From contig JAACVK010000023.1 in the NCBI GenBank assembly GCA_009991595.1, positions 1 to 64,000 on the forward strand: a stretch of 64,000 nt of DNA, given 5' to 3'. The first letter of the stretch is position 1; each line of letters starts with the position of its first letter. Shown in pieces: positions 1 to 64,000 of this stretch. This DNA is from a bacterium. Its GTDB lineage: Bacteria; Bdellovibrionota; UBA2428. The notes beneath the pieces were generated by a model. It searched no databases and had not been told where the DNA came from. It worked only from the letters and a program-made list of their open reading frames with translations. The position numbers and the translations under genes are program-made.

Positions 1-1
1 T

Positions 2-310
2 CCCCTCTACTTTGTCTTGGGAGACATGCTTGATCTTGGAGATGAAAGTGAGAAAAGCCACCAAACACTTTTAGAGTCCCTGAAACCAACCCCCTATCAA
101 CATTTAATTTTAGTGGGGAAGAATATGGCCAAAGCTCAAGAATCTGTAAAGCTATCAAAAGTAACGCTTTTTGATTCTCACAAGGAACTACAACTAGAGA
201 TTTCAAAGCTCATTAAAAAACCATACTTCACTTTATTTAAAGGCAGCAGAGGAATGAAGTTAGAGTTAGCTTTAGAAGAACTAAAAGGCTCTAATCAAAG
301 AGCCCTCTAA
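2..310 (+). CDS. murF: MurF C-terminal part (UDP-MurNAc-tripeptide--D-Ala-D-Ala ligase), 5' truncated by window
   Basis: The reading frame is open from the first bases of the window and ends at 310, so only about the last 100 residues are present. They contain the MurF-type signature VLGDMLDLGDESEKSH followed, near the C-terminus, by LFKGSRGMKLE, which corresponds to the conserved (V)KGSR motif of the MurF third domain. MurF adds D-Ala-D-Ala to UDP-MurNAc-tripeptide in the cytoplasm, the last soluble step of the peptidoglycan precursor. The catalytic ATP-binding domain lies upstream of the window, so completeness cannot be judged. It converges with the next gene, whose stop is 3 bases away. 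An apparent ATG at 17 is internal, not the start. Confidence 0.85.
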   Translation, partial: PLYFVLGDMLDLGDESEKSHQTLLESLKPTPYQHLILVGKNMAKAQESVKLSKVTLFDSHKELQLEISKLIKKPYFTLFKGSRGMKLELALEELKGSNQRAL

Positions 311-313
311 AAG

Positions 314-1204
314 TTAATCAACCTTTTTAAAGCTACAACGCCCACCAAACTCCAAACAAGCCAGGTAGATTTCCAAAGCCAATGGCTCTGGTAAATTTTT
401 CATTGTTTCCGCTTTTTCCATTTGATCAAAACTAATCTTGCGTTCTTTTATCTCGTTTTGAAGCCATGGTCGATCAAGCAAAAGCTTCAAACAACGATTC
501 TTGGCTTCGCTTATGCCCTCTGCACCAACTCCAACCCACTCTAGGTCGTAAGAGAAACCTAACAACTGCCCCATGCTAGCAAGTTGGACACGTTCTACGA
601 TTTTCTGAGCAGGGGTCTCTGACTTTTCATCCCTTTCTTCTGCCTTTGCATCAGTAGAAATTTCAGAGTCCTCAAGCCCCTCTTCCATGGGAGTTTCTGA
701 AGCGAAATCGCCTTCAACAGACTCCCCCTCTAGATTATTCGATTCAAAACTAGGAACTTGAAAACCTTGCTCCCCATCAAAAGCAGAATTTTCGGAACTT
801 TCATTACTTAGATTGGGGTCAAAATCTGGGAGATCGGCAACTTCACCAAAGCGCTGCTCCATCTTAACTTGCTTTGTATTCGGCAACTCAAATGGATCGT
901 AAGGCATTTCATCAGGAAGATCTTCTGGCGCAGTCATAGCTTCACTGGCAGCCATAGAAACCTCCTCCTCTGCACTAGAATCAATATCAGATTCTACAAG
1001 AACTCTGTTCTTTTCATCTTCAATGTCCAACGCTACCGGAGCTGCCGAAAAGCCTGACTCATTTGCCTGAGAAACTTCGCCTGAATCCATATTAGACAAA
1101 TCGGGCATTAGAATTGAATAGCCACAAGCACACTGCATTTCAAAGGCATCTGGGAAATCATCTGTGTCGTGCTTTGCACCACACGAAGGACATTTTAGTT
1201 CCAT
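314..1204 (-). CDS. Zinc-ribbon protein with acidic linker, function unknown
   Basis: A 296-residue soluble protein. The N-terminus has a zinc-ribbon-like pattern (C5-x2-C8 and C25-x-C27, then GYS), close to the MJ0042-type zinc-finger look. Residues about 35-200 are low complexity and very rich in Glu, Asp and Ser, probably disordered. The last about 90 residues look folded (VERVQLASMGQLLGFSYDLE onward, ending in an aliphatic/Cys-containing helix region). No transmembrane segment is visible. It lies 58 bases downstream of the 941-aa protease/barrel gene on the same strand, so it is probably co-transcribed with it. I do not recognise a function; zinc binding is inferred from the cysteines only. 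Confidence 0.75.
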   Translation of the reverse strand: MELKCPSCGAKHDTDDFPDAFEMQCACGYSILMPDLSNMDSGEVSQANESGFSAAPVALDIEDEKNRVLVESDIDSSAEEEVSMAASEAMTAPEDLPDEMPYDPFELPNTKQVKMEQRFGEVADLPDFDPNLSNESSENSAFDGEQGFQVPSFESNNLEGESVEGDFASETPMEEGLEDSEISTDAKAEERDEKSETPAQKIVERVQLASMGQLLGFSYDLEWVGVGAEGISEAKNRCLKLLLDRPWLQNEIKERKISFDQMEKAETMKNLPEPLALEIYLACLEFGGRCSFKKVD

Positions 1205-1262
1205 GATTCAATTGTAATTCACTTGATGGCCAAAAATCATGACAATATTCAGTCAGGCAAAA

Positions 1263-4088
1263 TTAAAGAATATCCAAATAGCTACTAAGAGTGAGGCTCA
1301 CGCTCCATTGCCCAAACTCTCCAAAACCACGATATACGCCAAAGCTACTTTTAAAGTTCGCATAGTGAAAAGCCTGGCCAAACAGATCCCATTTAACCCC
1401 CAAAGTAGAAAAATACTGCCGTCCAAGCCTAAAACGAGAGGCTTCATTAAAAGAATCAAAACTAGCCGTCTCCGCAACTAAGACTTGCTCCAAGTCATCC
1501 AATCGAAATCGATTCCACTTAAAGGCACCAATTCGATCTACCAATTTGAATCCAAACTCGAACGCACTTCGCATGGCTTGTTTGGCTACAATAAAGCGGG
1601 TTGGAAAACCACGAGTCATGAAGCTTGCTTCTCTGGTAGCAAACGGCGCTTGCCCACCAATTTCAAAATAACTTGCCGGATAGTTGGAAAGACGCGTAAC
1701 TCCATGCTCGAACATAAGCTGAGCGCCCGAATTAAAAGGTAAGGACGACTGAAGCACTAGACGCTCGGAAGACTCAACATCACTTAGGTAACGCAAACGT
1801 CCACTTAACTGCACTGAAGGTTCAACGCTTGAAAGACGAAAAGCAGCACTTTGAGGATTCTTTGCCCTAGGAGTGGCAGCAGAAAATGAAAATACGGGGA
1901 CAAAATAACGATAAGCAGAAAGTCTTCCCGAGCCACTGGCCTCTAAATACTGAAACCCGGGTCGAAACAACAAATTCCATGTGGCCAGCCGCGCCCTCCA
2001 ATCAGTAGAAACTCCTAGACCCCATCGATCCTGTACCGAGGAGGCAATCACCGATGGAGAGTAATACGCATTCAAACTTAAGCGAGAAAAAGGACCTATA
2101 TTCAAAGATTCTCGCCACAAGCTAAAGTTGCCATAGGGGCGCTCCGGATACGTATCATACCCGGCGGCAATAGAAGCAAACCACCTCTGAGTTAGGTCAC
2201 TAAAAAGAGAGGAGCCTCCGACGGAAAAACCTTTGTCATAGAAATAAAGTTCTGGCAGCCAATACCTTGGCCAGAATGAATCCATAGCACCGTAGGATTG
2301 GTAAGAGAGTTTTTCTTCCTCCTCTGGGTTGAGCCGAGACTGAGTTGCTTTCAATTGAGAGCGCTCAACAGAAAACGCAAACTCATCAAAGTCATTTGGA
2401 TGCAGTTGAATCAGTCGATCGGTATTCCAGAGCTGCTGCTTGATATAAAAATTATTGCCAGGACCGACCACCGCCTTATCTCCACCAGTCGAAAGTAACT
2501 TCGTTCGGTAGGCCCTTAGTGTGTTATTTTCTTGTTTGACCAAAACAGGTCCCCAGTAGGCCTTTGAATGCTCAAAGAACATCCAGCATTTTTTTACGCC
2601 ACAAAATCCATTCCTCAAGCCAAGCGGATGGCTCAAGGGAACTTGAGCTCGAAAAAACTCTGCCCGCTCTGTCTGAATTTTTTCTTTGTATGAATTACGC
2701 CCAAGACTCCGAGAGAAATACAAAACTCCGTTCTCATCAAAGGTCGGAGAAGAGATTCTCTCAAAATCTTTTAGAGAGCTTGTTATCTCGATAGCTGGAC
2801 CTAGTTGGCAACCTTCCTTTAAAGGGGCCTTTTTCAAAAGCATTTTCCCAGAGGTTTTGCTTTCCACCCACGCAACCTGTGTCTTGGTCGCTACAATTTC
2901 TCTAATTCGAGTGGGGAGATGAAACTCACACTTTAAAAAAGCGTTGCTATCTAACAAGAGAACTTTCTTAGAAGAAGGCTGATTGCTGTCTTTTGGATTA
3001 AATTGAGCTAGCGCAATCCAATCTTCACCGCGAGCAAATGCAGACAAAACACGATGATTTCCTATAGACAAAGGCAAACGAACAATTTCAGCCTTACTTT
3101 CATAGGCCAATTGCCTCTTTCCATCATCGTCTTCCTCTATCCAGCTTATTTTCGAATCACTAGAGAACGGGCCAATAATTACTTTTGCACCAGAAACAAT
3201 TCTTCTATTTTCAGGAGCAGAAGATAAAACTCTATGCTTTGCAGCAGAAGATAAAACCTTTTGAAACTCAGAATCTAGATCAACTCCCAAGTTTGATAAC
3301 TTTTTCTGAAAATTAAGCCCTAGTGAATAAGAAGACGATCTAACAAACTCAGCAAACTTAGAGTTTTTCTTTGAAAACATTCTTTCGCTAAGCAGATACC
3401 CCATATGATAGGGAATTTCGCCACGATCAACACTACTATTGCGAAAGTTCCCATCCATTTGGTGGTCATCGATTGGATATCTCGAATAACGCTCATAAAA
3501 ATCTGCAAACTTTCTAAGTTCGTAGTTGATGTAACCAGAACCAACGCGCCCTCCTACACTAGACTCAACCCAAACGGCCGTGCCCTCATGTAGCCAACGA
3601 GGCCAAGCCCCCAAAGGTCTGGATGCATTTCCAAAAACCCAAGACAGAAATTTAAAAACTCCTCGACGCTGTTGAAGCACAATCATGTGGGCTAATTCAT
3701 GAATTAAAGTATCTCTCAAATAATCGGACGCAAAACCAATGCTACTGTCAATGCTGGGAGCTTCGGTGTGTATGCGAATCCAATCAGAGGGAACAACCGT
3801 GGCGAAGCCATTATGAAAATCAGGCTCTGAATCGAAGTAGATCCAAATAGGATCTTTAAAATTTAACTGAGTGATGGAACGCACCTTCTCGGCAGCTTCT
3901 AAAATTAAAGTGTGAAACAATGAAGTCTGGCGCGCCAGGCCATTGCCCAAAACTGCTTTCAGCTCAAAACTAAAGCCATCCTGATTCAATTCAACATCGA
4001 AGCGAGTAAAACGAGGCGAAGCAGACACAACGCCTTGTGTCGTGAAAAATACGATTAAAAATAAAAGGATGGGTGCAGATGCTTTCAT
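1263..4088 (-). CDS. Secreted gluzincin-type metalloprotease fused to beta-propeller-like and outer-membrane barrel regions
   Basis: A 941-residue protein with a signal peptide (about residues 1-23, cleavage after VSA). Residues 125-180 carry a peptidase MA-like zinc site: H130-E131-x2-H134 (HELAHMI) and, about 35 residues later, WLHEGTAVW, whose E168 is the likely third ligand. Residues about 280-570 are beta-rich with repeating hydrophobic/charged strands, like a TolB/DPP6-type propeller. Residues about 590-941 alternate aromatic and polar residues like an outer-membrane barrel, and an FMTRGFPTRF segment recalls the RGF/RGY loop of surface-antigen (Omp85-like) barrels. I infer an outer-membrane-anchored protein with a periplasmic protease head. 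It is divergent from pal across about 75 bases. Whether it is proteolytically active is unknown. Confidence 0.75.
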   Translation of the reverse strand: MKASAPILLFLIVFFTTQGVVSASPRFTRFDVELNQDGFSFELKAVLGNGLARQTSLFHTLILEAAEKVRSITQLNFKDPIWIYFDSEPDFHNGFATVVPSDWIRIHTEAPSIDSSIGFASDYLRDTLIHELAHMIVLQQRRGVFKFLSWVFGNASRPLGAWPRWLHEGTAVWVESSVGGRVGSGYINYELRKFADFYERYSRYPIDDHQMDGNFRNSSVDRGEIPYHMGYLLSERMFSKKNSKFAEFVRSSSYSLGLNFQKKLSNLGVDLDSEFQKVLSSAAKHRVLSSAPENRRIVSGAKVIIGPFSSDSKISWIEEDDDGKRQLAYESKAEIVRLPLSIGNHRVLSAFARGEDWIALAQFNPKDSNQPSSKKVLLLDSNAFLKCEFHLPTRIREIVATKTQVAWVESKTSGKMLLKKAPLKEGCQLGPAIEITSSLKDFERISSPTFDENGVLYFSRSLGRNSYKEKIQTERAEFFRAQVPLSHPLGLRNGFCGVKKCWMFFEHSKAYWGPVLVKQENNTLRAYRTKLLSTGGDKAVVGPGNNFYIKQQLWNTDRLIQLHPNDFDEFAFSVERSQLKATQSRLNPEEEEKLSYQSYGAMDSFWPRYWLPELYFYDKGFSVGGSSLFSDLTQRWFASIAAGYDTYPERPYGNFSLWRESLNIGPFSRLSLNAYYSPSVIASSVQDRWGLGVSTDWRARLATWNLLFRPGFQYLEASGSGRLSAYRYFVPVFSFSAATPRAKNPQSAAFRLSSVEPSVQLSGRLRYLSDVESSERLVLQSSLPFNSGAQLMFEHGVTRLSNYPASYFEIGGQAPFATREASFMTRGFPTRFIVAKQAMRSAFEFGFKLVDRIGAFKWNRFRLDDLEQVLVAETASFDSFNEASRFRLGRQYFSTLGVKWDLFGQAFHYANFKSSFGVYRGFGEFGQWSVSLTLSSYLDIL

Positions 4089-4089
4089 T

Positions 4090-4116
4090 TTGACCGATAC
4101 TGCGTAAATCTATAGT
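4090..4116 (+). promoter_or_regulatory. Candidate sigma-70 promoter for the pal gene group
   Basis: TTGACC (4090-4095) and TATAGT (4111-4116) lie in the divergent gap upstream of pal. The spacer is only 15 bases, which is short, so this is a candidate rather than a firm call. A TATAAA also occurs at 4133-4138 without a matching -35 box. Confidence 0.35.
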
Positions 4117-4160
4117 GCATAAACATTAGGTTTATAAACTTAATCTTTAAAGAGGAGAAT

Positions 4161-4664
4161 TTGAAGCGCATGAGAGCGAGAATCCTTTCCAGTCTATTCA
4201 TCACCATTTTAGCAGTAGGACTTATTTCCTGTTCCAAAAAGAAAGCTAGCGACGAAGGCGACACAGCCTCCGACATTACTTCTTTTGACACAGCAGGAGA
4301 AGGCCTCTCACCAGGAACTCGCATTGCAGAGCTTGCAACGGTTTATTTTGAGTATGATTCCTTCGCATTGGACTCTACATCAAAAGCAGCCCTTGATGCA
4401 GCTGCGCAGTGGCTTTCTGCAAACCCAGGTCAGTCTATCCAAGTCGAAGGACATTGCGACGAACGAGGAACTACTGAGTACAATCTAGCTCTTGGAGAGC
4501 GAAGAGCGGGCTCCGTTAAAGACTACCTAGTTTCTAGAGGTGTTTCTGCAGGACAAGTTTCAATCATTAGTTACGGCGAGGAAAGACCTGCTGTAGAAGG
4601 TATGGATGAGAGTGCTTGGGCTCAAAACAGAAGAGCTGAGTTTGTTTCTGCCGGCAATTTCTAA
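4161..4664 (+). CDS. pal: Pal, peptidoglycan-associated lipoprotein
   Basis: Pal is the outer-membrane lipoprotein of the Tol-Pal system. It holds the outer membrane to peptidoglycan and helps envelope constriction at division. The lipoprotein signal ends in the lipobox LISC (Cys about residue 24), followed by a short Ser/Asp linker. An OmpA-type domain covers about residues 60-165, starting VYFEYDSFAL, with the peptidoglycan-binding core HCDERGTTEYN and the later NRRAE motif. A TTG at 4161 directly follows AGAGGAG at 4151-4157 with only 3 bases of spacing; the ATG at 4170 is 12 bases away. The start is therefore uncertain by three codons, with no effect on the mature protein. It is the first gene of a forward run with two envelope genes behind it; tolA, tolB, tolQ and tolR are not in the window. 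Confidence 0.95.
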   Translation: MKRMRARILSSLFITILAVGLISCSKKKASDEGDTASDITSFDTAGEGLSPGTRIAELATVYFEYDSFALDSTSKAALDAAAQWLSANPGQSIQVEGHCDERGTTEYNLALGERRAGSVKDYLVSRGVSAGQVSIISYGEERPAVEGMDESAWAQNRRAEFVSAGNF

Positions 4665-4674
4665 AATCATTAAC

Positions 4675-4989
4675 TTGAAAAGAGCTAGAAGCATTGGTCT
4701 TCTGGCTCTTTTTTTTGTCTTAATTGGCTGTTCCACTACGGAACGACCTACTCGTGAAATGATATTTGCAAGTGCCGCAATGAGGGCATCTCAACAATCT
4801 TTTGCAGAAAAAAAGGCCCCTGATCTTTACCGTCGAGCTGAAAATGCTTTTTGGAGAGCAAAAAGATTTTATCTAGCCAAAGATTACGAGCAAGCGAAGA
4901 AATCCGCCTATGAAGCAAGACGCCTTGCAGAGCAAGCCGAGCTTAGTGCAGAATTAAAAGCGAGTTCAGGAAATGACTGGTTTAAATAA
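4675..4989 (+). CDS. Small lipoprotein, DUF4398-like helical protein
   Basis: The reading frame extends back into pal, but the likely start is the TTG at 4675. It gives a 104-residue protein with a clean lipoprotein signal (charged N-terminus, hydrophobic core, lipobox LIGC). An ATG-initiated alternative at 4606 would put 23 non-signal-like residues in front. The mature part is an amphipathic helical hairpin rich in Ala, Glu, Lys and Arg (AENAFWRAKRFYLAKDYEQA and on), as in DUF4398 proteins often found beside OmpA-domain lipoproteins. It begins 10 bases after the pal stop and its 3' end overlaps the next gene, so it is part of the same operon and probably acts at the outer membrane with Pal. 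The exact role is unknown. Confidence 0.75.
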   Translation: MKRARSIGLLALFFVLIGCSTTERPTREMIFASAAMRASQQSFAEKKAPDLYRRAENAFWRAKRFYLAKDYEQAKKSAYEARRLAEQAELSAELKASSGNDWFK

Positions 4990-5746
4990 ATTAACCTTAA
5001 TCGCCCTATCTGCAATTCTTTATAGTGGGTGTAAAACTTCTGGCGACTTACGACATCGATCCAACAACGAAGAGCCCGAAGAGATTAAAACCGTTACCAA
5101 CCCGGTCATCCAACCTACCAGTGGAGCTTCTCCAGATTTAGAAAGAGAACTAGCCGTGACCAAAGGTAGGCTTGCCGAAGTAGAAACACTTCGGCAAAGG
5201 GAAAAACAAGCCTATTTAGAACAGATCGCTCAACTTGAAGGCGAGCGAGAAAAGCTGATAGCAGCCGTAACTGAGCTGAAAGGCAAACCCTCAACTACCC
5301 CAGCCCCTACAACGACCAGCGGAAAAGATGGGTTTAAAATTCTTTGGGACGAAGCCTTTGCTCAAATAAAAACAAAAAAATACTCATCCGCCGCAAGCTT
5401 GTTTGAAGAGATAACCAAACGATACCCCTCTCGATCAGGCACCTATTATGCCTATATTGGCATGGCCTTTTCCCTCTACTCTTCTGGCAAATACAAAGAA
5501 GCCGCACTTGGATTTAACGACGCCCTTGATAAATACTCTAAGCATCGCAACCGCTCAATTGCGACATTTGGACTTGGCGTTAGTTTCTCAAAGCTAAATA
5601 AAGCTAAAAACGCCAAGATATTTTACGAAGAGGTTAAAACCGTAGCTCCGAAGTCTGCCCATGGGCAGTTGGCCACAGCCCTACTCGCCGGAAAAGCCAA
5701 AATTCCCCAAGATTTGTTTATAGCTTTGCCCAAGTGGTACCAATAA
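4973..5746 (+). CDS. CpoB/YbgF-like TPR lipoprotein of the Tol-Pal region
   Basis: A 257-residue protein with a short lipoprotein signal (lipobox about YSGC, Cys about residue 20). A charged, Glu-rich coiled coil covers about residues 55-100, followed by a Pro/Thr linker. Three TPR-type helix pairs follow at about 117-230 (DEAFAQIKTKKYSSAASLFE, then AYIGMAFSLYSSGKYKEAAL and so on). This coiled-coil plus TPR layout and the place behind pal match CpoB (YbgF), which coordinates peptidoglycan synthesis with Tol-driven constriction. E. coli CpoB is periplasmic rather than lipidated, so the lipobox is a difference, though lipidated relatives are plausible. It overlaps the preceding gene by 17 bases. 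Confidence 0.75.
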   Translation: MTGLNKLTLIALSAILYSGCKTSGDLRHRSNNEEPEEIKTVTNPVIQPTSGASPDLERELAVTKGRLAEVETLRQREKQAYLEQIAQLEGEREKLIAAVTELKGKPSTTPAPTTTSGKDGFKILWDEAFAQIKTKKYSSAASLFEEITKRYPSRSGTYYAYIGMAFSLYSSGKYKEAALGFNDALDKYSKHRNRSIATFGLGVSFSKLNKAKNAKIFYEEVKTVAPKSAHGQLATALLAGKAKIPQDLFIALPKWYQ

Positions 5747-5787
5747 GACTTCACATCAATAGCTGAATCGGCTACTTTCTCTAAAAA

Positions 5788-6825
5788 ATGAGAAATCTAA
5801 TTCTAGGAGTTGAGTCCTCCTGCGATGATACCTGCCTGGCTCTTGTCGATCAAAACGGAAAAGTCTTGGCAGAAAGTAGCTTTTCACAAACTGCTATCCA
5901 CCAATGCTTTGGTGGTGTTGTTCCTGAAGTGGCCAGTCGATCTCACTTTGAAAGGCTTGAACCGCTTTTTGGAGAGCTCATCTCTCAAGTGATAGACAAG
6001 GGCTCTAGAATTCAATCTGTAGCGGCCAGCTGCACCCCCGGACTAGTAGGCCCCCTGCTTGTCGGAGCTAGTTTTGCAAGAGGACTGGCTCAAGGATGGC
6101 AAATTCCCTTTATAGGCATCCATCATCTAAGGGCCCACGTTGCCTCAATCTTTCTAGAGCGACAAAGTAACAGACCCATGCGCGAACAGCTAGAGGACCT
6201 ATCCGGCTCACTCGTCGTATTAGTTTCCGGAGGTCACACTCAAATACTTCAATTGGGTCCAGAACTTTCCTTAAAAGTTTTGGCCTCTACGGCTGACGAT
6301 GCCGCTGGCGAATGCTTTGATAAAAGTGCAAAGATTATGGGACTACCTTATCCGGGAGGCCCCTCCATTGAAAAACTTGCTCTTAGTTTAAGCGAGGCTG
6401 ATTCGCCTATTGCCTTGAGCATAGCCAACTCACTCCCAAGACCTCGCTCAAAGCTTGGCTTTTCTTTTGCAGGCCTAAAAACAGCCATTAAAATCTTCAT
6501 TGAAAAAAACCCGGACCAACAAAAATCCGCAGCCACCGCTTGGGCCATTCAAGAAGTTATTGGCGACACTATAGTCGCGACGATAAGAAAGACCTTTAAA
6601 GAGAGCAATCTCTCGCCTTCTAATCTTTTTTTCTGCGGCGGGGTTAGCGCAAACACTTCTATTAGAAAAAAACTAGAAGAACTAAGCCAGGAGCTTAACT
6701 GCACGCTTCATGTGCCGCCCGTAAAATTCAGCACAGACAATGCCGCTATGGTGGCTGCCTGCGCGTGGCTTCAGTCTGATAAATTTAACGAGAACACAAT
6801 TACAGCAAGGCAATCTCTAGGGTGA
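5788..6825 (+). CDS. tsaD: TsaD, tRNA N6-threonylcarbamoyladenosine transferase subunit
   Basis: TsaD, with TsaB and TsaE, transfers the threonylcarbamoyl group to A37 of ANN-decoding tRNAs. The 345-residue length is normal for the family. The N-terminus shows the ASKHA-fold signature ILGVESSCDDTCLALVD. The metal-binding H113-x3-H117 motif (GIHHLRAH) is intact, as are the nucleotide-binding VLVSGGHTQI segment, the GECFDKSAKIMGLPYPGGP loop and the FCGGVSAN motif near residue 285. It starts about 40 bases after the CpoB-like gene and overlaps rsmA by 4 bases (GTGA), suggesting translational coupling. Confidence 0.97.
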   Translation: MRNLILGVESSCDDTCLALVDQNGKVLAESSFSQTAIHQCFGGVVPEVASRSHFERLEPLFGELISQVIDKGSRIQSVAASCTPGLVGPLLVGASFARGLAQGWQIPFIGIHHLRAHVASIFLERQSNRPMREQLEDLSGSLVVLVSGGHTQILQLGPELSLKVLASTADDAAGECFDKSAKIMGLPYPGGPSIEKLALSLSEADSPIALSIANSLPRPRSKLGFSFAGLKTAIKIFIEKNPDQQKSAATAWAIQEVIGDTIVATIRKTFKESNLSPSNLFFCGGVSANTSIRKKLEELSQELNCTLHVPPVKFSTDNAAMVAACAWLQSDKFNENTITARQSLG

Positions 6826-7625
6826 GCAACATCGCAAAAAAGCACTTCGGACAGCATTTCCTCAGCAACACCGGGGTTATTGAAAAGATATGCAACCTTT
6901 GCGAGAGAATATCGACTACAGCCTCCCCCTTGCTAGAAATTGGTCCCGGTCAAGGAGCACTTACAGCGGCACTTTTGGCCACCAAACGAAAAGTGATAGC
7001 CTATGAAATCGACTTAGACATGGTGGCTCACCTCCAAAAACGATTTAAAAAAGCAATCGAAGAAGGACAACTAAAGATTATTCAGGGTGACTTTTTAGAT
7101 TCAAACCCTGAGTCACTGCGAACACACTTCAATCGAAACGACGTAACAGCGGTTGGAAACCTACCTTATAACGTTGGGTCCCCGATCACATTCAAACTAT
7201 TAGAAGAACTCGACTTTATTTCTGCGGCTTGTCTCATGCTTCAAAAGGAAGTGGTTCAGAAATTTATAGCTGGGCCCGAAGATAAGAAACATTACGGCCC
7301 TCCCTCCATTAAGATGAAATGGCTGACTCATTATAAAGATCACTTTTGGGTTTCCCCAGGCAGCTTCACCCCTCCTCCCAAAGTTCACAGCGGAGTGTTT
7401 GCCTTCAATAAGAAAGTGGATTCGACAGTTTTTTCCTCACCCATAACAAAAGACCCCTTTTTCAAGCAAGCCTCTCATCTGCTTCATAAGGCCTTTAGTC
7501 AAAGAAGAAAGAAGCTCAGGAATACCCTGGGAGATTCCATTCCTGAGGAGTTTCTTGGGCGGCGTCCAGAGGAACTCAGCCCAGATGACTACTTATGCAT
7601 TGCTAAGTCGATCAAAGCTAGCTAG
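6822..7625 (+). CDS. rsmA: RsmA (KsgA), 16S rRNA adenine dimethyltransferase
   Basis: RsmA dimethylates the two adjacent adenines in the 3' terminal hairpin of 16S rRNA late in small-subunit assembly. The 267-residue protein begins with the family N-terminus KKHFGQHFLSN. It has the SAM-binding motif LEIGPGQGALTAAL (about residues 38-51), the motif II acidic YEID, and the catalytic NLPYNVGSPI (about 112-121). The C-terminal region FSQRRKKLRNTL is also typical. The start is the GTG at 6822, which overlaps the tsaD stop by 4 bases. Confidence 0.97.
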   Translation: MSNIAKKHFGQHFLSNTGVIEKICNLCERISTTASPLLEIGPGQGALTAALLATKRKVIAYEIDLDMVAHLQKRFKKAIEEGQLKIIQGDFLDSNPESLRTHFNRNDVTAVGNLPYNVGSPITFKLLEELDFISAACLMLQKEVVQKFIAGPEDKKHYGPPSIKMKWLTHYKDHFWVSPGSFTPPPKVHSGVFAFNKKVDSTVFSSPITKDPFFKQASHLLHKAFSQRRKKLRNTLGDSIPEEFLGRRPEELSPDDYLCIAKSIKAS

Positions 7626-7636
7626 CGTTCTAGGCA

Positions 7637-8230
7637 ATGATTTCTAAAATATCTCAGCAGTTAAAGGAATACTTTTTCCTAGGACTCCTAACTCTTGGCC
7701 CTTTGGCGATTACAATCTGGATTTTCATTGAAGGCTTTCAGATTATTGATAACTTTTTCCCAGAGTCCGTCAAACCCTTTAATGGTTTAGGCATAGTCTT
7801 TTTTTTCAGCTTGATCATATTCGCGGGCTTGTTAACGAAAACCTTTCTTGGAAATATTTTTACAACTTTGTCGGATGCGATTCTAAGTCGCCTTCCTTTA
7901 GTTCGAAGCCTTTATGCATTGATAAAGCAAGTTAGCAACGCGCTACTTTCCGGAGACTCCCAAAGCTCTTTTAAACGAGTTGTCTACATCTCCTTCTTAA
8001 CTGACGACGCTAAACTCTTGGCTTTTGTGACTGGAGAAATCCCTCAAAAAGATCAGCTTGTCTTATTTGTTCCAACTGCGCCAAACCCAACAAGCGGCTA
8101 TACAATCATGTATCCTAAAAACAAGGTTGAAGATGCCAACATGACAGTTGACCAGGCACTTAAAGTCATTGTTAGCTGCGGCTCCTCATTAAGCCTCAGA
8201 AATCAGAAGACGGCTGAGGGTTTAAAGTGA
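7637..8230 (+). CDS. DUF502-family inner-membrane protein
   Basis: A 197-residue protein with two transmembrane segments (about residues 12-32 and 49-72). The DUF502 pattern follows: FLLGLLTLGPLAITIW-like first helix, IPLVRSLY-like segment (here RLPLVRSLYALIKQV), and a soluble C-terminal domain with VPTAPNPTSGYTIM and a SCG motif. Family members are bacterial membrane proteins of unclear function. It sits 11 bases after rsmA and overlaps smpB by 4 bases (GTGA), so it belongs to the same operon. Confidence 0.85.
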   Translation: MISKISQQLKEYFFLGLLTLGPLAITIWIFIEGFQIIDNFFPESVKPFNGLGIVFFFSLIIFAGLLTKTFLGNIFTTLSDAILSRLPLVRSLYALIKQVSNALLSGDSQSSFKRVVYISFLTDDAKLLAFVTGEIPQKDQLVLFVPTAPNPTSGYTIMYPKNKVEDANMTVDQALKVIVSCGSSLSLRNQKTAEGLK

Positions 8231-8694
8231 GTGAAAAAAAGATTCTTTTAATTAGTCAAAACAAAAAAGCTTTTCACAGTTTTCATATCGAAAAAAAACT
8301 AGAGGCTGGCATCGTTTTAAAAGGTTCGGAAGTGAAGTCCTGCCGCGAAGGAAAGGTTCAATTAGTCGATTCTTACGCGAGCTTTAAACAGGACGAAATC
8401 TTTCTAGTGAAAGCTCACATTTCTGAATTCAAACAAGGAGGCCCTTTTTACAACCACGTTCCCGTGAGACCCCGAAAGCTCCTTCTACACAAACGAGAGA
8501 TTGCGGAAATTCGCTCCCTCATGGAACAAAAGGGATACACTCTTGTTCCCTTAAAAATGTATTTCTCTAAAGGAAAAGCCAAGATAGAATTAGGACTCGC
8601 CAAGGGTAAATCCCATTCTGACAAGCGCCAAAGCGTGAAATCTAAAGAGGAAGATCGAAAAATGGCTCAGGCCATGAAAAGAGATCGAAAATAA
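8227..8694 (+). CDS. smpB: SmpB, tmRNA-binding protein
   Basis: SmpB binds tmRNA and delivers it to stalled ribosomes in trans-translation. The 155-residue protein shows the family features: an ISQNKKAFHSFHIEKKLEAGI N-terminus, LKGSEVKSCREGKVQLVDSY, the HVPVRPRKLLLHKREI segment, and a basic C-terminal tail that enters the mRNA channel. The start is the GTG at 8227, overlapping the upstream DUF502 gene. I looked for the tmRNA gene (ssrA) nearby and did not see one. Confidence 0.97.
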   Translation: MSEKKILLISQNKKAFHSFHIEKKLEAGIVLKGSEVKSCREGKVQLVDSYASFKQDEIFLVKAHISEFKQGGPFYNHVPVRPRKLLLHKREIAEIRSLMEQKGYTLVPLKMYFSKGKAKIELGLAKGKSHSDKRQSVKSKEEDRKMAQAMKRDRK

Positions 8695-8718
8695 TTCTGA
8701 CTTTATCTCTTGAGGAGA

Positions 8719-8742
8719 TTGCCTAAGCAGGCAAGATCTTTT
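8719..8742 (+). terminator. Short hairpin between smpB and nuoI, possible weak terminator
   Basis: TTGCCT (8719-8724), a 4-base loop and AGGCAA (8729-8734) form a perfect 6-bp stem. GATCTTTTAG follows, a poor U-tract, so at best this is a partial terminator or attenuator in front of nuoI. Confidence 0.35.
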
Positions 8743-8753
8743 AGTTTGAACTT

Positions 8754-9236
8754 ATGGCTCGCCCGCGTAAAATGACTCTGCTTCAAAAGCTCTATTTGCC
8801 TGAAATCATTCGGGGCATGATGATTACTTTGAAGTTTTTGTTTCGCAAAAAATCGACGCTTCAATACCCAGAACAAAAGCATAACTTTCCAGTCGGCTAC
8901 AGAGGCGTTCCCAGGCTTATTTTAGGCAAAGATGGCAACGAACGTTGTGTGGCTTGTAAGCTATGCGAAGTTGTCTGCCCACCCGTAGCTATCTATATCG
9001 AGGGTGAAGAGTTTCCCGATCAAGATTACAGAGAGAGAAGACCTAAAGTTTTTCAAATTGATTTTGGAAGATGCATCAACTGTGGTTTTTGTGAAGAGGC
9101 CTGCCCTGTCGAGGCAATTGAAATGAGCCAATCGGTAGAAATCGTTGGCGAGTCTCGAGAGGAACTCATCTACCAAAAAGACAAGCTCTTAGAGATTCCC
9201 GAAGATCCAAGAAAACTGCACCTACGCGGACTGTAA
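8754..9236 (+). CDS. nuoI: NuoI, NADH-quinone oxidoreductase subunit I (two 4Fe-4S clusters)
   Basis: NuoI carries iron-sulfur clusters N6a and N6b in the peripheral arm of respiratory complex I. The 160-residue protein has two ferredoxin-type motifs, C65-x2-C68-x2-C71-x3-C75-P and C107-x2-C110-x2-C113-x3-C117-P. The N-terminal RGMMITLKFLF amphipathic helix and PVGYRGVPRL segment precede them, as in the family. The oddity is its setting: no other nuo gene is adjacent, and the only other complex I gene in the window is nuoB, 9 kb away on the other strand. RBS-like TTGAGGAG lies rather far upstream, before the hairpin. Confidence 0.95.
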   Translation: MARPRKMTLLQKLYLPEIIRGMMITLKFLFRKKSTLQYPEQKHNFPVGYRGVPRLILGKDGNERCVACKLCEVVCPPVAIYIEGEEFPDQDYRERRPKVFQIDFGRCINCGFCEEACPVEAIEMSQSVEIVGESREELIYQKDKLLEIPEDPRKLHLRGL

Positions 9237-9262
9237 AACAAATAAACAATGACCGCAAAAAT

Positions 9263-9296
9263 GGGGAAGATTGGATTCAAATGAATCGCTATCCCC
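9263..9296 (+). other. Two-part hairpin downstream of nuoI
   Basis: GGGGA (9263-9267) can pair with TCCCC (9292-9296), and inside it GATTC (9274-9278) pairs with GAATC (9283-9287) around a 4-base loop. No U-tract follows. It may mark the 3' end of the nuoI transcript, but this is weak evidence. Confidence 0.3.
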
Positions 9297-9319
9297 CCGC
9301 TAAATAAGCGTTATTTCTT

Positions 9320-9335
9320 GGCACTAATCTTGAAC
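9320..9335 (+). promoter_or_regulatory. Weak sigma-54-like promoter upstream of the secreted protein gene
   Basis: TGGCAC, five bases, then TTGAA resembles the -24/-12 RpoN element, but the normally invariant GC of the -12 box reads GA here. The predicted start of transcription would fall close to the ATG at 9350. Low confidence. Confidence 0.25.
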
Positions 9336-9349
9336 TCTTGTTTATCGCT

Positions 9350-9961
9350 ATGTTTATCAACCCCTTCTTTTTTAGAGCCCTTGGAGCCGCCATAGGAGCT
9401 ATTGCTTTTATTACAGCCATTGCTTTTGCTCAAAGTGTGCGGGCTCAACACGGAGTTCTTTGGCAGCATGATGACAGCATGGCCACCCTAACCATTCAGG
9501 CAGGACAGGAGGACAGCGACTCCTTTAAGCTCATGAGTGCCTTCTCAGAAGTCGACAAAGAAGGACCTTCGTTGAAACGAATTGAAACCTCTGACCAAAA
9601 ATTAAAGATCTATTGTATCGGCATGCAAAATAATAGCGAAGAAGGCTCTCCCGTTGAGGCTAGCTGTAACGTAGAAGTCAATTTTTTTAGAACCCTACCC
9701 TCGTCTTCTAAATCAATGGGCCAAATTCTCTTAGTTCAAGACCCGCAGGACGCAAAAATGCTTTCTAAAATGTTTGGAAACAGAGCCAACAACAACGAAG
9801 TCTTTCAATTTAAAACAAGCTCATCCAACCTTTGTATACAGTGCTCAGAGAACCCTAGAAATCCTGTGTGCGCAGTTTCAATTGCTCCAGAAAACGGTTC
9901 TTGTCGCTTTCTAGACAACCTAAGATCTCAATCAAATCAAAATACATTTATTAATATTTAA
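9350..9961 (+). CDS. Secreted protein of unknown function
   Basis: A 203-residue protein from the ATG at 9350; an in-frame TTG at 9338 is less likely. A long hydrophobic N-terminus (about residues 5-30, ending SVRAQ) reads as a signal peptide with an Ala-x-Ala-like site. The rest is soluble, with several Cys including CIQCSENPRNPVCAVS near residue 170, which suggests periplasmic disulfides. No family is recognised. A sigma-54-like sequence lies just upstream (see separate entry). A reverse-strand terminator follows directly after its stop. Confidence 0.6.
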   Translation: MFINPFFFRALGAAIGAIAFITAIAFAQSVRAQHGVLWQHDDSMATLTIQAGQEDSDSFKLMSAFSEVDKEGPSLKRIETSDQKLKIYCIGMQNNSEEGSPVEASCNVEVNFFRTLPSSSKSMGQILLVQDPQDAKMLSKMFGNRANNNEVFQFKTSSSNLCIQCSENPRNPVCAVSIAPENGSCRFLDNLRSQSNQNTFINI

Positions 9962-9965
9962 CTAG

Positions 9966-10007
9966 AAAAAAAAAACGGCCTAGAGCTCTCAAAAGAACTC
10001 CAGGCCG
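9966..10007 (-). terminator. Intrinsic terminator of the reverse-strand outer-membrane protein gene
   Basis: CGGCCT (9976-9981) pairs with AGGCCG (10002-10007), with additional GAG/CTC pairing inside. On the reverse strand the hairpin is followed by a run of ten T residues (A-tract at 9966-9975 on the + strand). It lies about 30 bases after the stop of the gene ending at 10036. Confidence 0.85.
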
Positions 10008-10035
10008 ATGCAATCAAACTTTAAAAACTTCTTAC

Positions 10036-10590
10036 TTAGAACATCACTCTCAAACCAGCAGTTGCTCCAATAGCATTCAAATCACTTCCAAGGACCATAT
10101 ATTCACCATCCACATAGAATGAAAACATTGCGCTCAAAGGAACGTTCAAACCAAGACCAAAGTAGTAACCTGTTTCTGTAGATGATGATGCTGGAACTGT
10201 CGCACCCAAAAGAGTGAAGGCACCTGTCTTAACTTGTTGATAAAGAACACCAGCTTTAAGACCAAAATAGCCCATCCAATATCGACCACCAATATTCCAA
10301 ATCGTGTCATCAAGAGAATAAGTTCCACTGGAACCCAATAGAGAGATGGTTGTTTCTAGTTTGTGCTTTCTCCAACCTGCCTCGAGGCCAAAAGCAGGAA
10401 AATCTTTATCTTTACCAAATCCGTATCCTAGAACGGCGCCAGGAGAAAATGAGGTCATGCCATCAGCATAAGACACAGACGACTTTGTTTTTATGTAAGA
10501 GCCTTCTCCCGCCAAATATAGACCCGCACTTGCGAAGTTCGAAAAAGTTAACGATAGGACAAGAAGTAATAAAAATTTCATTGATTTCAT
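10036..10590 (-). CDS. Small outer-membrane beta-barrel protein
   Basis: A 184-residue protein with a signal peptide (about residues 1-22, cleavage after ASA). The rest is alternating aromatic/glycine beta strands (AGLYLAGEGSYIKT, GYYFGLGLNVPL, FSFYVDGEYMVLG) and ends in a C-terminal Phe, the BAM recognition signature of outer-membrane proteins. The size suggests an 8-stranded barrel. The gene has its own likely promoter and terminator, so it is a single-gene unit. The function is unknown. Confidence 0.8.
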   Translation of the reverse strand: MKSMKFLLLLVLSLTFSNFASAGLYLAGEGSYIKTKSSVSYADGMTSFSPGAVLGYGFGKDKDFPAFGLEAGWRKHKLETTISLLGSSGTYSLDDTIWNIGGRYWMGYFGLKAGVLYQQVKTGAFTLLGATVPASSSTETGYYFGLGLNVPLSAMFSFYVDGEYMVLGSDLNAIGATAGLRVMF

Positions 10591-10624
10591 AGGTTCTTAG
10601 TTTACGGATATTTTTTTAGAATCC

Positions 10625-10652
10625 CAGATAAAAAAATCAAATTTTACGTCAA
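10625..10652 (-). promoter_or_regulatory. Sigma-70 type promoter of the outer-membrane protein gene
   Basis: Read on the reverse strand, TTGACG (10652-10647) is followed after 16 bases by TATCTG (10630-10625). Transcription would start near 10618, giving a leader of about 28 bases. Confidence 0.5.
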
Positions 10653-10665
10653 TACTTTGAAAAAC

Positions 10666-10698
10666 TAACAATAATCTCACTGGCCCAAATTATTGTTA
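10666..10698. repeat. Perfect 10-bp inverted repeat upstream of the outer-membrane protein promoter
   Basis: TAACAATAAT (10666-10675) and ATTATTGTTA (10689-10698) are exact reverse complements separated by 13 bases. The repeat lies just upstream of the predicted -35 box, where an activator or repressor could bind. No T-tract is present on either side, so a terminator is less likely. Confidence 0.6.
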
Positions 10699-10763
10699 AT
10701 GAAACAGCTATACGGCTAACTTTCACTAGTTCAAACTATTCAAAATAAAGCTCTAAACTTACC

Positions 10764-12188
10764 CTATATGCAGCTTGAAACGCAGGATTGCTTTTCCATG
10801 GGAACTGGTGACTGCAAACAACCACTTTCATCTTTATGACGAACTACAGAGAGATAGCTCACATTTGCTCTGCTGTTGGACCCAAACTTAGCTAAGCAGG
10901 CATTCACTGCATGAGCCCTTAGAGCCTTACCTTGATTTCCTGAATTCGTGTAATAGTCCTTAGCGTTCATTCGAGTCACTCCGATGGCTCCTTTTACCGG
11001 TGCACTTTGAATAATCTTGAAATCGAATCTTGAAGTTCTAAAGTTGTCGATATTACATTGTCCTACAGAAAAAATTCTACTCAACCCCCAAGGGTCGTTA
11101 CCCACTTCCGATACAATCGTTACATGTCCGCTAATGGCTAAAATATCTCCAGCCTTCAAATTATAATCAGACTCACTAAAGCTAGCTTTAGTTAAACAAC
11201 TTAGCCCATTAGATTGCGGCTCTTTCAACATACTTGAATTCACGTTGTGCACAAAGTCCGGCTTAAACGCCACGTCTTTTTTAGGTCGCCGTCCAACAGC
11301 TGCGAGCGCGGAGATAACGACAGCCGAACAGTCGATGCCTAACACAGAGGTTCCAGAGCCGGCGTTTTTAAAGAAATTCAGATGGGTCGAAGAGGCATAA
11401 GGTTTTCCACCAAAATCATAAATAGGTGGGCTTTGCCTCCAATTGAAGCATTGGCTACCATACTCACCACCTTCTTTTAAATGATAATGCGTTCGAAGAA
11501 CGTCCTCTAGATCGCCTATCACCCTCTTATTTCCACCAGCTGGATGTCTTCCAATCACCTTGACTCCCTCTAGGTCCGCGTGATCAGGACCAAAGGGCGG
11601 CGAATCACTCGCTTGGCAGTCTTGATAAAATACTTTAAAAAACTTTAAAGCTCCTTGCCCAGCTCCAGGTACAAATATTCTCTCTTTAACCATTTCCTCA
11701 GTGCGGTGTTCACAAGTGATTCCCAATTTATTTGATACACTCTCAACCTTTTTAATGGCGGAATCCACCAAGCGATTATAGGCAACTCTTTCGGGTGTGG
11801 TTGAATCTCCCAACTCTGCACCCGCCACCCGCTTATAAATTTCATATGAATCGAACGTCTTTACCTCCGGATGAGAATAGAGAGTGGTTTTCCACAAAAC
11901 AGACAGTGCATTCTTAACTTCCAGCCACTGAAAAGGAGCTAACTTCGCTAGTGAAGTATTTTTAACAAGTGAAGGACTCAAATTTAAACTTGCCTCTATA
12001 CGAAGCTGAGCCTCGGATTTTGAAACTCCGTCTCGTAGTAAATCATAAGCTGAACTGAAAAACTGACTACGAAAGTCTCCACAACCTAAAAAAGAATAGG
12101 TATTTTGAAAATTGGAAGCTCTAGAGCTTATACCTAGCAACCCAAAACACAAAAGTGCCGTTCCATTTCGAAATAAAACATTCCCCAT
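10764..12188 (-). CDS. Secreted NlpC/P60-like cysteine peptidase, putative cell-wall enzyme
   Basis: A 474-residue protein. The frame opens at a TTG at 12206, but the ATG at 12188 gives a better signal peptide (hydrophobic core GTALLCFGLLGI, cleavage near SRAS). Residues about 285-370 show the NlpC/P60 pattern: GIDCSAVVISAL with the likely nucleophile Cys, then LKAGDILAISGHVTIVSE with the likely catalytic His. The segments before and after are not recognised; there are several Cys, including a CVSSCI C-terminus. The family cleaves peptide bonds in peptidoglycan stems. Activity here is inferred from two motifs only. A hairpin separates it from the upstream nitrilase gene. Confidence 0.65.
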   Translation of the reverse strand: MGNVLFRNGTALLCFGLLGISSRASNFQNTYSFLGCGDFRSQFFSSAYDLLRDGVSKSEAQLRIEASLNLSPSLVKNTSLAKLAPFQWLEVKNALSVLWKTTLYSHPEVKTFDSYEIYKRVAGAELGDSTTPERVAYNRLVDSAIKKVESVSNKLGITCEHRTEEMVKERIFVPGAGQGALKFFKVFYQDCQASDSPPFGPDHADLEGVKVIGRHPAGGNKRVIGDLEDVLRTHYHLKEGGEYGSQCFNWRQSPPIYDFGGKPYASSTHLNFFKNAGSGTSVLGIDCSAVVISALAAVGRRPKKDVAFKPDFVHNVNSSMLKEPQSNGLSCLTKASFSESDYNLKAGDILAISGHVTIVSEVGNDPWGLSRIFSVGQCNIDNFRTSRFDFKIIQSAPVKGAIGVTRMNAKDYYTNSGNQGKALRAHAVNACLAKFGSNSRANVSYLSVVRHKDESGCLQSPVPMEKQSCVSSCI

Positions 12189-12224
12189 TTTTCTTACATC
12201 CCCCAAGCTCCCACAAAGAGAGCC

Positions 12225-12262
12225 AAAAAATCGCGCCTCTCTCTATTGTCTTAATAGAGAGA
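12225..12262 (-). terminator. Hairpin with offset T-tract between nitrilase and NlpC/P60-like genes
   Basis: TCTCTCTATT (12238-12247) and AATAGAGAGA (12253-12262) form a perfect 10-bp stem with a 5-base loop. Reading on the reverse strand, a T6 tract occurs 7 bases beyond the stem (12230-12225). It could be a terminator or a partial attenuator for transcription coming from the nitrilase gene. Confidence 0.5.
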
Positions 12263-12287
12263 TTCAAAAACTAGCCACAGTGCCTCA

Positions 12288-13184
12288 TCAAATAGTGGGA
12301 ACTGAATTGAGACTCGGCAAATTACGACGAATTTGAATAAGCTTGTCTTTAAATAGCTCTACAGTAATAAAAGAATCACCAACTTCAGATAATTCGTCTA
12401 AAACTTGACCCCAGGGATCTATAGCCAACGCATGTCCAAAACATTCAAAGGTCAAGCCTTTGGCATTTGAATGCTCACCCCATTGCGTGCTCGAAACAAC
12501 ATAGCTTAAATTCTCCACAGCACGTGCCCTATTGAGCAAGCTCCAATGAGCCTTTCCCGTTTGCATGGTGAACGCAGCAGGGGCTAATAAAACTTGTGCT
12601 CCTTGCTCTAAAACCATTTTTCTATATGTTTCTGGAAAGCGAAGATCATAACAAATAGAAAGCCCAAACTTCCAATCCAAAAAATCGGCGCATACGACGG
12701 ATTGCCCAGCTTTAAAATCATCAGACTCTCGATAAGAAGCGTCTGATCCAACAAAATTGAAAAGATGTATTTTTCTATAAGACACTAAGTCCATACCAGG
12801 GCGATAAAACAAATGTGTATTGAAAGGTCGCTCCAGTTCATCAGAACACTCAAAAACAGAACCAAAACTAACGGCAATAGGGCAGTGCTTTAACATTTCA
12901 ACAAACGAAGAAGAGAATTCAGAGTTCTCTTCTATTTTACCTTTTTTTATTTTCAGGAAAAGCTCCTTGCGATCAAAGACATCGCTACGCTTTGGCCCCC
13001 TGTAACAACAATTCTCCGGGAAACATATCAATTGGCAATTAGCCCCAATGGCCTGATCAATAAAATCCTTCATCGTTAAAAGATTTTCCCAAGGATCTTG
13101 GGTCGACCTCATTTGCACTATGGCAACGCGAAAGGGGCTTATTTCTGACTTCATCTCAGGTCCAATTTTAACATTCCTGGGCAT
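12288..13184 (-). CDS. Carbon-nitrogen hydrolase (nitrilase superfamily, Nit/omega-amidase-like)
   Basis: A 298-residue cytoplasmic amidohydrolase. The Glu-Lys-Cys triad of the superfamily is present: CFPENC (Glu, about residue 57), YRKIHLF (Lys, about 136) and GLSICYDLRFPE (Cys, about 179). The RFPE continuation after the Cys and the NRARAVENLSYVV segment are typical of the Nit1/Nit2 branch, which hydrolyses deaminated glutathione or alpha-keto amides. The substrate here is inferred. Start could be 13184 or the internal ATG ten codons later; the first has a GAGGG about 9 bases upstream. It is divergent from the carboxypeptidase gene. Confidence 0.85.
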   Translation of the reverse strand: MPRNVKIGPEMKSEISPFRVAIVQMRSTQDPWENLLTMKDFIDQAIGANCQLICFPENCCYRGPKRSDVFDRKELFLKIKKGKIEENSEFSSSFVEMLKHCPIAVSFGSVFECSDELERPFNTHLFYRPGMDLVSYRKIHLFNFVGSDASYRESDDFKAGQSVVCADFLDWKFGLSICYDLRFPETYRKMVLEQGAQVLLAPAAFTMQTGKAHWSLLNRARAVENLSYVVSSTQWGEHSNAKGLTFECFGHALAIDPWGQVLDELSEVGDSFITVELFKDKLIQIRRNLPSLNSVPTI

Positions 13185-13245
13185 GAATTGCGCCCTCAGA
13201 TTAGAGCGTTTCCTCTTTTAATATTCTCTGCTATTGCTAGTTAAC

Positions 13246-14706
13246 ATGACATATCAGGAAATTCTCGATCACTATAAAAAAGTTAAACTCATAGTAAGCG
13301 CCGCAAATCTGCTTCATTGGGATATGGAGACTTATATGCCTGAAGAGTCTGGCAGTTTGCGAGGACAACAATTGGCCAATTTGAGCGGGATTCATCACGA
13401 CCTGTTAACCGAAGACCGCTTTATGGATTCGGTCATGAGTCATAAAAGCCCAAAAAACAGTCAAGAAGAAAAGCAAATCAATCGATTAAAAATAATGGTC
13501 GCAAAAACCAAGGCTCTCGATAAAAAGTTAGCCGAAGAACTTAGCTCAGTTGAGGTTTCTGCTATCAACTCCTGGAAAGAGGCGCGTGGAAAAAAGGACT
13601 TCAAGATAGCCGCTCCAAGCCTAAAAAAAATGATGAGCTTACAGATTCAAAAGGCCCAGAGCTATGCTGCGAGCAGCGAGCTAAAGAGCTACTTTGGCGA
13701 CAAGAATAATTACGAGATTCTAGTGGATGACTATGAGCCAGGCCTGAAGGCGACTGAAGTGAAGAACCTTTTAGGAAGACTCGTTGAGGGAACAAAGGAT
13801 CGACTTCCCAAACTTTTAGGAAAAGCTTCCAAAGAGATAATAAAAATTCCAATGTCCGAAGCTGAACAAACAAAGATCAACAGAAAGATCGTCGCCGACC
13901 TTGGCTTTGATTTCAAACAAGGGCGCTTAGACAAATCTGTCCACCCCTTCTCAGGAGGAACTCCTCAAGACATTCGGATGACCACCCGTTATTTTGAGCA
14001 TGATTTGTTAGAGGGGCTAACCGGCTCCATTCACGAAACTGGACACGCACTCTATGACTCCAGCCTGCCTAGAGAGCATGTTCTAACTCCTTGTGGTGAA
14101 GCCTGCTCCATGGGAACACACGAGTCTCAAAGCCGTTTTTATGAAAACTTTATTGGTCGGTCTCGAGCCTTTTCAAATTATCTTTCCAAACTAATCGACA
14201 AACCCTCAGAAGATATTTTCCTCTCTCTGAATAACGTTAAACAAAGTTTCGTACGAGTTGAGGCAGATGAAGTAACCTACAATCTTCACATTGCACTAAG
14301 AATGGAGCTTGAAGAAAAGATGATTCTAGAAAAGCTTAGTATCGATGATCTACCCGAAGCATGGAATTCGTTGTTCAAAAGCTATTTCGACCTGACTCCA
14401 CCTTCTGACTTAGAGGGTTGCCTACAAGACACTCATTGGTATGGTGGGGCTGTTGGATATTTCCCAACCTACAGCATTGGAAACCTGTTGGCCGCGGAAT
14501 TCTTTCAAGACTTTAAGAAGGAATACCCTGAATGGGAAAAGAATGTAAGCAATGGAGAGTTTACGTTTATTCGTAGATTCATGGGCGAAAAACTTCACAA
14601 GCACGCTGCATTTTACAATAGCCCTGAAACAATTTCTCTAGCTCTTGATGGTCGTCCACTTGGAGAACAAGCCTTTCTTAACTACTTGGATGAAAAATAC
14701 TTATGA
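13246..14706 (+). CDS. Thermostable-type carboxypeptidase, M32 family (carboxypeptidase Taq)
   Basis: A 486-residue cytosolic metallocarboxypeptidase. The frame opens at TTG 13234 but ATG 13246 matches the family start MTYQEILDHYKKV. The zinc site HETGH is at residues 263-267, within the M32 context GSIHETGHALYD. Other M32 hallmarks follow: HESQSRFYENFIGRS (about 300), VEADEVTYNLHI with the DEVTYNLH motif, and the C-terminal GYFPTYSIGNL. M32 enzymes remove C-terminal residues from peptides. The length is normal. It overlaps the following S49 protease gene by 4 bases (ATGA), so the two are coupled. Confidence 0.95.
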   Translation: MTYQEILDHYKKVKLIVSAANLLHWDMETYMPEESGSLRGQQLANLSGIHHDLLTEDRFMDSVMSHKSPKNSQEEKQINRLKIMVAKTKALDKKLAEELSSVEVSAINSWKEARGKKDFKIAAPSLKKMMSLQIQKAQSYAASSELKSYFGDKNNYEILVDDYEPGLKATEVKNLLGRLVEGTKDRLPKLLGKASKEIIKIPMSEAEQTKINRKIVADLGFDFKQGRLDKSVHPFSGGTPQDIRMTTRYFEHDLLEGLTGSIHETGHALYDSSLPREHVLTPCGEACSMGTHESQSRFYENFIGRSRAFSNYLSKLIDKPSEDIFLSLNNVKQSFVRVEADEVTYNLHIALRMELEEKMILEKLSIDDLPEAWNSLFKSYFDLTPPSDLEGCLQDTHWYGGAVGYFPTYSIGNLLAAEFFQDFKKEYPEWEKNVSNGEFTFIRRFMGEKLHKHAAFYNSPETISLALDGRPLGEQAFLNYLDEKYL

Positions 14707-15626
14707 ATGTTTTACTGATAATTCTCGCAATTGTAGCCGCCTTGTTCTTGACTTTCGTTTTGCTAAAAAAGCGTAAAAAGAAGCGGGCTGTCTTTCTTTC
14801 GAATCAGAAGCACCCAAATGGCTTTCTGAAGTATCACAAACAAACAAAACTTCGCATTAAGCCCCCCTTAAAAGAGAGCAAGAAAGACGAAGTAAAAAAC
14901 ATCGTATTTTTTCGATTTAAAGGAGACATCAAGGCCTCCCAAAAGAATTCACTTTCGAGGATAATCGACGAGATTATTCTTAACAAAGAGGAAATTTTAA
15001 GCGCTTTAATTCTTGTAGACTCTCCTGGCGGAAGTGTAACCGACTATGGCCAATGCTACAGCGAGATCAAGAGGCTTCGACAAGCGGGAATCAACCTAGA
15101 AGTTTGTATTGATAATGTTGCCGCAAGCGGAGGCTATTTAATGAGTCTTTCTGCGAACAAAATATACGCAGCCCCGTTTGCTATGATTGGAAGCATTGGA
15201 GTCGTTTCCTTTATCCCCAATATTCGACCCCTACTAGAGCGCTTTGACATTAAACCAAGAACTTACACTTCAGGAAAATTTAAACGCACGGTTAGCCTCA
15301 CGGACGAGGCAACCCCCGAGGAAGTGGCTCACTACCAACAGCAACTTGCCCTCATACACGACCAGTTCAAACAGGCTCTAAAGGAATTTAGGCCTAATGT
15401 AGACTTAGGCAAAGTGGCCACTGGAGAGGCGTGGCTTGCGAGCACTTCTTTGGAAATGAAGCTTGATCTCGTAGATGAAATTAAATGCTCCAGCGAGCAT
15501 CTTCTTGACCTCAATCAATCTGCCAACTTGATCGAAATTCTTGAGGAAACAAAGGAGAGCGGACTTAAGAAGTGGATTAAGCTTCAATCTGAAGCACTCT
15601 TAGAGAGAATTTCAGCTCATTTCTAG
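14703..15626 (+). CDS. S49-family signal peptide peptidase (SppA/SohB-like)
   Basis: A 307-residue membrane-anchored serine protease. It has one N-terminal transmembrane helix (about residues 2-20) followed by a basic stretch KKRKKKR, then the ClpP-like S49 fold. LVDSPGGSVTDYGQ matches the conserved SPGG region. VAASGGYLMS places the likely nucleophile at S142, and SGKFKRTVS the general-base lysine at K192, as in SppA36K-type enzymes. IYAAPFAMIGSIGVV lies between them. Such proteases clear cleaved signal peptides or membrane fragments. It follows the M32 carboxypeptidase in an overlapping pair, which fits peptide breakdown in two steps, but that link is inference. Confidence 0.92.
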   Translation: MNVLLIILAIVAALFLTFVLLKKRKKKRAVFLSNQKHPNGFLKYHKQTKLRIKPPLKESKKDEVKNIVFFRFKGDIKASQKNSLSRIIDEIILNKEEILSALILVDSPGGSVTDYGQCYSEIKRLRQAGINLEVCIDNVAASGGYLMSLSANKIYAAPFAMIGSIGVVSFIPNIRPLLERFDIKPRTYTSGKFKRTVSLTDEATPEEVAHYQQQLALIHDQFKQALKEFRPNVDLGKVATGEAWLASTSLEMKLDLVDEIKCSSEHLLDLNQSANLIEILEETKESGLKKWIKLQSEALLERISAHF

Positions 15627-15687
15627 ACATAAGCGTCAAATCTATGAATTTCCTAAAGAAAGATAAGAAAGTGCCGAATAAATAGAC

Positions 15688-15969
15688 ATGAAGCGGAACA
15701 TAGCACTTTTTACCGAATGGGCATGGGCCAACGGTCTACTAGCAGAGCCTAGTAAATTGAACGCATTCGCCCATGTCGTGTATTCAAAAATACTGGAACA
15801 CTACCCCCACGCCAACGGCTATAAAAAGGCTGCTATCCCCGAGATCGAAAGAGACATTTGGAGATGCCTTAAGGTCTTAAGTTATGGTGGGAAGAAACCC
15901 TCTCAGCTCAGCAAGGAAAGAGTGTGCTTTCTTACTGAAAAAAGCCATGACTTTTTCAAAGCAGCCTAA
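15688..15969 (+). CDS. Small protein of unknown function (93 aa)
   Basis: A 93-residue soluble, basic, mostly helical protein, with aromatic-rich N-terminus (LFTEWAWANGLL) and no signal or membrane segment. No family is recognised. It begins 61 bases after the S49 protease gene on the same strand, with AAGAAAG upstream rather than a strong Shine-Dalgarno. Its composition is like its neighbours and coding is plausible, but support is moderate. Confidence 0.5.
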   Translation: MKRNIALFTEWAWANGLLAEPSKLNAFAHVVYSKILEHYPHANGYKKAAIPEIERDIWRCLKVLSYGGKKPSQLSKERVCFLTEKSHDFFKAA

Positions 15970-16106
15970 GTCTCGGTGAGGCTCCCTATACCAGCTCGTT
16001 TATCACCGTGAAAAGTAAACGGATACGTTTTAGACATTGTTCGCAAAAAACGTCTCGAACCCGTAATATCATGTAATTCTAGAGCCTTTTTTCAGGCACT
16101 TATAGC

Positions 16107-16122
16107 TGGCACAGACTTCGCA
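16107..16122 (+). promoter_or_regulatory. Sigma-54 (RpoN) type promoter upstream of the His/Asp-rich lipoprotein gene
   Basis: TGGCACAGACTTCGCA matches the 16-base -24/-12 consensus except at the seventh and thirteenth bases, with GG and GC exactly 10 bases apart. The start of transcription would fall near 16133, only 5-11 bases before the candidate ATG codons at 16138 and 16144, so the leader would be unusually short. Confidence 0.5.
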
Positions 16123-16137
16123 CATTCATTGCCACGT

Positions 16138-16857
16138 ATGTTGATGCTCAAATCGAAGAAGTGGTATTTTTTACTTTCCATTGCTGTAGTTGCCTGTAAC
16201 GGGAGTGTTCTCGTTCCATCTAAAAAACAGCATAAACACGCTGGCGACCCTGGCGCCCCAACTGATCCTGGAGACCCTACACTTAATCAACAAGAAGCCC
16301 CTTCTTCAGACCCTGGCCTACAAAAAGGCAAAGGGAAGAAGAATCGTTTTGGACACAATAGTGACAATTGGGATCATGATGACAACATGGATCACTCCGA
16401 TATAGATAAAGGAGATCATTCTGGTCACGACCACGATGGTGACTACGAAGATCATCGCCCAAAGAAAAAAAGGAAAGATTTCTTGTCGGAATTTAACCAG
16501 GAAGATTTTGAAAACAAACGTATCAGAGGAATTATTACCTTTGAGCGGAAGTTAAATGCTGGTGGATTAAGATCTCTGAAACATAGAGGCTACGTTCGAT
16601 TTATCGTAGATAATTTCAACACCCGAGAAAGAGTCGAATACGCAAGTGAACCGACCGAGGTAAGCTATGCTGGAGACAATCCAGAAGGAATACTAGAATT
16701 CACTAAGCTCATGCCTGTTTCTCAAAGACATGGATCGAACCCAAGGTTCCAAAGACCACTTTATATTGATGGCTATCACGCAAACAAAGCATGGAATTTT
16801 CGATTGATGAACGAAAATGGCGAAGTCATCATTACGTTTTCTTCAATGCGCTTTTAA
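16138..16857 (+). CDS. His/Asp-rich lipoprotein of unknown function
   Basis: About 239 residues from the ATG at 16138 (ATG 16144 is also possible; the frame opens at TTG 16129). The signal has a hydrophobic core and a lipobox-like VVAC, so the protein is probably lipidated. Residues about 35-65 are Gly/Pro/Asp rich (GAPTDPGDP). Residues about 70-105 are strikingly rich in His and Asp (DNWDHDDNMDHSDID, HSGHDHDGDYEDH), followed by a basic KKKRKD stretch. The C-terminal about 110 residues look like a folded beta domain. Metal binding (zinc, copper, nickel or calcium) is plausible from composition but unproven. A sigma-54-like promoter lies upstream. Confidence 0.65.
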   Translation: MLMLKSKKWYFLLSIAVVACNGSVLVPSKKQHKHAGDPGAPTDPGDPTLNQQEAPSSDPGLQKGKGKKNRFGHNSDNWDHDDNMDHSDIDKGDHSGHDHDGDYEDHRPKKKRKDFLSEFNQEDFENKRIRGIITFERKLNAGGLRSLKHRGYVRFIVDNFNTRERVEYASEPTEVSYAGDNPEGILEFTKLMPVSQRHGSNPRFQRPLYIDGYHANKAWNFRLMNENGEVIITFSSMRF

Positions 16858-16869
16858 GTAATTATCCGC

Positions 16870-16909
16870 AGAAAGCTCTAAAGAGCAAAGTGCTCTCTTA
16901 GAGCTTTCT
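16870..16909. terminator. Hairpin between convergent lipoprotein and SRPBCC genes
   Basis: The left arm at 16870-16886 and right arm at 16892-16909 (core AGAAAGCTCTAA / TTAGAGCTTTCT plus GAGC/GCTC) form a strong stem. It overlaps the last codons of the reverse gene. The downstream T content is weak on both strands, so a bidirectional terminator is likely but not clear-cut. Confidence 0.5.
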
Positions 16910-17369
16910 TGCGATGACTAAACATCTGAGAAAGTATTCTTTTTAAAACCAACGCATCTAGCACTCCTGCTAAATCGACCGAGAACTCATACTCCACTAA
17001 ATCGTAAAACCATGTTCCGGCCTCTGCCATTGAAGCATCTCCAATTTTTTTAGTGCCCGCCACGAATCTGTGTGAATGGGTCCAAGACTTAAATGGTCCC
17101 TTGACCTGAATGTCTTTAAATTCGAAAATGTCTTCCGTCTCAATGACGTCAGCAATCCTAGAAGTCCACTTCAAAGCAATAGGCAACCCAAACGGGTGCA
17201 TAGAAATATCGAATTCCTTACCCTCTTCGGTAACAACATCGCCCGATAACTTCATATTTAAATAAGTGGGACTGATTTTCACCAAGTTGTTCGGGTCAGA
17301 AAAAAACTCTTTAGCAGCACTGAGCGGCACTGGAAGCCAAAATTCAGTTTTGAAAACAGATTTACTCAA
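16878..17369 (-). CDS. SRPBCC (START/Bet v1-like) ligand-binding protein
   Basis: The likely start is the TTG at 17369, giving 163 residues (MSKSVFKTEFWLPVP). A longer frame would run back through the nuoB stop and is not plausible. The pattern is that of CoxG/SRPBCC proteins: an N-terminal strand with LPVPLSAAKEFFSDPNNLVKISP, then alternating strands with the SWTHSHRF and TWFYDLVEYEF segments, and a long C-terminal helix ending in SHRKKALREHF. These small domains bind hydrophobic ligands. It begins 10 bases after nuoB and is probably co-transcribed; any link to complex I is unproven. Confidence 0.75.
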   Translation of the reverse strand: MSKSVFKTEFWLPVPLSAAKEFFSDPNNLVKISPTYLNMKLSGDVVTEEGKEFDISMHPFGLPIALKWTSRIADVIETEDIFEFKDIQVKGPFKSWTHSHRFVAGTKKIGDASMAEAGTWFYDLVEYEFSVDLAGVLDALVLKRILSQMFSHRKKALREHFAL

Positions 17370-17379
17370 AATATTTTCT

Positions 17380-17952
17380 TTATGCTGCAGTTTCAGGCTT
17401 ATTAACGGGCTTTTCGTCGGCTTCGCCCAATTGACGACCGCGTTTGCCGTATCCACCTTGATGATCACCAGAAGTTGGCCGAGCCACCATCACTTTGTTT
17501 TGAAGCTTAATGAGTCCATCCAGCAAAGCCTCAGGCCTTGGTGGACAACCAGGAACATACACATCAACTGGGACCACTCGATCCACACCCTTAAGAACAC
17601 TATAGCCGTCTTTCCAATAAGGTCCGCCCTTTGTGGCACAAGATCCCATTGCAATAACCCACTTTGGATCAGGCATTTGATCATACAAACGCTTCACTCG
17701 AGTCGCCATTTTCAAAGTCACAGTTCCAGCAACAATCATAAAATCTGCTTGGCGAGGAGTGGCACGAAAAACACCACAACCAAAACGCTCTAAATCATAA
17801 TTGGCAGCCCCTGTTGCCATCATTTCAATCGCACAACAAGCCAGACCAAAAGTCATAGGCCAAAGAGAATTCTTTCTCCCCCAGTTGACGACATCATCAA
17901 CGCGACCAAGAACAAGGTTATCTCCAGAGTTCATTATTGGTAAATCTGACAT
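17380..17952 (-). CDS. nuoB: NuoB, NADH-quinone oxidoreductase subunit B
   Basis: NuoB holds cluster N2, the last iron-sulfur centre of complex I before quinone. The four ligand cysteines are present: C39-C40 in [11 protein letters not shown]105 in MGSCA, and C136 in [11 protein letters not shown]. The [12 protein letters not shown]-type segment (here [18 protein letters not shown]) and [20 protein letters not shown] are signature sequence. The C-terminus is extended by about 25 charged residues ([19 protein letters not shown]). AAAGGA lies 8 bases before the ATG. Its neighbours are an IscA-like Fe-S protein upstream and an SRPBCC gene downstream, with no other nuo subunit adjacent. Confidence 0.96.
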
Positions 17953-17996
17953 GCTTTATCCTTTCTACCATGGGAGAGCCCCACTTAGAACCTGCA

Positions 17997-18332
17997 CTAG
18001 GCGGAAAAACTAGAGCCGCAACCACAAGAGGTTTTGGCATTCGGGTTATTAAAAACAAAACCCTGGCCGTTGAGCCCGTCGCTAAAGTCTAAAATCGTAC
18101 CCTTTACAAAAAGAAGGCTTTTAGGGTCGAGAGTGAGTCGAACGCCTTTGCAATCATAAGCCTTTTCGCCCTCGGTAGGGGTTTCCGTAAAGTCGAGCTT
18201 GTAGGAAAGCCCAGAGCAGCCGCCACCGACGACTCCAATCTTGAGACACCAGCCAGCCTTGTTTTCTTTGGCTTGAATAGACTTCACTTGCTCGGCAGCC
18301 TTTTCGGTAAGTTCAAACGGCATCTGTTCCAT
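17997..18332 (-). CDS. IscA/ErpA-type iron-sulfur assembly protein (HesB family)
   Basis: A 111-residue A-type Fe-S carrier. The three conserved cysteines are C39 (GGGCSGLSY), C103 and C105 (CGCGSSF at the C-terminus). The FELTEKAAEQVK N-terminus also fits. A-type carriers deliver clusters to apo-proteins. It lies 44 bases upstream of nuoB on the same strand, and NuoB needs a 4Fe-4S cluster, so a supply role for complex I is a reasonable inference. ErpA versus IscA cannot be decided by eye. Confidence 0.93.
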   Translation of the reverse strand: MEQMPFELTEKAAEQVKSIQAKENKAGWCLKIGVVGGGCSGLSYKLDFTETPTEGEKAYDCKGVRLTLDPKSLLFVKGTILDFSDGLNGQGFVFNNPNAKTSCGCGSSFSA

Positions 18333-18487
18333 GATTTCAGGCTAGCTCATTTGAAGTGTCGCTCACAAGAAAAGCCTTCGTTAAAGTCCTGATTTCTCTA
18401 ATGGCTTGCTTCAAACGAGGAAAAGATCTATTAAAAATCGACAACTTACTTGACACAAAACCTTAAACACGGCAGAGATTAGACACA

Positions 18488-19945
18488 ATGCAACATTTGC
18501 TCAGAGACCCCGTCCACCGCACGATTTCACTCAGCAGTGACGAGCGCCGCATTATTGATCACCCCTACTTTCAAAGGCTTCGTAGAATCAAACAAACAGC
18601 CTTCCTTAACTTAATCTTTCCAGGGGCCACACATGATCGCTTTAGCCACAGCATAGGGGCCATGCACGTAGCCGGCTTGCTCTTTGATCCCATCGCGGAA
18701 GAGTTTATCTCATCCTACGGACCTAGAGCCCTTCAACCCACTCAGGTCGACTACTTCAGACGCTTGGTCCGGATGGCAGCCCTCTTGCACGACATCGGAC
18801 ACGGACCCTTCTCACACAGCCTTGAGGGGGTCAGCAAAGCAGGAAAACCTATTCACCCAAGGCGCGAGGAACTTTTTGAAGAAGGTCTAATCCCTCATCA
18901 CTGGATAGATCCCAAAGGCGCCGCCGCAAAAAAATCTTGGATGAAAACCGCCGCTAGTCACGAAGATTTTAGCGTCGCCATTATCTCGCTCATCTCGGAA
19001 GAAAACGACGGGAGAGTTGGCGGACTCTATGCTCAAGATGTCGTGGCCCTCTTCAATGATTGGGTGGTGCCCTCTCACGAATTTGAGGAAATGAACAAGG
19101 TGGGCCCATCCGGAAAATGGAGCCTTCGCAAGGCCCTTAAGAGCTTGGTGTCCGGTGAGATTGATGCCGATAGAATGGACTACCTCCTCCGAGACTCTCA
19201 CTACACGGGAGTTCCCTACGGCCAATATGATAGAGAAATGCTTTTAGAAAACCTCCTTTTTCGACCTGACCCTTTGAAAAAGCGCGAGCTCTGTGTTGCC
19301 TTAAGACGCAAAGCTCTTCACGCTTTTGAAGATTTCTTAATTTCTCGCTTCCATATGTTCATGCAACTCTACTCTCACAAGACGGTCGTCGGCTTTGACG
19401 TTATTTTAGAGAATGCTATTGCAGAACTTCCTGACTTTAAGATTGATCCTAATCTGCAAGACTATCTCACATGGTCAGATGACTACCTGCTTAGAAAAAT
19501 TATCGAAAATCGATCTTCGCGATGGGGAATGCACATTCGCGACAGGCAAACTCTTAAGCATCTTTTTACGGTTCGACAAAAAGAACAAAAACATTTCATG
19601 AAGTTTATTAAACCCTATGAGCTCTCTCGTGGAACAACTGCCTGGTTTCCCTCTTTAACGACAAAAGAAAGAGAGAAAACTGAAGAAGTTCCAAAGATAT
19701 GGTGGCGACCGGCTGTGAACTACCTTACTCGTGGTGTGCGAGGCCGTTTCCCACTCTACCTAGAAGACAAAGGCAAACTTGTCCCCATTGAAGACCTCTC
19801 GTTGTTATTGAAAAGTGATTACGTTCGACGCTTTGAAATGATTCACGTCTACAGTCTACGAAACGACAATGCAGAAGTTAAAAAGTGGTTTAACAAGAAG
19901 GGTCTCTCTGAAAAATTCATCAAACAAGAGACCCAACCTCTGTAA
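18488..19945 (+). CDS. HD-domain phosphohydrolase (SAMHD1/dGTPase-like)
   Basis: A 485-residue protein. It begins with MQHLLRDPVHRTISLSSDERRIIDHPYFQRLRRIKQ, the typical start of this HD subfamily, and FSHSIGAMHVAG supplies the first metal-binding His. The HD pair is H101-D102 in LLHDIGHGPFSHSLEG. A later GEIDADRMDYLLRDSHYTGVPYG is also conserved in the group. The family hydrolyses dNTPs or related nucleotides; the substrate is not shown by sequence. A perfect TTGACA lies at 18450-18455 but I see no well-spaced -10 box. It is divergent from the Fe-S carrier gene. Confidence 0.9.
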   Translation: MQHLLRDPVHRTISLSSDERRIIDHPYFQRLRRIKQTAFLNLIFPGATHDRFSHSIGAMHVAGLLFDPIAEEFISSYGPRALQPTQVDYFRRLVRMAALLHDIGHGPFSHSLEGVSKAGKPIHPRREELFEEGLIPHHWIDPKGAAAKKSWMKTAASHEDFSVAIISLISEENDGRVGGLYAQDVVALFNDWVVPSHEFEEMNKVGPSGKWSLRKALKSLVSGEIDADRMDYLLRDSHYTGVPYGQYDREMLLENLLFRPDPLKKRELCVALRRKALHAFEDFLISRFHMFMQLYSHKTVVGFDVILENAIAELPDFKIDPNLQDYLTWSDDYLLRKIIENRSSRWGMHIRDRQTLKHLFTVRQKEQKHFMKFIKPYELSRGTTAWFPSLTTKEREKTEEVPKIWWRPAVNYLTRGVRGRFPLYLEDKGKLVPIEDLSLLLKSDYVRRFEMIHVYSLRNDNAEVKKWFNKKGLSEKFIKQETQPL

Positions 19946-19956
19946 TCTTAGCTCTC

Positions 19957-20736
19957 TTAAAAGCGGTAACTTCCACCAACAATGAATCGAACATCTTCTG
20001 CCGCTTCGCTCAACCCCACCCGCATGGTGGCGTCCAGCAAGAGTTTCTCACCGGTAGCGTAAACCGCCCCAACTCCAAGTAACGACGCCCACGGCATATC
20101 GTCCTCAAAAGTGTTTCGGCTATAATATTCAACATACATTGCAATTGGGTCAGCCAGAGGCTTGGTAATGCTAACTGAATTCACTAGCTCAAAGTGGTAT
20201 CCATCGGCATCGGCCACATCTTCAAAAATATCAACTTCAATCATAGCTCCAAAAGTAAACTCGTCTTTAAGCTCTAGAGTAAAAGGAGCTTTTACTCCAA
20301 ACTCGATAGCATCGTTTGTGTAGTTGTGAGTGTTGGAAGGAATTTTTACAAAAGGCACAACAGACAACGCCGAATTGTAATCTCGGTTACCCCAAATGTT
20401 ATACTCAGCACCTAAACGCACATCACCAATTCCACTCTTTGATTGGAGATTGCTGGGATTAAAATGACGAAAAACGTCAAAAGACGTGAAAATGTCTAAC
20501 ACGTTCGTCAGACCATATTTAGCAGAAAGCGAAAGAACATCCACATTGTGCCTCTTGTAGCCACCATCTTTTTCATAGCCATATTCAAGCGCGCTTCCCT
20601 CTAGTTGAAACATCCCAGGACCTACGGTCTGAGGCTTTTCAGTAAGCTGAGGTCGATCTGCGGATCGCAAAACTTCTACATCCGCAAATACCAATGAAGT
20701 TGAACAAAAAATACAATACGCTAAAACTTTTTTCAC
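19957..20736 (-). CDS. Outer-membrane beta-barrel protein (MetA-type transporter-like)
   Basis: A 259-residue protein starting at GTG 20736, which has AGGAGG six bases upstream; an in-frame TTG at 20739 is too close. A signal peptide covers about residues 1-19 (cleavage after VFA). The rest shows barrel strands of the phenol-degradation MetA/transporter family type (TEKPQTVGPGMFQLEGSALE near the N-terminus, LDIFTSFDVFRHF, RLGAEYNIWG) and ends in a Phe. No substrate can be named. Confidence 0.75.
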   Translation of the reverse strand: MKKVLAYCIFCSTSLVFADVEVLRSADRPQLTEKPQTVGPGMFQLEGSALEYGYEKDGGYKRHNVDVLSLSAKYGLTNVLDIFTSFDVFRHFNPSNLQSKSGIGDVRLGAEYNIWGNRDYNSALSVVPFVKIPSNTHNYTNDAIEFGVKAPFTLELKDEFTFGAMIEVDIFEDVADADGYHFELVNSVSITKPLADPIAMYVEYYSRNTFEDDMPWASLLGVGAVYATGEKLLLDATMRVGLSEAAEDVRFIVGGSYRF

Positions 20737-20781
20737 CAAAAACCTCCTGGTTAGTGGAATGCAATTTATAACGAAGAATGT

Positions 20782-21330
20782 CTAAATGCAAAGATACTCA
20801 GCAAGAGCTTCTGGGCTTCCCCTAAAGAGCCTTTTCTGCTTCGACCAAAGCTCGGCCCTTAAGACCCAATGCTTGGCTTCAAATCTGCCCTTAGAATCTT
20901 TTCGTCTAGCCAAAACCGTCTTCAGAACAACCTTTAACTCAGGCCCAAGCTTTCCAAATTCTAATTTTCCGAGCTCAGAAATGATCCCGTTGATTTCAGA
21001 GTCATCACCAAGCCCCCTCAACCACTTTAACCACTCCCTTTTTGCTAAAGTGCTACCAGGCACCTTCATCAAAGAGATCACTAGCTGACTAGGGCTCGAA
21101 CTTCTCAAGTAAGACTTTGCGCTCCAATGTGTGCTGTCCTTCTGAAGCAAGCTCAGAAGGCCTCTAAAGCGTGTTGAGATCAAATTGTGACGTTTAGACT
21201 TTGGAAAAAACTCCCATGACTGCAACTCAAACTCTTCGATGGACCAGAGTCGCCAATCTTCTGGCCGACTCGCTAAAAAGGCCATGGCCCCTTCAGACAC
21301 ATCTTCAAATGGAGGTATCACGCACTTCAT
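20782..21330 (-). CDS. Hypothetical protein (182 aa)
   Basis: A cytoplasmic-looking helical protein with frequent Trp, Lys and Leu, no signal peptide, and no motif I recognise. The start is the ATG at 21330; a TTG precedes it by one codon. It lies 46 bases upstream of the outer-membrane barrel gene on the same strand and is divergent from the nrnA-like gene. The composition (Leu-rich helices, KLEFGKLGPELK) resembles a repeat-helix protein, but this is only an impression. Confidence 0.55.
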   Translation of the reverse strand: MKCVIPPFEDVSEGAMAFLASRPEDWRLWSIEEFELQSWEFFPKSKRHNLISTRFRGLLSLLQKDSTHWSAKSYLRSSSPSQLVISLMKVPGSTLAKREWLKWLRGLGDDSEINGIISELGKLEFGKLGPELKVVLKTVLARRKDSKGRFEAKHWVLRAELWSKQKRLFRGSPEALAEYLCI

Positions 21331-21415
21331 CAATATTTCTCATCATAATTCGCGTTGTGCCAGCAACCAAGCCTTGAGCTTCTTTTCTGTTCGGGGTTCA
21401 ATAGAATGAAAAGAT

Positions 21416-22381
21416 ATGGATTTTCAAAGCTTTATTGATAGCATCGCCGCGGTAAAAAGCCTTGGCATCACTGCCCCCTGTCCACCCGACGGAGACTCGG
21501 TGGGGGCTCAATGTGCGCTCAAAGAGCTCATCGAGCAGCTTCACCCACACGTAAAGGTTGAGATCATCAACGAAGACCCTTGCCCCAAACGCTACGAATT
21601 TTTGAAGCTTTCCGACCAGTTCAAACAATCAAAAGACATTAAAGAGAGTCCCGAGGCTTGGCTCTGTGTTGACGGAGGCCCTTTACGCTCTGGAGTCGAA
21701 ACAAAGAAGCTTTGGGACAAAGCTAAAATTCACGGCTTAATGGATCACCATGTTGTGGGATCAAAAGAATCCTTTCACTTTCAACTTTATGATCCAACGG
21801 CCGCTGCTACTACTGAAATGGTTTATAAACTTGCCATGCATTGCAAAGCCAAACTAACGCCTTCGTTGGCCCAGGCCATATACGTAGGCCTTATTTACGA
21901 TACAGGTCTCTTCAAACACTCCAACACAACTCCAGAAATTATGAGGATTGGCGCACATTTACTTGAAGTTGGATTCAACCATACCGAGACTGCAGAAAAA
22001 GCAATGTTAATCCGCAGCAAAGGAAGCCTTGACCTCCTACGACTGATGCTCAACAAATTTAATCATTCCGATAAAATTTCTTGGAGTGCAATCACTCACG
22101 CAGAATTTATTGAATCTGGCGCGACTGGTGAGGACAAGGACGGGTTGATTGACGTTTTATTCTTACAAGATAAATGTTCTGTTGCAGTCTTGTTTTTTGA
22201 GGCCAAACCCAGCTTGTGGAAACTTTCTTTCAGATCCCGTGGCCCCGATGTTGCTTCTTTTGCTAGATCGCTTAACCCTCAAGGTGGTGGCCACAAACTT
22301 GCTTCGGGTTGCACTCTTGAAGGTGACATGAAGACCATTACCGATAAAACCATCAGCTCACTTTCAAAGGTTGTTTCATAA
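21416..22381 (+). CDS. DHH/DHHA1 phosphoesterase, NrnA-like (oligoribonuclease / pAp phosphatase)
   Basis: A 321-residue cytoplasmic phosphoesterase. NrnA-type enzymes degrade short oligoribonucleotides and dephosphorylate 3'-phosphoadenosine 5'-phosphate. The DHH motif is D110-H111-H112. Motif I reads PCPPDGDSVGA, with D25 and D27 present. The third motif is LCVDGG (about residue 82), and the C-terminal DHHA1 domain has SFRSRGPDVASFA and the GGGHKLASG signature. The oddity is that the usual motif I His (HxxPDxD) is Pro at position 21. It starts the forward pair with the lytic transglycosylase, which follows after 8 bases. Confidence 0.85.
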   Translation: MDFQSFIDSIAAVKSLGITAPCPPDGDSVGAQCALKELIEQLHPHVKVEIINEDPCPKRYEFLKLSDQFKQSKDIKESPEAWLCVDGGPLRSGVETKKLWDKAKIHGLMDHHVVGSKESFHFQLYDPTAAATTEMVYKLAMHCKAKLTPSLAQAIYVGLIYDTGLFKHSNTTPEIMRIGAHLLEVGFNHTETAEKAMLIRSKGSLDLLRLMLNKFNHSDKISWSAITHAEFIESGATGEDKDGLIDVLFLQDKCSVAVLFFEAKPSLWKLSFRSRGPDVASFARSLNPQGGGHKLASGCTLEGDMKTITDKTISSLSKVVS

Positions 22382-22389
22382 ATTTTAAG

Positions 22390-24030
22390 ATGAAGCTTCT
22401 TCAAAAAATACTATTAGGAACTTTAACAGCAACTTTCGCCCCAGCTGCCTGGTCGGAAGAGCAAAAGTCACCTCTTGAAGGTTACGCACAAAAGCTTGGC
22501 TACGAAAATGCTTCCAAGCTAAAAGAAGAATATGAAGAATTTAGCAAACGTGTAAAAGCAGGCTTTGCACCTAAAGACTATTTCACCTTGTGCAGAAAAA
22601 CCTATCAACAATCCCTATGTGATGTTCTTAAAGAGCATCTAAAACCTCTCCCCACACTGAGTTCCTCCAGCAGACGGGCCAAAACTCCAACCATCCCCTT
22701 TAGGCTCTCCAACAAAGACAAGCTTCAAGCTGTTTCAATTAGAACTCTTGCCCGCAAGATTCCCAATTTTTCTAAAAAAACTCTGTCCAGCTGGGCTGAA
22801 GAAGCCTTAAAGACAAAGCAATGCCCAAAAAACCTAAACCTTGCTGTTGCCCTAGAGCTTGAACAGAAAGAGCCAGAGGGCGCAGATTGGAAGACCATAG
22901 ACTCCCTGTGGGAGGAAGGCCTAGCTTGTGTAACTCCGGAGACAATTTCTTCTGAGTATATTTTTCTCAGAGCAGCCCTAAGTCAAATAGCAAGAAACAA
23001 CTTCAAAAAGGCTCTAACTTATTTAAACTCTTCTATTGAGTCCAAAGAAGAGGATGAAGATTTCAGATCCCATCATTGGAAATACTTTGTTTTAAAAGAA
23101 TTGAAAGAAAATTCTGCCGCCGAGAAGCAACTTGATTTGATAGGAGAAAAATTTCCGCTTTCTTGGTATTGGATAAGCCATTCAAACGACCATAAATCCG
23201 ACCCCTTAGAAGTTCTTAGCAAGCGAAGTAAAATTGCAGATGTTGATGACGCCCAAGATAGTATGACAAATCAATACCTTTATTGGACTCGTGTCGCCGC
23301 AGAGCTTGAAAAAGATCCAAACGATTTGAGAATATTTTTTGAAAAAGTAGCTCAAAGAGTTATTGCAGAGCAAAACATTGGACTTTCTCAGTCTACTGCT
23401 CGAACTTTTAATAAAATGGGGCTCTATCGGTTTCAGATATATGCCTTGTCTCAAGTTATATTGAAGTCACCGGAAAAATTGAACAGAGAGCACCTTGAGT
23501 TACTTTTCCCTAGACCATTTTTCGAGAATATGAAGCAGCATTCTGGTGAGATTGATACAGCGATTCTTCTTGGATTAGCTAGACAAGAAAGCGGATTTGA
23601 TAGCTTTGCCCGCTCCTCGGCCAATGCTCGAGGCCTACTTCAAATACTTCATTCAACAGCTTTAGGGCTCAACAAGAAAATAACTCACACTGATCTTTAT
23701 AATTATGACCTCAACATTCAACTTGGCGCAAAATACATTGCCCGACTTCTAAACCGCTTTGACGGCTCTCTCGAGCAAGCTCTTGGGGCCTATAATGCGG
23801 GGTCCACCCACATGAAGCGCTGGAAAGAACGCTATTCTTGGGTGAAGAACGAACAGTTGTTCATGGACTTCATTCCATTCAGAGAAACTAGAGACTACAT
23901 CCCCTCAATCATTCGCAACGCCTACTGGTATCACCGGCTATTTCCCAGTCTAAATGAAAATGGAAATAAAAAGGTTATTTCTGGAAAGCTCCTTGAGCCT
24001 TTGCTGAAAACAAGTCAAACCAAACCCTAG
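22390..24030 (+). CDS. Lytic transglycosylase, Slt70-like
   Basis: A 546-residue periplasmic murein hydrolase with a signal peptide (about residues 1-22, cleavage after AWS). Residues about 100-370 are helical repeats like the Slt70 superhelical ring. The SLT catalytic domain is about 385-520: LARQESGFDSFARSSANARG places the catalytic Glu at about E400. GLLQI, YNAGSTHMKRW and FIPFRETRDYIPSIIRN are also conserved SLT motifs. It cleaves the MurNAc-GlcNAc bond, forming 1,6-anhydro ends. Its 3' end overlaps the reverse-strand gene by 56 bases. Confidence 0.93.
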   Translation: MKLLQKILLGTLTATFAPAAWSEEQKSPLEGYAQKLGYENASKLKEEYEEFSKRVKAGFAPKDYFTLCRKTYQQSLCDVLKEHLKPLPTLSSSSRRAKTPTIPFRLSNKDKLQAVSIRTLARKIPNFSKKTLSSWAEEALKTKQCPKNLNLAVALELEQKEPEGADWKTIDSLWEEGLACVTPETISSEYIFLRAALSQIARNNFKKALTYLNSSIESKEEDEDFRSHHWKYFVLKELKENSAAEKQLDLIGEKFPLSWYWISHSNDHKSDPLEVLSKRSKIADVDDAQDSMTNQYLYWTRVAAELEKDPNDLRIFFEKVAQRVIAEQNIGLSQSTARTFNKMGLYRFQIYALSQVILKSPEKLNREHLELLFPRPFFENMKQHSGEIDTAILLGLARQESGFDSFARSSANARGLLQILHSTALGLNKKITHTDLYNYDLNIQLGAKYIARLLNRFDGSLEQALGAYNAGSTHMKRWKERYSWVKNEQLFMDFIPFRETRDYIPSIIRNAYWYHRLFPSLNENGNKKVISGKLLEPLLKTSQTKP

Positions 24031-24667
24031 ACAAGGTAGAAACTGCATTTTTTTTAATATGTGAAGAAACTTTCAAGCATCCGTAGGGAATGTTTAATCC
24101 TTTACAGAAACTACTCAGCTCTCCGGTAAAATCATCCATGCCGAAACAATTTAAATCATCTTGGATAAGTTTCTTGAGCTTTCTATTTTCCAAAACTTTT
24201 GTGGTAGAAAAAATATTTTTCTCACTGGTCATGTACACTTTGGGTGAAGCCGCCAAAAGAGCGCCTAGCTCTGACTGAATCTTTATGTCAAAGCGAAACT
24301 CCTCATACAATAAAGGGCCTGAGAGTAAATCTAAATTACATTCAGAGCGCAAACAGTTTTGGGGAAAATAAACACAATCCTCGGCCGTTTCAAGGGCTGC
24401 GCTGGTGAGCACCTCAACAACCCCCGTCGAAACAAAAGCATCGACTTGAAGGTTTTTGTAACACCAAACCAAAGCCTCTCCGTTCTCAGGCCAAGCGCGA
24501 TCCAACAAAACAAAAGACGGATAGGGCTTAGACTCATCCGAATCAGCCATTAGGATGGGGGCACCGAAAGGAGTGTCGCTCTTCACAAAAGCCTTCTTGT
24601 CTTCTTTTAAAAAGACTGCACTCAAAGCTTCAAACTCTTTAGCTTTTTCAACAACTGCTAACCACAT
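23975..24667 (-). CDS. Degenerate nucleosidase/phosphorylase-like protein (PNP/MTAN fold, tentative)
   Basis: A 230-residue cytoplasmic protein. The start resembles MTA/SAH nucleosidases (AVVEKAKEFEAL compared with the family xxAxxxEhxxL). The C-terminal part (GALLAASPKVYMTSEKNIFS, then FGMDDFTGELSSFCKGLNIP and LKVSSH) lines up with the GD.F ... DMEGAA..VC...GIPF ... R.ISD region. The usual DMEGAA reads DDFTGE and the catalytic ISD reads SSH, so it is probably altered in activity or only a distant relative. Its 3' end overlaps the lytic transglycosylase gene tail to tail by 56 bases. Confidence 0.6.
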   Translation of the reverse strand: MWLAVVEKAKEFEALSAVFLKEDKKAFVKSDTPFGAPILMADSDESKPYPSFVLLDRAWPENGEALVWCYKNLQVDAFVSTGVVEVLTSAALETAEDCVYFPQNCLRSECNLDLLSGPLLYEEFRFDIKIQSELGALLAASPKVYMTSEKNIFSTTKVLENRKLKKLIQDDLNCFGMDDFTGELSSFCKGLNIPYGCLKVSSHIKKNAVSTLSRVWFDLFSAKAQGAFQK

Positions 24668-24713
24668 CTAAACCTTTGCTCCTTTTGTAAGCCTCGTGTA
24701 GGATCATCCTATT

Positions 24714-25010
24714 ATGGAATCGCTACCAAAACACCCCAAACAAGCAGAAATCAAAGTCTACACAAAAGATTATTGCCCCTACTGCACGGCCGCAATGAAT
24801 CTTTTAACCCAAAAAGGCGCTGGCTATGACCCGATTGACGTTGGCAGCGACCCTAAACTTTTTGAAGAAATGCTTAAAAGAGCCAGCCCTCGTCGAACCG
24901 TTCCCCAGATCTTTATTGACGACCTTGGTGTTGGTGGATTCGACGATATTCAAGCGTTGGACTCTCAAGGAAAGCTAGAGGCTCTCCTCTTTCCAAATGG
25001 CCGAGAGTAG
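24714..25010 (+). CDS. Glutaredoxin (GrxC-type, dithiol)
   Basis: A 98-residue glutaredoxin with the dithiol active site CPYC at about residues 18-21 (YCPYC). The family TVPQIFID cis-proline segment follows at about residue 62, and GGFDDIQALDSQGKLEALL at the C-terminus is the glutathione-binding end (usually GGCDD). It reduces disulfides with glutathione. It is divergent from the nucleosidase-like gene across 46 bases. It has no partner genes in an operon. Confidence 0.94.
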   Translation: MESLPKHPKQAEIKVYTKDYCPYCTAAMNLLTQKGAGYDPIDVGSDPKLFEEMLKRASPRRTVPQIFIDDLGVGGFDDIQALDSQGKLEALLFPNGRE

Positions 25011-25076
25011 CCGCCCTTCTTGGTAACATAAAGTAAGAATAATTGAAGAGCCTTGCCGCTTAATACAGTTTATTTG

Positions 25077-25910
25077 CTAATTGTTGGAGGCAGGATCTAC
25101 AGCCGATCCAGGTGCAGCCTGAATGATCATCCGATCATTGTTATCCGGAGTTAACAACGTGGTTCCCCTTACTTTGATCTCGGGCCCAGAAATGGCTTTG
25201 TTGGAAATTCTTTCGTGATCATCAAGCTCTGGATGGCGAGAGATAAAAAACGCGACATCCATAAAGGCAGCATTAAAACGAACAGAACGCACAAGCTTAG
25301 TCCAATACGACTTTAGCTCTCCAGACTTCGGCTCTTTGGCATCGGTAAGAAATTTTCCTTTTTCCCAATAAGTTTTCTTGCGCCCTCGAACCCGTCTATA
25401 TCTTGTTTGCTTCTCAAAATCTTCTAACTTTTGGCCAATAAACTGCTGAATGAAATTCTCTTCATGAAGCTTTTTTAGAATATTATCTGGAACGTTATCC
25501 AATCGAAGATTTCTTATAACACCTTTCATGTCATAGAAAACAAAGGCACTGGCTAGTCCAGCAGGAGTCTCGAAAGAAGCCCCGTGAGCTATTCCAATCA
25601 TCTTTTTATCTTTGTACACTTCGTAAATTGCTCGAGGTGTTGACATTCCCTCGTATTTTTTATTTGGCTGATCTCCCAGCAAACGGACAACCAATCCGAC
25701 AAACGTAGTTCCCCCCAGTTGCTTTGGAGTCACCACAACCTCTTTAAAATCTTCACCTTCAGGAAAAACTTGACTAAGTGAGCCTTGATAAGCCCCCAGC
25801 CGAGTTCCTTCATAATTAATAGGGCTGGCTGCCACAGCTGGATAAACCAGCAACAAACTGAACAACAAGACCTGAGCCCAAAAGGTGCGATTCAATGCAA
25901 CGACAACCAT
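25077..25910 (-). CDS. Secreted protein, possibly FMN-binding-domain-like
   Basis: The frame extends to 26117, but the likely start is the ATG at 25910. It gives a 277-residue protein with a signal peptide (hydrophobic core WAQVLLFSLLLVYPAVA, cleavage after VAA). The longer version would overlap pepP by about 130 bases with no signal. A middle region resembles FMN-binding domains of the RnfG/NqrC type (a strand-rich part with FYDMKGVIRNLRL, then NFIQQFIGQKLEDF), which is only tentative. No covalent-flavin SGAT-type motif is seen. The C-terminus is low-complexity and polar. It is divergent from pepP across about 95 bases. Confidence 0.6.
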   Translation of the reverse strand: MVVVALNRTFWAQVLLFSLLLVYPAVAASPINYEGTRLGAYQGSLSQVFPEGEDFKEVVVTPKQLGGTTFVGLVVRLLGDQPNKKYEGMSTPRAIYEVYKDKKMIGIAHGASFETPAGLASAFVFYDMKGVIRNLRLDNVPDNILKKLHEENFIQQFIGQKLEDFEKQTRYRRVRGRKKTYWEKGKFLTDAKEPKSGELKSYWTKLVRSVRFNAAFMDVAFFISRHPELDDHERISNKAISGPEIKVRGTTLLTPDNNDRMIIQAAPGSAVDPASNN

Positions 25911-26004
25911 CCCTTCATATTGTTCTAAAGACAATCTAATTTCCAGTGACTCAATGCCAAAAATATCTTTAGGCCTCAAATGATTGGTGTTAGAAGCTCT
26001 AGTT

Positions 26005-27357
26005 ATGATTTTCCCTACCTTCTCCACCTCAGTATACGCAAAGCGGCGAGAACGTTTGGCCAAGTCGCTTAGGCCCGGCCGAGACTTGCTCCTTTTTATG
26101 AACAGAAAACCTGTCATTAGAAATTATGACAACTACTATAATTTTAGAAGCGACTCTAATTTTGTCTACCTAACAGGCTTTTACGAAGAAAACTCTGCAA
26201 TGCTCCTTTGGAGAGAAGCGAACAAAAAGGGCGTAAAAACACATTACAAATTGTTTTGCCAAAATAGGGACCCCTTAAAAGAACTTTGGACTGGGAAGCT
26301 CACAGGACCAGAACGGGCAACGAAGACTTTTGGTGCTGATGAAGCCCATGATTTCTCCGAACTAAACCAACATATTCAAAGTTTCTATAAAAAGCTCCCA
26401 AAAGGTGTTGGCCCCTCTCTCTTTACCAATTCTTTAGAATCAGATGAGATGAAATCTCAGTTTGAACCAATTTTAGAAAGCTTGGATTACAACATCAGGC
26501 AGTGGCAACTTCCGTTAGAAAGCATCGTGAACGCGAGCACCCCAACAAGAAAACTTCGTCTTGTTAAAGACAGGGGTGAAATCTCTCTCATGAAAAAGGT
26601 TTCAAAGATAAACGTCGCGGCCCATCTAGAGTTGTTAAAAAAAATTAAGGCTGGAATGACCGAGTTTCAAGCTCAAGCTTTAATTGAGTATGAATTCAGA
26701 AAAAGAGGCGCCTCGGGTCCAGCCTACGGCTCTATTTGCGCCTCGGGTGCCAATGCTACCTGCCTCCACTACCAACCCTCGATGGACAAGCTGAAAAAGG
26801 GTGAGTTGTTTTTGGTCGATGCCGGCTGTGAAATGGATCATTATACCTCTGACATCACGAGAACCTATCCGGTGGATGGAAAGTTCACTAAAGCACAAAA
26901 AAGTATCCATCAAATTGTCGGAGAAGCTCATCGCGCAGCTATTGAAGTAGCAACCGTCGGAACAAGATACAGCAAGATTCATGAAACGGCTGTCGAAGCT
27001 ATCGCCGAAGGTCTTCGACTCATTAAGCTACTTAAAGGCAACAAAAAGGACATCATTGCAAAAGAGAAATATAAACAATTTTTTCCACATAGCACGGGCC
27101 ATTGGCTCGGTATGGATGTCCATGACCCATGTCCTTATTCGGAAGAAAATGGTGATTCTATCAAGCTAAAGGCTGGCATGATTTTAACCGTTGAACCAGG
27201 GATCTATATTCAAGAATACGACAAGACTGTGCCGAAAAACTTTAAGGGAATTGGTGTTCGAATTGAAGACGACATTCTTATTACAGAAAAAGGTCCTGAG
27301 ATTATTACAGAAGGATTGCCTCGATACGCTGAAGAAACTGAAGCCTTTATGAAATAA
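26005..27357 (+). CDS. pepP: Xaa-Pro aminopeptidase (aminopeptidase P, M24B)
   Basis: A 450-residue cytoplasmic metallopeptidase that removes an N-terminal residue next to proline. The start is taken as ATG 26005 (IFPTFSTSVYAKRRERL); a TTG at 25984 is upstream. An N-terminal creatinase-type domain (about 1-170) has the NYYNFRSDSNFVYLTGF motif. The pita-bread domain carries the metal ligands in VDAGCEMDHYTSDITRTYPV (two Asp), FPHSTGHWLGMDVHD (His), VEPGIYI (Glu) and GIGVRIEDDIL (Glu). All five are present. The length is normal for PepP. Confidence 0.95.
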   Translation: MIFPTFSTSVYAKRRERLAKSLRPGRDLLLFMNRKPVIRNYDNYYNFRSDSNFVYLTGFYEENSAMLLWREANKKGVKTHYKLFCQNRDPLKELWTGKLTGPERATKTFGADEAHDFSELNQHIQSFYKKLPKGVGPSLFTNSLESDEMKSQFEPILESLDYNIRQWQLPLESIVNASTPTRKLRLVKDRGEISLMKKVSKINVAAHLELLKKIKAGMTEFQAQALIEYEFRKRGASGPAYGSICASGANATCLHYQPSMDKLKKGELFLVDAGCEMDHYTSDITRTYPVDGKFTKAQKSIHQIVGEAHRAAIEVATVGTRYSKIHETAVEAIAEGLRLIKLLKGNKKDIIAKEKYKQFFPHSTGHWLGMDVHDPCPYSEENGDSIKLKAGMILTVEPGIYIQEYDKTVPKNFKGIGVRIEDDILITEKGPEIITEGLPRYAEETEAFMK

Positions 27358-27372
27358 GCGACTCGAGGTGTT

Positions 27373-28215
27373 CTAAGCTTTGGGGATGAAGGCGTGAATT
27401 CTTCGGTTTCGAACATATTTCTCAACCCATTTTTTAGAAGGATCACTTAGCTCAACAAACTCTACACCCATTCCTTCTGGTTCGTTGCCCGCTAGAGCCT
27501 TTCGAATCCAAACAATTCGTCCAAGACCTTGAATCGTTTGAGACGACAATGAATTACTCACATCATCATCGTCTATTTTTTTGGCCAAGGGATCTTTTCC
27601 TTCGGCACTAAAACCTAAAGAAAGCTCTCCTTCGCCTTGAACAAATTCAAAGTTAATTAAATCATCAGCCTTCGCACCCGGTATAATAGACCCCACAAAA
27701 AAACCGCCGTGACCGACGTTTAGTGTTTCAGACACAACGGCTTGTTCTATGCTCGAAATACGCAGCAACATAGAATGAGAAGCTGGAGCCCGAGGAGTTC
27801 TTCGCGCAAGCTTCAAGCGAAGTTCCAACATATCTGAAAGGGAGTCACTTAATTTTTCTGGATCAAAATCCAAATGAACAACTCCCGTAGCACCTCGATC
27901 CAACCACCTCATTAAATCAGCCCCATTAGGCATTTCATCTTTAACCATCAAGATGCAGGCGTTCTGGTCTAACTTACGCACACCGGAGAAAAAATCAGAC
28001 AAGACTTGAGAGCCAACTAAATCAAAACCCTTTTGGGTAACATCCAGGAAAAGTAAAATTGGGTCACCCACCTCAATGAAGAAATCTTGGGCTTCTTCTA
28101 TACTTCGAACACCCACAAGATTAGTTGGATTGCTCAAGATCGTTTCAAATTTTGAAGTGAATTTCTCGAAAGGAGCAGTCCCCTGAGGACTGACCAATAA
28201 AAGCCGATTTGCCAT
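27373..28215 (-). CDS. Pseudo-receiver plus PilZ domain protein (c-di-GMP-binding candidate)
   Basis: About 280 residues from the ATG at 28215 (the frame runs back to 28290 without a plausible start). Residues about 1-125 resemble a response-regulator receiver: ILLFLDVTQKG around the expected phospho-Asp, and DRGATGVVHLDFDPEKL at the expected Lys region, where the Lys is not obvious. Residues about 145-280 look like a PilZ domain: RRTPR supplies the RxxxR motif and NVGHGGFFV replaces the usual (D/N)xSxxG. This suggests c-di-GMP binding, possibly altered. Related two-part proteins work in gliding and motility regulation in delta-type bacteria. It converges with pepP. Confidence 0.72.
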   Translation of the reverse strand: MANRLLLVSPQGTAPFEKFTSKFETILSNPTNLVGVRSIEEAQDFFIEVGDPILLFLDVTQKGFDLVGSQVLSDFFSGVRKLDQNACILMVKDEMPNGADLMRWLDRGATGVVHLDFDPEKLSDSLSDMLELRLKLARRTPRAPASHSMLLRISSIEQAVVSETLNVGHGGFFVGSIIPGAKADDLINFEFVQGEGELSLGFSAEGKDPLAKKIDDDDVSNSLSSQTIQGLGRIVWIRKALAGNEPEGMGVEFVELSDPSKKWVEKYVRNRRIHAFIPKA

Positions 28216-28341
28216 GCCGTGATTATCTCCACCCCACCCCCTGAAAGCACGGGAGAGAGCAACAAATTCCACTCGAATAACGCGCCGCATTTAGAATTTA
28301 AGCTATTGACCTTAAGCGGCTTTCGTAATGAAACATAGCCT

Positions 28342-29319
28342 ATGTCTAAGGCTATACCTATACGCAAGCCCGAGTGGCTTAAGGTTAAGGCTCCCGGCGG
28401 CCAAAACTTTCTTGAGATTAAAAAAGTGTTGGCCAAACACAAACTATTTACCGTTTGTGAAGAAGCCCGTTGCCCTAACATTGGTGAATGCTGGGCAGGT
28501 GGAACCGCCACATTCATGTTGCTCGGAGACACCTGCACCCGTGGCTGTAAGTTCTGTAATGTTAAAACTGGAAATCCTCGTGGATGGGTTGATGCAGCTG
28601 AACCAGGTAAAATTGCAAGCTCAGTAGCAGACATGAATCTCGATTACATTGTTCTTACAAGTGTTGATAGAGATGACCTAGAAGATCAGGGAGCAAAACA
28701 CTTTTCTGAAACAGTTCGTCTCACCAAAGTCCTCAGCCCCGATTTGATAGTTGAAACACTCACCCCCGACTGGCGAGGCGACGAAGCCTGCATCGACACA
28801 ATGGCCTCCTCAAAAGCTGATGTGCTCGCCCATAACATTGAAACAGTAGAACGCTTACAACGCCAGGTTCGAGATCCTCGCTGCACCTATAAACAATCCA
28901 TGGAAGTCTTGGAGAAATACAAGCGATTTGCCACCACTAGACACAGCAGAACGGTTGTTACCAAGAGCTCTCTCATGCTGGGTCTTGGTGAGCGCGATGA
29001 AGAGATCATCCACACCATGAAAGATTTGCTAAACATTGGCGTCGAGATACTTACTTTCGGCCAATATTTACAACCAACCCCCCGGCACCTTGCCGTGGTC
29101 GACTATGTAACTCCAGAGAAGTTTTCTTACTGGGCAAAAGAAGGTGAGGCTATGGGCTTTAAATACGTCGCCTCAGGCCCACTAGTGAGATCAAGCTACA
29201 AAGCTGGAGAATACTTTATTAAGAAAATTTTGAGAGGGGAGAAAAGTGATGGAAGCATCCTTGGGCCAGAACAAAGCAAGCAAAGAGGCCAGAGTGTCGT
29301 ATCCGGCACAGCCGTTTAA
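28342..29319 (+). CDS. lipA: LipA, lipoyl synthase
   Basis: LipA is a radical-SAM enzyme that inserts two sulfurs into protein-bound octanoyl groups to make lipoyl. The 325-residue protein has both cluster motifs: the auxiliary C39-x4-C44-x5-C50 and the radical-SAM C65-x3-C69-x2-C72. The ATFMLLGDTCTRGCKFC sequence is the family signature. The start is ATG 28342. A TTGACC at 28306-28311 could be the -35 box of the operon promoter, but no well-spaced -10 box is seen. It is the first gene of the lipoylation/dehydrogenase operon. Confidence 0.97.
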   Translation: MSKAIPIRKPEWLKVKAPGGQNFLEIKKVLAKHKLFTVCEEARCPNIGECWAGGTATFMLLGDTCTRGCKFCNVKTGNPRGWVDAAEPGKIASSVADMNLDYIVLTSVDRDDLEDQGAKHFSETVRLTKVLSPDLIVETLTPDWRGDEACIDTMASSKADVLAHNIETVERLQRQVRDPRCTYKQSMEVLEKYKRFATTRHSRTVVTKSSLMLGLGERDEEIIHTMKDLLNIGVEILTFGQYLQPTPRHLAVVDYVTPEKFSYWAKEGEAMGFKYVASGPLVRSSYKAGEYFIKKILRGEKSDGSILGPEQSKQRGQSVVSGTAV

Positions 29320-30316
29320 AGATAAAGAGTTTGCCCGTAAGTTTTATGAACTTATGGTGCGAAGTAGGGTTTTAGAGGAAAAACTTATCCGCATGGCCAA
29401 ATCCGATGACGGATTTTTTTGGATTGGTGGACCAGGTGAAGAAGCCTTTAACATTTCTCTAGGCCTTCAAGTTAAAAAAGGTCATGGCCTGGAACATGAC
29501 TTTTTGCATTTACACTATCGAAACAACGGAACTCTTTTAGCCATGGGTTCGCCCATGATTGATTTCATCAGACAAATGAAGAACTCAAAGAACGATCCTT
29601 TTTCGGGTGGGCGCAACTTTGTTTCCCACGTTTGTAAAAAGGAATGGAATGTTGTTCCCGCCACATCAACGATTGAAACACAATATTCTGTTTCCCCAGG
29701 CACGGCTCGCGCTCAATGGCGCGCTAGACAGCAAGGAAAAGATGCAGGGGTAACCATTGTTGTTGGCGGCGACGCCGGTTCAGCCGAAGGTGATTTTGCA
29801 ACTTGTCTGATCTGGGCCTCTAGACCAGAGCAAGAACTACCTATGCTTATCATCGTCACCAACAATAGCTATGGCATTTCTACTAGTGCCGAAACACAAC
29901 ACGGCGAAAAAAATGTCTCCGACCGCGGCAAGGCCTTTGGCATTGAAACCCTCGTGTGCGATGGAAACAACCCTGAAAGGATTTGGTCTTCCATTGAAAA
30001 AGGACTCGACTATGTTCGTGGTTCCGGGCGACCCTTCATTTTGGAAGCCAAGGTCTCTAGATTGAATGGACACAGCTCCTCCTCTGGAGCCAATCGAGTC
30101 GATGAACCCGATTGCATCGAAATTTTTGAAAGGAAACTTCTCAAAAATGCTTGGATCACAGAAGAAGAAATTTCCGATATTCGAAAAAGTGCACAGGCCG
30201 AAGTCAACAAAGCTCACGAAGAAGTCAGAAAAGAACCCTATCCTGATGCTGGAACATTTCAAGATCACACTTATGCCGACGGAAAGCGCGGCGGAATTCC
30301 GGGGAGGGATTTCTAA
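29249..30316 (+). CDS. pdhA: 2-oxoacid dehydrogenase E1 alpha subunit (pyruvate dehydrogenase type)
   Basis: The 355-residue alpha subunit of the thiamine-diphosphate decarboxylase. The start is ATG 29249 (GTG at 29246 also possible), preceded by GAGGGGAG, and lies 71 bases inside lipA. Residues about 165-205 carry the ThDP motif, read here as GGDAGSAEGDF and ending NNSYGIS; the usual GDG is GDA. The FIRQMKNSKNDPFSGGRNF region and the HSSSSGANR loop (phosphorylation loop-like) also match. It forms E1 with the next gene. Assignment to pyruvate rather than branched-chain acids is by context and is not certain. Confidence 0.9.
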   Translation: MEASLGQNKASKEARVSYPAQPFKDKEFARKFYELMVRSRVLEEKLIRMAKSDDGFFWIGGPGEEAFNISLGLQVKKGHGLEHDFLHLHYRNNGTLLAMGSPMIDFIRQMKNSKNDPFSGGRNFVSHVCKKEWNVVPATSTIETQYSVSPGTARAQWRARQQGKDAGVTIVVGGDAGSAEGDFATCLIWASRPEQELPMLIIVTNNSYGISTSAETQHGEKNVSDRGKAFGIETLVCDGNNPERIWSSIEKGLDYVRGSGRPFILEAKVSRLNGHSSSSGANRVDEPDCIEIFERKLLKNAWITEEEISDIRKSAQAEVNKAHEEVRKEPYPDAGTFQDHTYADGKRGGIPGRDF

Positions 30317-31371
30317 TGGCAAATATGGCTCAAGCTATAAGACTGGCTCTCCACTACGGAGAAAAGAACTTAGGCGTAACGGATATCTTCGGCGAAGACG
30401 TTGGGGCCCCTTTGGGTGGAGTTTTCACTTGCACCCAAGGCCTAAAGACAACATGGAACACTCCGCTTGATGAACGAGGCATCGTGGGTCACGCCATTGG
30501 ATTAGCCCTCGCCGGTCAAAAGCCAGTGGCTGAAATTCAGTTCTGTGATTATATTTTTAACACGATCGATCTTTTGAAACTAGCAGGAAACTCTTGTTGG
30601 TCTAGCAACGGTCAATACCCACTAGACATGGTTCTTATGACTCCTCATGGAGCAGGCATCCATGGGAGCATTTATCATTCTCACTCCTTTGATGCATGGG
30701 CCACACGATTGCCTGGCTGGAAAATCGTAATCCCTTCCAACCCCCTCGACGCTTATGGACTTATGTTGGCAGCTCTAGAAGATCCTAATCCAGTGATGTA
30801 TCTTGCCCCCAAGGCACTCTTAAGGAGCAAGGGAAAAGAAAAAATTCCAGGAGAGCCCGATGAAGCCGAATTGAAAAAAGCCATTGACGCTCCCATTGGT
30901 GACCGTCAAAACTGGGAACCTCAATGGCCAGCCATTCAAAGACATCTCCAACCTCTCGGAAAAGCAAAACAAGTTCGCCAAGGAAACTCCGCAACCATTG
31001 TCACCTATGGACGCCATGTTCAAATGTCTCAGCAAGTCGCTGACGAGCTTTCGAGTAAAGGAATGGGCGAAGTGCGAGTGATTGATCTATGCACCCTCTA
31101 TCCATATGACTGGGAGGCGATTTCAAAGGCTGTTCTTGAAACTGGTAAAATTCTTTTCGTCAACGAAGACACCGAAATCACAAACTTTGGCGAGCACCTC
31201 TTGCGCAGAGTGATTGATGAGCACTACTATCAACTCAAAGCCCGCCCTAGAGTCTTGGCGGCGCAGCACGTGCCAGGAGTTGGACTAGCTCCAACCCTCG
31301 AGGAGGCAACCGTGCCGCAGAAGAAAGACATTGAAAAAGCGATAACAGAAATTCTTCAGGAAAGAACATAA
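30316..31371 (+). CDS. pdhB: 2-oxoacid dehydrogenase E1 beta subunit
   Basis: The 351-residue beta subunit of the E1 enzyme. Characteristic segments are FGEDVGAPLGGVF (glutamate that activates ThDP), LDERGIVGHAIGLALAG, AEIQFCDYIFNTIDLL, and the C-terminal transketolase-type domain beginning near residue 215 with TIVTYGRHVQMSQQVA. Its ATG shares one base with the E1 alpha stop codon (TAATG), so the two are translated together, as needed for a 1:1 complex. The upper length and order fit the family. Confidence 0.93.
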   Translation: MANMAQAIRLALHYGEKNLGVTDIFGEDVGAPLGGVFTCTQGLKTTWNTPLDERGIVGHAIGLALAGQKPVAEIQFCDYIFNTIDLLKLAGNSCWSSNGQYPLDMVLMTPHGAGIHGSIYHSHSFDAWATRLPGWKIVIPSNPLDAYGLMLAALEDPNPVMYLAPKALLRSKGKEKIPGEPDEAELKKAIDAPIGDRQNWEPQWPAIQRHLQPLGKAKQVRQGNSATIVTYGRHVQMSQQVADELSSKGMGEVRVIDLCTLYPYDWEAISKAVLETGKILFVNEDTEITNFGEHLLRRVIDEHYYQLKARPRVLAAQHVPGVGLAPTLEEATVPQKKDIEKAITEILQERT

Positions 31372-31392
31372 AAGTTAAGGAGCAACGACAAG

Positions 31393-32772
31393 ATGGATTT
31401 TAAATTACCCGAAATTGGTGAAGGACTACAAGAAGGCGAATTGGTTCAATGGCTAGTAAAAGCCGGAGACACAGTTGAGGCCGATCAACCCTTGGTTGAA
31501 GTTATGACTGACAAAGCCACTGTTGAGGTTCCCGCCACAGATCCCGGCGTCATCAAAGAACTTCTAGCTAAGGACGGAGACATGATCAAAGTTGGACAAG
31601 TCATCGCCACGATCGATCGAAGAACCGATGAAAACGCTGAAAAATCCACAAGCAAAGAAGCTAAAACTGAAGAAAAAGCTCCCACACAAAGCCCTGCCTC
31701 CAATGGCAACGGAAAAGGCTATGGAATTTTTGCAGACGAAGAGGAAACTCCTGCGGCCAAGCAAGAAACTCCCGCTTATCAAGGTGCCCAAGAACAACTT
31801 GTTCCAAGCAGTGTGCCCGCAGCGCCCATTGTTCGCTCCATGGCCTCAAAGGCGGGCGTTGATTTAGCAAATGTTTCAGGCACCGGCCCTTCGGTAGGTG
31901 GAGTTCCAAGAATCTTGGAAGCTGATTTGCTTAAATTTTTAAACTCCCAAAACGCTACAAGCACTCACGCGCCAGCAGCAGCTTCAAGCGCTGTAACACC
32001 TACTCCTGCTCCCACAAAAAGCGTTCCTACTTCAACCACACACATTGGTGATACTAACGAAGAGGTGGAGCGAGTTCCTTTACGTGGATTACGAAGAGTG
32101 ATCGCCAACGCAATGACAAAGAGTAAGTTCACAGCCCCTCACTACTCGTATGTGGATGAGTTTGAGTGCTCTGACTTGATTCAACTCCGCAAGCAAGCCA
32201 AAGAAATTGCCGCCCAATATGGAGTTAGCTTTTCTTACCTACCGTTTATCATCAAAGCCGTTGTTGGGGCTCTTAAGGAATATCCTATTGCAAACTCTTC
32301 ATTGGAAGAAGAAAAAGATGGCTCCTCCACCTTGGTTTACAAAAAATTCTTCCATATTGGCTTTGCCGTTGCTACCAACGATGGACTCATTGTGCCTGTC
32401 ATCAAACATGCTGACCAAAAAACAATGTTACAAATTGCTCAAGAAATTAACGAGCTGGCTGAAAAAACTCGCACAGGTAAAGCAACTGCTGACGAGCTAA
32501 AAGGCTCCACCTTCACCATCACCTCTATGGGAAATCTTGGTGGACGTTTTGCCACGCCGATCATCAACTATCCTGAGGTTGGAATTTTAGGCGTCTACAA
32601 AGCTCAAGAAAAACCCATCGTTAAAAATGGGGAGATTGTCATTGGTAACATGATGCCTCTTTCTCTTTCCCTAGACCACAGAGTTGTAGATGGCGCTGTA
32701 GGAAGTAAGTTCTGCACCGCCATTATTGATCGACTTAAGAATCCTGCAAAGATGCTTATGGAGCTTGTCTAA
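31393..32772 (+). CDS. pdhC: 2-oxoacid dehydrogenase E2, dihydrolipoamide acyltransferase
   Basis: A 459-residue E2. It has one lipoyl domain at residues 1-78 with the lipoylated lysine at K41 (MTDKATVEV). A charged and Ala/Pro-rich linker follows. An E1/E3-binding domain is at about 135-170 (PIVRSMASKAGVDLANVSGTG), then a second Ala/Pro/Thr linker. The catalytic domain is about 215-459, with the active His in SLDHRVVDG at about H429. It transfers the acyl group to CoA and forms the core of the complex. AAGGAG lies upstream of the ATG. Confidence 0.95.
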   Translation: MDFKLPEIGEGLQEGELVQWLVKAGDTVEADQPLVEVMTDKATVEVPATDPGVIKELLAKDGDMIKVGQVIATIDRRTDENAEKSTSKEAKTEEKAPTQSPASNGNGKGYGIFADEEETPAAKQETPAYQGAQEQLVPSSVPAAPIVRSMASKAGVDLANVSGTGPSVGGVPRILEADLLKFLNSQNATSTHAPAAASSAVTPTPAPTKSVPTSTTHIGDTNEEVERVPLRGLRRVIANAMTKSKFTAPHYSYVDEFECSDLIQLRKQAKEIAAQYGVSFSYLPFIIKAVVGALKEYPIANSSLEEEKDGSSTLVYKKFFHIGFAVATNDGLIVPVIKHADQKTMLQIAQEINELAEKTRTGKATADELKGSTFTITSMGNLGGRFATPIINYPEVGILGVYKAQEKPIVKNGEIVIGNMMPLSLSLDHRVVDGAVGSKFCTAIIDRLKNPAKMLMELV

Positions 32773-32774
32773 TA

Positions 32775-34253
32775 GTGAACACCTACGACGTTGTTGTCAT
32801 TGGAGCAGGCCCGGGTGGATATGTAGCGGCCATTCGCGCTGCCCAAGAAGGCCTAAAGACGGCCATCATCGAAGGCCACAAGTTTGGTGGAGAATGTCTC
32901 AATTATGGATGCATTCCCTCTAAAGCTTTCATTAGCGCTGGCCATGTTTTTGAGCAAATCAAACATGGCGACAAAATGGGCATTGAATGTTCTGAAGCCA
33001 AGATGAACATGAAAACTTTGGTGGGCTGGAAAGCCGGCATTGTGAAAACCCTCACAGGCGGCATTGAACAGTTATTAAAAGCTAATCAAGTCGAAAGGCT
33101 AAAGGGGCTAGGAAGTTTTAAAGCCGTTGAAGGCCCCTTAAAAAGAATTTCAATCAACAGGTCCGTTGACCCCTACGACAACTCCGCTACTTCTGAAAAG
33201 GGCGAAGAGGAAATCCTTGCTCGCAATGTGATCATTGCAACAGGGTCCACCTCAGTTGAACTTCCTTTTCTAAAATGCGATGGCGAAGCTGTTAAGAACT
33301 CTAGACAAGCCCTAGAAACGTCTGAAACTCCAAAACACTTAATAGTGATTGGTGGAGGTTTTATTGGTCTTGAGATTGGAAGCTTCTTTTCTAAAATTGG
33401 ATCAAAAGTCACTGTAGTTGAAGCGACCTCTAATCTATTAGCTGGAACCGATCGTGATTGTGTAAAAGTCGTAGAGCGCCAACTTAAAAAAGACGGTGTT
33501 GATGTATTGCTTGAGCACAAAGCGAAGTCTTTCGAAAAAACCCCCAAGGGCGCGGAACTAACCGTCGTTGATAAAGACAACAAAGAAAAAGTGATTACAG
33601 GGGATTGGGTTTTACTCACAGTAGGACGTAAACCAAGAACAACAGGTCTCGCCTTGGAAAACATAGATCTAAAAACAAATGATCGTGGTTTTTTAGAAGT
33701 GGATGCTCGCTTAGAAACTTCTATTCAAGGCGTTTATGCTATCGGCGACGTCATAGGCGGCCCCATGCTAGCTCACAAAGCCAGCAAAGAAGGCCTTGTT
33801 GCCATAGATGCCATTTTAAACCCTGGAGTTACCATGGACTCTCTTGCACTTCCTTGGGCCATCTTTGTTGACCCAGAAATTGCAAGCGTTGGACACACAG
33901 AAGAATCTGCAAAAGCCGCAGGCTGGGACCCTGTCATTGGGAAATGCCCCTTTGCCGCCAATGGACGAGCCCTCACTACAGGTAATGCTGCAGGATTTGT
34001 AAAAATCATTGCTGACAAAAAGACCGACCGTATTTTGGGCGCGCACATGGTGGGTCCAGACGTTTCTAACCTCATCGCCGAAGTAGCCCTTGCCATTGAA
34101 ATGGGCGCGACATCCGAAGATTTAGCGCGAACCGTTCACGCACATCCAACCCTGCCTGAAACCATCATGGAAGCCGCCGAATCTGTTCACGGTAAAGCTA
34201 TTCATATTTTTGAAAGAAAGAAACCGAGCAGCGCCGCTCAAGTAAGCCCATGA
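32775..34253 (+). CDS. lpd: Dihydrolipoyl dehydrogenase (E3)
   Basis: A 492-residue FAD disulfide oxidoreductase that reoxidises the E2 lipoyl group with NAD. The FAD motif GAGPGGYVAAIRAAQ is at the N-terminus, and the redox pair C41/C46 in GGECLNYGCIPSK. The NAD motif is GGGFIGLEIGSFF (about 185), and the C-terminal VHAHPTLPETIMEAA has the active-site His-Glu pair. The start is GTG 32775, 2 bases after the E2 stop. The 3' end overlaps lipB by 4 bases (ATGA). Confidence 0.97.
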   Translation: MNTYDVVVIGAGPGGYVAAIRAAQEGLKTAIIEGHKFGGECLNYGCIPSKAFISAGHVFEQIKHGDKMGIECSEAKMNMKTLVGWKAGIVKTLTGGIEQLLKANQVERLKGLGSFKAVEGPLKRISINRSVDPYDNSATSEKGEEEILARNVIIATGSTSVELPFLKCDGEAVKNSRQALETSETPKHLIVIGGGFIGLEIGSFFSKIGSKVTVVEATSNLLAGTDRDCVKVVERQLKKDGVDVLLEHKAKSFEKTPKGAELTVVDKDNKEKVITGDWVLLTVGRKPRTTGLALENIDLKTNDRGFLEVDARLETSIQGVYAIGDVIGGPMLAHKASKEGLVAIDAILNPGVTMDSLALPWAIFVDPEIASVGHTEESAKAAGWDPVIGKCPFAANGRALTTGNAAGFVKIIADKKTDRILGAHMVGPDVSNLIAEVALAIEMGATSEDLARTVHAHPTLPETIMEAAESVHGKAIHIFERKKPSSAAQVSP

Positions 34254-34930
34254 ACAACTCTCTTTGTTTTGAAGATTGGGGGCGCATTGAATACACAAAA
34301 GCCCTCGCTCTACAAAAACAAAGAGTTGAAGAACTCGTTCGCGCCCCCGACAAAAACTATCTAATTTTCTGCGAACACGACTCTGTCATCACCCTAGGGC
34401 GAGGCACTTTGCGAGAGGAAACCTTTGTCTCTGGAGACATTCCAAGTATCAACGTCGAACGTGGAGGCTTGGCTACCTATCATGGCCCAGGGCAGTTAGT
34501 TGGATATCCAATTTTGAAGCTTAGCCCTAAATCTGAAAGCATTTGTCCTGGAGGAATCCGAGAGCTTGTTTGCATCATGGAAAAGTCCATCATAGAGCTT
34601 CTCTCGGCCTACAACATAAAAGCCGAAAGCATCCCTAAAAAAACAGGGGTTTGGATTGGCGGTCAGAGAAAGATTGCCAGCATTGGCATCGCTGTTAGCC
34701 ACTGGGTCAGCTATCACGGTTTTGCCTTAAATATTTCAACCAACAAGGAACACTGGAAGTTCATTAATCCTTGCGGATTCTCTTCAGGGATTATGACTAA
34801 TCTTCAGGATGAAACCAATCTACCCATCGACTTTGTTAGAATAAAAGGTCAACTTAAAGAGATACTTATCTCTAAGCTTGAACCTTCAGGGCTTCGACAA
34901 AGCAACCTCGCTAGTGAGTTTGCTCTCTAA
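34250..34930 (+). CDS. lipB: LipB, octanoyl-ACP:protein octanoyltransferase
   Basis: LipB moves octanoyl from ACP to the lipoyl lysine of apo-E2, the step before LipA acts. The 226-residue protein has the signature RGGLATYHGPGQLVGYP (H78), the catalytic lysine in QRKIASIGIA (K141), and the nucleophile cysteine in NPCGFSSGIMT (C175). It overlaps the E3 gene by 4 bases and converges with rdgB, overlapping it by 20 bases. It closes an operon that makes both the dehydrogenase and its cofactor. Confidence 0.97.
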   Translation: MNNSLCFEDWGRIEYTKALALQKQRVEELVRAPDKNYLIFCEHDSVITLGRGTLREETFVSGDIPSINVERGGLATYHGPGQLVGYPILKLSPKSESICPGGIRELVCIMEKSIIELLSAYNIKAESIPKKTGVWIGGQRKIASIGIAVSHWVSYHGFALNISTNKEHWKFINPCGFSSGIMTNLQDETNLPIDFVRIKGQLKEILISKLEPSGLRQSNLASEFAL

Positions 34931-35531
34931 GCTCATCAACCAACTGCTCAAATGCATCCCAACGATGTGAAATTTCATTTTTTTCTTTTTCGGCTAATTC
35001 CGCAATACCCGTTGTCTTATCGAGCATGAGGAATATCGGATCATAACCGAAACCGAATTCACCCTTACTCTCAAAACCAATAAAACCTTCGCAAGTTCCA
35101 ATAGAAGAAAATTCTCGTCGGTTTTTTCCAAGAAGAACTGTTAAATATAGAGCGCAAGTGTAATTACACTCTCGATCATTTAAAGAAGTGAACTGCTTCA
35201 TGTTATTCAAAAGTAATGAAATGTGTTTTTCTGGCGCCACATGATCGCCCGCATATCTTGCAGAGTGAATGCCCGGAGCACCACCTAGAGCCTCAACTTC
35301 CAAGCCGGAATCATCGGCTAAAACAAAACAACTACTAATACCTTCTTCTATTAACTCTGCAGCCAGGGCATCTGCTTTGATTTTTGCATTTTCTAAAAAC
35401 GTGCTTCCAGTTTCTTCTGCATCTTTAGGGGCTCTAAAAATCCATTCTTCAATTTCGGGGAAAAAATGTTCTCCCATAGCTTTTATTTCTTTGGCCTTAC
35501 CGGCGTTTCCTGTCGCAACATAACACTTCAT
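34911..35531 (-). CDS. rdgB: RdgB/Ham1, dITP/XTP pyrophosphatase
   Basis: A 206-residue house-cleaning enzyme that hydrolyses dITP and XTP to monophosphates. The N-terminal CYVATGNAGKAKEI matches the Ham1 substrate-binding TxNxxK motif. VLADDSGLEVEALGGAPGIHSARYAG is the family signature with the metal-binding acidic residues, and GEFGFGYDPIF and SHR follow. It is the last gene of the prs operon, 5 bases after rph, and overlaps lipB tail to tail. Confidence 0.96.
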   Translation of the reverse strand: MKCYVATGNAGKAKEIKAMGEHFFPEIEEWIFRAPKDAEETGSTFLENAKIKADALAAELIEEGISSCFVLADDSGLEVEALGGAPGIHSARYAGDHVAPEKHISLLLNNMKQFTSLNDRECNYTCALYLTVLLGKNRREFSSIGTCEGFIGFESKGEFGFGYDPIFLMLDKTTGIAELAEKEKNEISHRWDAFEQLVDELREQTH

Positions 35532-35536
35532 GTTCG

Positions 35537-36280
35537 TTAAACCTCCCAGTTAAGTGAGCCAACTATCTTCTTTTGAAGCTCACAAAGTTCCTTTGTTCCA
35601 GCAATTCCCAATTTCATTAACTCATAAAACTGTTCTTGATCCATTGGCTCTTTTTCAGCTGTTCCCTGAACCTCAACCAACTTAGCTCCTGCTGTAGCAA
35701 TCAAATTCATATCGGTATGAGCAGTAGAATCCTCTGAATAATCTAAATCTAAAACACACTGTCCAGAAACAATCCCCACAGAAATCGCTGACATGTAGTC
35801 TTTCACAGGAAAAGGTTTTGATTTCAAATCAGGGTATTTTAAAGCTAATTTCTTAAAAGCCATAACGGCACAAATAAACGCACCCGTTATACTAGCGGTT
35901 CGAGTTCCTCCATCGGCTTGAATAACATCACAATCAATCATGAGGCTTCGCTCGCCCCACCCTTCTAAGCTAAACACGGAACGCAGTGCTCGACCGATGA
36001 GCCTTTGAATTTCTTGAGTGCGTCCACCTACGCTCGTTCTTTCTCGACGTATTCGATCAGAGCTCGACTTAGGAAGCATAGAATACTCTGCCGTCATCCA
36101 GGCTTTCCCGGACCCCTTCATAAAAGGAGGAACTGAGTTTTCAAGGGTAGCAGCACACAAAACCTTGGTTCTGCCAAAGCTGATTAAACAAGATCCATCG
36201 GCATAATCATAGAAATTAGGCTCAATAAGAACCGGTCGCATTTCTGTGGATTTTCGGGAATAACTTCTCTCAAATTTCAT
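35537..36280 (-). CDS. rph: RNase PH
   Basis: A 247-residue phosphorolytic 3' exonuclease that trims tRNA 3' ends. It starts with the conserved FERSYSRKSTEMRPV and has SFGRTKVLCAAT, the R-rich RIRRERTSVGGRTQEIQRLIGRALR region with phosphate-binding residues, and CDVIQADGGTRTASITGA. The stop-start overlap with amiC is 4 bases. The length is normal for the family. Pairing rph with rdgB is a common order in bacteria. Confidence 0.97.
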   Translation of the reverse strand: MKFERSYSRKSTEMRPVLIEPNFYDYADGSCLISFGRTKVLCAATLENSVPPFMKGSGKAWMTAEYSMLPKSSSDRIRRERTSVGGRTQEIQRLIGRALRSVFSLEGWGERSLMIDCDVIQADGGTRTASITGAFICAVMAFKKLALKYPDLKSKPFPVKDYMSAISVGIVSGQCVLDLDYSEDSTAHTDMNLIATAGAKLVEVQGTAEKEPMDQEQFYELMKLGIAGTKELCELQKKIVGSLNWEV

Positions 36281-37380
36281 TGGGAAACTATGCCCTTTTT
36301 TAGCTTCCGAGCCAAGTTTTCAGCTAGTGGTTTCAAGATTTCTTTACGTCTTGATGAATTCTTCAATAATTCTCTATCTTCCTTTCGATTCAAAAAAGCA
36401 AATTCAACAAGAACGGATGGCATAGCCGCGCCATAGAGAACATAAAAAGGCCCCTGCCGAATCGGTCGATTTGAGGAAGAAGGAATTTTTCCCTTAAGGG
36501 AGCTTGATATCGTCTTTGCCCAGGATAATGATTCTTCAAAGTTAGCTCTCGCCCTCAACTCAGCAACAGCTTTTTCGACAGCGCCGGTTAAATCTTCAGG
36601 AATAGCCATATTCTCAGCAGCAATGCGAGCCAAGGCTTGCTTGTCCTCATCGGACTTCAAGCTAAGCAAATAGAGCTCGAAGCCCCTTAAGTTCTTTTTG
36701 ATTGAAGTGTTTAGATGCAAAGACAAGAAAAGCTTTGGATTCAATCTATTTGCAAAAGCAGTTCGCTCCGGCAAAGCTAGAAAGACATCGTCCTCCCGAA
36801 TCAAGGCGACTTTAATCTTTTCTTCTTCCAAAAGACTCTTCAGCTCTTTTGCCAACAATAGAGTTATGTCTTTTTCCAAATAAAGAGAATTTTCTTCACG
36901 AACTATTGCGCCATAGTCATTTCCGCCATGACCGGCATCTAAAACTACATCTACGGCAAAGGGCAAGCGCGCAGAGAACAGGGGCTTAGGGGCAACCCCA
37001 CTAAGCAAGGGCCTTAAAACGCGGTCACCAAAATCAAGAGGAACGTAGGCGGAGCCATTTATCAGTTCAGGCATGCGAGACAAACGCGCCTTCCCCCAAA
37101 AGCCCGACACCTCACTGCTCTGAAAATTGAGACTAACGATTCGTCCAGACTTGTGTTTTAAAACAATATTCTTTTTATTAGAGCTAAGCTCATAAAGAAT
37201 TTGAAATCGCTTCGCCACCTTAGGGAGACTCAATAAAGGTGAACCCCTGTGGGAAGTTACCTGATTAAAGGAGTGAGTTTTATTCTCATAGTGAAAATCC
37301 CACCTACCGTCGTAGAAATTTGCCAGAGCACCAAAGGAAACAGTGCCCCAAAAAAGCACCCAAAAAAAGACTCTAAACAT
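36277..37380 (-). CDS. amiC: N-acetylmuramoyl-L-alanine amidase (AmiC-type, Amidase_3)
   Basis: A 367-residue periplasmic murein amidase from ATG 37380 (the frame runs to 37416; this start gives a signal peptide with core FRVFFWVLFWGTVSFGALA and only 8 bases overlap with ychF). The C-terminal catalytic domain starts near residue 160 with VVLDAGHGGNDYGA (zinc His). LFLSLHLNTS holds the second zinc His, and VLVEFAFLNRKED the catalytic Glu. The N-terminal about 130 residues look like an AMIN-like or copper-amine-oxidase-like beta region, not firmly identified. It cuts septal peptidoglycan between MurNAc and L-Ala. Confidence 0.92.
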   Translation of the reverse strand: MFRVFFWVLFWGTVSFGALANFYDGRWDFHYENKTHSFNQVTSHRGSPLLSLPKVAKRFQILYELSSNKKNIVLKHKSGRIVSLNFQSSEVSGFWGKARLSRMPELINGSAYVPLDFGDRVLRPLLSGVAPKPLFSARLPFAVDVVLDAGHGGNDYGAIVREENSLYLEKDITLLLAKELKSLLEEEKIKVALIREDDVFLALPERTAFANRLNPKLFLSLHLNTSIKKNLRGFELYLLSLKSDEDKQALARIAAENMAIPEDLTGAVEKAVAELRARANFEESLSWAKTISSSLKGKIPSSSNRPIRQGPFYVLYGAAMPSVLVEFAFLNRKEDRELLKNSSRRKEILKPLAENLARKLKKGIVSQ

Positions 37381-38482
37381 TGAAACGAAAGTGCAGAACA
37401 TCCCCATCTTTAACAACGTATTCTTTACCCTCTGTTCTCATTAGTCCAGCTACTTTCGCCTTTGCTTCTCCGCCACAGCGAACAAAGTCTTCATAAGCAA
37501 TCGTTTCAGCACAAATGAAGCCTCTCTCGAAATCATTGTGAATAACGCTAGCCGCTTTTGGCGCTTTCCAGCCCTCATGAATTGTCCATGCGCGGACCTC
37601 TTGAACTCCGGCAGTAAAGTAGGTTTGAAGACCTAGAATTTTATAGCCAATAGTGAGTAGTTTATTCAAACCAGGCTCTTCGATACCAAGGTCGCTTAAG
37701 AATTCGGCCTTTTCTTCGCCGCTCAATTGAATCAACTCTGCTTCAATCTTAGCGCAAATGGGAACCACTTCCGACCCGCGAGACTTAGCATGTTCCAATA
37801 ACTTCACATAAAGAGGGTTGGAGGACAAATCCTTGCCGGAGGCATACTCTTCACTTAGATTTGCCACATACATTAAAGGCTTAGTTGTGATCAAGTGAAG
37901 ATCATAAACCAAAAGCTTTTCTTCTTTTGTTAGCTCAAGAGTGGCCCCCATCTTACCATCCTCAAGGGCCGACTTTAATTTTTCCAAAACAACGATACGG
38001 GCTTTTGAATCTTTATCACCCGAGCGAGCCAATTTTGCGTTGCGATCAAAAGCCTTATCCACGGTGGCAAGATCGGCTAACATCAATTCAGTTTCAATAA
38101 TCTCCACGTCACGAATAGGGTCAATATCTCCACTGACATGGATCACATTTGGATCCTCAAAACATCTTACAACATGGGCAATGGCATCACAGTTTTTGAT
38201 GTTCCCTAAGAACTGATTCCCTAAACCCTCGCCCTTACTTGCACCTTTTACCAAGCCCGCAATATCAACAAAAGTGACCGAGGTAGGAATAATCTTTTTG
38301 GGATTTACAATTTTTGCCAACTCTTGAAGCCTTGAATCTGGCAATTCAACCACGCCTACGTTTGGATCAATCGTGCAAAAGGGAAAGTTTTCTGCCGCGG
38401 CATTCTCGGCAGAGGTCAGTGCATTAAATAAAGTTGATTTTCCAACGTTCGGTAGTCCAACAATTCCACATTCAAGTGACAT
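37373..38482 (-). CDS. ychF: YchF, OLA1-type ATPase/GTPase
   Basis: A 369-residue Obg-family P-loop ATPase. Motifs: G1 GLPNVGKSTLFNAL (residues 8-21), G3 DIAGLVKGASKGEGLGN (about 74-90), a nucleotide-specificity region at about 205-215 (VANLSEE in place of NKxD, as in YchF), and the C-terminal TGS domain. It associates with ribosomes and stress response. The gene overlaps pth by 11 bases and amiC by 8 bases. The prs-pth-ychF order is seen in many bacteria. Confidence 0.97.
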   Translation of the reverse strand: MSLECGIVGLPNVGKSTLFNALTSAENAAAENFPFCTIDPNVGVVELPDSRLQELAKIVNPKKIIPTSVTFVDIAGLVKGASKGEGLGNQFLGNIKNCDAIAHVVRCFEDPNVIHVSGDIDPIRDVEIIETELMLADLATVDKAFDRNAKLARSGDKDSKARIVVLEKLKSALEDGKMGATLELTKEEKLLVYDLHLITTKPLMYVANLSEEYASGKDLSSNPLYVKLLEHAKSRGSEVVPICAKIEAELIQLSGEEKAEFLSDLGIEEPGLNKLLTIGYKILGLQTYFTAGVQEVRAWTIHEGWKAPKAASVIHNDFERGFICAETIAYEDFVRCGGEAKAKVAGLMRTEGKEYVVKDGDVLHFRFNV

Positions 38483-39062
38483 CTAGTTCTCCTGCATAGG
38501 TTTGAGCTGAAGCTAAACCCTGATTTAAAAGCCTTCTAAACACTTTAGCTCCATTGGCTAATAGATCAATGGCTGTATTTTCTTCTTCTCGAGAAAAGCT
38601 TTGCAAAACATAATCAGCAACATCCATGTCACCATGAGCAGGTCGCCCCACACCAAGGCGAAGCCGAATTGATTCGCCGTGACCCATCGCCTCCCTTAAA
38701 CTCTTCAAGCCATTGTGACCGGCGTCACTACCACCTTGCTTTAGCTTAATGCGACCGAAGCGAACATCCACCTCATCATGCAAAACGATGTGATCAACTT
38801 CCCTCAACTCTTTATTTTGTTGGTAAAGCTTAGCCAAAGAACGTCCCGATAAATTCATATAGGTAAGTGGCTTAAGAATAACGAGCTTTTTACCCTCAAA
38901 AACTCCCTCAAGGATTTCGGCCTCAAGATTTTTTTTGAAGGTGAAATTCAAAGATTCTTCATGGGCAAGCAAGTCTGCCAGCATAAAGCCGGCATTATGC
39001 CTTGTTTTTAAGTAGCGGGAACCAGGATTGCCTAGAGCGATTACAATTGCATCAACTGCCAT
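38472..39062 (-). CDS. pth: Peptidyl-tRNA hydrolase
   Basis: A 196-residue enzyme that recycles peptidyl-tRNA. The family start IVIALGNPGSRYLKTRHNAGFMLAD includes the catalytic His and the Asn of the active site. KPLTYMNLSGRSL, LHDEVDVRFGRIKLKQGGSDAGHNGLKS and RLGVGRP are all conserved. It follows rplY after 20 bases and overlaps ychF by 11 bases. Confidence 0.97.
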   Translation of the reverse strand: MAVDAIVIALGNPGSRYLKTRHNAGFMLADLLAHEESLNFTFKKNLEAEILEGVFEGKKLVILKPLTYMNLSGRSLAKLYQQNKELREVDHIVLHDEVDVRFGRIKLKQGGSDAGHNGLKSLREAMGHGESIRLRLGVGRPAHGDMDVADYVLQSFSREEENTAIDLLANGAKVFRRLLNQGLASAQTYAGELDVT

Positions 39063-39081
39063 GCTCTAGAGCATCCCAAAT

Positions 39082-39780
39082 TTAAGACTTAGCGTCTTCC
39101 TTCTTAGCCGCAGCAGGGGCAGCAGCACCCGCTGCAGGAGCGGCAGCGCCAGCAGCAAGAGCATCAACCGCTGGTGTAGCAGCTTTCTCTTCTTCAGGCT
39201 CAACAACTGATACAAGTGCAAAAGAAGTTTCATACATATATTCGTATTTATCTTCTCCTGTGATTTTAGCTAACTCATCAATCTTCAAAGAGTCGCCAAC
39301 ATCTAATCCAGATACATCAACATCGATGTGACTTGGAATGTTAGCAGGAAGGGCTTTGATCTCAACTTCACGGTTTAGGATAGAAACAATTCCACCATCC
39401 ACAATTCCCTTCGCTTTTCCAACGAACTTCAACGGAACTGTAATACGAACAGGGCTGTTCATGTCTAACTGGTGAAGATCAACGTGAGTCACTTCATTTC
39501 TAACGTGATGTGTTTGAATTTCAGTAAAAAGAACTTTGGAGCCCGCTACGTCAGCCGCAACACCCTCTTTAGCGTCGATCGACAGAATCGCACTCTTTCC
39601 TTTTGCCAAATAAACCTTTCGAAAGTTTTTTGGACTCAAATTAATTGGAAGTCCACCTTTCAAAGAAGGTCCGTAGATTACTCCAGGAATAAAACCTTCG
39701 CGGCGAGCGCGGTAGGCAGCGCTTTTACCCGTTTTCGTGCGGGGAAAAACTTCTAATTTAATGTCTTGAGTGCTTTCCAT
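39082..39780 (-). CDS. rplY: Ribosomal protein bL25 (CTC/TL5 form)
   Basis: A 232-residue 5S rRNA-binding ribosomal protein. The start is ATG 39780, with GGAG 9 bases upstream; the frame extends 5 codons further. The N-terminal about 95 residues are the L25 domain (ESTQDIKLEVFPRTKTGKSA and GVIYG). The C-terminal TL5/CTC domain (about 100-185) has VPLKFVGKAKGIVDGGIVS and the INRTxxxx-like ALPANIPSHIDVDVSGL. The last about 35 residues are almost only Ala, Pro, Gly and Glu. It lies between prs and pth. Confidence 0.96.
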   Translation of the reverse strand: MESTQDIKLEVFPRTKTGKSAAYRARREGFIPGVIYGPSLKGGLPINLSPKNFRKVYLAKGKSAILSIDAKEGVAADVAGSKVLFTEIQTHHVRNEVTHVDLHQLDMNSPVRITVPLKFVGKAKGIVDGGIVSILNREVEIKALPANIPSHIDVDVSGLDVGDSLKIDELAKITGEDKYEYMYETSFALVSVVEPEEEKAATPAVDALAAGAAAPAAGAAAPAAAKKEDAKS

Positions 39781-39845
39781 AACTAATAACTCCAAGTCTC
39801 TAGTGTAATAAGTGCTAAGTTAATATCCTAAAATATAGGGTATGG

Positions 39846-40823
39846 CTAGTATTCTAGTAGGGCGCTTACAGAATCGTTCACTTGGATACGATGGATGGTC
39901 TCAGCCACCAAAGGCCCTACCCCTATAACCTCGATATTATTCATCTTTTTAAAGTCATCGGTCAAGGGAATCGTATCCGTTACAACAAGCCCGTCAAAAC
40001 CGGCTTGAGAAAGCCTCTCATAGGCAGGTCCCGAAAAGACCGGGTGAGTGGCTGCCGCGACAACTTTAGTCGCACCCTTTTCTCTTAACAATTCAGAAGC
40101 CTTACACAAAGTGCCCCCGGTATCGATAATATCATCAAGGATAATTGCGACTCGCCCGTCGACCTCACCAATCAAATTGAGGGCTTTTGCCTCATTGGGG
40201 CCCAAGCGACGCTTATCAACAATGGCCAGGGGCGATTTAAGCAACTTTGCTAAAATACGCGCTCGCTCAGTCCCGCCAGCGTCCGGACTGACAACAGTGA
40301 TCGGCTCGTCGCCAAAGGACTTCTGTAAAAAGGGAAACAGCACAGGCACACCAAACAAGTGATCAACCGGAAAGTTAAAATAACCCTGAATCTGGCCGGC
40401 ATGTAAATCCACAGAAATAAGTCGAGAGAATCCTGCTGTTGAAATTAAATCCGCCACTAACTTTGCAGAAATCGGTGTTCGAGGAGCAACTTTTCGATCC
40501 TGTCTCGCATAACCATAATAGGGAGTAACGGCACAAATACTTCGCACCGATGCTCGCTTTAGAGCATCCCCTAAGACCAAAAGCTCCATCAAATTATCGT
40601 TGGTAGGAGCACAGGTACTTTGAATAACATAAACATCTAATCCACGAACATTCTCTTGAATCTCTACTCGAATTTCATTGTCTGAAAATCGTCCCAAAAC
40701 CCTACAACCAAGATCGACCTTCAGATGCTTAGCCACACTCTCCGCGAGAGACGGATTTGAAGAACCCGCAAATATTTTAAAAGGTCTTTCTGAGAATGGT
40801 GGAGTTGTGTTTTGGTTGGCCAT
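39846..40823 (-). CDS. prs: Ribose-phosphate pyrophosphokinase (PRPP synthetase)
   Basis: A 325-residue enzyme making PRPP from ribose-5-phosphate and ATP for purine, pyrimidine, His and Trp synthesis. Motifs include the FSDNEIRVEIQENVRG N-terminal segment, the TPYYGYARQDRKVAPRTPISAKL flexible loop with catalytic Arg/Lys residues, SVDLHAGQIQGYF, and the PRPP-binding AIILDDIIDTGGTL. The C-terminus is typical. It is the first gene of the reverse operon, divergent from the glycosyltransferase gene by 49 bases. Confidence 0.97.
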   Translation of the reverse strand: MANQNTTPPFSERPFKIFAGSSNPSLAESVAKHLKVDLGCRVLGRFSDNEIRVEIQENVRGLDVYVIQSTCAPTNDNLMELLVLGDALKRASVRSICAVTPYYGYARQDRKVAPRTPISAKLVADLISTAGFSRLISVDLHAGQIQGYFNFPVDHLFGVPVLFPFLQKSFGDEPITVVSPDAGGTERARILAKLLKSPLAIVDKRRLGPNEAKALNLIGEVDGRVAIILDDIIDTGGTLCKASELLREKGATKVVAAATHPVFSGPAYERLSQAGFDGLVVTDTIPLTDDFKKMNNIEVIGVGPLVAETIHRIQVNDSVSALLEY

Positions 40824-40872
40824 GAAGCTCTTGTTTATTTAGCGCGCGGAGCTTAAGCTGTCCACAACGACC

Positions 40873-42072
40873 ATGCTTAAGCCCAAAGAATTGCCGTGGG
40901 GCCAAATTATATTCCTCATCCTAACGCTGGTCAGTTGTGCTGATCTAGTTAGCCGTGGCAGCAGTGGCCACTTTGACATCTTCCGTAACTCAGCGCGCAT
41001 ATTGTGGGAGGGACAAAACCCCTATGGAACACTTTACCCTTCTGCCTATTACCTTTATTCACCATTTTGCGGCATGAGCATTTTTTCATTATTTGCATGG
41101 CTCCCCTATAAGATAGATTTAGCTCTCTACACACTTTTCTCTTGTCTGACTTTGTTTTGGGCTCTGAAAACTTTCTCTAAGATGTTTCTTTCCGAAAAAG
41201 GTCCCTGGGCAGAACTTCTTTTTGTTGTCGTTGCCTTTGAAATGATTGGTAGTGTTCTGAATGCAAAACTAGAAATAGCCATGTCTGGAATCTTGATACT
41301 AAGTTGTATTAGAACCTGGAAAAATCCTCGTTCAATATTGGGCCCAATTCTCTTGGCCGTTATATGCAACTGGAAGTTTCAAACTTTGCCCACGGTAGGT
41401 TTGCTTTTTCTAGGGCAAATCATTGCCCGAAAACAGTTTAGATCGAGCTTTGTTTTCGCCTTGTCTTTTGTAGCATGTTTTCTACTGCCAGGACTTTTTT
41501 TAGGTTTTCCTAAACTTCTCAACTTTCACGCTGCCTGGAAGGAAAGCTTGATGGGCTTCATGCTGGGAGGACAAAACAACTGGCTTGGATTTCAACACAT
41601 CTATCAAAGCATTAGAACTTTTTTTGGATATAGCCTCAGCTACACGAATGCGACCTACCTCTCGGCTGCGATTGCTGCCGCACTTGCCTTAATCTGGCTC
41701 AAAAAATTGTGCTCCAAAACTATAAAACCTAGTGACTTACTTTTCTGGCCATTCGTCTTGGGATCAGCCTATGCCTGCACTCTCTCACCTCTAAGCCAAA
41801 GTGCTGGTTTTATACTGGCAACTCCTCTGCTCGGGGTGTCGATCTGCGTACTCTCAAACAAAAAAAGAGGGTGGATGACCTTATGCCTTTTCGCCATTTG
41901 CCTTTATGGAGTGGTTGGCATCTACTCAGACCTCACGCCCAAGTCTCTCAGAGTTCTGCTCAAAACAATGTCTTTCAAATCGCTCTCGTTGATAGCCCTA
42001 ACACTGCTCTGCTTTCACCTCAGCGCATGGACGCTTAATACCTCCAAATCTAGGGCAGCTAACAATCAATAA
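40873..42072 (+). CDS. GT87-like polytopic glycosyltransferase (DUF2029)
   Basis: A 399-residue integral membrane protein with about 9-10 hydrophobic segments. It has a periplasmic loop with FDIFRNSARILWEGQNPYG, resembling the D-containing motif near the start of GT87/PIG-M-like mannosyltransferases (GT-C fold), followed by YLYSPFCGMSIFSLFAWLPY. These enzymes use polyprenyl-phosphate sugars to glycosylate envelope components. The sugar and acceptor are unknown. It is followed by a possible 24-codon membrane ORF and a convergent GT39-like gene. Confidence 0.75.
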   Translation: MLKPKELPWGQIIFLILTLVSCADLVSRGSSGHFDIFRNSARILWEGQNPYGTLYPSAYYLYSPFCGMSIFSLFAWLPYKIDLALYTLFSCLTLFWALKTFSKMFLSEKGPWAELLFVVVAFEMIGSVLNAKLEIAMSGILILSCIRTWKNPRSILGPILLAVICNWKFQTLPTVGLLFLGQIIARKQFRSSFVFALSFVACFLLPGLFLGFPKLLNFHAAWKESLMGFMLGGQNNWLGFQHIYQSIRTFFGYSLSYTNATYLSAAIAAALALIWLKKLCSKTIKPSDLLFWPFVLGSAYACTLSPLSQSAGFILATPLLGVSICVLSNKKRGWMTLCLFAICLYGVVGIYSDLTPKSLRVLLKTMSFKSLSLIALTLLCFHLSAWTLNTSKSRAANNQ

Positions 42073-42176
42073 TAAATCCTTGTTTTGATGAAGGTTTTAT
42101 AAATCAAGAAATCTTCATAGAAAACTAACTAAACTTTGCTCATTTAGAACTCAAAAAGTTCGATAGAATAACTACT

Positions 42177-42251
42177 ATGACAGCAGGTTCAACAAACTGG
42201 ATACTTTTTCTATCCATACTAACATTGCTGGTCATCAACCTCGTTTCATAG
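42177..42251 (+). CDS. Possible 24-aa membrane micro-ORF
   Basis: ATG at 42177 opens a 24-codon frame ending TAG at 42249-42251. The peptide begins MTAGSTNWILFLSILTLLVI, a single hydrophobic segment with no charges, like known bacterial transmembrane miniproteins. No Shine-Dalgarno sequence is visible; a GAACT/AGTTC hairpin lies just upstream. A frame this short can arise by chance, so the call is speculative. Confidence 0.25.
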   Translation: MTAGSTNWILFLSILTLLVINLVS

Positions 42252-42264
42252 AGGATCGCTCTCT

Positions 42265-43872
42265 TTACTGTGAAGACATAAACTCAAGAATCTGTGGACA
42301 TTCGTCTACAAAACGCCCTTCTTGAGACTTAATTTCATAGTCCCTACATTGCGCCAGATAGCGCGAAAAAAGATCTACCTTAGCCAAGGCGTCGTAAGAA
42401 CTAGTCACAGGAAAATTAAACAAGCGCAGAGCATCTCGCCGATCTAGTCGATGTAACTCATATCCCCCGATGACTTCCACAGGAGTAAAAGCCCTCATCA
42501 GCGCTCCCCTAAGACCAGCAAGCCCAGAAAGATCTCTTGCACCGACTAACACCAACTGCTCTTGATTCTCCTCAAAAATAGAAGGCCGAAGTTCGCGCCA
42601 TTTTAGATGACTAGGAAGTTTCTTCTCGACCCGTTCAGGAAGCCCCTGCTTCCACTCAATATTCGAATCCGAAAAGTCTCTTGTAGGGGAGCTGACCCAA
42701 AAGTTAAAGTAACTCAAAAAGCTATGACGATAGAAAGTCAAAGTGTCCGGAATCACAAACAAGAAATAAATCAAGATCAGAGCCTTCAAAGAAGGTGCCT
42801 TGTAGGATTTTATAAAATCGCTCAAGACAAAGGCGCTAAACAGATGCATCAACACGATCCCCGGCAAATAGTAACGAAGGCCCGTTTGGACGTTAAGTAG
42901 CGACAGATGCACCAACAAAGCTATGGCCGGCAAAAGTGTCAGAACAAAAAGTGCCTTAAAATTTTTAGGTCCTTTAAAGAAAAAGTAGATGAGAGAAGCC
43001 AGCCAAAGCAAAAGGTGCCCTGGTGGCATTTTTGCCCAAAGGCTCACCAAATAGAAAGTTTTAAAGCCAGAATTAGAAATTTGTCCCCACAAGAAAGCCG
43101 GATGAGTCTCGGCGCGATTGTGCAATCGCTGAGCGTCGATTCCCTTACCAAACCAATGGACTTGATCCACTTGAAACAAGTAGGAAATCAAAAAAGCAGC
43201 CGCCACCCCCGCCAACGGTAGTAAAAAATATCTGCGGCTAGGCCAACTCCCCTGCTCTCTATGGGTTGAATTCAAATGCAAATACAGCGCCATCAAGAGG
43301 AAGGGCAAGTAAAAGAGACCCGTAAACTTTGAAAGAATCGCTAACGCAAAAAAGAAAAATGCAAAGAACAAATTAGCCGGCCTAAAAACATTCTCCTCAC
43401 AGAGTCGATAGGCATAGAATGCGCTTAGCAGCACAAACAAAGCCACATCAAAATCATTAATGTGCAAAGAGGCCATCGCCTTGATGTTAGGATCACAAAA
43501 ATACAGGAGCGCAAACAAAAGAGCCGAAACGACACCGAAAACTCTTCTGAAATGTCCAGTAAACACCAAGCCCCCATAAAAGAACAAAATGACATGAGGC
43601 AATCTAAACCAAAACAAATCCTTCAGCGAAAACAACCAAGCTATAAGGGCCCCAAACCATTTCGAAAATGGTGGATGCTCGTTATTGAATTCAAATGAAA
43701 GCGTGTTTAAGTAGTCCAATCCGGCTTTCACATAAATGTTTTCATCGATGGTATTGCTTAACTCCATTGAAGATAAAATGGTGGTCACAAAACCAAGACC
43801 AATCACAAAACCAATTGCCCTTGCTATCCAGCCAGAACGGCTCTCACTTGCTTGATTCATCGAAGAAACCAT
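42265..43872 (-). CDS. GT39/ArnT-like polytopic glycosyltransferase
   Basis: A 535-residue membrane protein from ATG 43872 (AAGGT 8 bases upstream); a longer frame runs to 43929. There are about 10-12 transmembrane segments. The first periplasmic loop has NTIDENIYVKAGLDYLNTLSFEFNNEHPPFSKW, where the Asp-Glu pair and the HPP motif match GT-C enzymes of the PMT/ArnT/GT39 group. It ends in a soluble C-terminal about 120-residue region. It likely transfers a polyprenyl-linked sugar to a protein or lipid. Convergent with the GT87-like gene. Confidence 0.85.
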   Translation of the reverse strand: MVSSMNQASESRSGWIARAIGFVIGLGFVTTILSSMELSNTIDENIYVKAGLDYLNTLSFEFNNEHPPFSKWFGALIAWLFSLKDLFWFRLPHVILFFYGGLVFTGHFRRVFGVVSALLFALLYFCDPNIKAMASLHINDFDVALFVLLSAFYAYRLCEENVFRPANLFFAFFFFALAILSKFTGLFYLPFLLMALYLHLNSTHREQGSWPSRRYFLLPLAGVAAAFLISYLFQVDQVHWFGKGIDAQRLHNRAETHPAFLWGQISNSGFKTFYLVSLWAKMPPGHLLLWLASLIYFFFKGPKNFKALFVLTLLPAIALLVHLSLLNVQTGLRYYLPGIVLMHLFSAFVLSDFIKSYKAPSLKALILIYFLFVIPDTLTFYRHSFLSYFNFWVSSPTRDFSDSNIEWKQGLPERVEKKLPSHLKWRELRPSIFEENQEQLVLVGARDLSGLAGLRGALMRAFTPVEVIGGYELHRLDRRDALRLFNFPVTSSYDALAKVDLFSRYLAQCRDYEIKSQEGRFVDECPQILEFMSSQ

Positions 43873-44042
43873 AGCACAGACCTTAAAGAGGAGTCTCGAT
43901 CTGAACTCTATGAAAAGCACTTGGCACAAGAACTAGCCAAAGTCATTTTTTTGGCTAGTTTGTTCCCATTATTCTTCAGATCGAGCGCAGGATTCTCAAA
44001 GCAAAGCGTTCCTAGTTTCCCTATGTTTGATAATATATCTAT

Positions 44043-44525
44043 GTGAGAACAATCCTTGTCTTTGCAGCATTAACTCTATTTAGCCAAGCTGGATTCTCTC
44101 GTGGTTATTCCATTTTTCTGAACGGAGGCATGGACAACGTTCGAGATGGTGAAGAAAGAAAAGTAGCTAGCTTTGGACAGGTAAAGATATCGACACAGGG
44201 GCGACTCTTCAGACTGCACAGTGGTTTCACGGTTTTAAGCGGAACTGAATACGTAGAAGGCGAAGCAGCCCTTGGATTAAGCCTTTATTTGCTAACCCCA
44301 TTTGTAGATCCAAAAGCAATCGTTTTCCCCTTCCTCTATGGCGAAGGCACGGCCGGCATAGCCTATTATCAAAAAGCTGAAAGACAGGACTTTGGCTATG
44401 GATACGGGGCCGGCGTAGATATTAAATTTTTAAAGCACTCTGGCTTGAGCTTCTCAATATCTCAACACAGTGCCACCGAAACAACCATTCGTTACACCTT
44501 AGGCTTTTTTTGGATTAGTGAATAA
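44043..44525 (+). CDS. Small exported beta-rich protein, probable outer-membrane barrel
   Basis: A 160-residue protein with a signal peptide (hydrophobic core ILVFAALTLFSQAGFS) and beta strands rich in Gly and aromatics (GYGYGAGVDIKF, TIRYTLGFFWISE). It looks like a small outer-membrane barrel but the C-terminus is not a clean Phe. The start is GTG 44043: an ATG at 44041 is out of frame and hits a stop at once. No Shine-Dalgarno is visible, and a TAATAT at 44031-44036 would place transcription start at about the GTG, so the message may be leaderless. Confidence 0.6.
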   Translation: MRTILVFAALTLFSQAGFSRGYSIFLNGGMDNVRDGEERKVASFGQVKISTQGRLFRLHSGFTVLSGTEYVEGEAALGLSLYLLTPFVDPKAIVFPFLYGEGTAGIAYYQKAERQDFGYGYGAGVDIKFLKHSGLSFSISQHSATETTIRYTLGFFWISE

Positions 44526-44602
44526 GAACACATTCAAAAATTGAGTTAATCAATAGAGTATTTGCCAAGCCAGAAAGGCAAAGATAAGCTTGCCATCATC
44601 CA

Positions 44603-45355
44603 ATGAATTCGCCTGAAAAACTTTCTATAGTCATCCCCGTCTACAACGAAGCCTCCACTGTTTCAGAACTACTTAAGCAGGTTTGGAACGTAACACTTGA
44701 ATCCAACGTTCAAAAAGAAGTCATCATTGTAGTGAGCCCCTCCACTGACGAGAGCGAAGCACTCGTCAGTGCTTTCCTCGAACAGAATAAAAGCGAAAAC
44801 CTTAAAGGTATTTTTCAAAGCAAGGCTCAAGGGAAGGGGCAAGCCGTCCGGGATGGTTTCGCTCAAGTCACCGGAACAATTATCTTGATCCAAGACGCTG
44901 ATCTTGAATATGACGTTAACGACTATAACGAGCTCATTAAACCCATACTAGCCAAGCAGACCGATCTTGTTATCGGAAGCCGACATCTTTCTGCTGGAAA
45001 CTGGAAGATTCGCAAATTCACTGGGCAGCCTATTAGAGCCATGATCCTCAACCTGGGTGGTTCAATTTTTCATTTTCTTTTCAACAAAATTTATGGGCAA
45101 AAATTAAGTGATCCTACGACCATGTATAAGATTTTCAGAGCCGATTATTTAAAAAAGTTTAAACTTTACTCCAATCGCTTTGATTTCGACTATGAATTGC
45201 TCGCAAAGCTTATTCGCACAGGAGCAACCCCTTTTGAGCTGCCTGTATCTTATAACTCGAGAGATTTTGAAGAAGGTAAAAAAATACGCCCGTTTCGAGA
45301 CCCGTTGGGTTGGGTTTGGGCCATCATAAAGTTTCGCTTTTCAAAGCTTGATTAA
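44603..45355 (+). CDS. Family 2 glycosyltransferase (polyprenyl-phosphate sugar synthase type)
   Basis: A 250-residue cytoplasmic GT-A enzyme. It begins KLSIVIPVYNEASTVSELL, has the DAD-type motif in ILIQDADLEYDVNDY (DxD-equivalent, about 98-100), followed by SRHLSAGNWK and DPTTMYKIFRAD, which match dolichyl/polyprenyl-phosphate sugar synthases (DPM1/GtrB-like) without the C-terminal membrane helices. It could supply the polyprenyl-linked sugar used by the GT39 and GT87-like membrane enzymes nearby; this is inference from proximity. Confidence 0.88.
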   Translation: MNSPEKLSIVIPVYNEASTVSELLKQVWNVTLESNVQKEVIIVVSPSTDESEALVSAFLEQNKSENLKGIFQSKAQGKGQAVRDGFAQVTGTIILIQDADLEYDVNDYNELIKPILAKQTDLVIGSRHLSAGNWKIRKFTGQPIRAMILNLGGSIFHFLFNKIYGQKLSDPTTMYKIFRADYLKKFKLYSNRFDFDYELLAKLIRTGATPFELPVSYNSRDFEEGKKIRPFRDPLGWVWAIIKFRFSKLD

Positions 45356-45416
45356 ACCTGACGCAAGGCGCATGGCAAATGGGTGTGTTGAATTGCGCTC
45401 TACTCTAGAGAGAGAG

Positions 45417-45445
45417 TTGACCCTGGCCTGTTTCTATTCTTTAAA
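45417..45445 (+). promoter_or_regulatory. Candidate sigma-70 promoter of the symporter gene
   Basis: TTGACC (45417-45422), a 17-base spacer, and TTTAAA (45440-45445). The -10 box is weak. The predicted leader is about 43 bases, ending in GTGAGGGG before the ATG at 45495. Confidence 0.4.
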
Positions 45446-45494
45446 AGCCTTAAGAGATGACTAGGTTCAAACCTATGCTGAGTGAGGGGTTTAA

Positions 45495-47036
45495 ATGATA
45501 AATTTTCAAAAACTAAAATATACGTTGTTCATGTTGCTTTCCACAACGCTGTTAGCGCTTCCTGTGCAGGCAACCGGGCTTTGGGAAGCTTTCGACTCAT
45601 GGGTTGGAAACCTTAATGGAGTGATTGCAGGAGTTTTCTTTTTCAATGTTCTTGGCTTTATTGACGGAGCAAATCTTCCTCTTGCCGTTGCATGGCTTGT
45701 AGCAGGCGCGGTATTTTTCACCGTTCGCTTTGGCTTCCTACCTTTTAAAATATTCAAACATGCAATCAAAGTAACCGCCGGTCGTTACGATGAAGGTGAT
45801 GACGAAGGAGAAGTTACACACTTCCAAGCTCTTGCTGCCGCGTTGTCTGCTACTGTCGGACTTGGCAACATTGCCGGAGTGGCTATTGCCGTTTCCATCG
45901 GTGGACCCGGTGCAACTTTCTGGATGATTATCGCCGGTCTACTTGGGATGAGTTCAAAAATGGCTGAGTGCACGGCCGCTCAAATGTTTCGCCGCATTCG
46001 CCCTGATGGGAAAGTCATGGGTGGAGCGATGGAGTATCTGTGGCGTGGAATTGGAAAAGGAGAAAGCAGTGGAAGTAAGATTGGAAAATTTCTAGCCTTT
46101 GCATTTTGCATCCTTTGCGTGTTGGCCTCTCTTGGAGGCGGCAACGCCTTTCAGGTCAACCAAAGCATGCACGCCTTTAACGATAGCTTCCCTTATCTAG
46201 TCGATCACCCATGGATTTACGGAATAATTATGGCTGTTTGTGTTGGAGTTGTTATCATTGGTGGAATCAAGAGCATCGCAAAGACCGCTGAAAAAATTGT
46301 CCCATTCATGTGTGGACTTTATGTAGCAGCTTGTTTGTTTATTCTTATTCGTCACTTTGGCGCCATTCCCGACGCTTTCGGAATCATTATCAGCAATGCC
46401 TTTAATTTCGACGCTGGCTTTGGTGGCTTCATAGGGGTTTTGGTCATGGGCTTTCAAAGAGCGGCCTTCTCAAACGAAGCAGGAATTGGCTCAGCAGCTA
46501 TTGCTCACTCTGCCGCTAAAACTAGATATCCTGCTCGTGAAGGCGTTGTAGCAACTCTAGAACCCTTTATTGATACAATTGTCGTGTGCACAATGACGGC
46601 TCTTGTGATCGTGATTACTAGAGCCTACGAGAACCCTGCTTATGCAGAAATCATCGCCTCCAAACAAGGTTCGGTTCTAACAGCTCAGGCCTTTGCAGAG
46701 GAAATCAGCTGGTTCCCGTATGTGCTAAGTGTTGCAATCGTTTTGTTTGCTTACTCCACAATGATCAGCTGGTCTTACTACGGTGAACGATGCTGGACTT
46801 TCATCTTCGGTGAAAAATGGTCCATGATTTACAAAATCGGCTTCATTGCAGTCATTATATTAAGCACACTTTCAAGTGCTACAAACGTTCTCGACTTTAG
46901 TGACTTGATGCTCTTGGGAATGGCCTTTCCAAACATATTGGGGCTGTATTTCATGCACAATAAGTTAGCTAAAGAATTGGGCGGCTATTACAAGAAGCTC
47001 AAAAAAGGCGAGTTCAAGGAAATTAAAAAAGTCTAA
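45495..47036 (+). CDS. Sodium:alanine/glycine symporter (AGCS family)
   Basis: A 513-residue inner-membrane transporter with about 11 hydrophobic segments. AGCS hallmarks are TVGLGNIAGVAIAVSIGGPGATFWM (about 118-142), the GGAMEYLWRG region, and FSNEAGIGSAAIAHSAAKT (about 325-343), which contains the family signature. It imports small neutral amino acids with sodium. It has an extra N-terminal segment that looks like a signal anchor. GTGAGGGG precedes the start. Its last codons overlap a reverse-strand terminator. Confidence 0.95.
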   Translation: MINFQKLKYTLFMLLSTTLLALPVQATGLWEAFDSWVGNLNGVIAGVFFFNVLGFIDGANLPLAVAWLVAGAVFFTVRFGFLPFKIFKHAIKVTAGRYDEGDDEGEVTHFQALAAALSATVGLGNIAGVAIAVSIGGPGATFWMIIAGLLGMSSKMAECTAAQMFRRIRPDGKVMGGAMEYLWRGIGKGESSGSKIGKFLAFAFCILCVLASLGGGNAFQVNQSMHAFNDSFPYLVDHPWIYGIIMAVCVGVVIIGGIKSIAKTAEKIVPFMCGLYVAACLFILIRHFGAIPDAFGIIISNAFNFDAGFGGFIGVLVMGFQRAAFSNEAGIGSAAIAHSAAKTRYPAREGVVATLEPFIDTIVVCTMTALVIVITRAYENPAYAEIIASKQGSVLTAQAFAEEISWFPYVLSVAIVLFAYSTMISWSYYGERCWTFIFGEKWSMIYKIGFIAVIILSTLSSATNVLDFSDLMLLGMAFPNILGLYFMHNKLAKELGGYYKKLKKGEFKEIKKV

Positions 47037-47060
47037 AAGAAGTTTCTGCTTCCTTTAGAC
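47025..47060 (-). terminator. Intrinsic terminator of tRNA-Gln, overlapping the 3' end of the symporter gene
   Basis: GTCTAAAAGAAG (47031-47042) and CTTCCTTTAGAC (47049-47060) pair over 12 positions with one G-U pair and a 6-base loop. Read on the reverse strand, a T6 tract follows (47030-47025). The stop codon of the symporter lies inside the left arm. Confidence 0.85.
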
Positions 47061-47098
47061 AGACTAGAAGCGAAAGCCCACCCCAACGAAAGGAAAAA

Positions 47099-47173
47099 TG
47101 GTTGGCGCGGTAGGATTTGAACCTACGAATGGCAGAATCAAAATCTGCTGGCTTACCGCTTGCCGACGCGCCA
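47099..47173 (-). tRNA. tRNA-Gln (anticodon UUG)
   Basis: A 75-base tRNA with encoded CCA. The acceptor stem is TGGCGCG / CGCGCCA, the D arm GGC/GCC, the anticodon stem GCAGA/TCTGC around loop TTTTGAT (anticodon TTG, reading CAA and probably CAG), and the T arm GTAGG-TTCAAAT-CCTAC. Discriminator base is A. All stems pair. It sits alone between the symporter and spoVG on the reverse strand, with its own terminator. Confidence 0.93.
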
Positions 47174-47223
47174 CCAATAAAGCAATTAATACCAGCGGTC
47201 ATAGGCGTTGGCAACAAAAGCAA

Positions 47224-47253
47224 AGGCCTTCCTCTTGTTAAAGAGAAAGGCCT
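47224..47253 (-). terminator. Intrinsic terminator downstream of spoVG
   Basis: AGGCCTTCCTCTT (47224-47236) and AAGAGAAAGGCCT (47241-47253) form a 13-position stem with one mismatch. On the reverse strand it is followed by TTGCTTTTG, a moderate T-tract, about 30 bases after the spoVG stop. Confidence 0.7.
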
Positions 47254-47280
47254 AATTTTGATATAGTTTTGAGTCTTTTT

Positions 47281-47583
47281 TCAGCTGCCAGAAGCAGTCG
47301 GAAGCTCAGTAACGCCTGCTTGGTGATTATCCATGGCTTCTTTAAAAGCCTCAAGTATGCGTTCTTCTAAGCGCTCTCGCATTTGCTGATTCAAAGGATG
47401 GGCAATATCTCTAAAGACCCCATCCTTTCTCTTTTTGGCTGGCATGGCAACAAACAGGCCTGAATGGCCATTAATAACCTTTAGATCTCGAATCAAAAAG
47501 CAGTCATCTAGAGTTACTGTTACGTAGGCCTTCAATTTTTCTTCATTAACAACAAAAACCTGTACATCGGTGATCTCAATCAT
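47281..47583 (-). CDS. spoVG: SpoVG, putative septation/regulatory protein
   Basis: A 100-residue protein matching SpoVG: MIEITDVQVFVVNEEKLKAY, TLDDCFLIRDLKVINGHSGLFVAMPAKKRKDG, and RDIAHPLNQQMRERLEE. SpoVG is a small nucleic-acid-binding regulator known from Firmicutes, spirochaetes and some delta-type bacteria. It is a single-gene unit with a good promoter and a terminator. AAGGAG lies 12 bases before the ATG. The C-terminal GVTELPTASGS tail is likely disordered. Confidence 0.95.
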   Translation of the reverse strand: MIEITDVQVFVVNEEKLKAYVTVTLDDCFLIRDLKVINGHSGLFVAMPAKKRKDGVFRDIAHPLNQQMRERLEERILEAFKEAMDNHQAGVTELPTASGS

Positions 47584-47608
47584 TGCTGAGGCTCCTTATC
47601 TGAAGACC

Positions 47609-47637
47609 ATTATATCGCAATGCGTTAAAATGGTCTA
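47609..47637 (-). promoter_or_regulatory. spoVG promoter with overlapping dyad
   Basis: On the reverse strand, TAGACC (47637-47632), a 17-base spacer and a perfect TATAAT (47614-47609). A perfect 8-bp inverted repeat, AGACCATT (47604-47611) and AATGGTCT (47629-47636), covers parts of both boxes, a typical position for a repressor operator. Confidence 0.6.
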
Positions 47638-47685
47638 GATATTAATTCTTCCTCAAAAACAAGAAATGGATTTAATATCAATATG

Positions 47686-48615
47686 TTAGTGGCTGTTCAA
47701 ATAGTGCTCAGCATCTAATGCTGCCGCACAACCACTTCCAGCCGCGGTAATGGCCTGTCTGTAGCGCTTATCTTGCACGTCTCCACAGGCAAAAACCCCT
47801 GCTTTAGAGGTGCCCGAAACCTCAGATTTCTGAGCCTTGGTTTGCACATATCCGTGATCATCCAAATCGATCTGTCCTTCAAAAAGCTTCGTATTGGGCG
47901 TATGACCAATGGCAACGAACACTCCCTCAACATCTAACTGTCGAGTATCACCTGTTTTAGAATTCTTAATGCTCATACCAACAACGCCGTCATCACCTAG
48001 GATATCTTCGACTTCAGTGTTCGTAATGAACTCAATTTTTGAATTCGAACGAGCTCTATCAAGCATAATTTTAGAAGCCCTAAACTCTTCACGGCGATGA
48101 ACTAGATAAACTTTTGAAGCAAAGCGGGTTAGGAAATTTGCTTCTTCCATAGCGCTGTCTCCGCCACCGATAACGGCAATGGGCTTGTCTTTAAAGAAGA
48201 AACCATCGCAAGTCGCGCATGTGCTCACCCCTCGACCCATTAAACGACTTTCATTTTTTAGACCCAATAAACGCGCAGAAGCTCCCGTGGAAACAATTAC
48301 AGTTTTGGCTTGATACTCAGTATCGCCCACCCAAACTTTTTTAATCTCACCCGAAAGATCTACCTTGGTTGCATCGGCCGTAATGAACTCAGTTCCAAAA
48401 CGCTCAGCCTGAGAGCGCATTTCCTTCATAAGCTCTGGCCCCATGATTCCTTTACTGAATCCCGGAAAGTTCTCAACTTCAGTTGTGAGCATAAGCTGAC
48501 CACCTGACTGATACCCCTCAATAACTAGAGGCTTTAACTCTCCACGTGCTGCATAAACAGCCGCTGTCAGACCGGCAGGACCTGATCCCACAATGATGAT
48601 GTTTCGAATATCCAT
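47686..48615 (-). CDS. trxB: Thioredoxin reductase
   Basis: A 309-residue NADPH:thioredoxin oxidoreductase. The FAD motif is GSGPAGLTAAVYAARG (residues 10-25), the redox-active disulfide is CATC followed by DG (about residues 137-140), the NADPH motif is GGGDSAMEEANFL, and the C-terminal VFACGDVQDKRYRQAITAAGSG is signature. AGAGAGG precedes the ATG. No thioredoxin gene is adjacent. Confidence 0.96.
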   Translation of the reverse strand: MDIRNIIIVGSGPAGLTAAVYAARGELKPLVIEGYQSGGQLMLTTEVENFPGFSKGIMGPELMKEMRSQAERFGTEFITADATKVDLSGEIKKVWVGDTEYQAKTVIVSTGASARLLGLKNESRLMGRGVSTCATCDGFFFKDKPIAVIGGGDSAMEEANFLTRFASKVYLVHRREEFRASKIMLDRARSNSKIEFITNTEVEDILGDDGVVGMSIKNSKTGDTRQLDVEGVFVAIGHTPNTKLFEGQIDLDDHGYVQTKAQKSEVSGTSKAGVFACGDVQDKRYRQAITAAGSGCAAALDAEHYLNSH

Positions 48616-48683
48616 GACTAGTAACCTCTCTTAAAGAATAAAGTGCTTGTTATCATACACAGCTTTTGCTTCTAATAAAGCGT

Positions 48684-49757
48684 ATGTCTCGTAAAGCTTT
48701 AGCCCCTGTTTGGAGAATCATCAAAGCCCCAGGAAGAGGACTTTTAACTGTAAGCACCGGAGCAGAGCAACAGCGAAAACTGATTGATAAATTTATTCCT
48801 CCTAGAAGACGCAATTCCTGGCCCAACTACGTTAAGGCCAGACTGGCCAACCCGGACAAAGTTCCAGGACCAAGCCTCATTGGTTTTCCATCAGATTCCG
48901 GCGGAGGAATATGCCGCGGCGCGGCTCACGGCCCCCTCGGCCTAAGACCTCTCTTATATTCCAAAGGCTGGGCACCTCATGACCTCGGAGACATTCCCTG
49001 CATTCCACAGCTATCTCACGACAAGCTTCTTTCGCCTAAACAAAAGAAAGCATGCGAAAAGCAACTATGGAATTCCAGTTCGCACAAAACTCACCCAGTC
49101 TCTCCACTCAATTTATTGCGCGAGTTTTTACAAAACGGCTATCAAAAACAAGCTCGGGCTTTTAAACCTCTCGTTTTAGGTGGAGACCACAGCCTTTCTT
49201 TGCCCTGTGTTGAAGCACTTCACAAATCGGGACTTCTAAAGGACTGCGGTATTCTTCACTTCGACGCGCACACAGATTTAATGGAAACTCGATTCGGGGT
49301 CGATTATTGCTTTGCCACTTGGGCAAGCCATGCAAGCAAATTGCTAGACAAGCCTGAAAAGCTACTTCAAGTCGGACTTCGACAAAGCTCGGAGTCTAAA
49401 AAGCACTGGGAGGGCAAGTTTGGAGTTAAGCAAATCTGGATGAGCGAAGTGAAATCCAAAACCGCCGCTCAGTTAACAAAACAGATTTGCTCCCATTTTG
49501 AAAAACTGAACTGCAAGCATTTATATCTCTCGATCGACATCGACTGCCTGGATCAGCGCCAGGCGCCTTCAACGGGAACACCAGAACTCAAAGGCATGAG
49601 CACGACCTATCTCACGAAAGTTATTGATCAAGTGACAAAACGATTTTCTGTTTTAGGAGCTGACCTCGTCGAAGTTGCCCCTGTCCTCGGCTCTAAACAA
49701 GATGCTCAAAAAACAGTTAAAGCGGCCGTGCAGCTAATCGAAGCAATTCATTGGTAG
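48684..49757 (+). CDS. Arginase/agmatinase/formiminoglutamase family hydrolase
   Basis: About 357 residues from ATG 48684 (the frame opens at TTG 48666). The manganese ligands of the ureohydrolase fold are present: GGDHSLSLP (His), HFDAHTDL (Asp, His, Asp) and SIDIDCLD (two Asp), then STGTPELKG and DLVEVAP. The N-terminus has about 50 basic residues before the fold. The family splits guanidino or formimino groups; arginine, agmatine and formiminoglutamate cannot be separated by eye. It is divergent from trxB across about 68 bases. Confidence 0.85.
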   Translation: MSRKALAPVWRIIKAPGRGLLTVSTGAEQQRKLIDKFIPPRRRNSWPNYVKARLANPDKVPGPSLIGFPSDSGGGICRGAAHGPLGLRPLLYSKGWAPHDLGDIPCIPQLSHDKLLSPKQKKACEKQLWNSSSHKTHPVSPLNLLREFLQNGYQKQARAFKPLVLGGDHSLSLPCVEALHKSGLLKDCGILHFDAHTDLMETRFGVDYCFATWASHASKLLDKPEKLLQVGLRQSSESKKHWEGKFGVKQIWMSEVKSKTAAQLTKQICSHFEKLNCKHLYLSIDIDCLDQRQAPSTGTPELKGMSTTYLTKVIDQVTKRFSVLGADLVEVAPVLGSKQDAQKTVKAAVQLIEAIHW

Positions 49758-49791
49758 AGCAGGGAAAAGTTTAAGTTATAGAGAGCCGTGA

Positions 49792-49832
49792 ATTAGGGGC
49801 ATTTTACCCTTTAGAGACATTATGCCCCTAAT
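49792..49832. repeat. Perfect 11-bp inverted repeat between convergent genes
   Basis: ATTAGGGGCAT (49792-49802) and ATGCCCCTAAT (49822-49832) are exact reverse complements with a 19-base loop. The repeat sits between the ends of the arginase-family gene and the lysine-rich gene. No T-tract follows on either strand, so it is not a classical intrinsic terminator. Confidence 0.65.
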
Positions 49833-49878
49833 AATCCAGCCACCATCGAGGGTGCTGAAATTGGAGAGGTTTTCAACT

Positions 49879-50046
49879 TCAAGTTACAGTTTTGTCTTTC
49901 CTGTTTTTGTTCACAAAAACATCCTTGCCCTCCCTAGCTTGTGAAGCATCCCTCTTGGACTCTTGGGAGGGGGCGCCTTTACCTTCGGTAGATCCTTTTT
50001 TACTTAACTCATCTTTGATTTGGGTTTTCTTAACTTCTTTTTTCAT
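49879..50046 (-). CDS. Lysine-rich 55-aa protein of unknown function
   Basis: A very hydrophilic 55-residue protein (MKKEVKKTQIKDELSKKGST, then more Lys, Ser, Arg and Gln), probably disordered. The start is ATG 50046 with AAAAGGAG upstream; an upstream in-frame start is not needed. Its ATG overlaps the stop of the 27-codon ORF (TAATG), so translation is probably coupled. It is the last gene of a small operon behind the CsbD-like gene. The composition recalls stress or DNA-associated small basic proteins, but no family is recognised. Confidence 0.7.
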   Translation of the reverse strand: MKKEVKKTQIKDELSKKGSTEGKGAPSQESKRDASQAREGKDVFVNKNRKDKTVT

Positions 50047-50129
50047 TAGTGAACTCCTTTTATAGGTAAAATTAGAAACCAAGCTAAATACAGCACCATA
50101 GAATAAAGGAGGTAAAACTCTTTTCTCAT
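50046..50129 (-). CDS. Unannotated 27-aa hydrophobic micro-ORF
   Basis: ATG at 50129-50127 opens a 27-codon frame ending TAA at 50048-50046. The peptide starts MRKEFYLLYSMVLYLAWFLI, a short charged N-terminus and a single hydrophobic helix, like small membrane proteins. A strong Shine-Dalgarno, AAGGAGGT, lies 10 bases upstream. The stop overlaps the next start (TAATG). The Shine-Dalgarno is base-paired with codons 6-8 of this ORF (see hairpin entry). Confidence 0.6.
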   Translation of the reverse strand: MRKEFYLLYSMVLYLAWFLILPIKGVH

Positions 50130-50147
50130 TCAGAGTGATACCTCCTT
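50106..50147 (-). promoter_or_regulatory. Hairpin sequestering the micro-ORF ribosome-binding site
   Basis: AAGGAGGTA and TACCTCCTT are exact 9-bp complements (50106-50114 and 50139-50147), with extra CTC/GAG pairing inside. In the reverse-strand message one arm is the Shine-Dalgarno of the 27-codon ORF and the other lies in its early codons, so the stem would hide the ribosome-binding site and enclose the start codon in the loop. Confidence 0.55.
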
Positions 50148-50154
50148 CAAAGAA

Positions 50155-50343
50155 TTAACTTAATTTTGAAAACTCTTTTTCTATTTCATCTTTAGCAATG
50201 CCGTATTTTTCTTGAACCTTACCTTTAATGTATTCCAAGTTACCTTTTGCAGATTGAAAATCGTCATCGGTCAATTTTCCCCATTTTTCACGAACTTTTC
50301 CCTTAATCTGTTTTAAAGAACCTTTAGCTGTATCTTTGTTCAT
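50155..50343 (-). CDS. CsbD-family small stress protein
   Basis: A 62-residue CsbD-like protein: MNKDTAKGSLKQIKGKVREK matches the family start (GxxKQxKGKVKExWGKLT), and WGKLTDDDFQSAKGNLEYIKGKVQEKYG follows as the second half of the repeat. CsbD genes are induced in general stress in many bacteria; the molecular role is unclear. AAGGAGATC precedes the ATG. It is the first gene of a small reverse operon and has a sigma-54-type promoter 43-60 bases upstream. Confidence 0.92.
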   Translation of the reverse strand: MNKDTAKGSLKQIKGKVREKWGKLTDDDFQSAKGNLEYIKGKVQEKYGIAKDEIEKEFSKLS

Positions 50344-50385
50344 ATGATCTCCTTATAAGCTTTTTTGTTAAAAGCCGTTAAGTAG

Positions 50386-50403
50386 ATGCAAGCCTTGTGC
50401 CAA
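50386..50403 (-). promoter_or_regulatory. Sigma-54 (RpoN) promoter of the CsbD-like operon
   Basis: On the reverse strand, TTGGCACAAGGCTTGCAT. TGGCAC, five bases, and TTGCA match the RpoN -24/-12 consensus with one mismatch (position 7), and GG and GC are exactly 10 bases apart. Transcription would start near 50376, leaving a leader of about 33 bases with a good ribosome-binding site. I see no competing sigma-70 promoter. Confidence 0.7.
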
Positions 50404-50429
50404 CATTAGAAAATAGAAATTCAAAGCGT

Positions 50430-52046
50430 CTAAAAGAACGCTGTCACAATGAAAAGACTTTGGTATTTATCGTACTGAAAAGATTCCTTTACAGAGGAAA
50501 TATTCTTGGTGGCGCTAAACTGCAAACGCGTTTCCCAGCTCTGCCCCCAAACCTTAGATAAAGCAGTCGAAGCAGTAAAGTACCAATCGTTTCTATCTGC
50601 ACTAGAGTCGTTGTAACGACTATTCGAAACTTCGGTGTTGTTCGTCCAATTCAAACCCCAAGTTTGAGGCTTAATCTGCCAATTCCAGACACCCGTTAAA
50701 CCGTACTTGTAATAAGTATTTTCACTTCCCTTTGCCGGATGATATTCCAACAAAGCTCCTGGCCCAAAACTATGATTTGCAACAGCCGTGTAAAGCCAAT
50801 CTACATCTAATGAATAGTTCAATGCTTCGGTATCTTGTGTGCTTGAATAACCCTTTATAGATTCTTGCCGAGCTATACCAAAAGTGGAACTCACCTGGGA
50901 AGTGTTCCCTCCCTGGCCACTGCCTATATTGCGAACCCAACTCAATTCTGCGCCCAAAGTCGCCGCGTAAGCCTCTAATGCTTTAATCTCTCCCAAGAAT
51001 ACATAACTATACTTAAACCCAAGAGACCAAGTGCTCAAAGAAGACTTATCCCAGTTAAATTTAGTGGCAATTTCGTGTGAATGAAGGTCGGAGGTAAGAG
51101 CTATTTTATGGCTCATATAATGAAGGAGAAGAAAGTTATAGGAAATGGTCTGATCAAAGACACTAGAGTAAGGAATTCTATACTCAGCAAAAAGCAGCCC
51201 CAAGTTTGAAAAAGAACTTTCGGCATCCAAAGTTTGACTTGAAGGATCTAATCCTTGAGGCAGCAAAGTTGCATTAGTATCGTGTCCGAGGCCAAACGAT
51301 GCCGCCAGCGTTAATCTTTTCTTGAAGCGCCTATCACGAGCCATCTTAAAGTCTAGAACTGCCAACTTTTTCTTGGCCATTTCCACTAAGGATTTGTCAT
51401 TAGAAAAGTCAGCAACGTCTTGATAACCGGCCTTAGCCTCATTGTAGTTGATTCTATCCTCTTCAATTATCGACAAGTAAAAGCGGGCAGGATCAGAATA
51501 CCTTGGGTGCTGAGCATCCATAAGCGATCTAAATCGAACAGTAGCCTCTTCGTATTCTTTATTTTCTACATTACACAAAGCCAAGTAATAGGTTGAATCA
51601 TCTTTATTCCTAGGAAAACCTTGAGATAAACTAAGATAGCGTTTTGCAGCCTGACACCCCCGCTCGTGAAAGGACGCAATTCCAAAACCCAAATAAGCAT
51701 CGGAGCGCTGCCCTGGACTCAAATACTTTGACTTTTTAACAAGCTCACCAAAGGCACTCAGTGCAACCCTTGACTTCGATCTACCGAGCGCATCCCAACC
51801 AACAGAAAATAGTCGATCAACTCCAGTTTTTCTCTGTAAGCCCTTCGTCTTAGCCAAACTCGTGGTTTGAGAGCCTTGCACAAACTCTTTTGTATTCGCA
51901 GTTGCTGAGGGAGAATTTCTGCGTGCCGGAACAGACTTCAAACGACCGCGTTTTAATCCTTTGGATTGATTAAACTCCACTCCCGAGCTTTGAGAAAATG
52001 AAATCCATGATGAGACCATTATTAAAAACAAAAAACTTCGCTTCAT
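50430..52046 (-). CDS. TPR-containing outer-membrane beta-barrel protein
   Basis: A 538-residue exported protein (signal peptide about residues 1-21). Residues about 75-230 are TPR-like helix pairs (AYLGFGIASFHERGCQAAKRY, YLALCNVENKEYEEATVRF, and a third). Residues about 245-538 are barrel strands with alternating aromatics, ending FIVTAFF with a terminal Phe, the outer-membrane signature. Such TPR-barrel proteins can act as sugar or polymer export channels, but nothing here names the cargo. Its 3' end abuts the sigma-54 promoter region. Confidence 0.75.
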   Translation of the reverse strand: MKRSFLFLIMVSSWISFSQSSGVEFNQSKGLKRGRLKSVPARRNSPSATANTKEFVQGSQTTSLAKTKGLQRKTGVDRLFSVGWDALGRSKSRVALSAFGELVKKSKYLSPGQRSDAYLGFGIASFHERGCQAAKRYLSLSQGFPRNKDDSTYYLALCNVENKEYEEATVRFRSLMDAQHPRYSDPARFYLSIIEEDRINYNEAKAGYQDVADFSNDKSLVEMAKKKLAVLDFKMARDRRFKKRLTLAASFGLGHDTNATLLPQGLDPSSQTLDAESSFSNLGLLFAEYRIPYSSVFDQTISYNFLLLHYMSHKIALTSDLHSHEIATKFNWDKSSLSTWSLGFKYSYVFLGEIKALEAYAATLGAELSWVRNIGSGQGGNTSQVSSTFGIARQESIKGYSSTQDTEALNYSLDVDWLYTAVANHSFGPGALLEYHPAKGSENTYYKYGLTGVWNWQIKPQTWGLNWTNNTEVSNSRYNDSSADRNDWYFTASTALSKVWGQSWETRLQFSATKNISSVKESFQYDKYQSLFIVTAFF

Positions 52047-52096
52047 ACTCTGTCTTGAGAATACCCTTTATGCTCCCAATAGTTTAGGGCTAGACA

Positions 52097-52136
52097 AAAA
52101 AAAGGCCTGGTAGCTAATTTTAGCTACCAGGCCTTC
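52097..52136 (-). terminator. Intrinsic terminator of the porin-like gene
   Basis: AAGGCCTGGTAGCT (52103-52116) and AGCTACCAGGCCTT (52123-52136) form a 14-bp perfect stem with a 6-base loop. On the reverse strand a T-rich tract follows (A-tract 52097-52104 on the + strand, partly inside the stem base). It lies about 25 bases after the stop at 52161. Confidence 0.9.
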
Positions 52137-52160
52137 TAGCTTCTATTCGTTAGTCCTAAT

Positions 52161-53201
52161 TTAGAACTTGAAAACACCAGCTAGGTTAATGCTATGAGCA
52201 ACTTGCGATTCGCTGCTTATGCTTGAGTCATAGCTAATGCTTTCCCAAGTATAATCAAGCTTCGCAACAAAACCTTCAGCTAGGTGAAACTGAGGTCCGA
52301 CAGTAACTTCGATAGTTGCGTCTTTAGGAGCAGCAGCAGACTCTGTACCGTCTTTTAGCCATTCAAAGCGAAGTCCACCGTGAACCGTGTCTGACCATTT
52401 CATACCAAGATCAACACCTACACCAAAGTCAGTTTTAGTGCCTTTAGTGTCGCCCTTAGAGGCATAGCCGTAAAGAGCAGCATCCCACATGCCCCAGTTT
52501 GAACCGATGTCCATATCAACAATGTAACCAGACTGCTTGTCATTTCCAGTAGCTTCATGGTCACCAGTGTTAACTAGTACGCCTAAGTTGAAGTTGAATG
52601 AATCGAACTTGGTGTTAGCTTTTAAGCCGAAATCCAAGTTACCGTTGTTCATATGTCCTTGGTTATAAGGGTTAGCCACTAAACCATGAACAGTGAACAT
52701 ATCACTAAACTCATAAGATCCATGCCAACCAACATGTGTTACAGGCATTTGATCCCACATCACACCGTGCGCAGCATACTTAATAGTATGAGTGTCATTT
52801 CCTTCGAATCCAAAAAGGCTGTCAAATTGGCCTAGTCTCCAAGCAAATCCATTATCATAACTCATAGATACATAAGCTTGTGACTTGCTTTCGCCTACAG
52901 TCCAGTCTTCAGCGACTGGTGTGCCAGTAAATCCGCTGGTTGCAGACTTAGCAGGACCAGCAAAGTCCAAATCAACAAAAACTTCAGCTCCGCCGACTTT
53001 TTTACTCAAATAAACAGCGCCTTCGTTAAAGCGAAAAGTATTTACGCTTGAGTCTGCGTTACTAACTCCGCCTGTGTCTTTAGTGTTATTCCAGTTGTAT
53101 TGTGCGTCAACATATCCGCCAACACTTACCCCGTCCTGAGCATGCGCTACTAGAGCACCCCCAAGCAACACTGTCGTGAAAATCCCTAGGTTGCGTTTCA
53201 T
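52161..53201 (-). CDS. Porin-like outer-membrane protein (putative beta-barrel porin-2 type)
   Basis: A 346-residue protein with a signal peptide (about residues 1-21, cleavage after AHA) and a C-terminal Phe. Barrel strands alternate aromatics and Gly (VGGYVDAQYNWNN, AVYLSKKVGGAEVFVDLDFA, AWRLGQFDSLFGFEGNDTHT). The QFDSLFGFEG with following W and the overall pattern match the BBP2 family (PF07642). With AAGGAGGAG upstream, a strong promoter-like site and a terminator, this is probably an abundant porin. Substrate unknown. Confidence 0.85.
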   Translation of the reverse strand: MKRNLGIFTTVLLGGALVAHAQDGVSVGGYVDAQYNWNNTKDTGGVSNADSSVNTFRFNEGAVYLSKKVGGAEVFVDLDFAGPAKSATSGFTGTPVAEDWTVGESKSQAYVSMSYDNGFAWRLGQFDSLFGFEGNDTHTIKYAAHGVMWDQMPVTHVGWHGSYEFSDMFTVHGLVANPYNQGHMNNGNLDFGLKANTKFDSFNFNLGVLVNTGDHEATGNDKQSGYIVDMDIGSNWGMWDAALYGYASKGDTKGTKTDFGVGVDLGMKWSDTVHGGLRFEWLKDGTESAAAPKDATIEVTVGPQFHLAEGFVAKLDYTWESISYDSSISSESQVAHSINLAGVFKF

Positions 53202-53270
53202 CCGTGTCTCCTCCTTGGAGGCTCAAGGCCCCACAAAAATTAAAGATTAAAAAATCTTAACTCTGTATCA

Positions 53271-53298
53271 ATTATGCCGACTCACCAAAATTCCGCAA
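53271..53298 (-). promoter_or_regulatory. Candidate sigma-70 promoter of the porin-like gene
   Basis: On the reverse strand, TTGCGG (53298-53293), 16 bases, CATAAT (53276-53271). The leader would be about 63 bases and contains an AAGATT/AATCTT hairpin and a strong Shine-Dalgarno. Confidence 0.45.
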
Positions 53299-53398
53299 GT
53301 TACGGCCGGTGACTATCTCTAAAAATATCAACGCCTTGTGTTGGTCAAGCTATCCAAACTACCCCCAAAACCCGGCTGAAAGCCCTAATTCTTGATTC

Positions 53399-53404
53399 TT
53401 GACA
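53399..53404 (+). promoter_or_regulatory. Perfect -35 box upstream of rpmG
   Basis: TTGACA at 53399-53404, 34 bases before the rpmG ATG. No convincing -10 box is seen at 17 bases (CTAGGA), so this is a partial promoter call. Confidence 0.3.
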
Positions 53405-53437
53405 CATATACAGCGCTCGGCCTAGGAAGAGTGGGCC

Positions 53438-53620
53438 ATGGCAAAAAAGACTGATCGCATTGTTGTCACCCTTGAATGTACCGAAGCTCGCGGGCTTGGA
53501 AAAACGCCTAGTCGTTATGTAACCCGTAAGAACAAGAAAAACACGACTCAAAAGCTCGAGCTTAAAAAATACAACCGTTACCTTAAGAAGGTAACAGTTC
53601 ACAAAGAAGTTAAAAGCTAA
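53438..53620 (+). CDS. rpmG: Ribosomal protein bL33
   Basis: A 60-residue 50S subunit protein. [45 protein letters not shown] is the L33 pattern. It has a single Cys (LECTEA), not the two CxxC pairs of the zinc form, so it is the C-minus type. AGGAAGAG precedes the ATG. It is followed within 12 bases by glpD, an unusual partner; in many bacteria rpmG is near secE or rpmB. Confidence 0.95.
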
Positions 53621-53632
53621 ACGATTCCCCAC

Positions 53633-55186
53633 TTGAGCGATTTTAACGTTCATACACGCCAGAAAACTATTTCAACAGCTACGTCCGATGCATCTATTTA
53701 CGATGTATGCATCTTAGGCGGTGGAATCACTGGTGCTGGCATTGCAAGAGAGTCTGCACTACGTGGACTTAAAACACTTCTATTAGAAAAGAACGATTTT
53801 GCTTTTGGAACGAGTTCTCGCTCATCCAAGCTCATTCATGGTGGCGTAAGATATTTAGAAAACTTTGAATTTGCTTTAGTTTTTGAAAGCACTCAAGAAA
53901 GAGCATTGCTCTGGAAGAACGCTCCACAACTCTGCCACCCCATTCCATTTTTATTCCCCACCTTTAAAGAATCCAAGCTCCCGCTTTGGAAGCTCAACCT
54001 AGGCCTTTGGCTGTATGACATCTTAGCCACCTTTAAAACTCCCAGCCGTCACAGGAAATACTCTGCAAAAAAAACAATAGCGGTCGAGCCTAAGCTCAGA
54101 AGCAAAGACCTTGTGGGCTCTATCTTCTACTGGGATGGTGCCACCAACGACGCCCGATTAACCTTGGCCAATATAATAGAGGCAAAAAACTCTGGGGCGG
54201 ATGTTTTATCGCGTTTTGAAATCACCTACACTCAATATGAGCCCGAAAAAAAGTTACACAAGATTTCCGCGCTCGATCACCTAAGCGGCAAGACTCACAC
54301 CTTTTATTCGAAAACGATCGTTTGTGCGGCCGGCCCCTGGAGCGACCAAGCCCTCTCACAACTAGGCATTAAAAGAAAAGCAAAACTCTTAGCAACAACC
54401 AGAGGCTCTCACTTTGTTGTGAAACGAGAACATCTACCCCTCAATCATGCTGTCGTTGTTGTGCATCCTAAAGACGAACGAGTGATGTTTGCCATACCCT
54501 GGGGTGATCACACTGTAGTTGGCACAACCGACATCTTTGACGAGTGTAGTCCTGATGTTGTTCACATGAACGCAGAGGAAGTTGATTATCTAATCGATGC
54601 CATCAAAGATTACTTTCCAGAAGCAGCCTTTAAGCGCTCTGACATTTTAAGTGTGTGGTCTGGCTTAAGACCTTTAATCAGACCTTCCGATGAAGAATCT
54701 GCCTCTGAAATATCCAGAGAACATCATTTAGAATGGCTAGACCCTGGGCTTTTAGTGATTGCTGGCGGCAAGCTCACCACCTTTCGAAAAATGTCAGAAG
54801 ACGCTGTCTTAAAATTATTGGAAAAATCTAAAGAAAGCGGAATCCACTTCGAAACCCTAAAAAAGGCTTCTACAAAGCATCTGCCTATTGCTCCTCTTGC
54901 TTTTCCCCAAGAAAAACGTCAAGGAAATATTGGCGAAAGCGAAGCAGGAAGATTATCCCCAAAAGACATTGTTGGTATTTGCCAAGATCAAATGGTGCTC
55001 ACACTGGAAGACTTCATGGTTAGAAGAACGGATCTTTATTACAAAGAGCCCAACAATGGCCTCGATCTTTTAGAGAAATTAAAAAACGACATGATGGAAT
55101 CTCTAGACTGGAATGAAGCCAACTGGACAAAACAAGTCAGCTCTTACCGACAATTTGTAGAGATACAAAATAGCTGCTTGAAATGA
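53633..55186 (+). CDS. glpD: Glycerol-3-phosphate dehydrogenase, FAD-dependent (GlpD)
   Basis: A 517-residue flavoprotein oxidising glycerol-3-phosphate to DHAP at the inner membrane and passing electrons to quinone. The FAD motif is GGGITGAGIARESALRGL (about 29-46), then EKNDFAFGTSSRSSKLIHGGVRYL, a GlpD signature. AIPWGDHTVVGTTD and SGLRPLIRP are also conserved, and the C-terminal domain is present. The start is TTG 53633 (no ATG nearby). It ends one base before the convergent gene's stop. Confidence 0.93.
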   Translation: MSDFNVHTRQKTISTATSDASIYDVCILGGGITGAGIARESALRGLKTLLLEKNDFAFGTSSRSSKLIHGGVRYLENFEFALVFESTQERALLWKNAPQLCHPIPFLFPTFKESKLPLWKLNLGLWLYDILATFKTPSRHRKYSAKKTIAVEPKLRSKDLVGSIFYWDGATNDARLTLANIIEAKNSGADVLSRFEITYTQYEPEKKLHKISALDHLSGKTHTFYSKTIVCAAGPWSDQALSQLGIKRKAKLLATTRGSHFVVKREHLPLNHAVVVVHPKDERVMFAIPWGDHTVVGTTDIFDECSPDVVHMNAEEVDYLIDAIKDYFPEAAFKRSDILSVWSGLRPLIRPSDEESASEISREHHLEWLDPGLLVIAGGKLTTFRKMSEDAVLKLLEKSKESGIHFETLKKASTKHLPIAPLAFPQEKRQGNIGESEAGRLSPKDIVGICQDQMVLTLEDFMVRRTDLYYKEPNNGLDLLEKLKNDMMESLDWNEANWTKQVSSYRQFVEIQNSCLK

Positions 55187-55187
55187 A

Positions 55188-55763
55188 CTATTCGCGCCGC
55201 AAATAAAAAGCGACTTCAAACTTGTGCATTCCCGCTGGCTTTATCTGAGTAAAAAGCAACCTATCGCCTAAAACTTGTTTAGCCTTTTCTTGTTGATCAG
55301 GGCCAAACGCACTCAAGCCTAAACTCAGACGGCAACATTCGGTTGCAAAATCTCCAGAGAAATATGTCTCTAACTTTTCGCCATGAGCCGGGTCCCACAC
55401 ATCCTCTAGACTCCCCAGCTCCAACTCCAAAGCCTGCACAAGGGAAAGGTTCTTCATAAGCCAAGCAATCAACCAAACGACCTTTTCTTTGTTTAGTTGG
55501 TCCTGATGATCGGGAAGCAACCGCTTATAGGAAAGCACCTCTTCTTCAACCTGCTCTTGCACGTCGGCTAATTCAGAAAAGTCTATCCAAAGTGTTTTTG
55601 CGATCTCAGGAAAGTTCACAAGTGAACGTCTAGAACCTCGCTCTAAAACAACTCCAAGAGCATCTAAATTCAGTAAATTTACGTCGTAACCCAAGCTACT
55701 AAGCAAACCATCCTGCGCAGGAACAACCACACTGCCAGGGGTAAAATAATCGCTCTTAGCCAT
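55188..55763 (-). CDS. Hypothetical protein (191 aa)
   Basis: A 191-residue soluble acidic protein with no signal and no recognised motif. It has an N-terminal beta-rich part (GSVVVPAQDGLLSSLGYDVN) and then helices rich in Leu, Glu and Trp. It begins 3 bases after the epimerase gene and is probably co-expressed with it. Convergent with glpD. Confidence 0.65.
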   Translation of the reverse strand: MAKSDYFTPGSVVVPAQDGLLSSLGYDVNLLNLDALGVVLERGSRRSLVNFPEIAKTLWIDFSELADVQEQVEEEVLSYKRLLPDHQDQLNKEKVVWLIAWLMKNLSLVQALELELGSLEDVWDPAHGEKLETYFSGDFATECCRLSLGLSAFGPDQQEKAKQVLGDRLLFTQIKPAGMHKFEVAFYLRRE

Positions 55764-55766
55764 TCC

Positions 55767-56669
55767 CTACGACACAATATCTTTTAAGGCATTCTCAATT
55801 TTCGAGTAATGAAAAGTGTATCCAGAATCAGTCGCTTTCTTAGAGCTTACATTCTGGCCGTTGGCTATCACTTCTGCAGCTCCACCAACTCCCACATAAA
55901 GCATCACTTTAACAAAGCGGCCAAACGCCTTCTGGAAAAACTCTGGCCCAAGAAGGCCTAGCTGAGGTCGAGACAGCGCCTCTCCCAACTTATGAGAAAA
56001 ACCAGCATTGCTAACGACTTTAGGTGCAACTGCATTCACGGGTCCTTTTACTGATTCGTTTTCTAAGGCGTGAACAAAAAGGCCAACTACATCATCGACA
56101 TGAACCCAAGAGAAGGGCTGCTCACCCGTTCCGATCAGAGAACCCTGCATGAGCTTAAACACAGGAAGCAGTTTTTCGAGTGCGCCCCCCCCTTCGCCAA
56201 GCACAACACCAATCCTAATGACGACTGTTCGCAAATCTAATTCACGTTGAGCACGAAAGGCCTCGTCTTCCCAAGCTAAACAAACACGAGCTAAAAAATC
56301 GGTTGAAGGAGGACTGTCTTCATTGAAGCTTTGATCAAAACCACCCACGCCATAAAAACCTATGGCAGAGGCATTCAGAAAAACCTTCGGCACCTGCCCA
56401 GAAACCTTGGCTTCAGACATAGCGTCAACGATCTGACGAGTGCTCGACACTCGACTGTCATGAATAGCGGCCATCACATCCGTGCTCCAGCGCTTTTTAA
56501 AGAGAGGAAAGCCTCCCAAGTTGATGACCGCGTCACTTTCTTTGATTTTAGAGCCAAAAGAGGCGTCTCGCCTCACGTCACTGACAGTGACCTCGTGCCC
56601 CTTAGAGTTGAGAGACTCAACGAGTTTCTTACCAATAAATCCTGTGCCGCCAAAAATAACTACCTTCAT
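55767..56669 (-). CDS. TIGR01777-type NAD(P)-dependent epimerase-like protein (YfcH/SulA-type)
   Basis: A 300-residue extended SDR. The cofactor motif is VVIFGGTGFIGKKLVESL (residues 3-20), and the TIGR01777 hallmarks INLGGFPLFKKRWSTDVMAAIHDSRVSSTRQIVDAM and the later ASAIGFYG and WVHVDDVVGLFVHAL are present; the C-terminal about 50 residues match the family DUF1731 end. The enzyme activity of this family is not established. It is the first gene of a reverse pair. Confidence 0.92.
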   Translation of the reverse strand: MKVVIFGGTGFIGKKLVESLNSKGHEVTVSDVRRDASFGSKIKESDAVINLGGFPLFKKRWSTDVMAAIHDSRVSSTRQIVDAMSEAKVSGQVPKVFLNASAIGFYGVGGFDQSFNEDSPPSTDFLARVCLAWEDEAFRAQRELDLRTVVIRIGVVLGEGGGALEKLLPVFKLMQGSLIGTGEQPFSWVHVDDVVGLFVHALENESVKGPVNAVAPKVVSNAGFSHKLGEALSRPQLGLLGPEFFQKAFGRFVKVMLYVGVGGAAEVIANGQNVSSKKATDSGYTFHYSKIENALKDIVS

Positions 56670-56730
56670 GCAATCAAAACCTCATTTTTATTTCTTAACT
56701 TTTGGCTACAATAGAGGAACGGGGGAATCA

Positions 56731-57819
56731 ATGAAAGTCGAAATCTACGGAAATACTGTCGCCAGCGCGTGCGCCGCCTTAAAGGCCCAAAGCCTGGGAC
56801 ACGAAGTAACCTGGTTTACTAAAAATGACTCCCAAATTAAAAACATGAGGCCAACCAGGCTTTCTCAAAGCCATATTTCACAGATTTTGGAATATACACG
56901 TCCCTTCTTTCGAGCACTGCCTTCTTTGATAAAGGCTCAAGCCATTTCAAATTATTCAACCTTGAACTCCAAAGCCTTGAGTGACCCCTGGAAATCTATC
57001 AATTCGGAGAAAAACTACTGGGTCGATGAAAAGCAACTGATCAAAGAATTAAAAGAGGCCGCCGCCAATTCTTCGATGAGAATCCTTCACTCAGACCTTT
57101 TCCCAAGATTTATGGGAAACACTGCAAATATGAGCATCGTTGATGCTTTCGATACAGACCTAGCCCTTTGGAGTCAAAGGCTCTTCAATCAACCTCACCA
57201 TCAAGAAGATCCTTCTCATTGCCTTCAGCTTCACATCGCCAAAAATCCACGACAACAACTTGGACACGGCAAAATTCTAAAACTTCGAGACTGCCTTGGT
57301 TTTATAGAACCCTCCGGACCATCCTCGAGTGTTATCAGCTTTTTCTCAGACAAAAAGCAAAACATCACAGAACTACGTTCCGTATTGGGTCGGCAAATGG
57401 GCCAAAATTCTGGAATCCCCATAGAATTGGGAGTTTTAATCACCCTCAACCCGGGAGCCACTCAAAGATCTATTAAAACCTTTGTGGGCCAAGCCCAAGT
57501 CATTGCTCCAGGACTGTTCCCAATTGGACACTCAATCGGCACCCTCAACCCCGAGAATAACCAACAAACAATGATGTCTCTTGATCATTTAGTTGAGCTC
57601 GAGAGCATCTTGACGAATTTTTCTGCAAAGAATCAGGTGAAGGTTTATCAGCTGAGTGAGCGCTGGATTGAATCCAAGCGCAATGCGTTTCGACGACGCC
57701 TGTATTTGACTAAGTTGTGGAAAAAAGCCCTACTTTCGCCACAAAATCAGCGATTAGTTCTATCTACACACAGCATTTTGCCCCCGTTTTTACGGCAAAG
57801 CTTGGCGAGCCCTCTATAA
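56731..57819 (+). CDS. Unknown protein with a degenerate Rossmann-like N-terminus
   Basis: The frame runs back to 56482 inside the epimerase gene, but ATG 56731 with GGGGGA upstream is the clear start, giving 362 residues. It begins MKVEIYGNTVASACAALKAQ, a beta-alpha-beta unit like FAD/NAD-binding proteins, but the GxGxxG glycines are missing. The rest is mixed, with basic C-terminal helices. I do not recognise a family; a decayed flavoprotein is possible. Confidence 0.6.
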   Translation: MKVEIYGNTVASACAALKAQSLGHEVTWFTKNDSQIKNMRPTRLSQSHISQILEYTRPFFRALPSLIKAQAISNYSTLNSKALSDPWKSINSEKNYWVDEKQLIKELKEAAANSSMRILHSDLFPRFMGNTANMSIVDAFDTDLALWSQRLFNQPHHQEDPSHCLQLHIAKNPRQQLGHGKILKLRDCLGFIEPSGPSSSVISFFSDKKQNITELRSVLGRQMGQNSGIPIELGVLITLNPGATQRSIKTFVGQAQVIAPGLFPIGHSIGTLNPENNQQTMMSLDHLVELESILTNFSAKNQVKVYQLSERWIESKRNAFRRRLYLTKLWKKALLSPQNQRLVLSTHSILPPFLRQSLASPL

Positions 57820-57880
57820 AACTGGGCCTGATATCACTGAAATTTTATGCTAGAGTTTCCAAAAAACTTCAGGAGGTTTT

Positions 57881-58459
57881 ATGGAAACATTAGTTGGGAA
57901 AAAAGCCCCATATTTCGAGGGCGAAGCCGCCATTGGGCAAGATTTTAAGAAAGTTAACTTGAACGACTACAAAGGCAAATACCTTTGCTTGTTCTTTTAC
58001 CCGTTGGATTTTACTTTTGTATGTCCTACGGAACTTCATGCGTTCTCTGAACGAATGGAAGACTTCAAAAGTCGCAATTGCGAAGTGTTGGCCGCTTCAA
58101 TCGACAGCAAATTTAGCCATGCTGCTTGGTTGAGAACCCCTAAGAATCAAGGTGGAATCGAAGGCGTAAACTACCCGATTCTTGCAGACATCCACAAAAC
58201 AGTTTCTCGTAGCTACGGCACATTGTTTGAAGATGCTGGTGTGGCATTCCGCGGATTGTTTTTGATTGATCCAAATCAAGTTGTTCGCCACGTGACCATC
58301 AACGATCTTCCTCTTGGAAGAAACGTGGAAGAAGTTCTTCGCGTTCTTGATGCTGTTCAATACCATGCAGAACACGGTGAAGTTTGCCCAGCAAACTGGA
58401 AAAAAGGAAACAAGGCTTTGACTGCTTCAAACCAAGGTTTGAAAGATTTCTTTTCTTAA
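57881..58459 (+). CDS. 2-Cys peroxiredoxin (AhpC/Prx1 type)
   Basis: A 192-residue thiol peroxidase that reduces H2O2 and organic peroxides. The peroxidatic Cys is in FYPLDFTFVCPTELHAF (about residue 49) and the resolving Cys is in HGEVCPANWKKG (about 170), the two-Cys arrangement. The YGTLFEDAGVAFRGLFLID segment is family-typical. AGGAGG lies 5 bases before the ATG. It has its own terminator. Electrons may come from thioredoxin via trxB, by inference. Confidence 0.96.
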   Translation: METLVGKKAPYFEGEAAIGQDFKKVNLNDYKGKYLCLFFYPLDFTFVCPTELHAFSERMEDFKSRNCEVLAASIDSKFSHAAWLRTPKNQGGIEGVNYPILADIHKTVSRSYGTLFEDAGVAFRGLFLIDPNQVVRHVTINDLPLGRNVEEVLRVLDAVQYHAEHGEVCPANWKKGNKALTASNQGLKDFFS

Positions 58460-58480
58460 TTTGTTTTAGAAAAAACACTA

Positions 58481-58518
58481 AAGCCCCGGGAAAGACCGCT
58501 TTCCTGGGGCTTTTTTTA
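58481..58518 (+). terminator. Intrinsic terminator of the peroxiredoxin gene
   Basis: AAGCCCCGGGAAAG (58481-58494) and CTTTCCTGGGGCTT (about 58499-58512) pair with one G-U, with a 4-base loop, followed by a T7 tract. It lies about 22 bases after the stop. Confidence 0.92.
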
Positions 58519-58569
58519 TTTCCAAATCAAGAAGAGGACCTCTCTACTTTTCTAGATTAAACTTTGTTC

Positions 58570-59262
58570 ATGCTAAGAGACTATGAAAGCCATCATAAAA
58601 ACACTTACAACCTTGTTTGCCACGTGCTTGGCATACCACTTATCTTAGTCTCGTTATTTCTATTTTATTTAGCCCCAAAGCTTGGACTCATCTTCTTTGT
58701 ATTAGGTTGGATGTTTCAAATCATTGGTCACATCTTTGAAGGAGAAAGACCTGCCTTCTTGACCCAAAGTAAGCATTTAATCACGGGTGTTGTTTGGTAT
58801 TCAGCTCAACTAATCAAACCTCAGAGATGGTTTTTAGGCGTTCTAGCTTGGCTAACTTTAGTCACAAGCCTAATGACTGTTCGCCTAGCTTTAATGGGGC
58901 GCCAAAGCGCAAACATTAAAATAGAAAACTCAGACCAATCTAATCAACTTAGAGCCTGTCCCGACACTCCCAACTGTGCGCTGGTGAGACTCGACAAAAA
59001 AGAATATCCCAACGCGAGCCTTAGCTCTGTTAATAAAGTCCTCCAAGACATGGGAGGCAATGTGCTTAACCCAGACAGCAACACAAACTATTTACACGCT
59101 GAATTCAAAACAACTATTTTTGCCTTTACTGACGATTTTGAAGTCTTGCTCGACGAATCGGGCCTTCAAGTTAGGTCAGCCTCTAGAGTTGGACACTCGG
59201 ACCTGGGAGCCAATCAAAAGAGAATAGAGCGCTTCAAACAACTGATATCTACTTCCCCGTAA
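58570..59262 (+). CDS. Mpo1-like (DUF962) and DUF1499 fusion protein
   Basis: A 230-residue protein from ATG 58570. Residues 1-100 are Mpo1/YGL010w-like: YESHHKNTYNLVCHVLGIPL, then hydrophobic segments and IIGHIFEGERPAFL. Yeast Mpo1 is a lipid dioxygenase. Residues about 125-230 are DUF1499: RACPDTPNCALV, NYLHAEFKTTIFAFTDDFEVLLDE, VRSASRVGHSDLGANQKRIE. Both halves look intact. There are about 3-4 membrane segments in the first half, so it is an inner-membrane protein with a soluble DUF1499 end. A lipid-related role is inferred. Confidence 0.8.
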   Translation: MLRDYESHHKNTYNLVCHVLGIPLILVSLFLFYLAPKLGLIFFVLGWMFQIIGHIFEGERPAFLTQSKHLITGVVWYSAQLIKPQRWFLGVLAWLTLVTSLMTVRLALMGRQSANIKIENSDQSNQLRACPDTPNCALVRLDKKEYPNASLSSVNKVLQDMGGNVLNPDSNTNYLHAEFKTTIFAFTDDFEVLLDESGLQVRSASRVGHSDLGANQKRIERFKQLISTSP

Positions 59263-59359
59263 ACACCTCGACTATTAAGAATACCTATCACAGGCATGTT
59301 TATTATCTATTTCACTTAAGGCTTCCTCTTACCTAGAAACAGCTTTGGAGGAACTATAA

Positions 59360-59857
59360 ATGAAAACAATATTCACCGCCCTATCAAGTATTTTCATCTT
59401 CACGGCTTTCGCCCAAGAAGGGTCTAATCAGCGATACGAAAACAAGGTTAGACAAGTGAAAGAGTATACCAGTAGCCATCAGATTCAGTTAAACGAAGAA
59501 AGCGTTCGCTGCTCACGTGTTGGATACAGCGTCGAAGAGTTGAAGGTGAGTGTGCCAAGTTTGAAGTTAGTGGCTATCTTTGACCATGCCAATTTTGGAG
59601 AAGCCCTTCCCTGTGTCACAGCCGGTCGCTGTCAAGAAGGAAACATGCCCAAAGACATTCTTAACAATGGTGTTACTTTCGTTAACACTGACATTGAGGT
59701 CAAACTCAAAGAGACCTACATGCTCGATCACCAAGAAAAAACTTGCCTACGATACCTAACTGAAAATGTGAAAACAGATATTTTAGGAAAGGACTTCACT
59801 CACGAAAAAATAAATGACATCGGCAGTTTCCCATACGAGCTTTGTCAGCAAATCTAG
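59360..59857 (+). CDS. Secreted protein of unknown function (165 aa)
   Basis: A 165-residue exported protein with a signal peptide (about residues 1-18, cleavage after AFA). It has six cysteines, including VTAGRCQEG, that could form disulfides. TTGGAGG precedes the ATG. No family is recognised. The gene is followed by a 338-base gap and then another secreted protein with a similar GRC segment. Confidence 0.65.
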   Translation: MKTIFTALSSIFIFTAFAQEGSNQRYENKVRQVKEYTSSHQIQLNEESVRCSRVGYSVEELKVSVPSLKLVAIFDHANFGEALPCVTAGRCQEGNMPKDILNNGVTFVNTDIEVKLKETYMLDHQEKTCLRYLTENVKTDILGKDFTHEKINDIGSFPYELCQQI

Positions 59858-60195
59858 TCCACCAAGCGCATCGAGGTTTTGAAAAATCAACTCAAGACTT
59901 CGGTGCACTCAAGTTACCTCTTTCACGAAACTTCACCCGCCCCCTTTAGGCGCAGCGAGTTACCACCTCACTAAAAGCTTCAAAGGCATCTTAGTGGTTA
60001 GCAAGCAATTTGCATTGATCTGAGCTAACTTTGCGCTCCAATTTGACGAAAGCAAAAAGACATAAAATCAAAACGAATTCAGGTGTATAGCACCCTTCCT
60101 TGCACAAATTTTCAAAGAGGATTATCTCATAGCTAGTGAAAGTTTGAGGCTATAGGGGCTTTAAGCTTTTTGAGTTAACTACGGAGGGAATTATC
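59858..60195. other. 338-base intergenic region with back-to-back stem-loops
   Basis: No ORF of note is seen. CACTAA/TTAGTG (59969-59974 and 59991-59996) and GTTAGC/GCTAAC (59997-60002 and 60024-60029) form two adjacent stem-loops. A GGTG/CACC hairpin is at 60082-60094. A small RNA, a long leader of the next gene or a terminator region are possible. No tRNA or known riboswitch pattern is recognised. Confidence 0.4.
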
Positions 60196-60747
60196 GTGAA
60201 ATTTATCTATACAGTCCTGTTTGCTTTAACCGTTACTAATCCAGTTTTTGCAGAAGAAACGCCAGTGGCTTCCTATGATGTGGTCGGTCAGCTTTATGAC
60301 CAAGCAACTCTTCCACAAGAAAGTGAGTTTGTTGGGGTCGACCGCTTCTTTGCTGGTCGCTGCACCAATGTTGATGGCCAGATTATGGATAGTGCATTTG
60401 TCTTAGTTGTGAAGACTTTAACCGAGCAAGAAGTAGGCACCGAAGGGCCGAGAACAATTGTCTTTGTTCTTGAAGACAAAGAATCTTCCTCGTCTCGTTT
60501 TGACGAAGGTTTTAGCGAAGGAGAACGCATCGCCTATCAGAGAGCGGTTATTAGAGAATCTCTTTTTGTTGAGACTGTAAGGATTGAAGACGGCGCACTA
60601 CTAACGACAATGCCTGCAATCAATGACGTGGCTCTTTACACAAGAGTGCTTCAAGGTGAGAAAGGTCAAATTTGGGTTACTCGATTCAACGGTTATCAAT
60701 ACCCAAGCTTAGACACTCATCGCTGTGTGTTTGATCGCCAAATCTAA
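60196..60747 (+). CDS. Secreted protein of unknown function (183 aa)
   Basis: A 183-residue exported protein starting at GTG 60196 with GGAGGG nearby. A signal peptide covers about residues 1-19 (cleavage after VFA). The mature part is beta-rich with a Ser/Glu/Asp loop, and Cys in FAGRCTNVDG and HRCVFDRQI may form a disulfide. No family is recognised. It has a strong terminator. Confidence 0.65.
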   Translation: MKFIYTVLFALTVTNPVFAEETPVASYDVVGQLYDQATLPQESEFVGVDRFFAGRCTNVDGQIMDSAFVLVVKTLTEQEVGTEGPRTIVFVLEDKESSSSRFDEGFSEGERIAYQRAVIRESLFVETVRIEDGALLTTMPAINDVALYTRVLQGEKGQIWVTRFNGYQYPSLDTHRCVFDRQI

Positions 60748-60775
60748 AAATCAATTAGAAACGCATGAATAAGTT

Positions 60776-60816
60776 AAAGCTTAGAGCCATATCAAATGGT
60801 TCTAAGCTTTTTTCTT
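60776..60816 (+). terminator. Strong intrinsic terminator after the secreted protein gene
   Basis: AAAGCTTAGAGCCAT (60776-60790) and ATGGTTCTAAGCTTT (60796-60810) pair over 15 positions with one G-U and a 5-base loop. The T-rich end TTTTTTCTT follows. It lies between convergent genes and might also serve the reverse gene. Confidence 0.9.
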
Positions 60817-61810
60817 AGCTATCCCACCACTGTTGATTTGATTTATACCAATCCACCATATGAGCCAGACCTTCGTCCAACTTCCACATGGGCTTCCAAG
60901 CTAATTCGCGCTGGGCTTTATTAGAATCCATACTATAACGCCAATCATGACCCTTTCGATCTTCGACAAACTCAATAGAACTCTCATCTTTCCCAAGAGC
61001 TTTGATTAACTTTTTAGCCATATCAATGTTTGCAACTTCGCCGAATCCACCTAAATTATAAACGTCAGCACTCCACGGACTTTTAGCCAGCGCAAGATAG
61101 ATTCCCCAACAATGGTCTTCCACATGAAGCCAGTCGCGCACATTTTGACCGGTTCCGTAAACCGGGATCTTTTTTCCACGGATTAAGTTGGTAATAGTGA
61201 GTGGTAAAAACTTTTCAGGGAACTGATAAGGCCCATAGTTATTTGAACAACGAGTGATCAAACAAGGCAACTTGTGAGTCTCAAAATAAGAACGAACAAA
61301 ACAATCGGCCGCAGCCTTGGACGCCGAATAAGGAGAATTGGGTTCAAGCGGCATGGTTTCCACAAATGAGCCAGAATCTCCAAGGGTCCCATAAACCTCA
61401 TCGGTTGAAACCTGAGCAAAACGGCAGTGTCTCTTCAAAGCGACATCCAAAAGACTACAGGTTCCTAAAACGTTGCTTCGAGCAAATTCGTGACTAGAAA
61501 TAATACTGCGATCAACATGAGATTCTGCAGCAAAGTTTACGATCGTATCGACCTTATACTGGTCCACAAGGGAGCCAACTAGCTCAGCATCGCAGATGTC
61601 TCCTTTTACAAAGACATGCCGAGCATCGCCTTCAACAGGGGCTAGATTATCCGTAGAGGCGGCATAGCTTAAAATATCAAGGCTAACGACCTTATCGACT
61701 GTTTCTGAAATCTCGTATTGAGAGGCCTTCTGAGGAGAGCTTTTCCCTAAAAGCATTCTCACAAAAGCACTCCCTATAAAACCTGCACTTCCTGTTACCA
61801 ATAGTCTCAT
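60815..61810 (-). CDS. rfbB: dTDP-glucose 4,6-dehydratase
   Basis: A 331-residue extended SDR, the second step in dTDP-rhamnose and related sugars. It has the NAD motif GSAGFIGSAFVRMLL, FAAESHVDRSI, the TDEVYG motif with catalytic residues, YSASKAAAD (YxxxK), and the RCSNNYGPYQFPEKF segment. The length is normal. It is divergent from rfbA; rfbD is not in the window. Confidence 0.96.
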   Translation of the reverse strand: MRLLVTGSAGFIGSAFVRMLLGKSSPQKASQYEISETVDKVVSLDILSYAASTDNLAPVEGDARHVFVKGDICDAELVGSLVDQYKVDTIVNFAAESHVDRSIISSHEFARSNVLGTCSLLDVALKRHCRFAQVSTDEVYGTLGDSGSFVETMPLEPNSPYSASKAAADCFVRSYFETHKLPCLITRCSNNYGPYQFPEKFLPLTITNLIRGKKIPVYGTGQNVRDWLHVEDHCWGIYLALAKSPWSADVYNLGGFGEVANIDMAKKLIKALGKDESSIEFVEDRKGHDWRYSMDSNKAQRELAWKPMWKLDEGLAHMVDWYKSNQQWWDS

Positions 61811-61872
61811 ATCTTCTACAAGACTACTCAGCCTTGTCAGAGCCTGTCTAGTCCTATAGATTAACGGCCATT

Positions 61873-62757
61873 ATGAAGGGCATTATACTGGCCGGCGGTA
61901 GCGGCACGAGACTCCATCCCTTAACTCTGGCTGTGAGCAAACAACTGCTCCCCGTTTACGACAAGCCCATGGTTTATTATCCGCTAACAATGCTCATGCT
62001 AGCGGGCATCAAAGAGATTATGCTGATTTCCACCCCTCGAGACCTTCCTGCCTTCAAAGAGCTGCTAAATGATGGCTCACAATGGGGCCTTGAAATTAGC
62101 TACGCGGAACAGCCCTCACCAGACGGACTAGCTCAAGCCTTTGTAATTGCTGAAGAATTCTTAGAAGGAAAGCCTAGTTGCCTGGTTTTAGGCGACAACA
62201 TCTTCTACGGACACGGACTCCCTAAATCCCTTAAAACAGCCGCCGAAGTTGAACGCGGAGCCGTCGTGTTTGGCTATCCTGTTCGCGACCCTGAGCGCTA
62301 CGGTGTTGTCGACTTTGATAAGGATGGAAAAGTGCTTAGCCTTGAAGAAAAACCCACTAAGCCAAAATCCAATTTTGCGGTGCCCGGCATTTATTTCTAC
62401 GACGGTAGAGCTTCTGAATTCGCAAAAAACCTAAAGCCTTCTCCGCGCGGAGAGTATGAAATCACCGACTTAAACAAATGTTACCTAGAAGAGAAATCTC
62501 TTAGAGTCGAACTACTAGGGCGCGGCGTTGCTTGGCTGGATGCAGGCACACATCAAAGCTTACTCGAAGCTGGACAATTCATTGAGGTGATTGAGAATCG
62601 CCAAGGACAAAAAATCAGCTGCCCAGAGGAAATTGCCTTCAGGCAGGGCTTCATTTCAAAAGAGAAACTCCTTGAGCACGCTAAAGCTCTATCAAAAACT
62701 CAATATGGAGAATACCTAGAGAGGATTGCTAATGAAGATCACAGAAACCTTTCTTAA
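61873..62757 (+). CDS. rfbA: Glucose-1-phosphate thymidylyltransferase
   Basis: A 294-residue nucleotidyltransferase making dTDP-glucose. The N-terminal [36 protein letters not shown] carries the GGxGTR signature. [27 protein letters not shown] (metal-binding Asp) and [12 protein letters not shown] also match RfbA. It is divergent from rfbB by about 60 bases and overlaps rfbC by 26 bases. Confidence 0.96.
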
Positions 62758-63271
62758 AGGTCTTTTTGTAATTGAGCCTAAGGTCTTTGGTGATTCACGT
62801 GGTTTCTTTATGGAAACCTTCAACGCCAATGAATTTGAAAAGCACGGGCTTTGCACTCATTGGGTGCAAGACAACCACTCCCTTTCTCAAAAAGGAGTTG
62901 TGAGAGGACTTCACTTTCAGAATCCTAACCCACAAATTAAACTTGTTAGAGTCACTCGCGGAGCGGTGCTTGATGTTGCGGTCGACATCAGGCCTGAATC
63001 ACCTACCTTCGGCAAACACTTTTCCATTGAGCTCAATGAAGAGAACAAAACCTGGCTGTATGTCCCAGGCGGATTTGCCCACGGCTTTTCTGTCCTAGAA
63101 GACAACACAGATTTTCTGTATAAATGTTCTGAATTTTACTCGCCCAAGGATGAGGGGGGAATCTTGTGGAACGACCCTGCCCTTGAAATCGACTGGAAAG
63201 TAGAATCAGCTGTTATTTCCGATAAAGACAAAAAGCATCCCACTTTAGCTGAATACAAAAAAAGTTTATGA
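62732..63271 (+). CDS. rfbC: dTDP-4-dehydrorhamnose 3,5-epimerase
   Basis: A 179-residue cupin epimerase, the third step in dTDP-rhamnose synthesis. The start is ATG 62732 with AGAGGA upstream. Conserved segments are [33 protein letters not shown] (with the catalytic His), and [15 protein letters not shown] (second key region). It overlaps both rfbA and the next gene (ATGA). Confidence 0.96.
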
Positions 63272-64000
63272 TAGTTTCGCTGATCATTTCCGTCTACAAA
63301 CGGGCCGATTTTCTTGAAAAAGTATTAGCCTCCGTATTGCACCAAAGTCGCATGCCCGAAGAAGTCATCATTTGTGAAGATGGTCAAAGCTCAGAAATCC
63401 GGCAGATCGTTCAACACTGGGGGCCTCGCCTATCTACTTCGGTTTTGCACATCACCCAAGAAGATATAGGCAATCGAAAAACCTTATGCGTGAACAAAGG
63501 AATTGCAAAAGCCAGCGGTGATTACATCGTCACCATCGACGGGGACTGTGTTTTACATAAAGATTTTATTGTCCAACACATTTTACATTCGGATGTAAAT
63601 CATTTTTTAACCGGGCGAAGAGTAGAGCTCTCTGAAAAAGCTTCTGAGCTTTTAACGAGTGACCAAATTGAGCGCGGCTACTTAAACGGAACTCCCGTGG
63701 CGCTTTTTTTAGATGCTATCACAGGCGACACTCATCACCTGGGCCGCTTTTTTATGACCCCAAAGTTTTTACGTAGAATACTCACTCAAAATGAAATCCA
63801 CGATATTCGCGGCTGTAATTTCTCAGTTCACAAAGAACACCTGGTGGCCGTAAATGGCTACAACAATGAATTCTCTGGAGCCTATGGCGAAGACTCTGAT
63901 CTTGAATATCGCCTGCGCAATTTAGGCCTAAAAATGAAAAGTGTTAAAGGGGCTGCCATTCAGTATCATCTCTGGCACAAAGAGCAAATGCATGACCCTG
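63268..64000 (+). CDS. Family 2 glycosyltransferase with GalNAc-transferase-like C-terminal region, 3' truncated by window
   Basis: ATG 63268 overlaps the rfbC stop by 4 bases, and the frame stays open to the end of the window. It has a GT-A start (SLIISVYKRADFLEKVLASV), DGDC as the metal-binding motif (TIDGDC, about residue 90), and a later GYNNEFSGAYGEDSDLEYRL, which matches the galactosyl/GalNAc-transferase-type C-terminal domain with the ED pair. It probably adds a sugar to lipopolysaccharide or capsule, by its place behind the dTDP-sugar genes. Confidence 0.88.
   Translation, partial: MIVSLIISVYKRADFLEKVLASVLHQSRMPEEVIICEDGQSSEIRQIVQHWGPRLSTSVLHITQEDIGNRKTLCVNKGIAKASGDYIVTIDGDCVLHKDFIVQHILHSDVNHFLTGRRVELSEKASELLTSDQIERGYLNGTPVALFLDAITGDTHHLGRFFMTPKFLRRILTQNEIHDIRGCNFSVHKEHLVAVNGYNNEFSGAYGEDSDLEYRLRNLGLKMKSVKGAAIQYHLWHKEQMHDP

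Follow-up and report, generated by a model that had tools for sequence, protein, structure and literature searches.

The csbD gene of the window (the whole stretch of 64,000 nucleotides analysed here) is preceded by a sigma-54 (RpoN) promoter box, and we consider it likely that the gene belongs, as an outlier, to a sigma-54/NtrC-type "general stress" regulon that does the job of sigma-S or sigma-B. Comparative evidence gives strong support to RpoN control of csbD and shows it recurring across the phylum rather than in this genome alone. The regulon reading would explain the odd-looking csbD promoter as a member of a pattern rather than an exception, and it supplies named genes for deletion.

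The near-consensus RpoN promoter named in the preliminary description is indeed present (Table 1). The box, TGGCACAAGGCTTGCA, agrees with the sigma-54 promoter definition TGGCAC-N5-TTGCW, having GG at −24, GC at −12, and strict spacing, and this pattern occurs at 26 sites genome-wide versus 1 for the reversed control. Based on the position of the box, transcription is predicted to start at about 50376 with a leader of ~33 nt, and 43 nt separate the end of the box from the csbD start codon. The CsbD-like gene placed downstream of it proves to be a full-length one, with a Pfam PF05532 match covering profile positions 1–53 of 53 (E = 9.6e-19, 67.5 bits versus a gathering cut-off of 40) and a gene-like codon score reached by 0 of 112 spurious ORFs; its function is assigned by family membership only. 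The RpoN gene is present in the window's genome (hereafter G000) on contig C88 and is nearly universal in the wider set (56 of 59 genomes). Given the 26 versus 1 genome sites, the presence of the RpoN gene, and the correctly spaced boxes before the csbD genes of relatives, the box stands above chance.

Table 1. Coordinates of the features in and around the csbD operon of the window.
Feature	Position	Strand	Remarks
Upstream gene, TPR/beta-barrel-type	50430-52046	minus	closed by terminator-like hairpin
GGGGCA, candidate activator half-site	50542-50547	minus	145 bp upstream of box, in coding end of upstream gene; weak alone
Terminator-like hairpin	50425-50442	minus	end of upstream gene; scan: 1 found versus 0.6 expected, near background
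Sigma-54 promoter box (−24/−12)	50402-50387	minus	TGGCAC-N5-TTGCA
csbD	50155-50343	minus	62 aa, CsbD family PF05532; Pfam match and codon score
Inter-gene RNA hairpin	50104-50149	minus	−22.9 kcal/mol, z = −3.4, 0/200 shuffles as stable
Hydrophobic micro-ORF	50046-50129	minus	27 codons; expression uncertain
Lysine-rich ORF	49879-50046	minus	55 aa, 13 Lys of 55; good Shine-Dalgarno
Inverted repeat	49792-49832	minus	after operon, between convergent genes; z = −2.95

The box scan covered 300 bp upstream of each csbD gene in a set of 108 distinct ones collected across the phylum, with up to 2 mismatches and a spacer of 5 nt. A sigma-54 box is found in this range for 35 of the 108 genes, versus 2–4 at other spacers and 2.0 in shuffles, and between −25 and −125 from the start codon for 29, versus 0–1 at spacers 3, 4, 6, and 7. 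These 29 genes are spread over 9 families, and in the window's family exact boxes occur in all three genomes having csbD (G000, G001, and G002), while 73% of the phylum's csbD genes have no box in the −25 to −125 range. In the outgroup, which comprises 80 other csbD loci (Proteobacteria type), a box is present in 10, fewer than in the phylum (p = 0.002). The preliminary description regarded RpoN control and this gene set as unusual; the RpoN–csbD link stands, but as a recurrent feature of the phylum rather than an isolated one, and the three-gene set does not stand as a conserved unit. Literature searches gave no paper reporting a link between CsbD and sigma-54. Outgroup csbD genes of Arsukibacterium and Rheinheimera (L162, L165, L212, and L224) carry TGGTAC/TGGTAT-N5-TTGCW boxes at −97 to −116, and these four boxes imply that RpoN–csbD may exist outside the phylum, in Gammaproteobacteria. 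At another locus (L010, G024 C2:9193), the csbD start codon lies 12 nt past a sigma-54 box without a Shine-Dalgarno sequence, which suggests a leaderless sigma-54 transcript.

As for gene neighbourhoods, 12 of the 17 box-positive relatives have an NtrC-type response-regulator activator close to csbD, often at a distance below 500 bp, versus 2 of 19 box-negative loci (p = 0.0004, a guide only, since box-positive loci are somewhat longer and not randomly drawn). Recurring neighbours in relatives include DUF1328-type membrane proteins (with their own sigma-54 box), BON, YflT-like, DUF883-like, and Hpt proteins, and small lipoproteins; a large part of these assignments was made by eye from translations, and a subset was checked by Pfam. 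As for DUF1328 genes generally, a sigma-54 box is found for 6 of 30 versus 1–2 at wrong spacers, an association too weak to treat DUF1328 as a general sigma-54 target. DUF892 and YflT were likewise dropped as phylum-wide markers, being too rare (5 and 3 of 144 genomes, respectively).

G000 has 12 sigma-54 activators, and all 12 island activators of relatives match one and the same of them best, namely, C3:13624-15036. Its domains are a receiver, AAA+ (Sigma54_activat), and a Fis-type HTH, the HTH_8 match being weak and below cut-off. A tree was discarded as proof of orthology because of long branches, and it does not settle whether the C3 activator is a true orthologue. The surrounding C3 island has sigma-54 boxes with one mismatch each before a DUF1328-DUF2383-lipoprotein-Dps operon (Dps being a Dps-like ferritin), a pyridine-nucleotide oxidoreductase, a DUF883-like group, and Hpt, the Hpt protein being encoded beside the activator. 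Exact boxes precede the BON-YflT-DUF892 operon on C1 and the operon of a second csbD gene (csbD2) on C40. Regarding sigma factors, three sigma-70-family genes are seen in G000, and no RpoS match over the curated TIGR02394 cut-off is found in 39 genomes (G000 and 38 relatives), although for G000 this absence is not absolute, as the genome is ~90.6% complete. The C40 island (C40:4388-10031, L260) comprises csbD2, a divergent sigma-54 activator (5595-7223), receiver and histidine kinase-like ORFs, and a small DUF883-like pair that has a sigma-54 box to itself. Three further exact boxes, at C35:1505-1520(−), C35:16753-16768(+), and C85:55254-55269(+) (L073, L074, and L080), lie just before ORFs that by eye resemble Y1/REP-associated transposases (HVVNRCIDKDFYPL-type sequence), a kind of gene for which such a promoter is odd.

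Among 6-mers upstream of stress-type promoters, GGGGCA is the most enriched, with 12 occurrences in 30 versus 2.1 expected. In G000 it is present at 4 of 8 stress-type versus 0 of 21 other sigma-54 promoters. GGGGCA together with a box at a set distance has only two genome-wide matches, which both fall in the C3 island. The enrichment suggests that GGGGCA may be the activator's site, enrichment as such being no proof. Of nine independent promoters, only 3 have it, and the window's copy is a single one within coding sequence.

It is highly improbable that the box before the window's csbD is a chance match and that the gene is transcribed from a sigma-70 or upstream promoter. The motif is short and missing from most csbD genes of the phylum; however, the wrong-spacer and shuffle controls, which led us to reject a chance match, are near zero, box positions cluster, and the box is kept in three genera of the family. 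In addition, the best sigma-70-like match near csbD does not exceed background, and a terminator-like hairpin lies upstream. As for the activator, csbD might be sigma-54-driven by a different one, e.g., the C40 gene that divergently adjoins the csbD2 operon, which would mean at least two independent circuits instead of one stress regulon. We regard this as rather unlikely. It agrees with the presence of 12 activators in G000 and with the fact that BON, Hpt, and some other stress-type promoters are without GGGGCA, but the csbD-near activators of relatives all match the C3 gene best and not the C40 gene, and both G000 csbD promoters carry GGGGCA.

In the favoured single stress regulon, a stress or starvation signal would pass through a phosphorelay, involving the Hpt protein encoded beside the activator, to the NtrC-type response regulator of C3. 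The activator would then bind upstream sites (candidate GGGGCA) and open RNA polymerase with sigma-54 at csbD, as well as at the DUF1328-DUF2383-lipoprotein-Dps, DUF883-like, BON-YflT-DUF892, and csbD2 operons, and the small CsbD protein would accumulate and act protectively, as it does in bacteria that use sigma-S or sigma-B. A wider proposal is plausible but falls somewhat short of probable: the phylum would lack RpoS-type control and conduct its general stress response via RpoN, an Hpt phosphorelay would feed a dedicated NtrC-type response regulator, and csbD would belong to the core of this conserved regulon. The general stress responses known so far are mostly controlled by sigma-S, sigma-B, or EcfG. 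If the proposal is true, the phylum would represent a further solution, in which sigma-54 and an enhancer-binding response regulator control these gene families by a very different logic, with little leak without the activator. Since sigma-54 requires an ATP-driven activator, such control would be tight and signal-gated, unlike that of the RpoS regulon.

The E. coli RpoS regulon includes yjbJ (csbD family), elaB/yqjD, dps, osmY/BON, and yciFE (DUF892). Its gene families thus overlap with those found here, whereas no RpoS exceeds the curated cut-off in the genomes searched. E. coli YjbJ and ElaB are abundant in stationary phase and under salt and other stresses (PMC11282234). YflT, CsbD, and a bacterioferritin depend on SigB in B. 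cereus (PMC9912610). The kinds of targets are alike in the Bacillus SigB general stress regulon (CsbD, YflT, and ferritin-like proteins), but here they come with −24/−12 sigma-54 boxes and an NtrC-type activator. In comparison with NtrC-family activators (AtoC, NtrC, ZraR, and FlgR), the C3 protein shares the receiver, Sigma54_activat, and a weak Fis-type HTH match, but it scores far under every named equivalog cut-off among those listed, and it is encoded among stress-type genes and an Hpt gene. For Bdellovibrio, an RpoN-like factor, bd0843 (PMC3464611), and sigma-28 as the attack-phase regulator (PMC3627812) have been described, and none of the Bdellovibrio papers found connects RpoN with stress genes.

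The two small ORFs described after csbD, one hydrophobic and one lysine-rich, are both present on the minus strand, and their stop-start overlap is also confirmed: in the shared TAATG the ATG of the lysine-rich ORF overlaps the micro-ORF stop by 1 nt. The micro-ORF, MRKEFYLLYSMVLYLAWFLILPIKGVH, starts 25 nt past the csbD stop and has a weakly gene-like codon score (1.1% of spurious ORFs score as high). The lysine-rich ORF has the Shine-Dalgarno sequence AAAAGGAG and a gene-like score (0 of 112 as high); it is probably co-transcribed with csbD and may be translationally coupled to the micro-ORF. The strong inter-gene hairpin, AAGGAGGT...ACCTCCTT, has the micro-ORF Shine-Dalgarno in its stem and the micro-ORF ATG in its loop, gives no Rfam match, and may be a 3'-end or coupling element.

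The claim that the three genes form a system fares less well. Profile searches give no family match for the micro-ORF, and the lysine-rich protein has neither a family match nor relatives among 59 genomes of the phylum or in the GTDB scan; its best candidate relative in the 59 genomes (E = 0.08) was dismissed as being without support. The three-gene order is not kept in related genomes, where neither small ORF is found behind csbD, a result valid at family distance only, since the comparison contains no same-genus genome. The three-gene system is unproven and not supported as a conserved one. There is an appreciable chance, not far below even, that the micro-ORF is untranslated, the hairpin being an mRNA 3' end or stability element, and that the lysine-rich ORF is lowly expressed or species-specific. 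Such an arrangement fits the stability of the hairpin, the position of the micro-ORF Shine-Dalgarno inside the stem, and the absence of relatives for either ORF, but not the TAATG coupling, the good Shine-Dalgarno of the lysine-rich ORF, and the gene-like codon scores. It appears decidedly doubtful that the three genes make up a dedicated module, with the membrane peptide and lysine-rich protein working alongside CsbD at the membrane. A short ORF does follow closely in 10 of the 29 sigma-54-driven csbD genes, and 7 of those 10 look membrane-bound or exported, so that a small protein of this type recurs in relatives; however, these followers are from different families, and none is related to either ORF of the window.

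The inverted repeat TTAGGGGCAT...ATGCCCCTAA likely marks the transcript end. Within it lies GGGGCAT-N19-ATGCCCC (49796-49828), the sole such repeat in the genome, which holds the candidate activator half-site on both strands.
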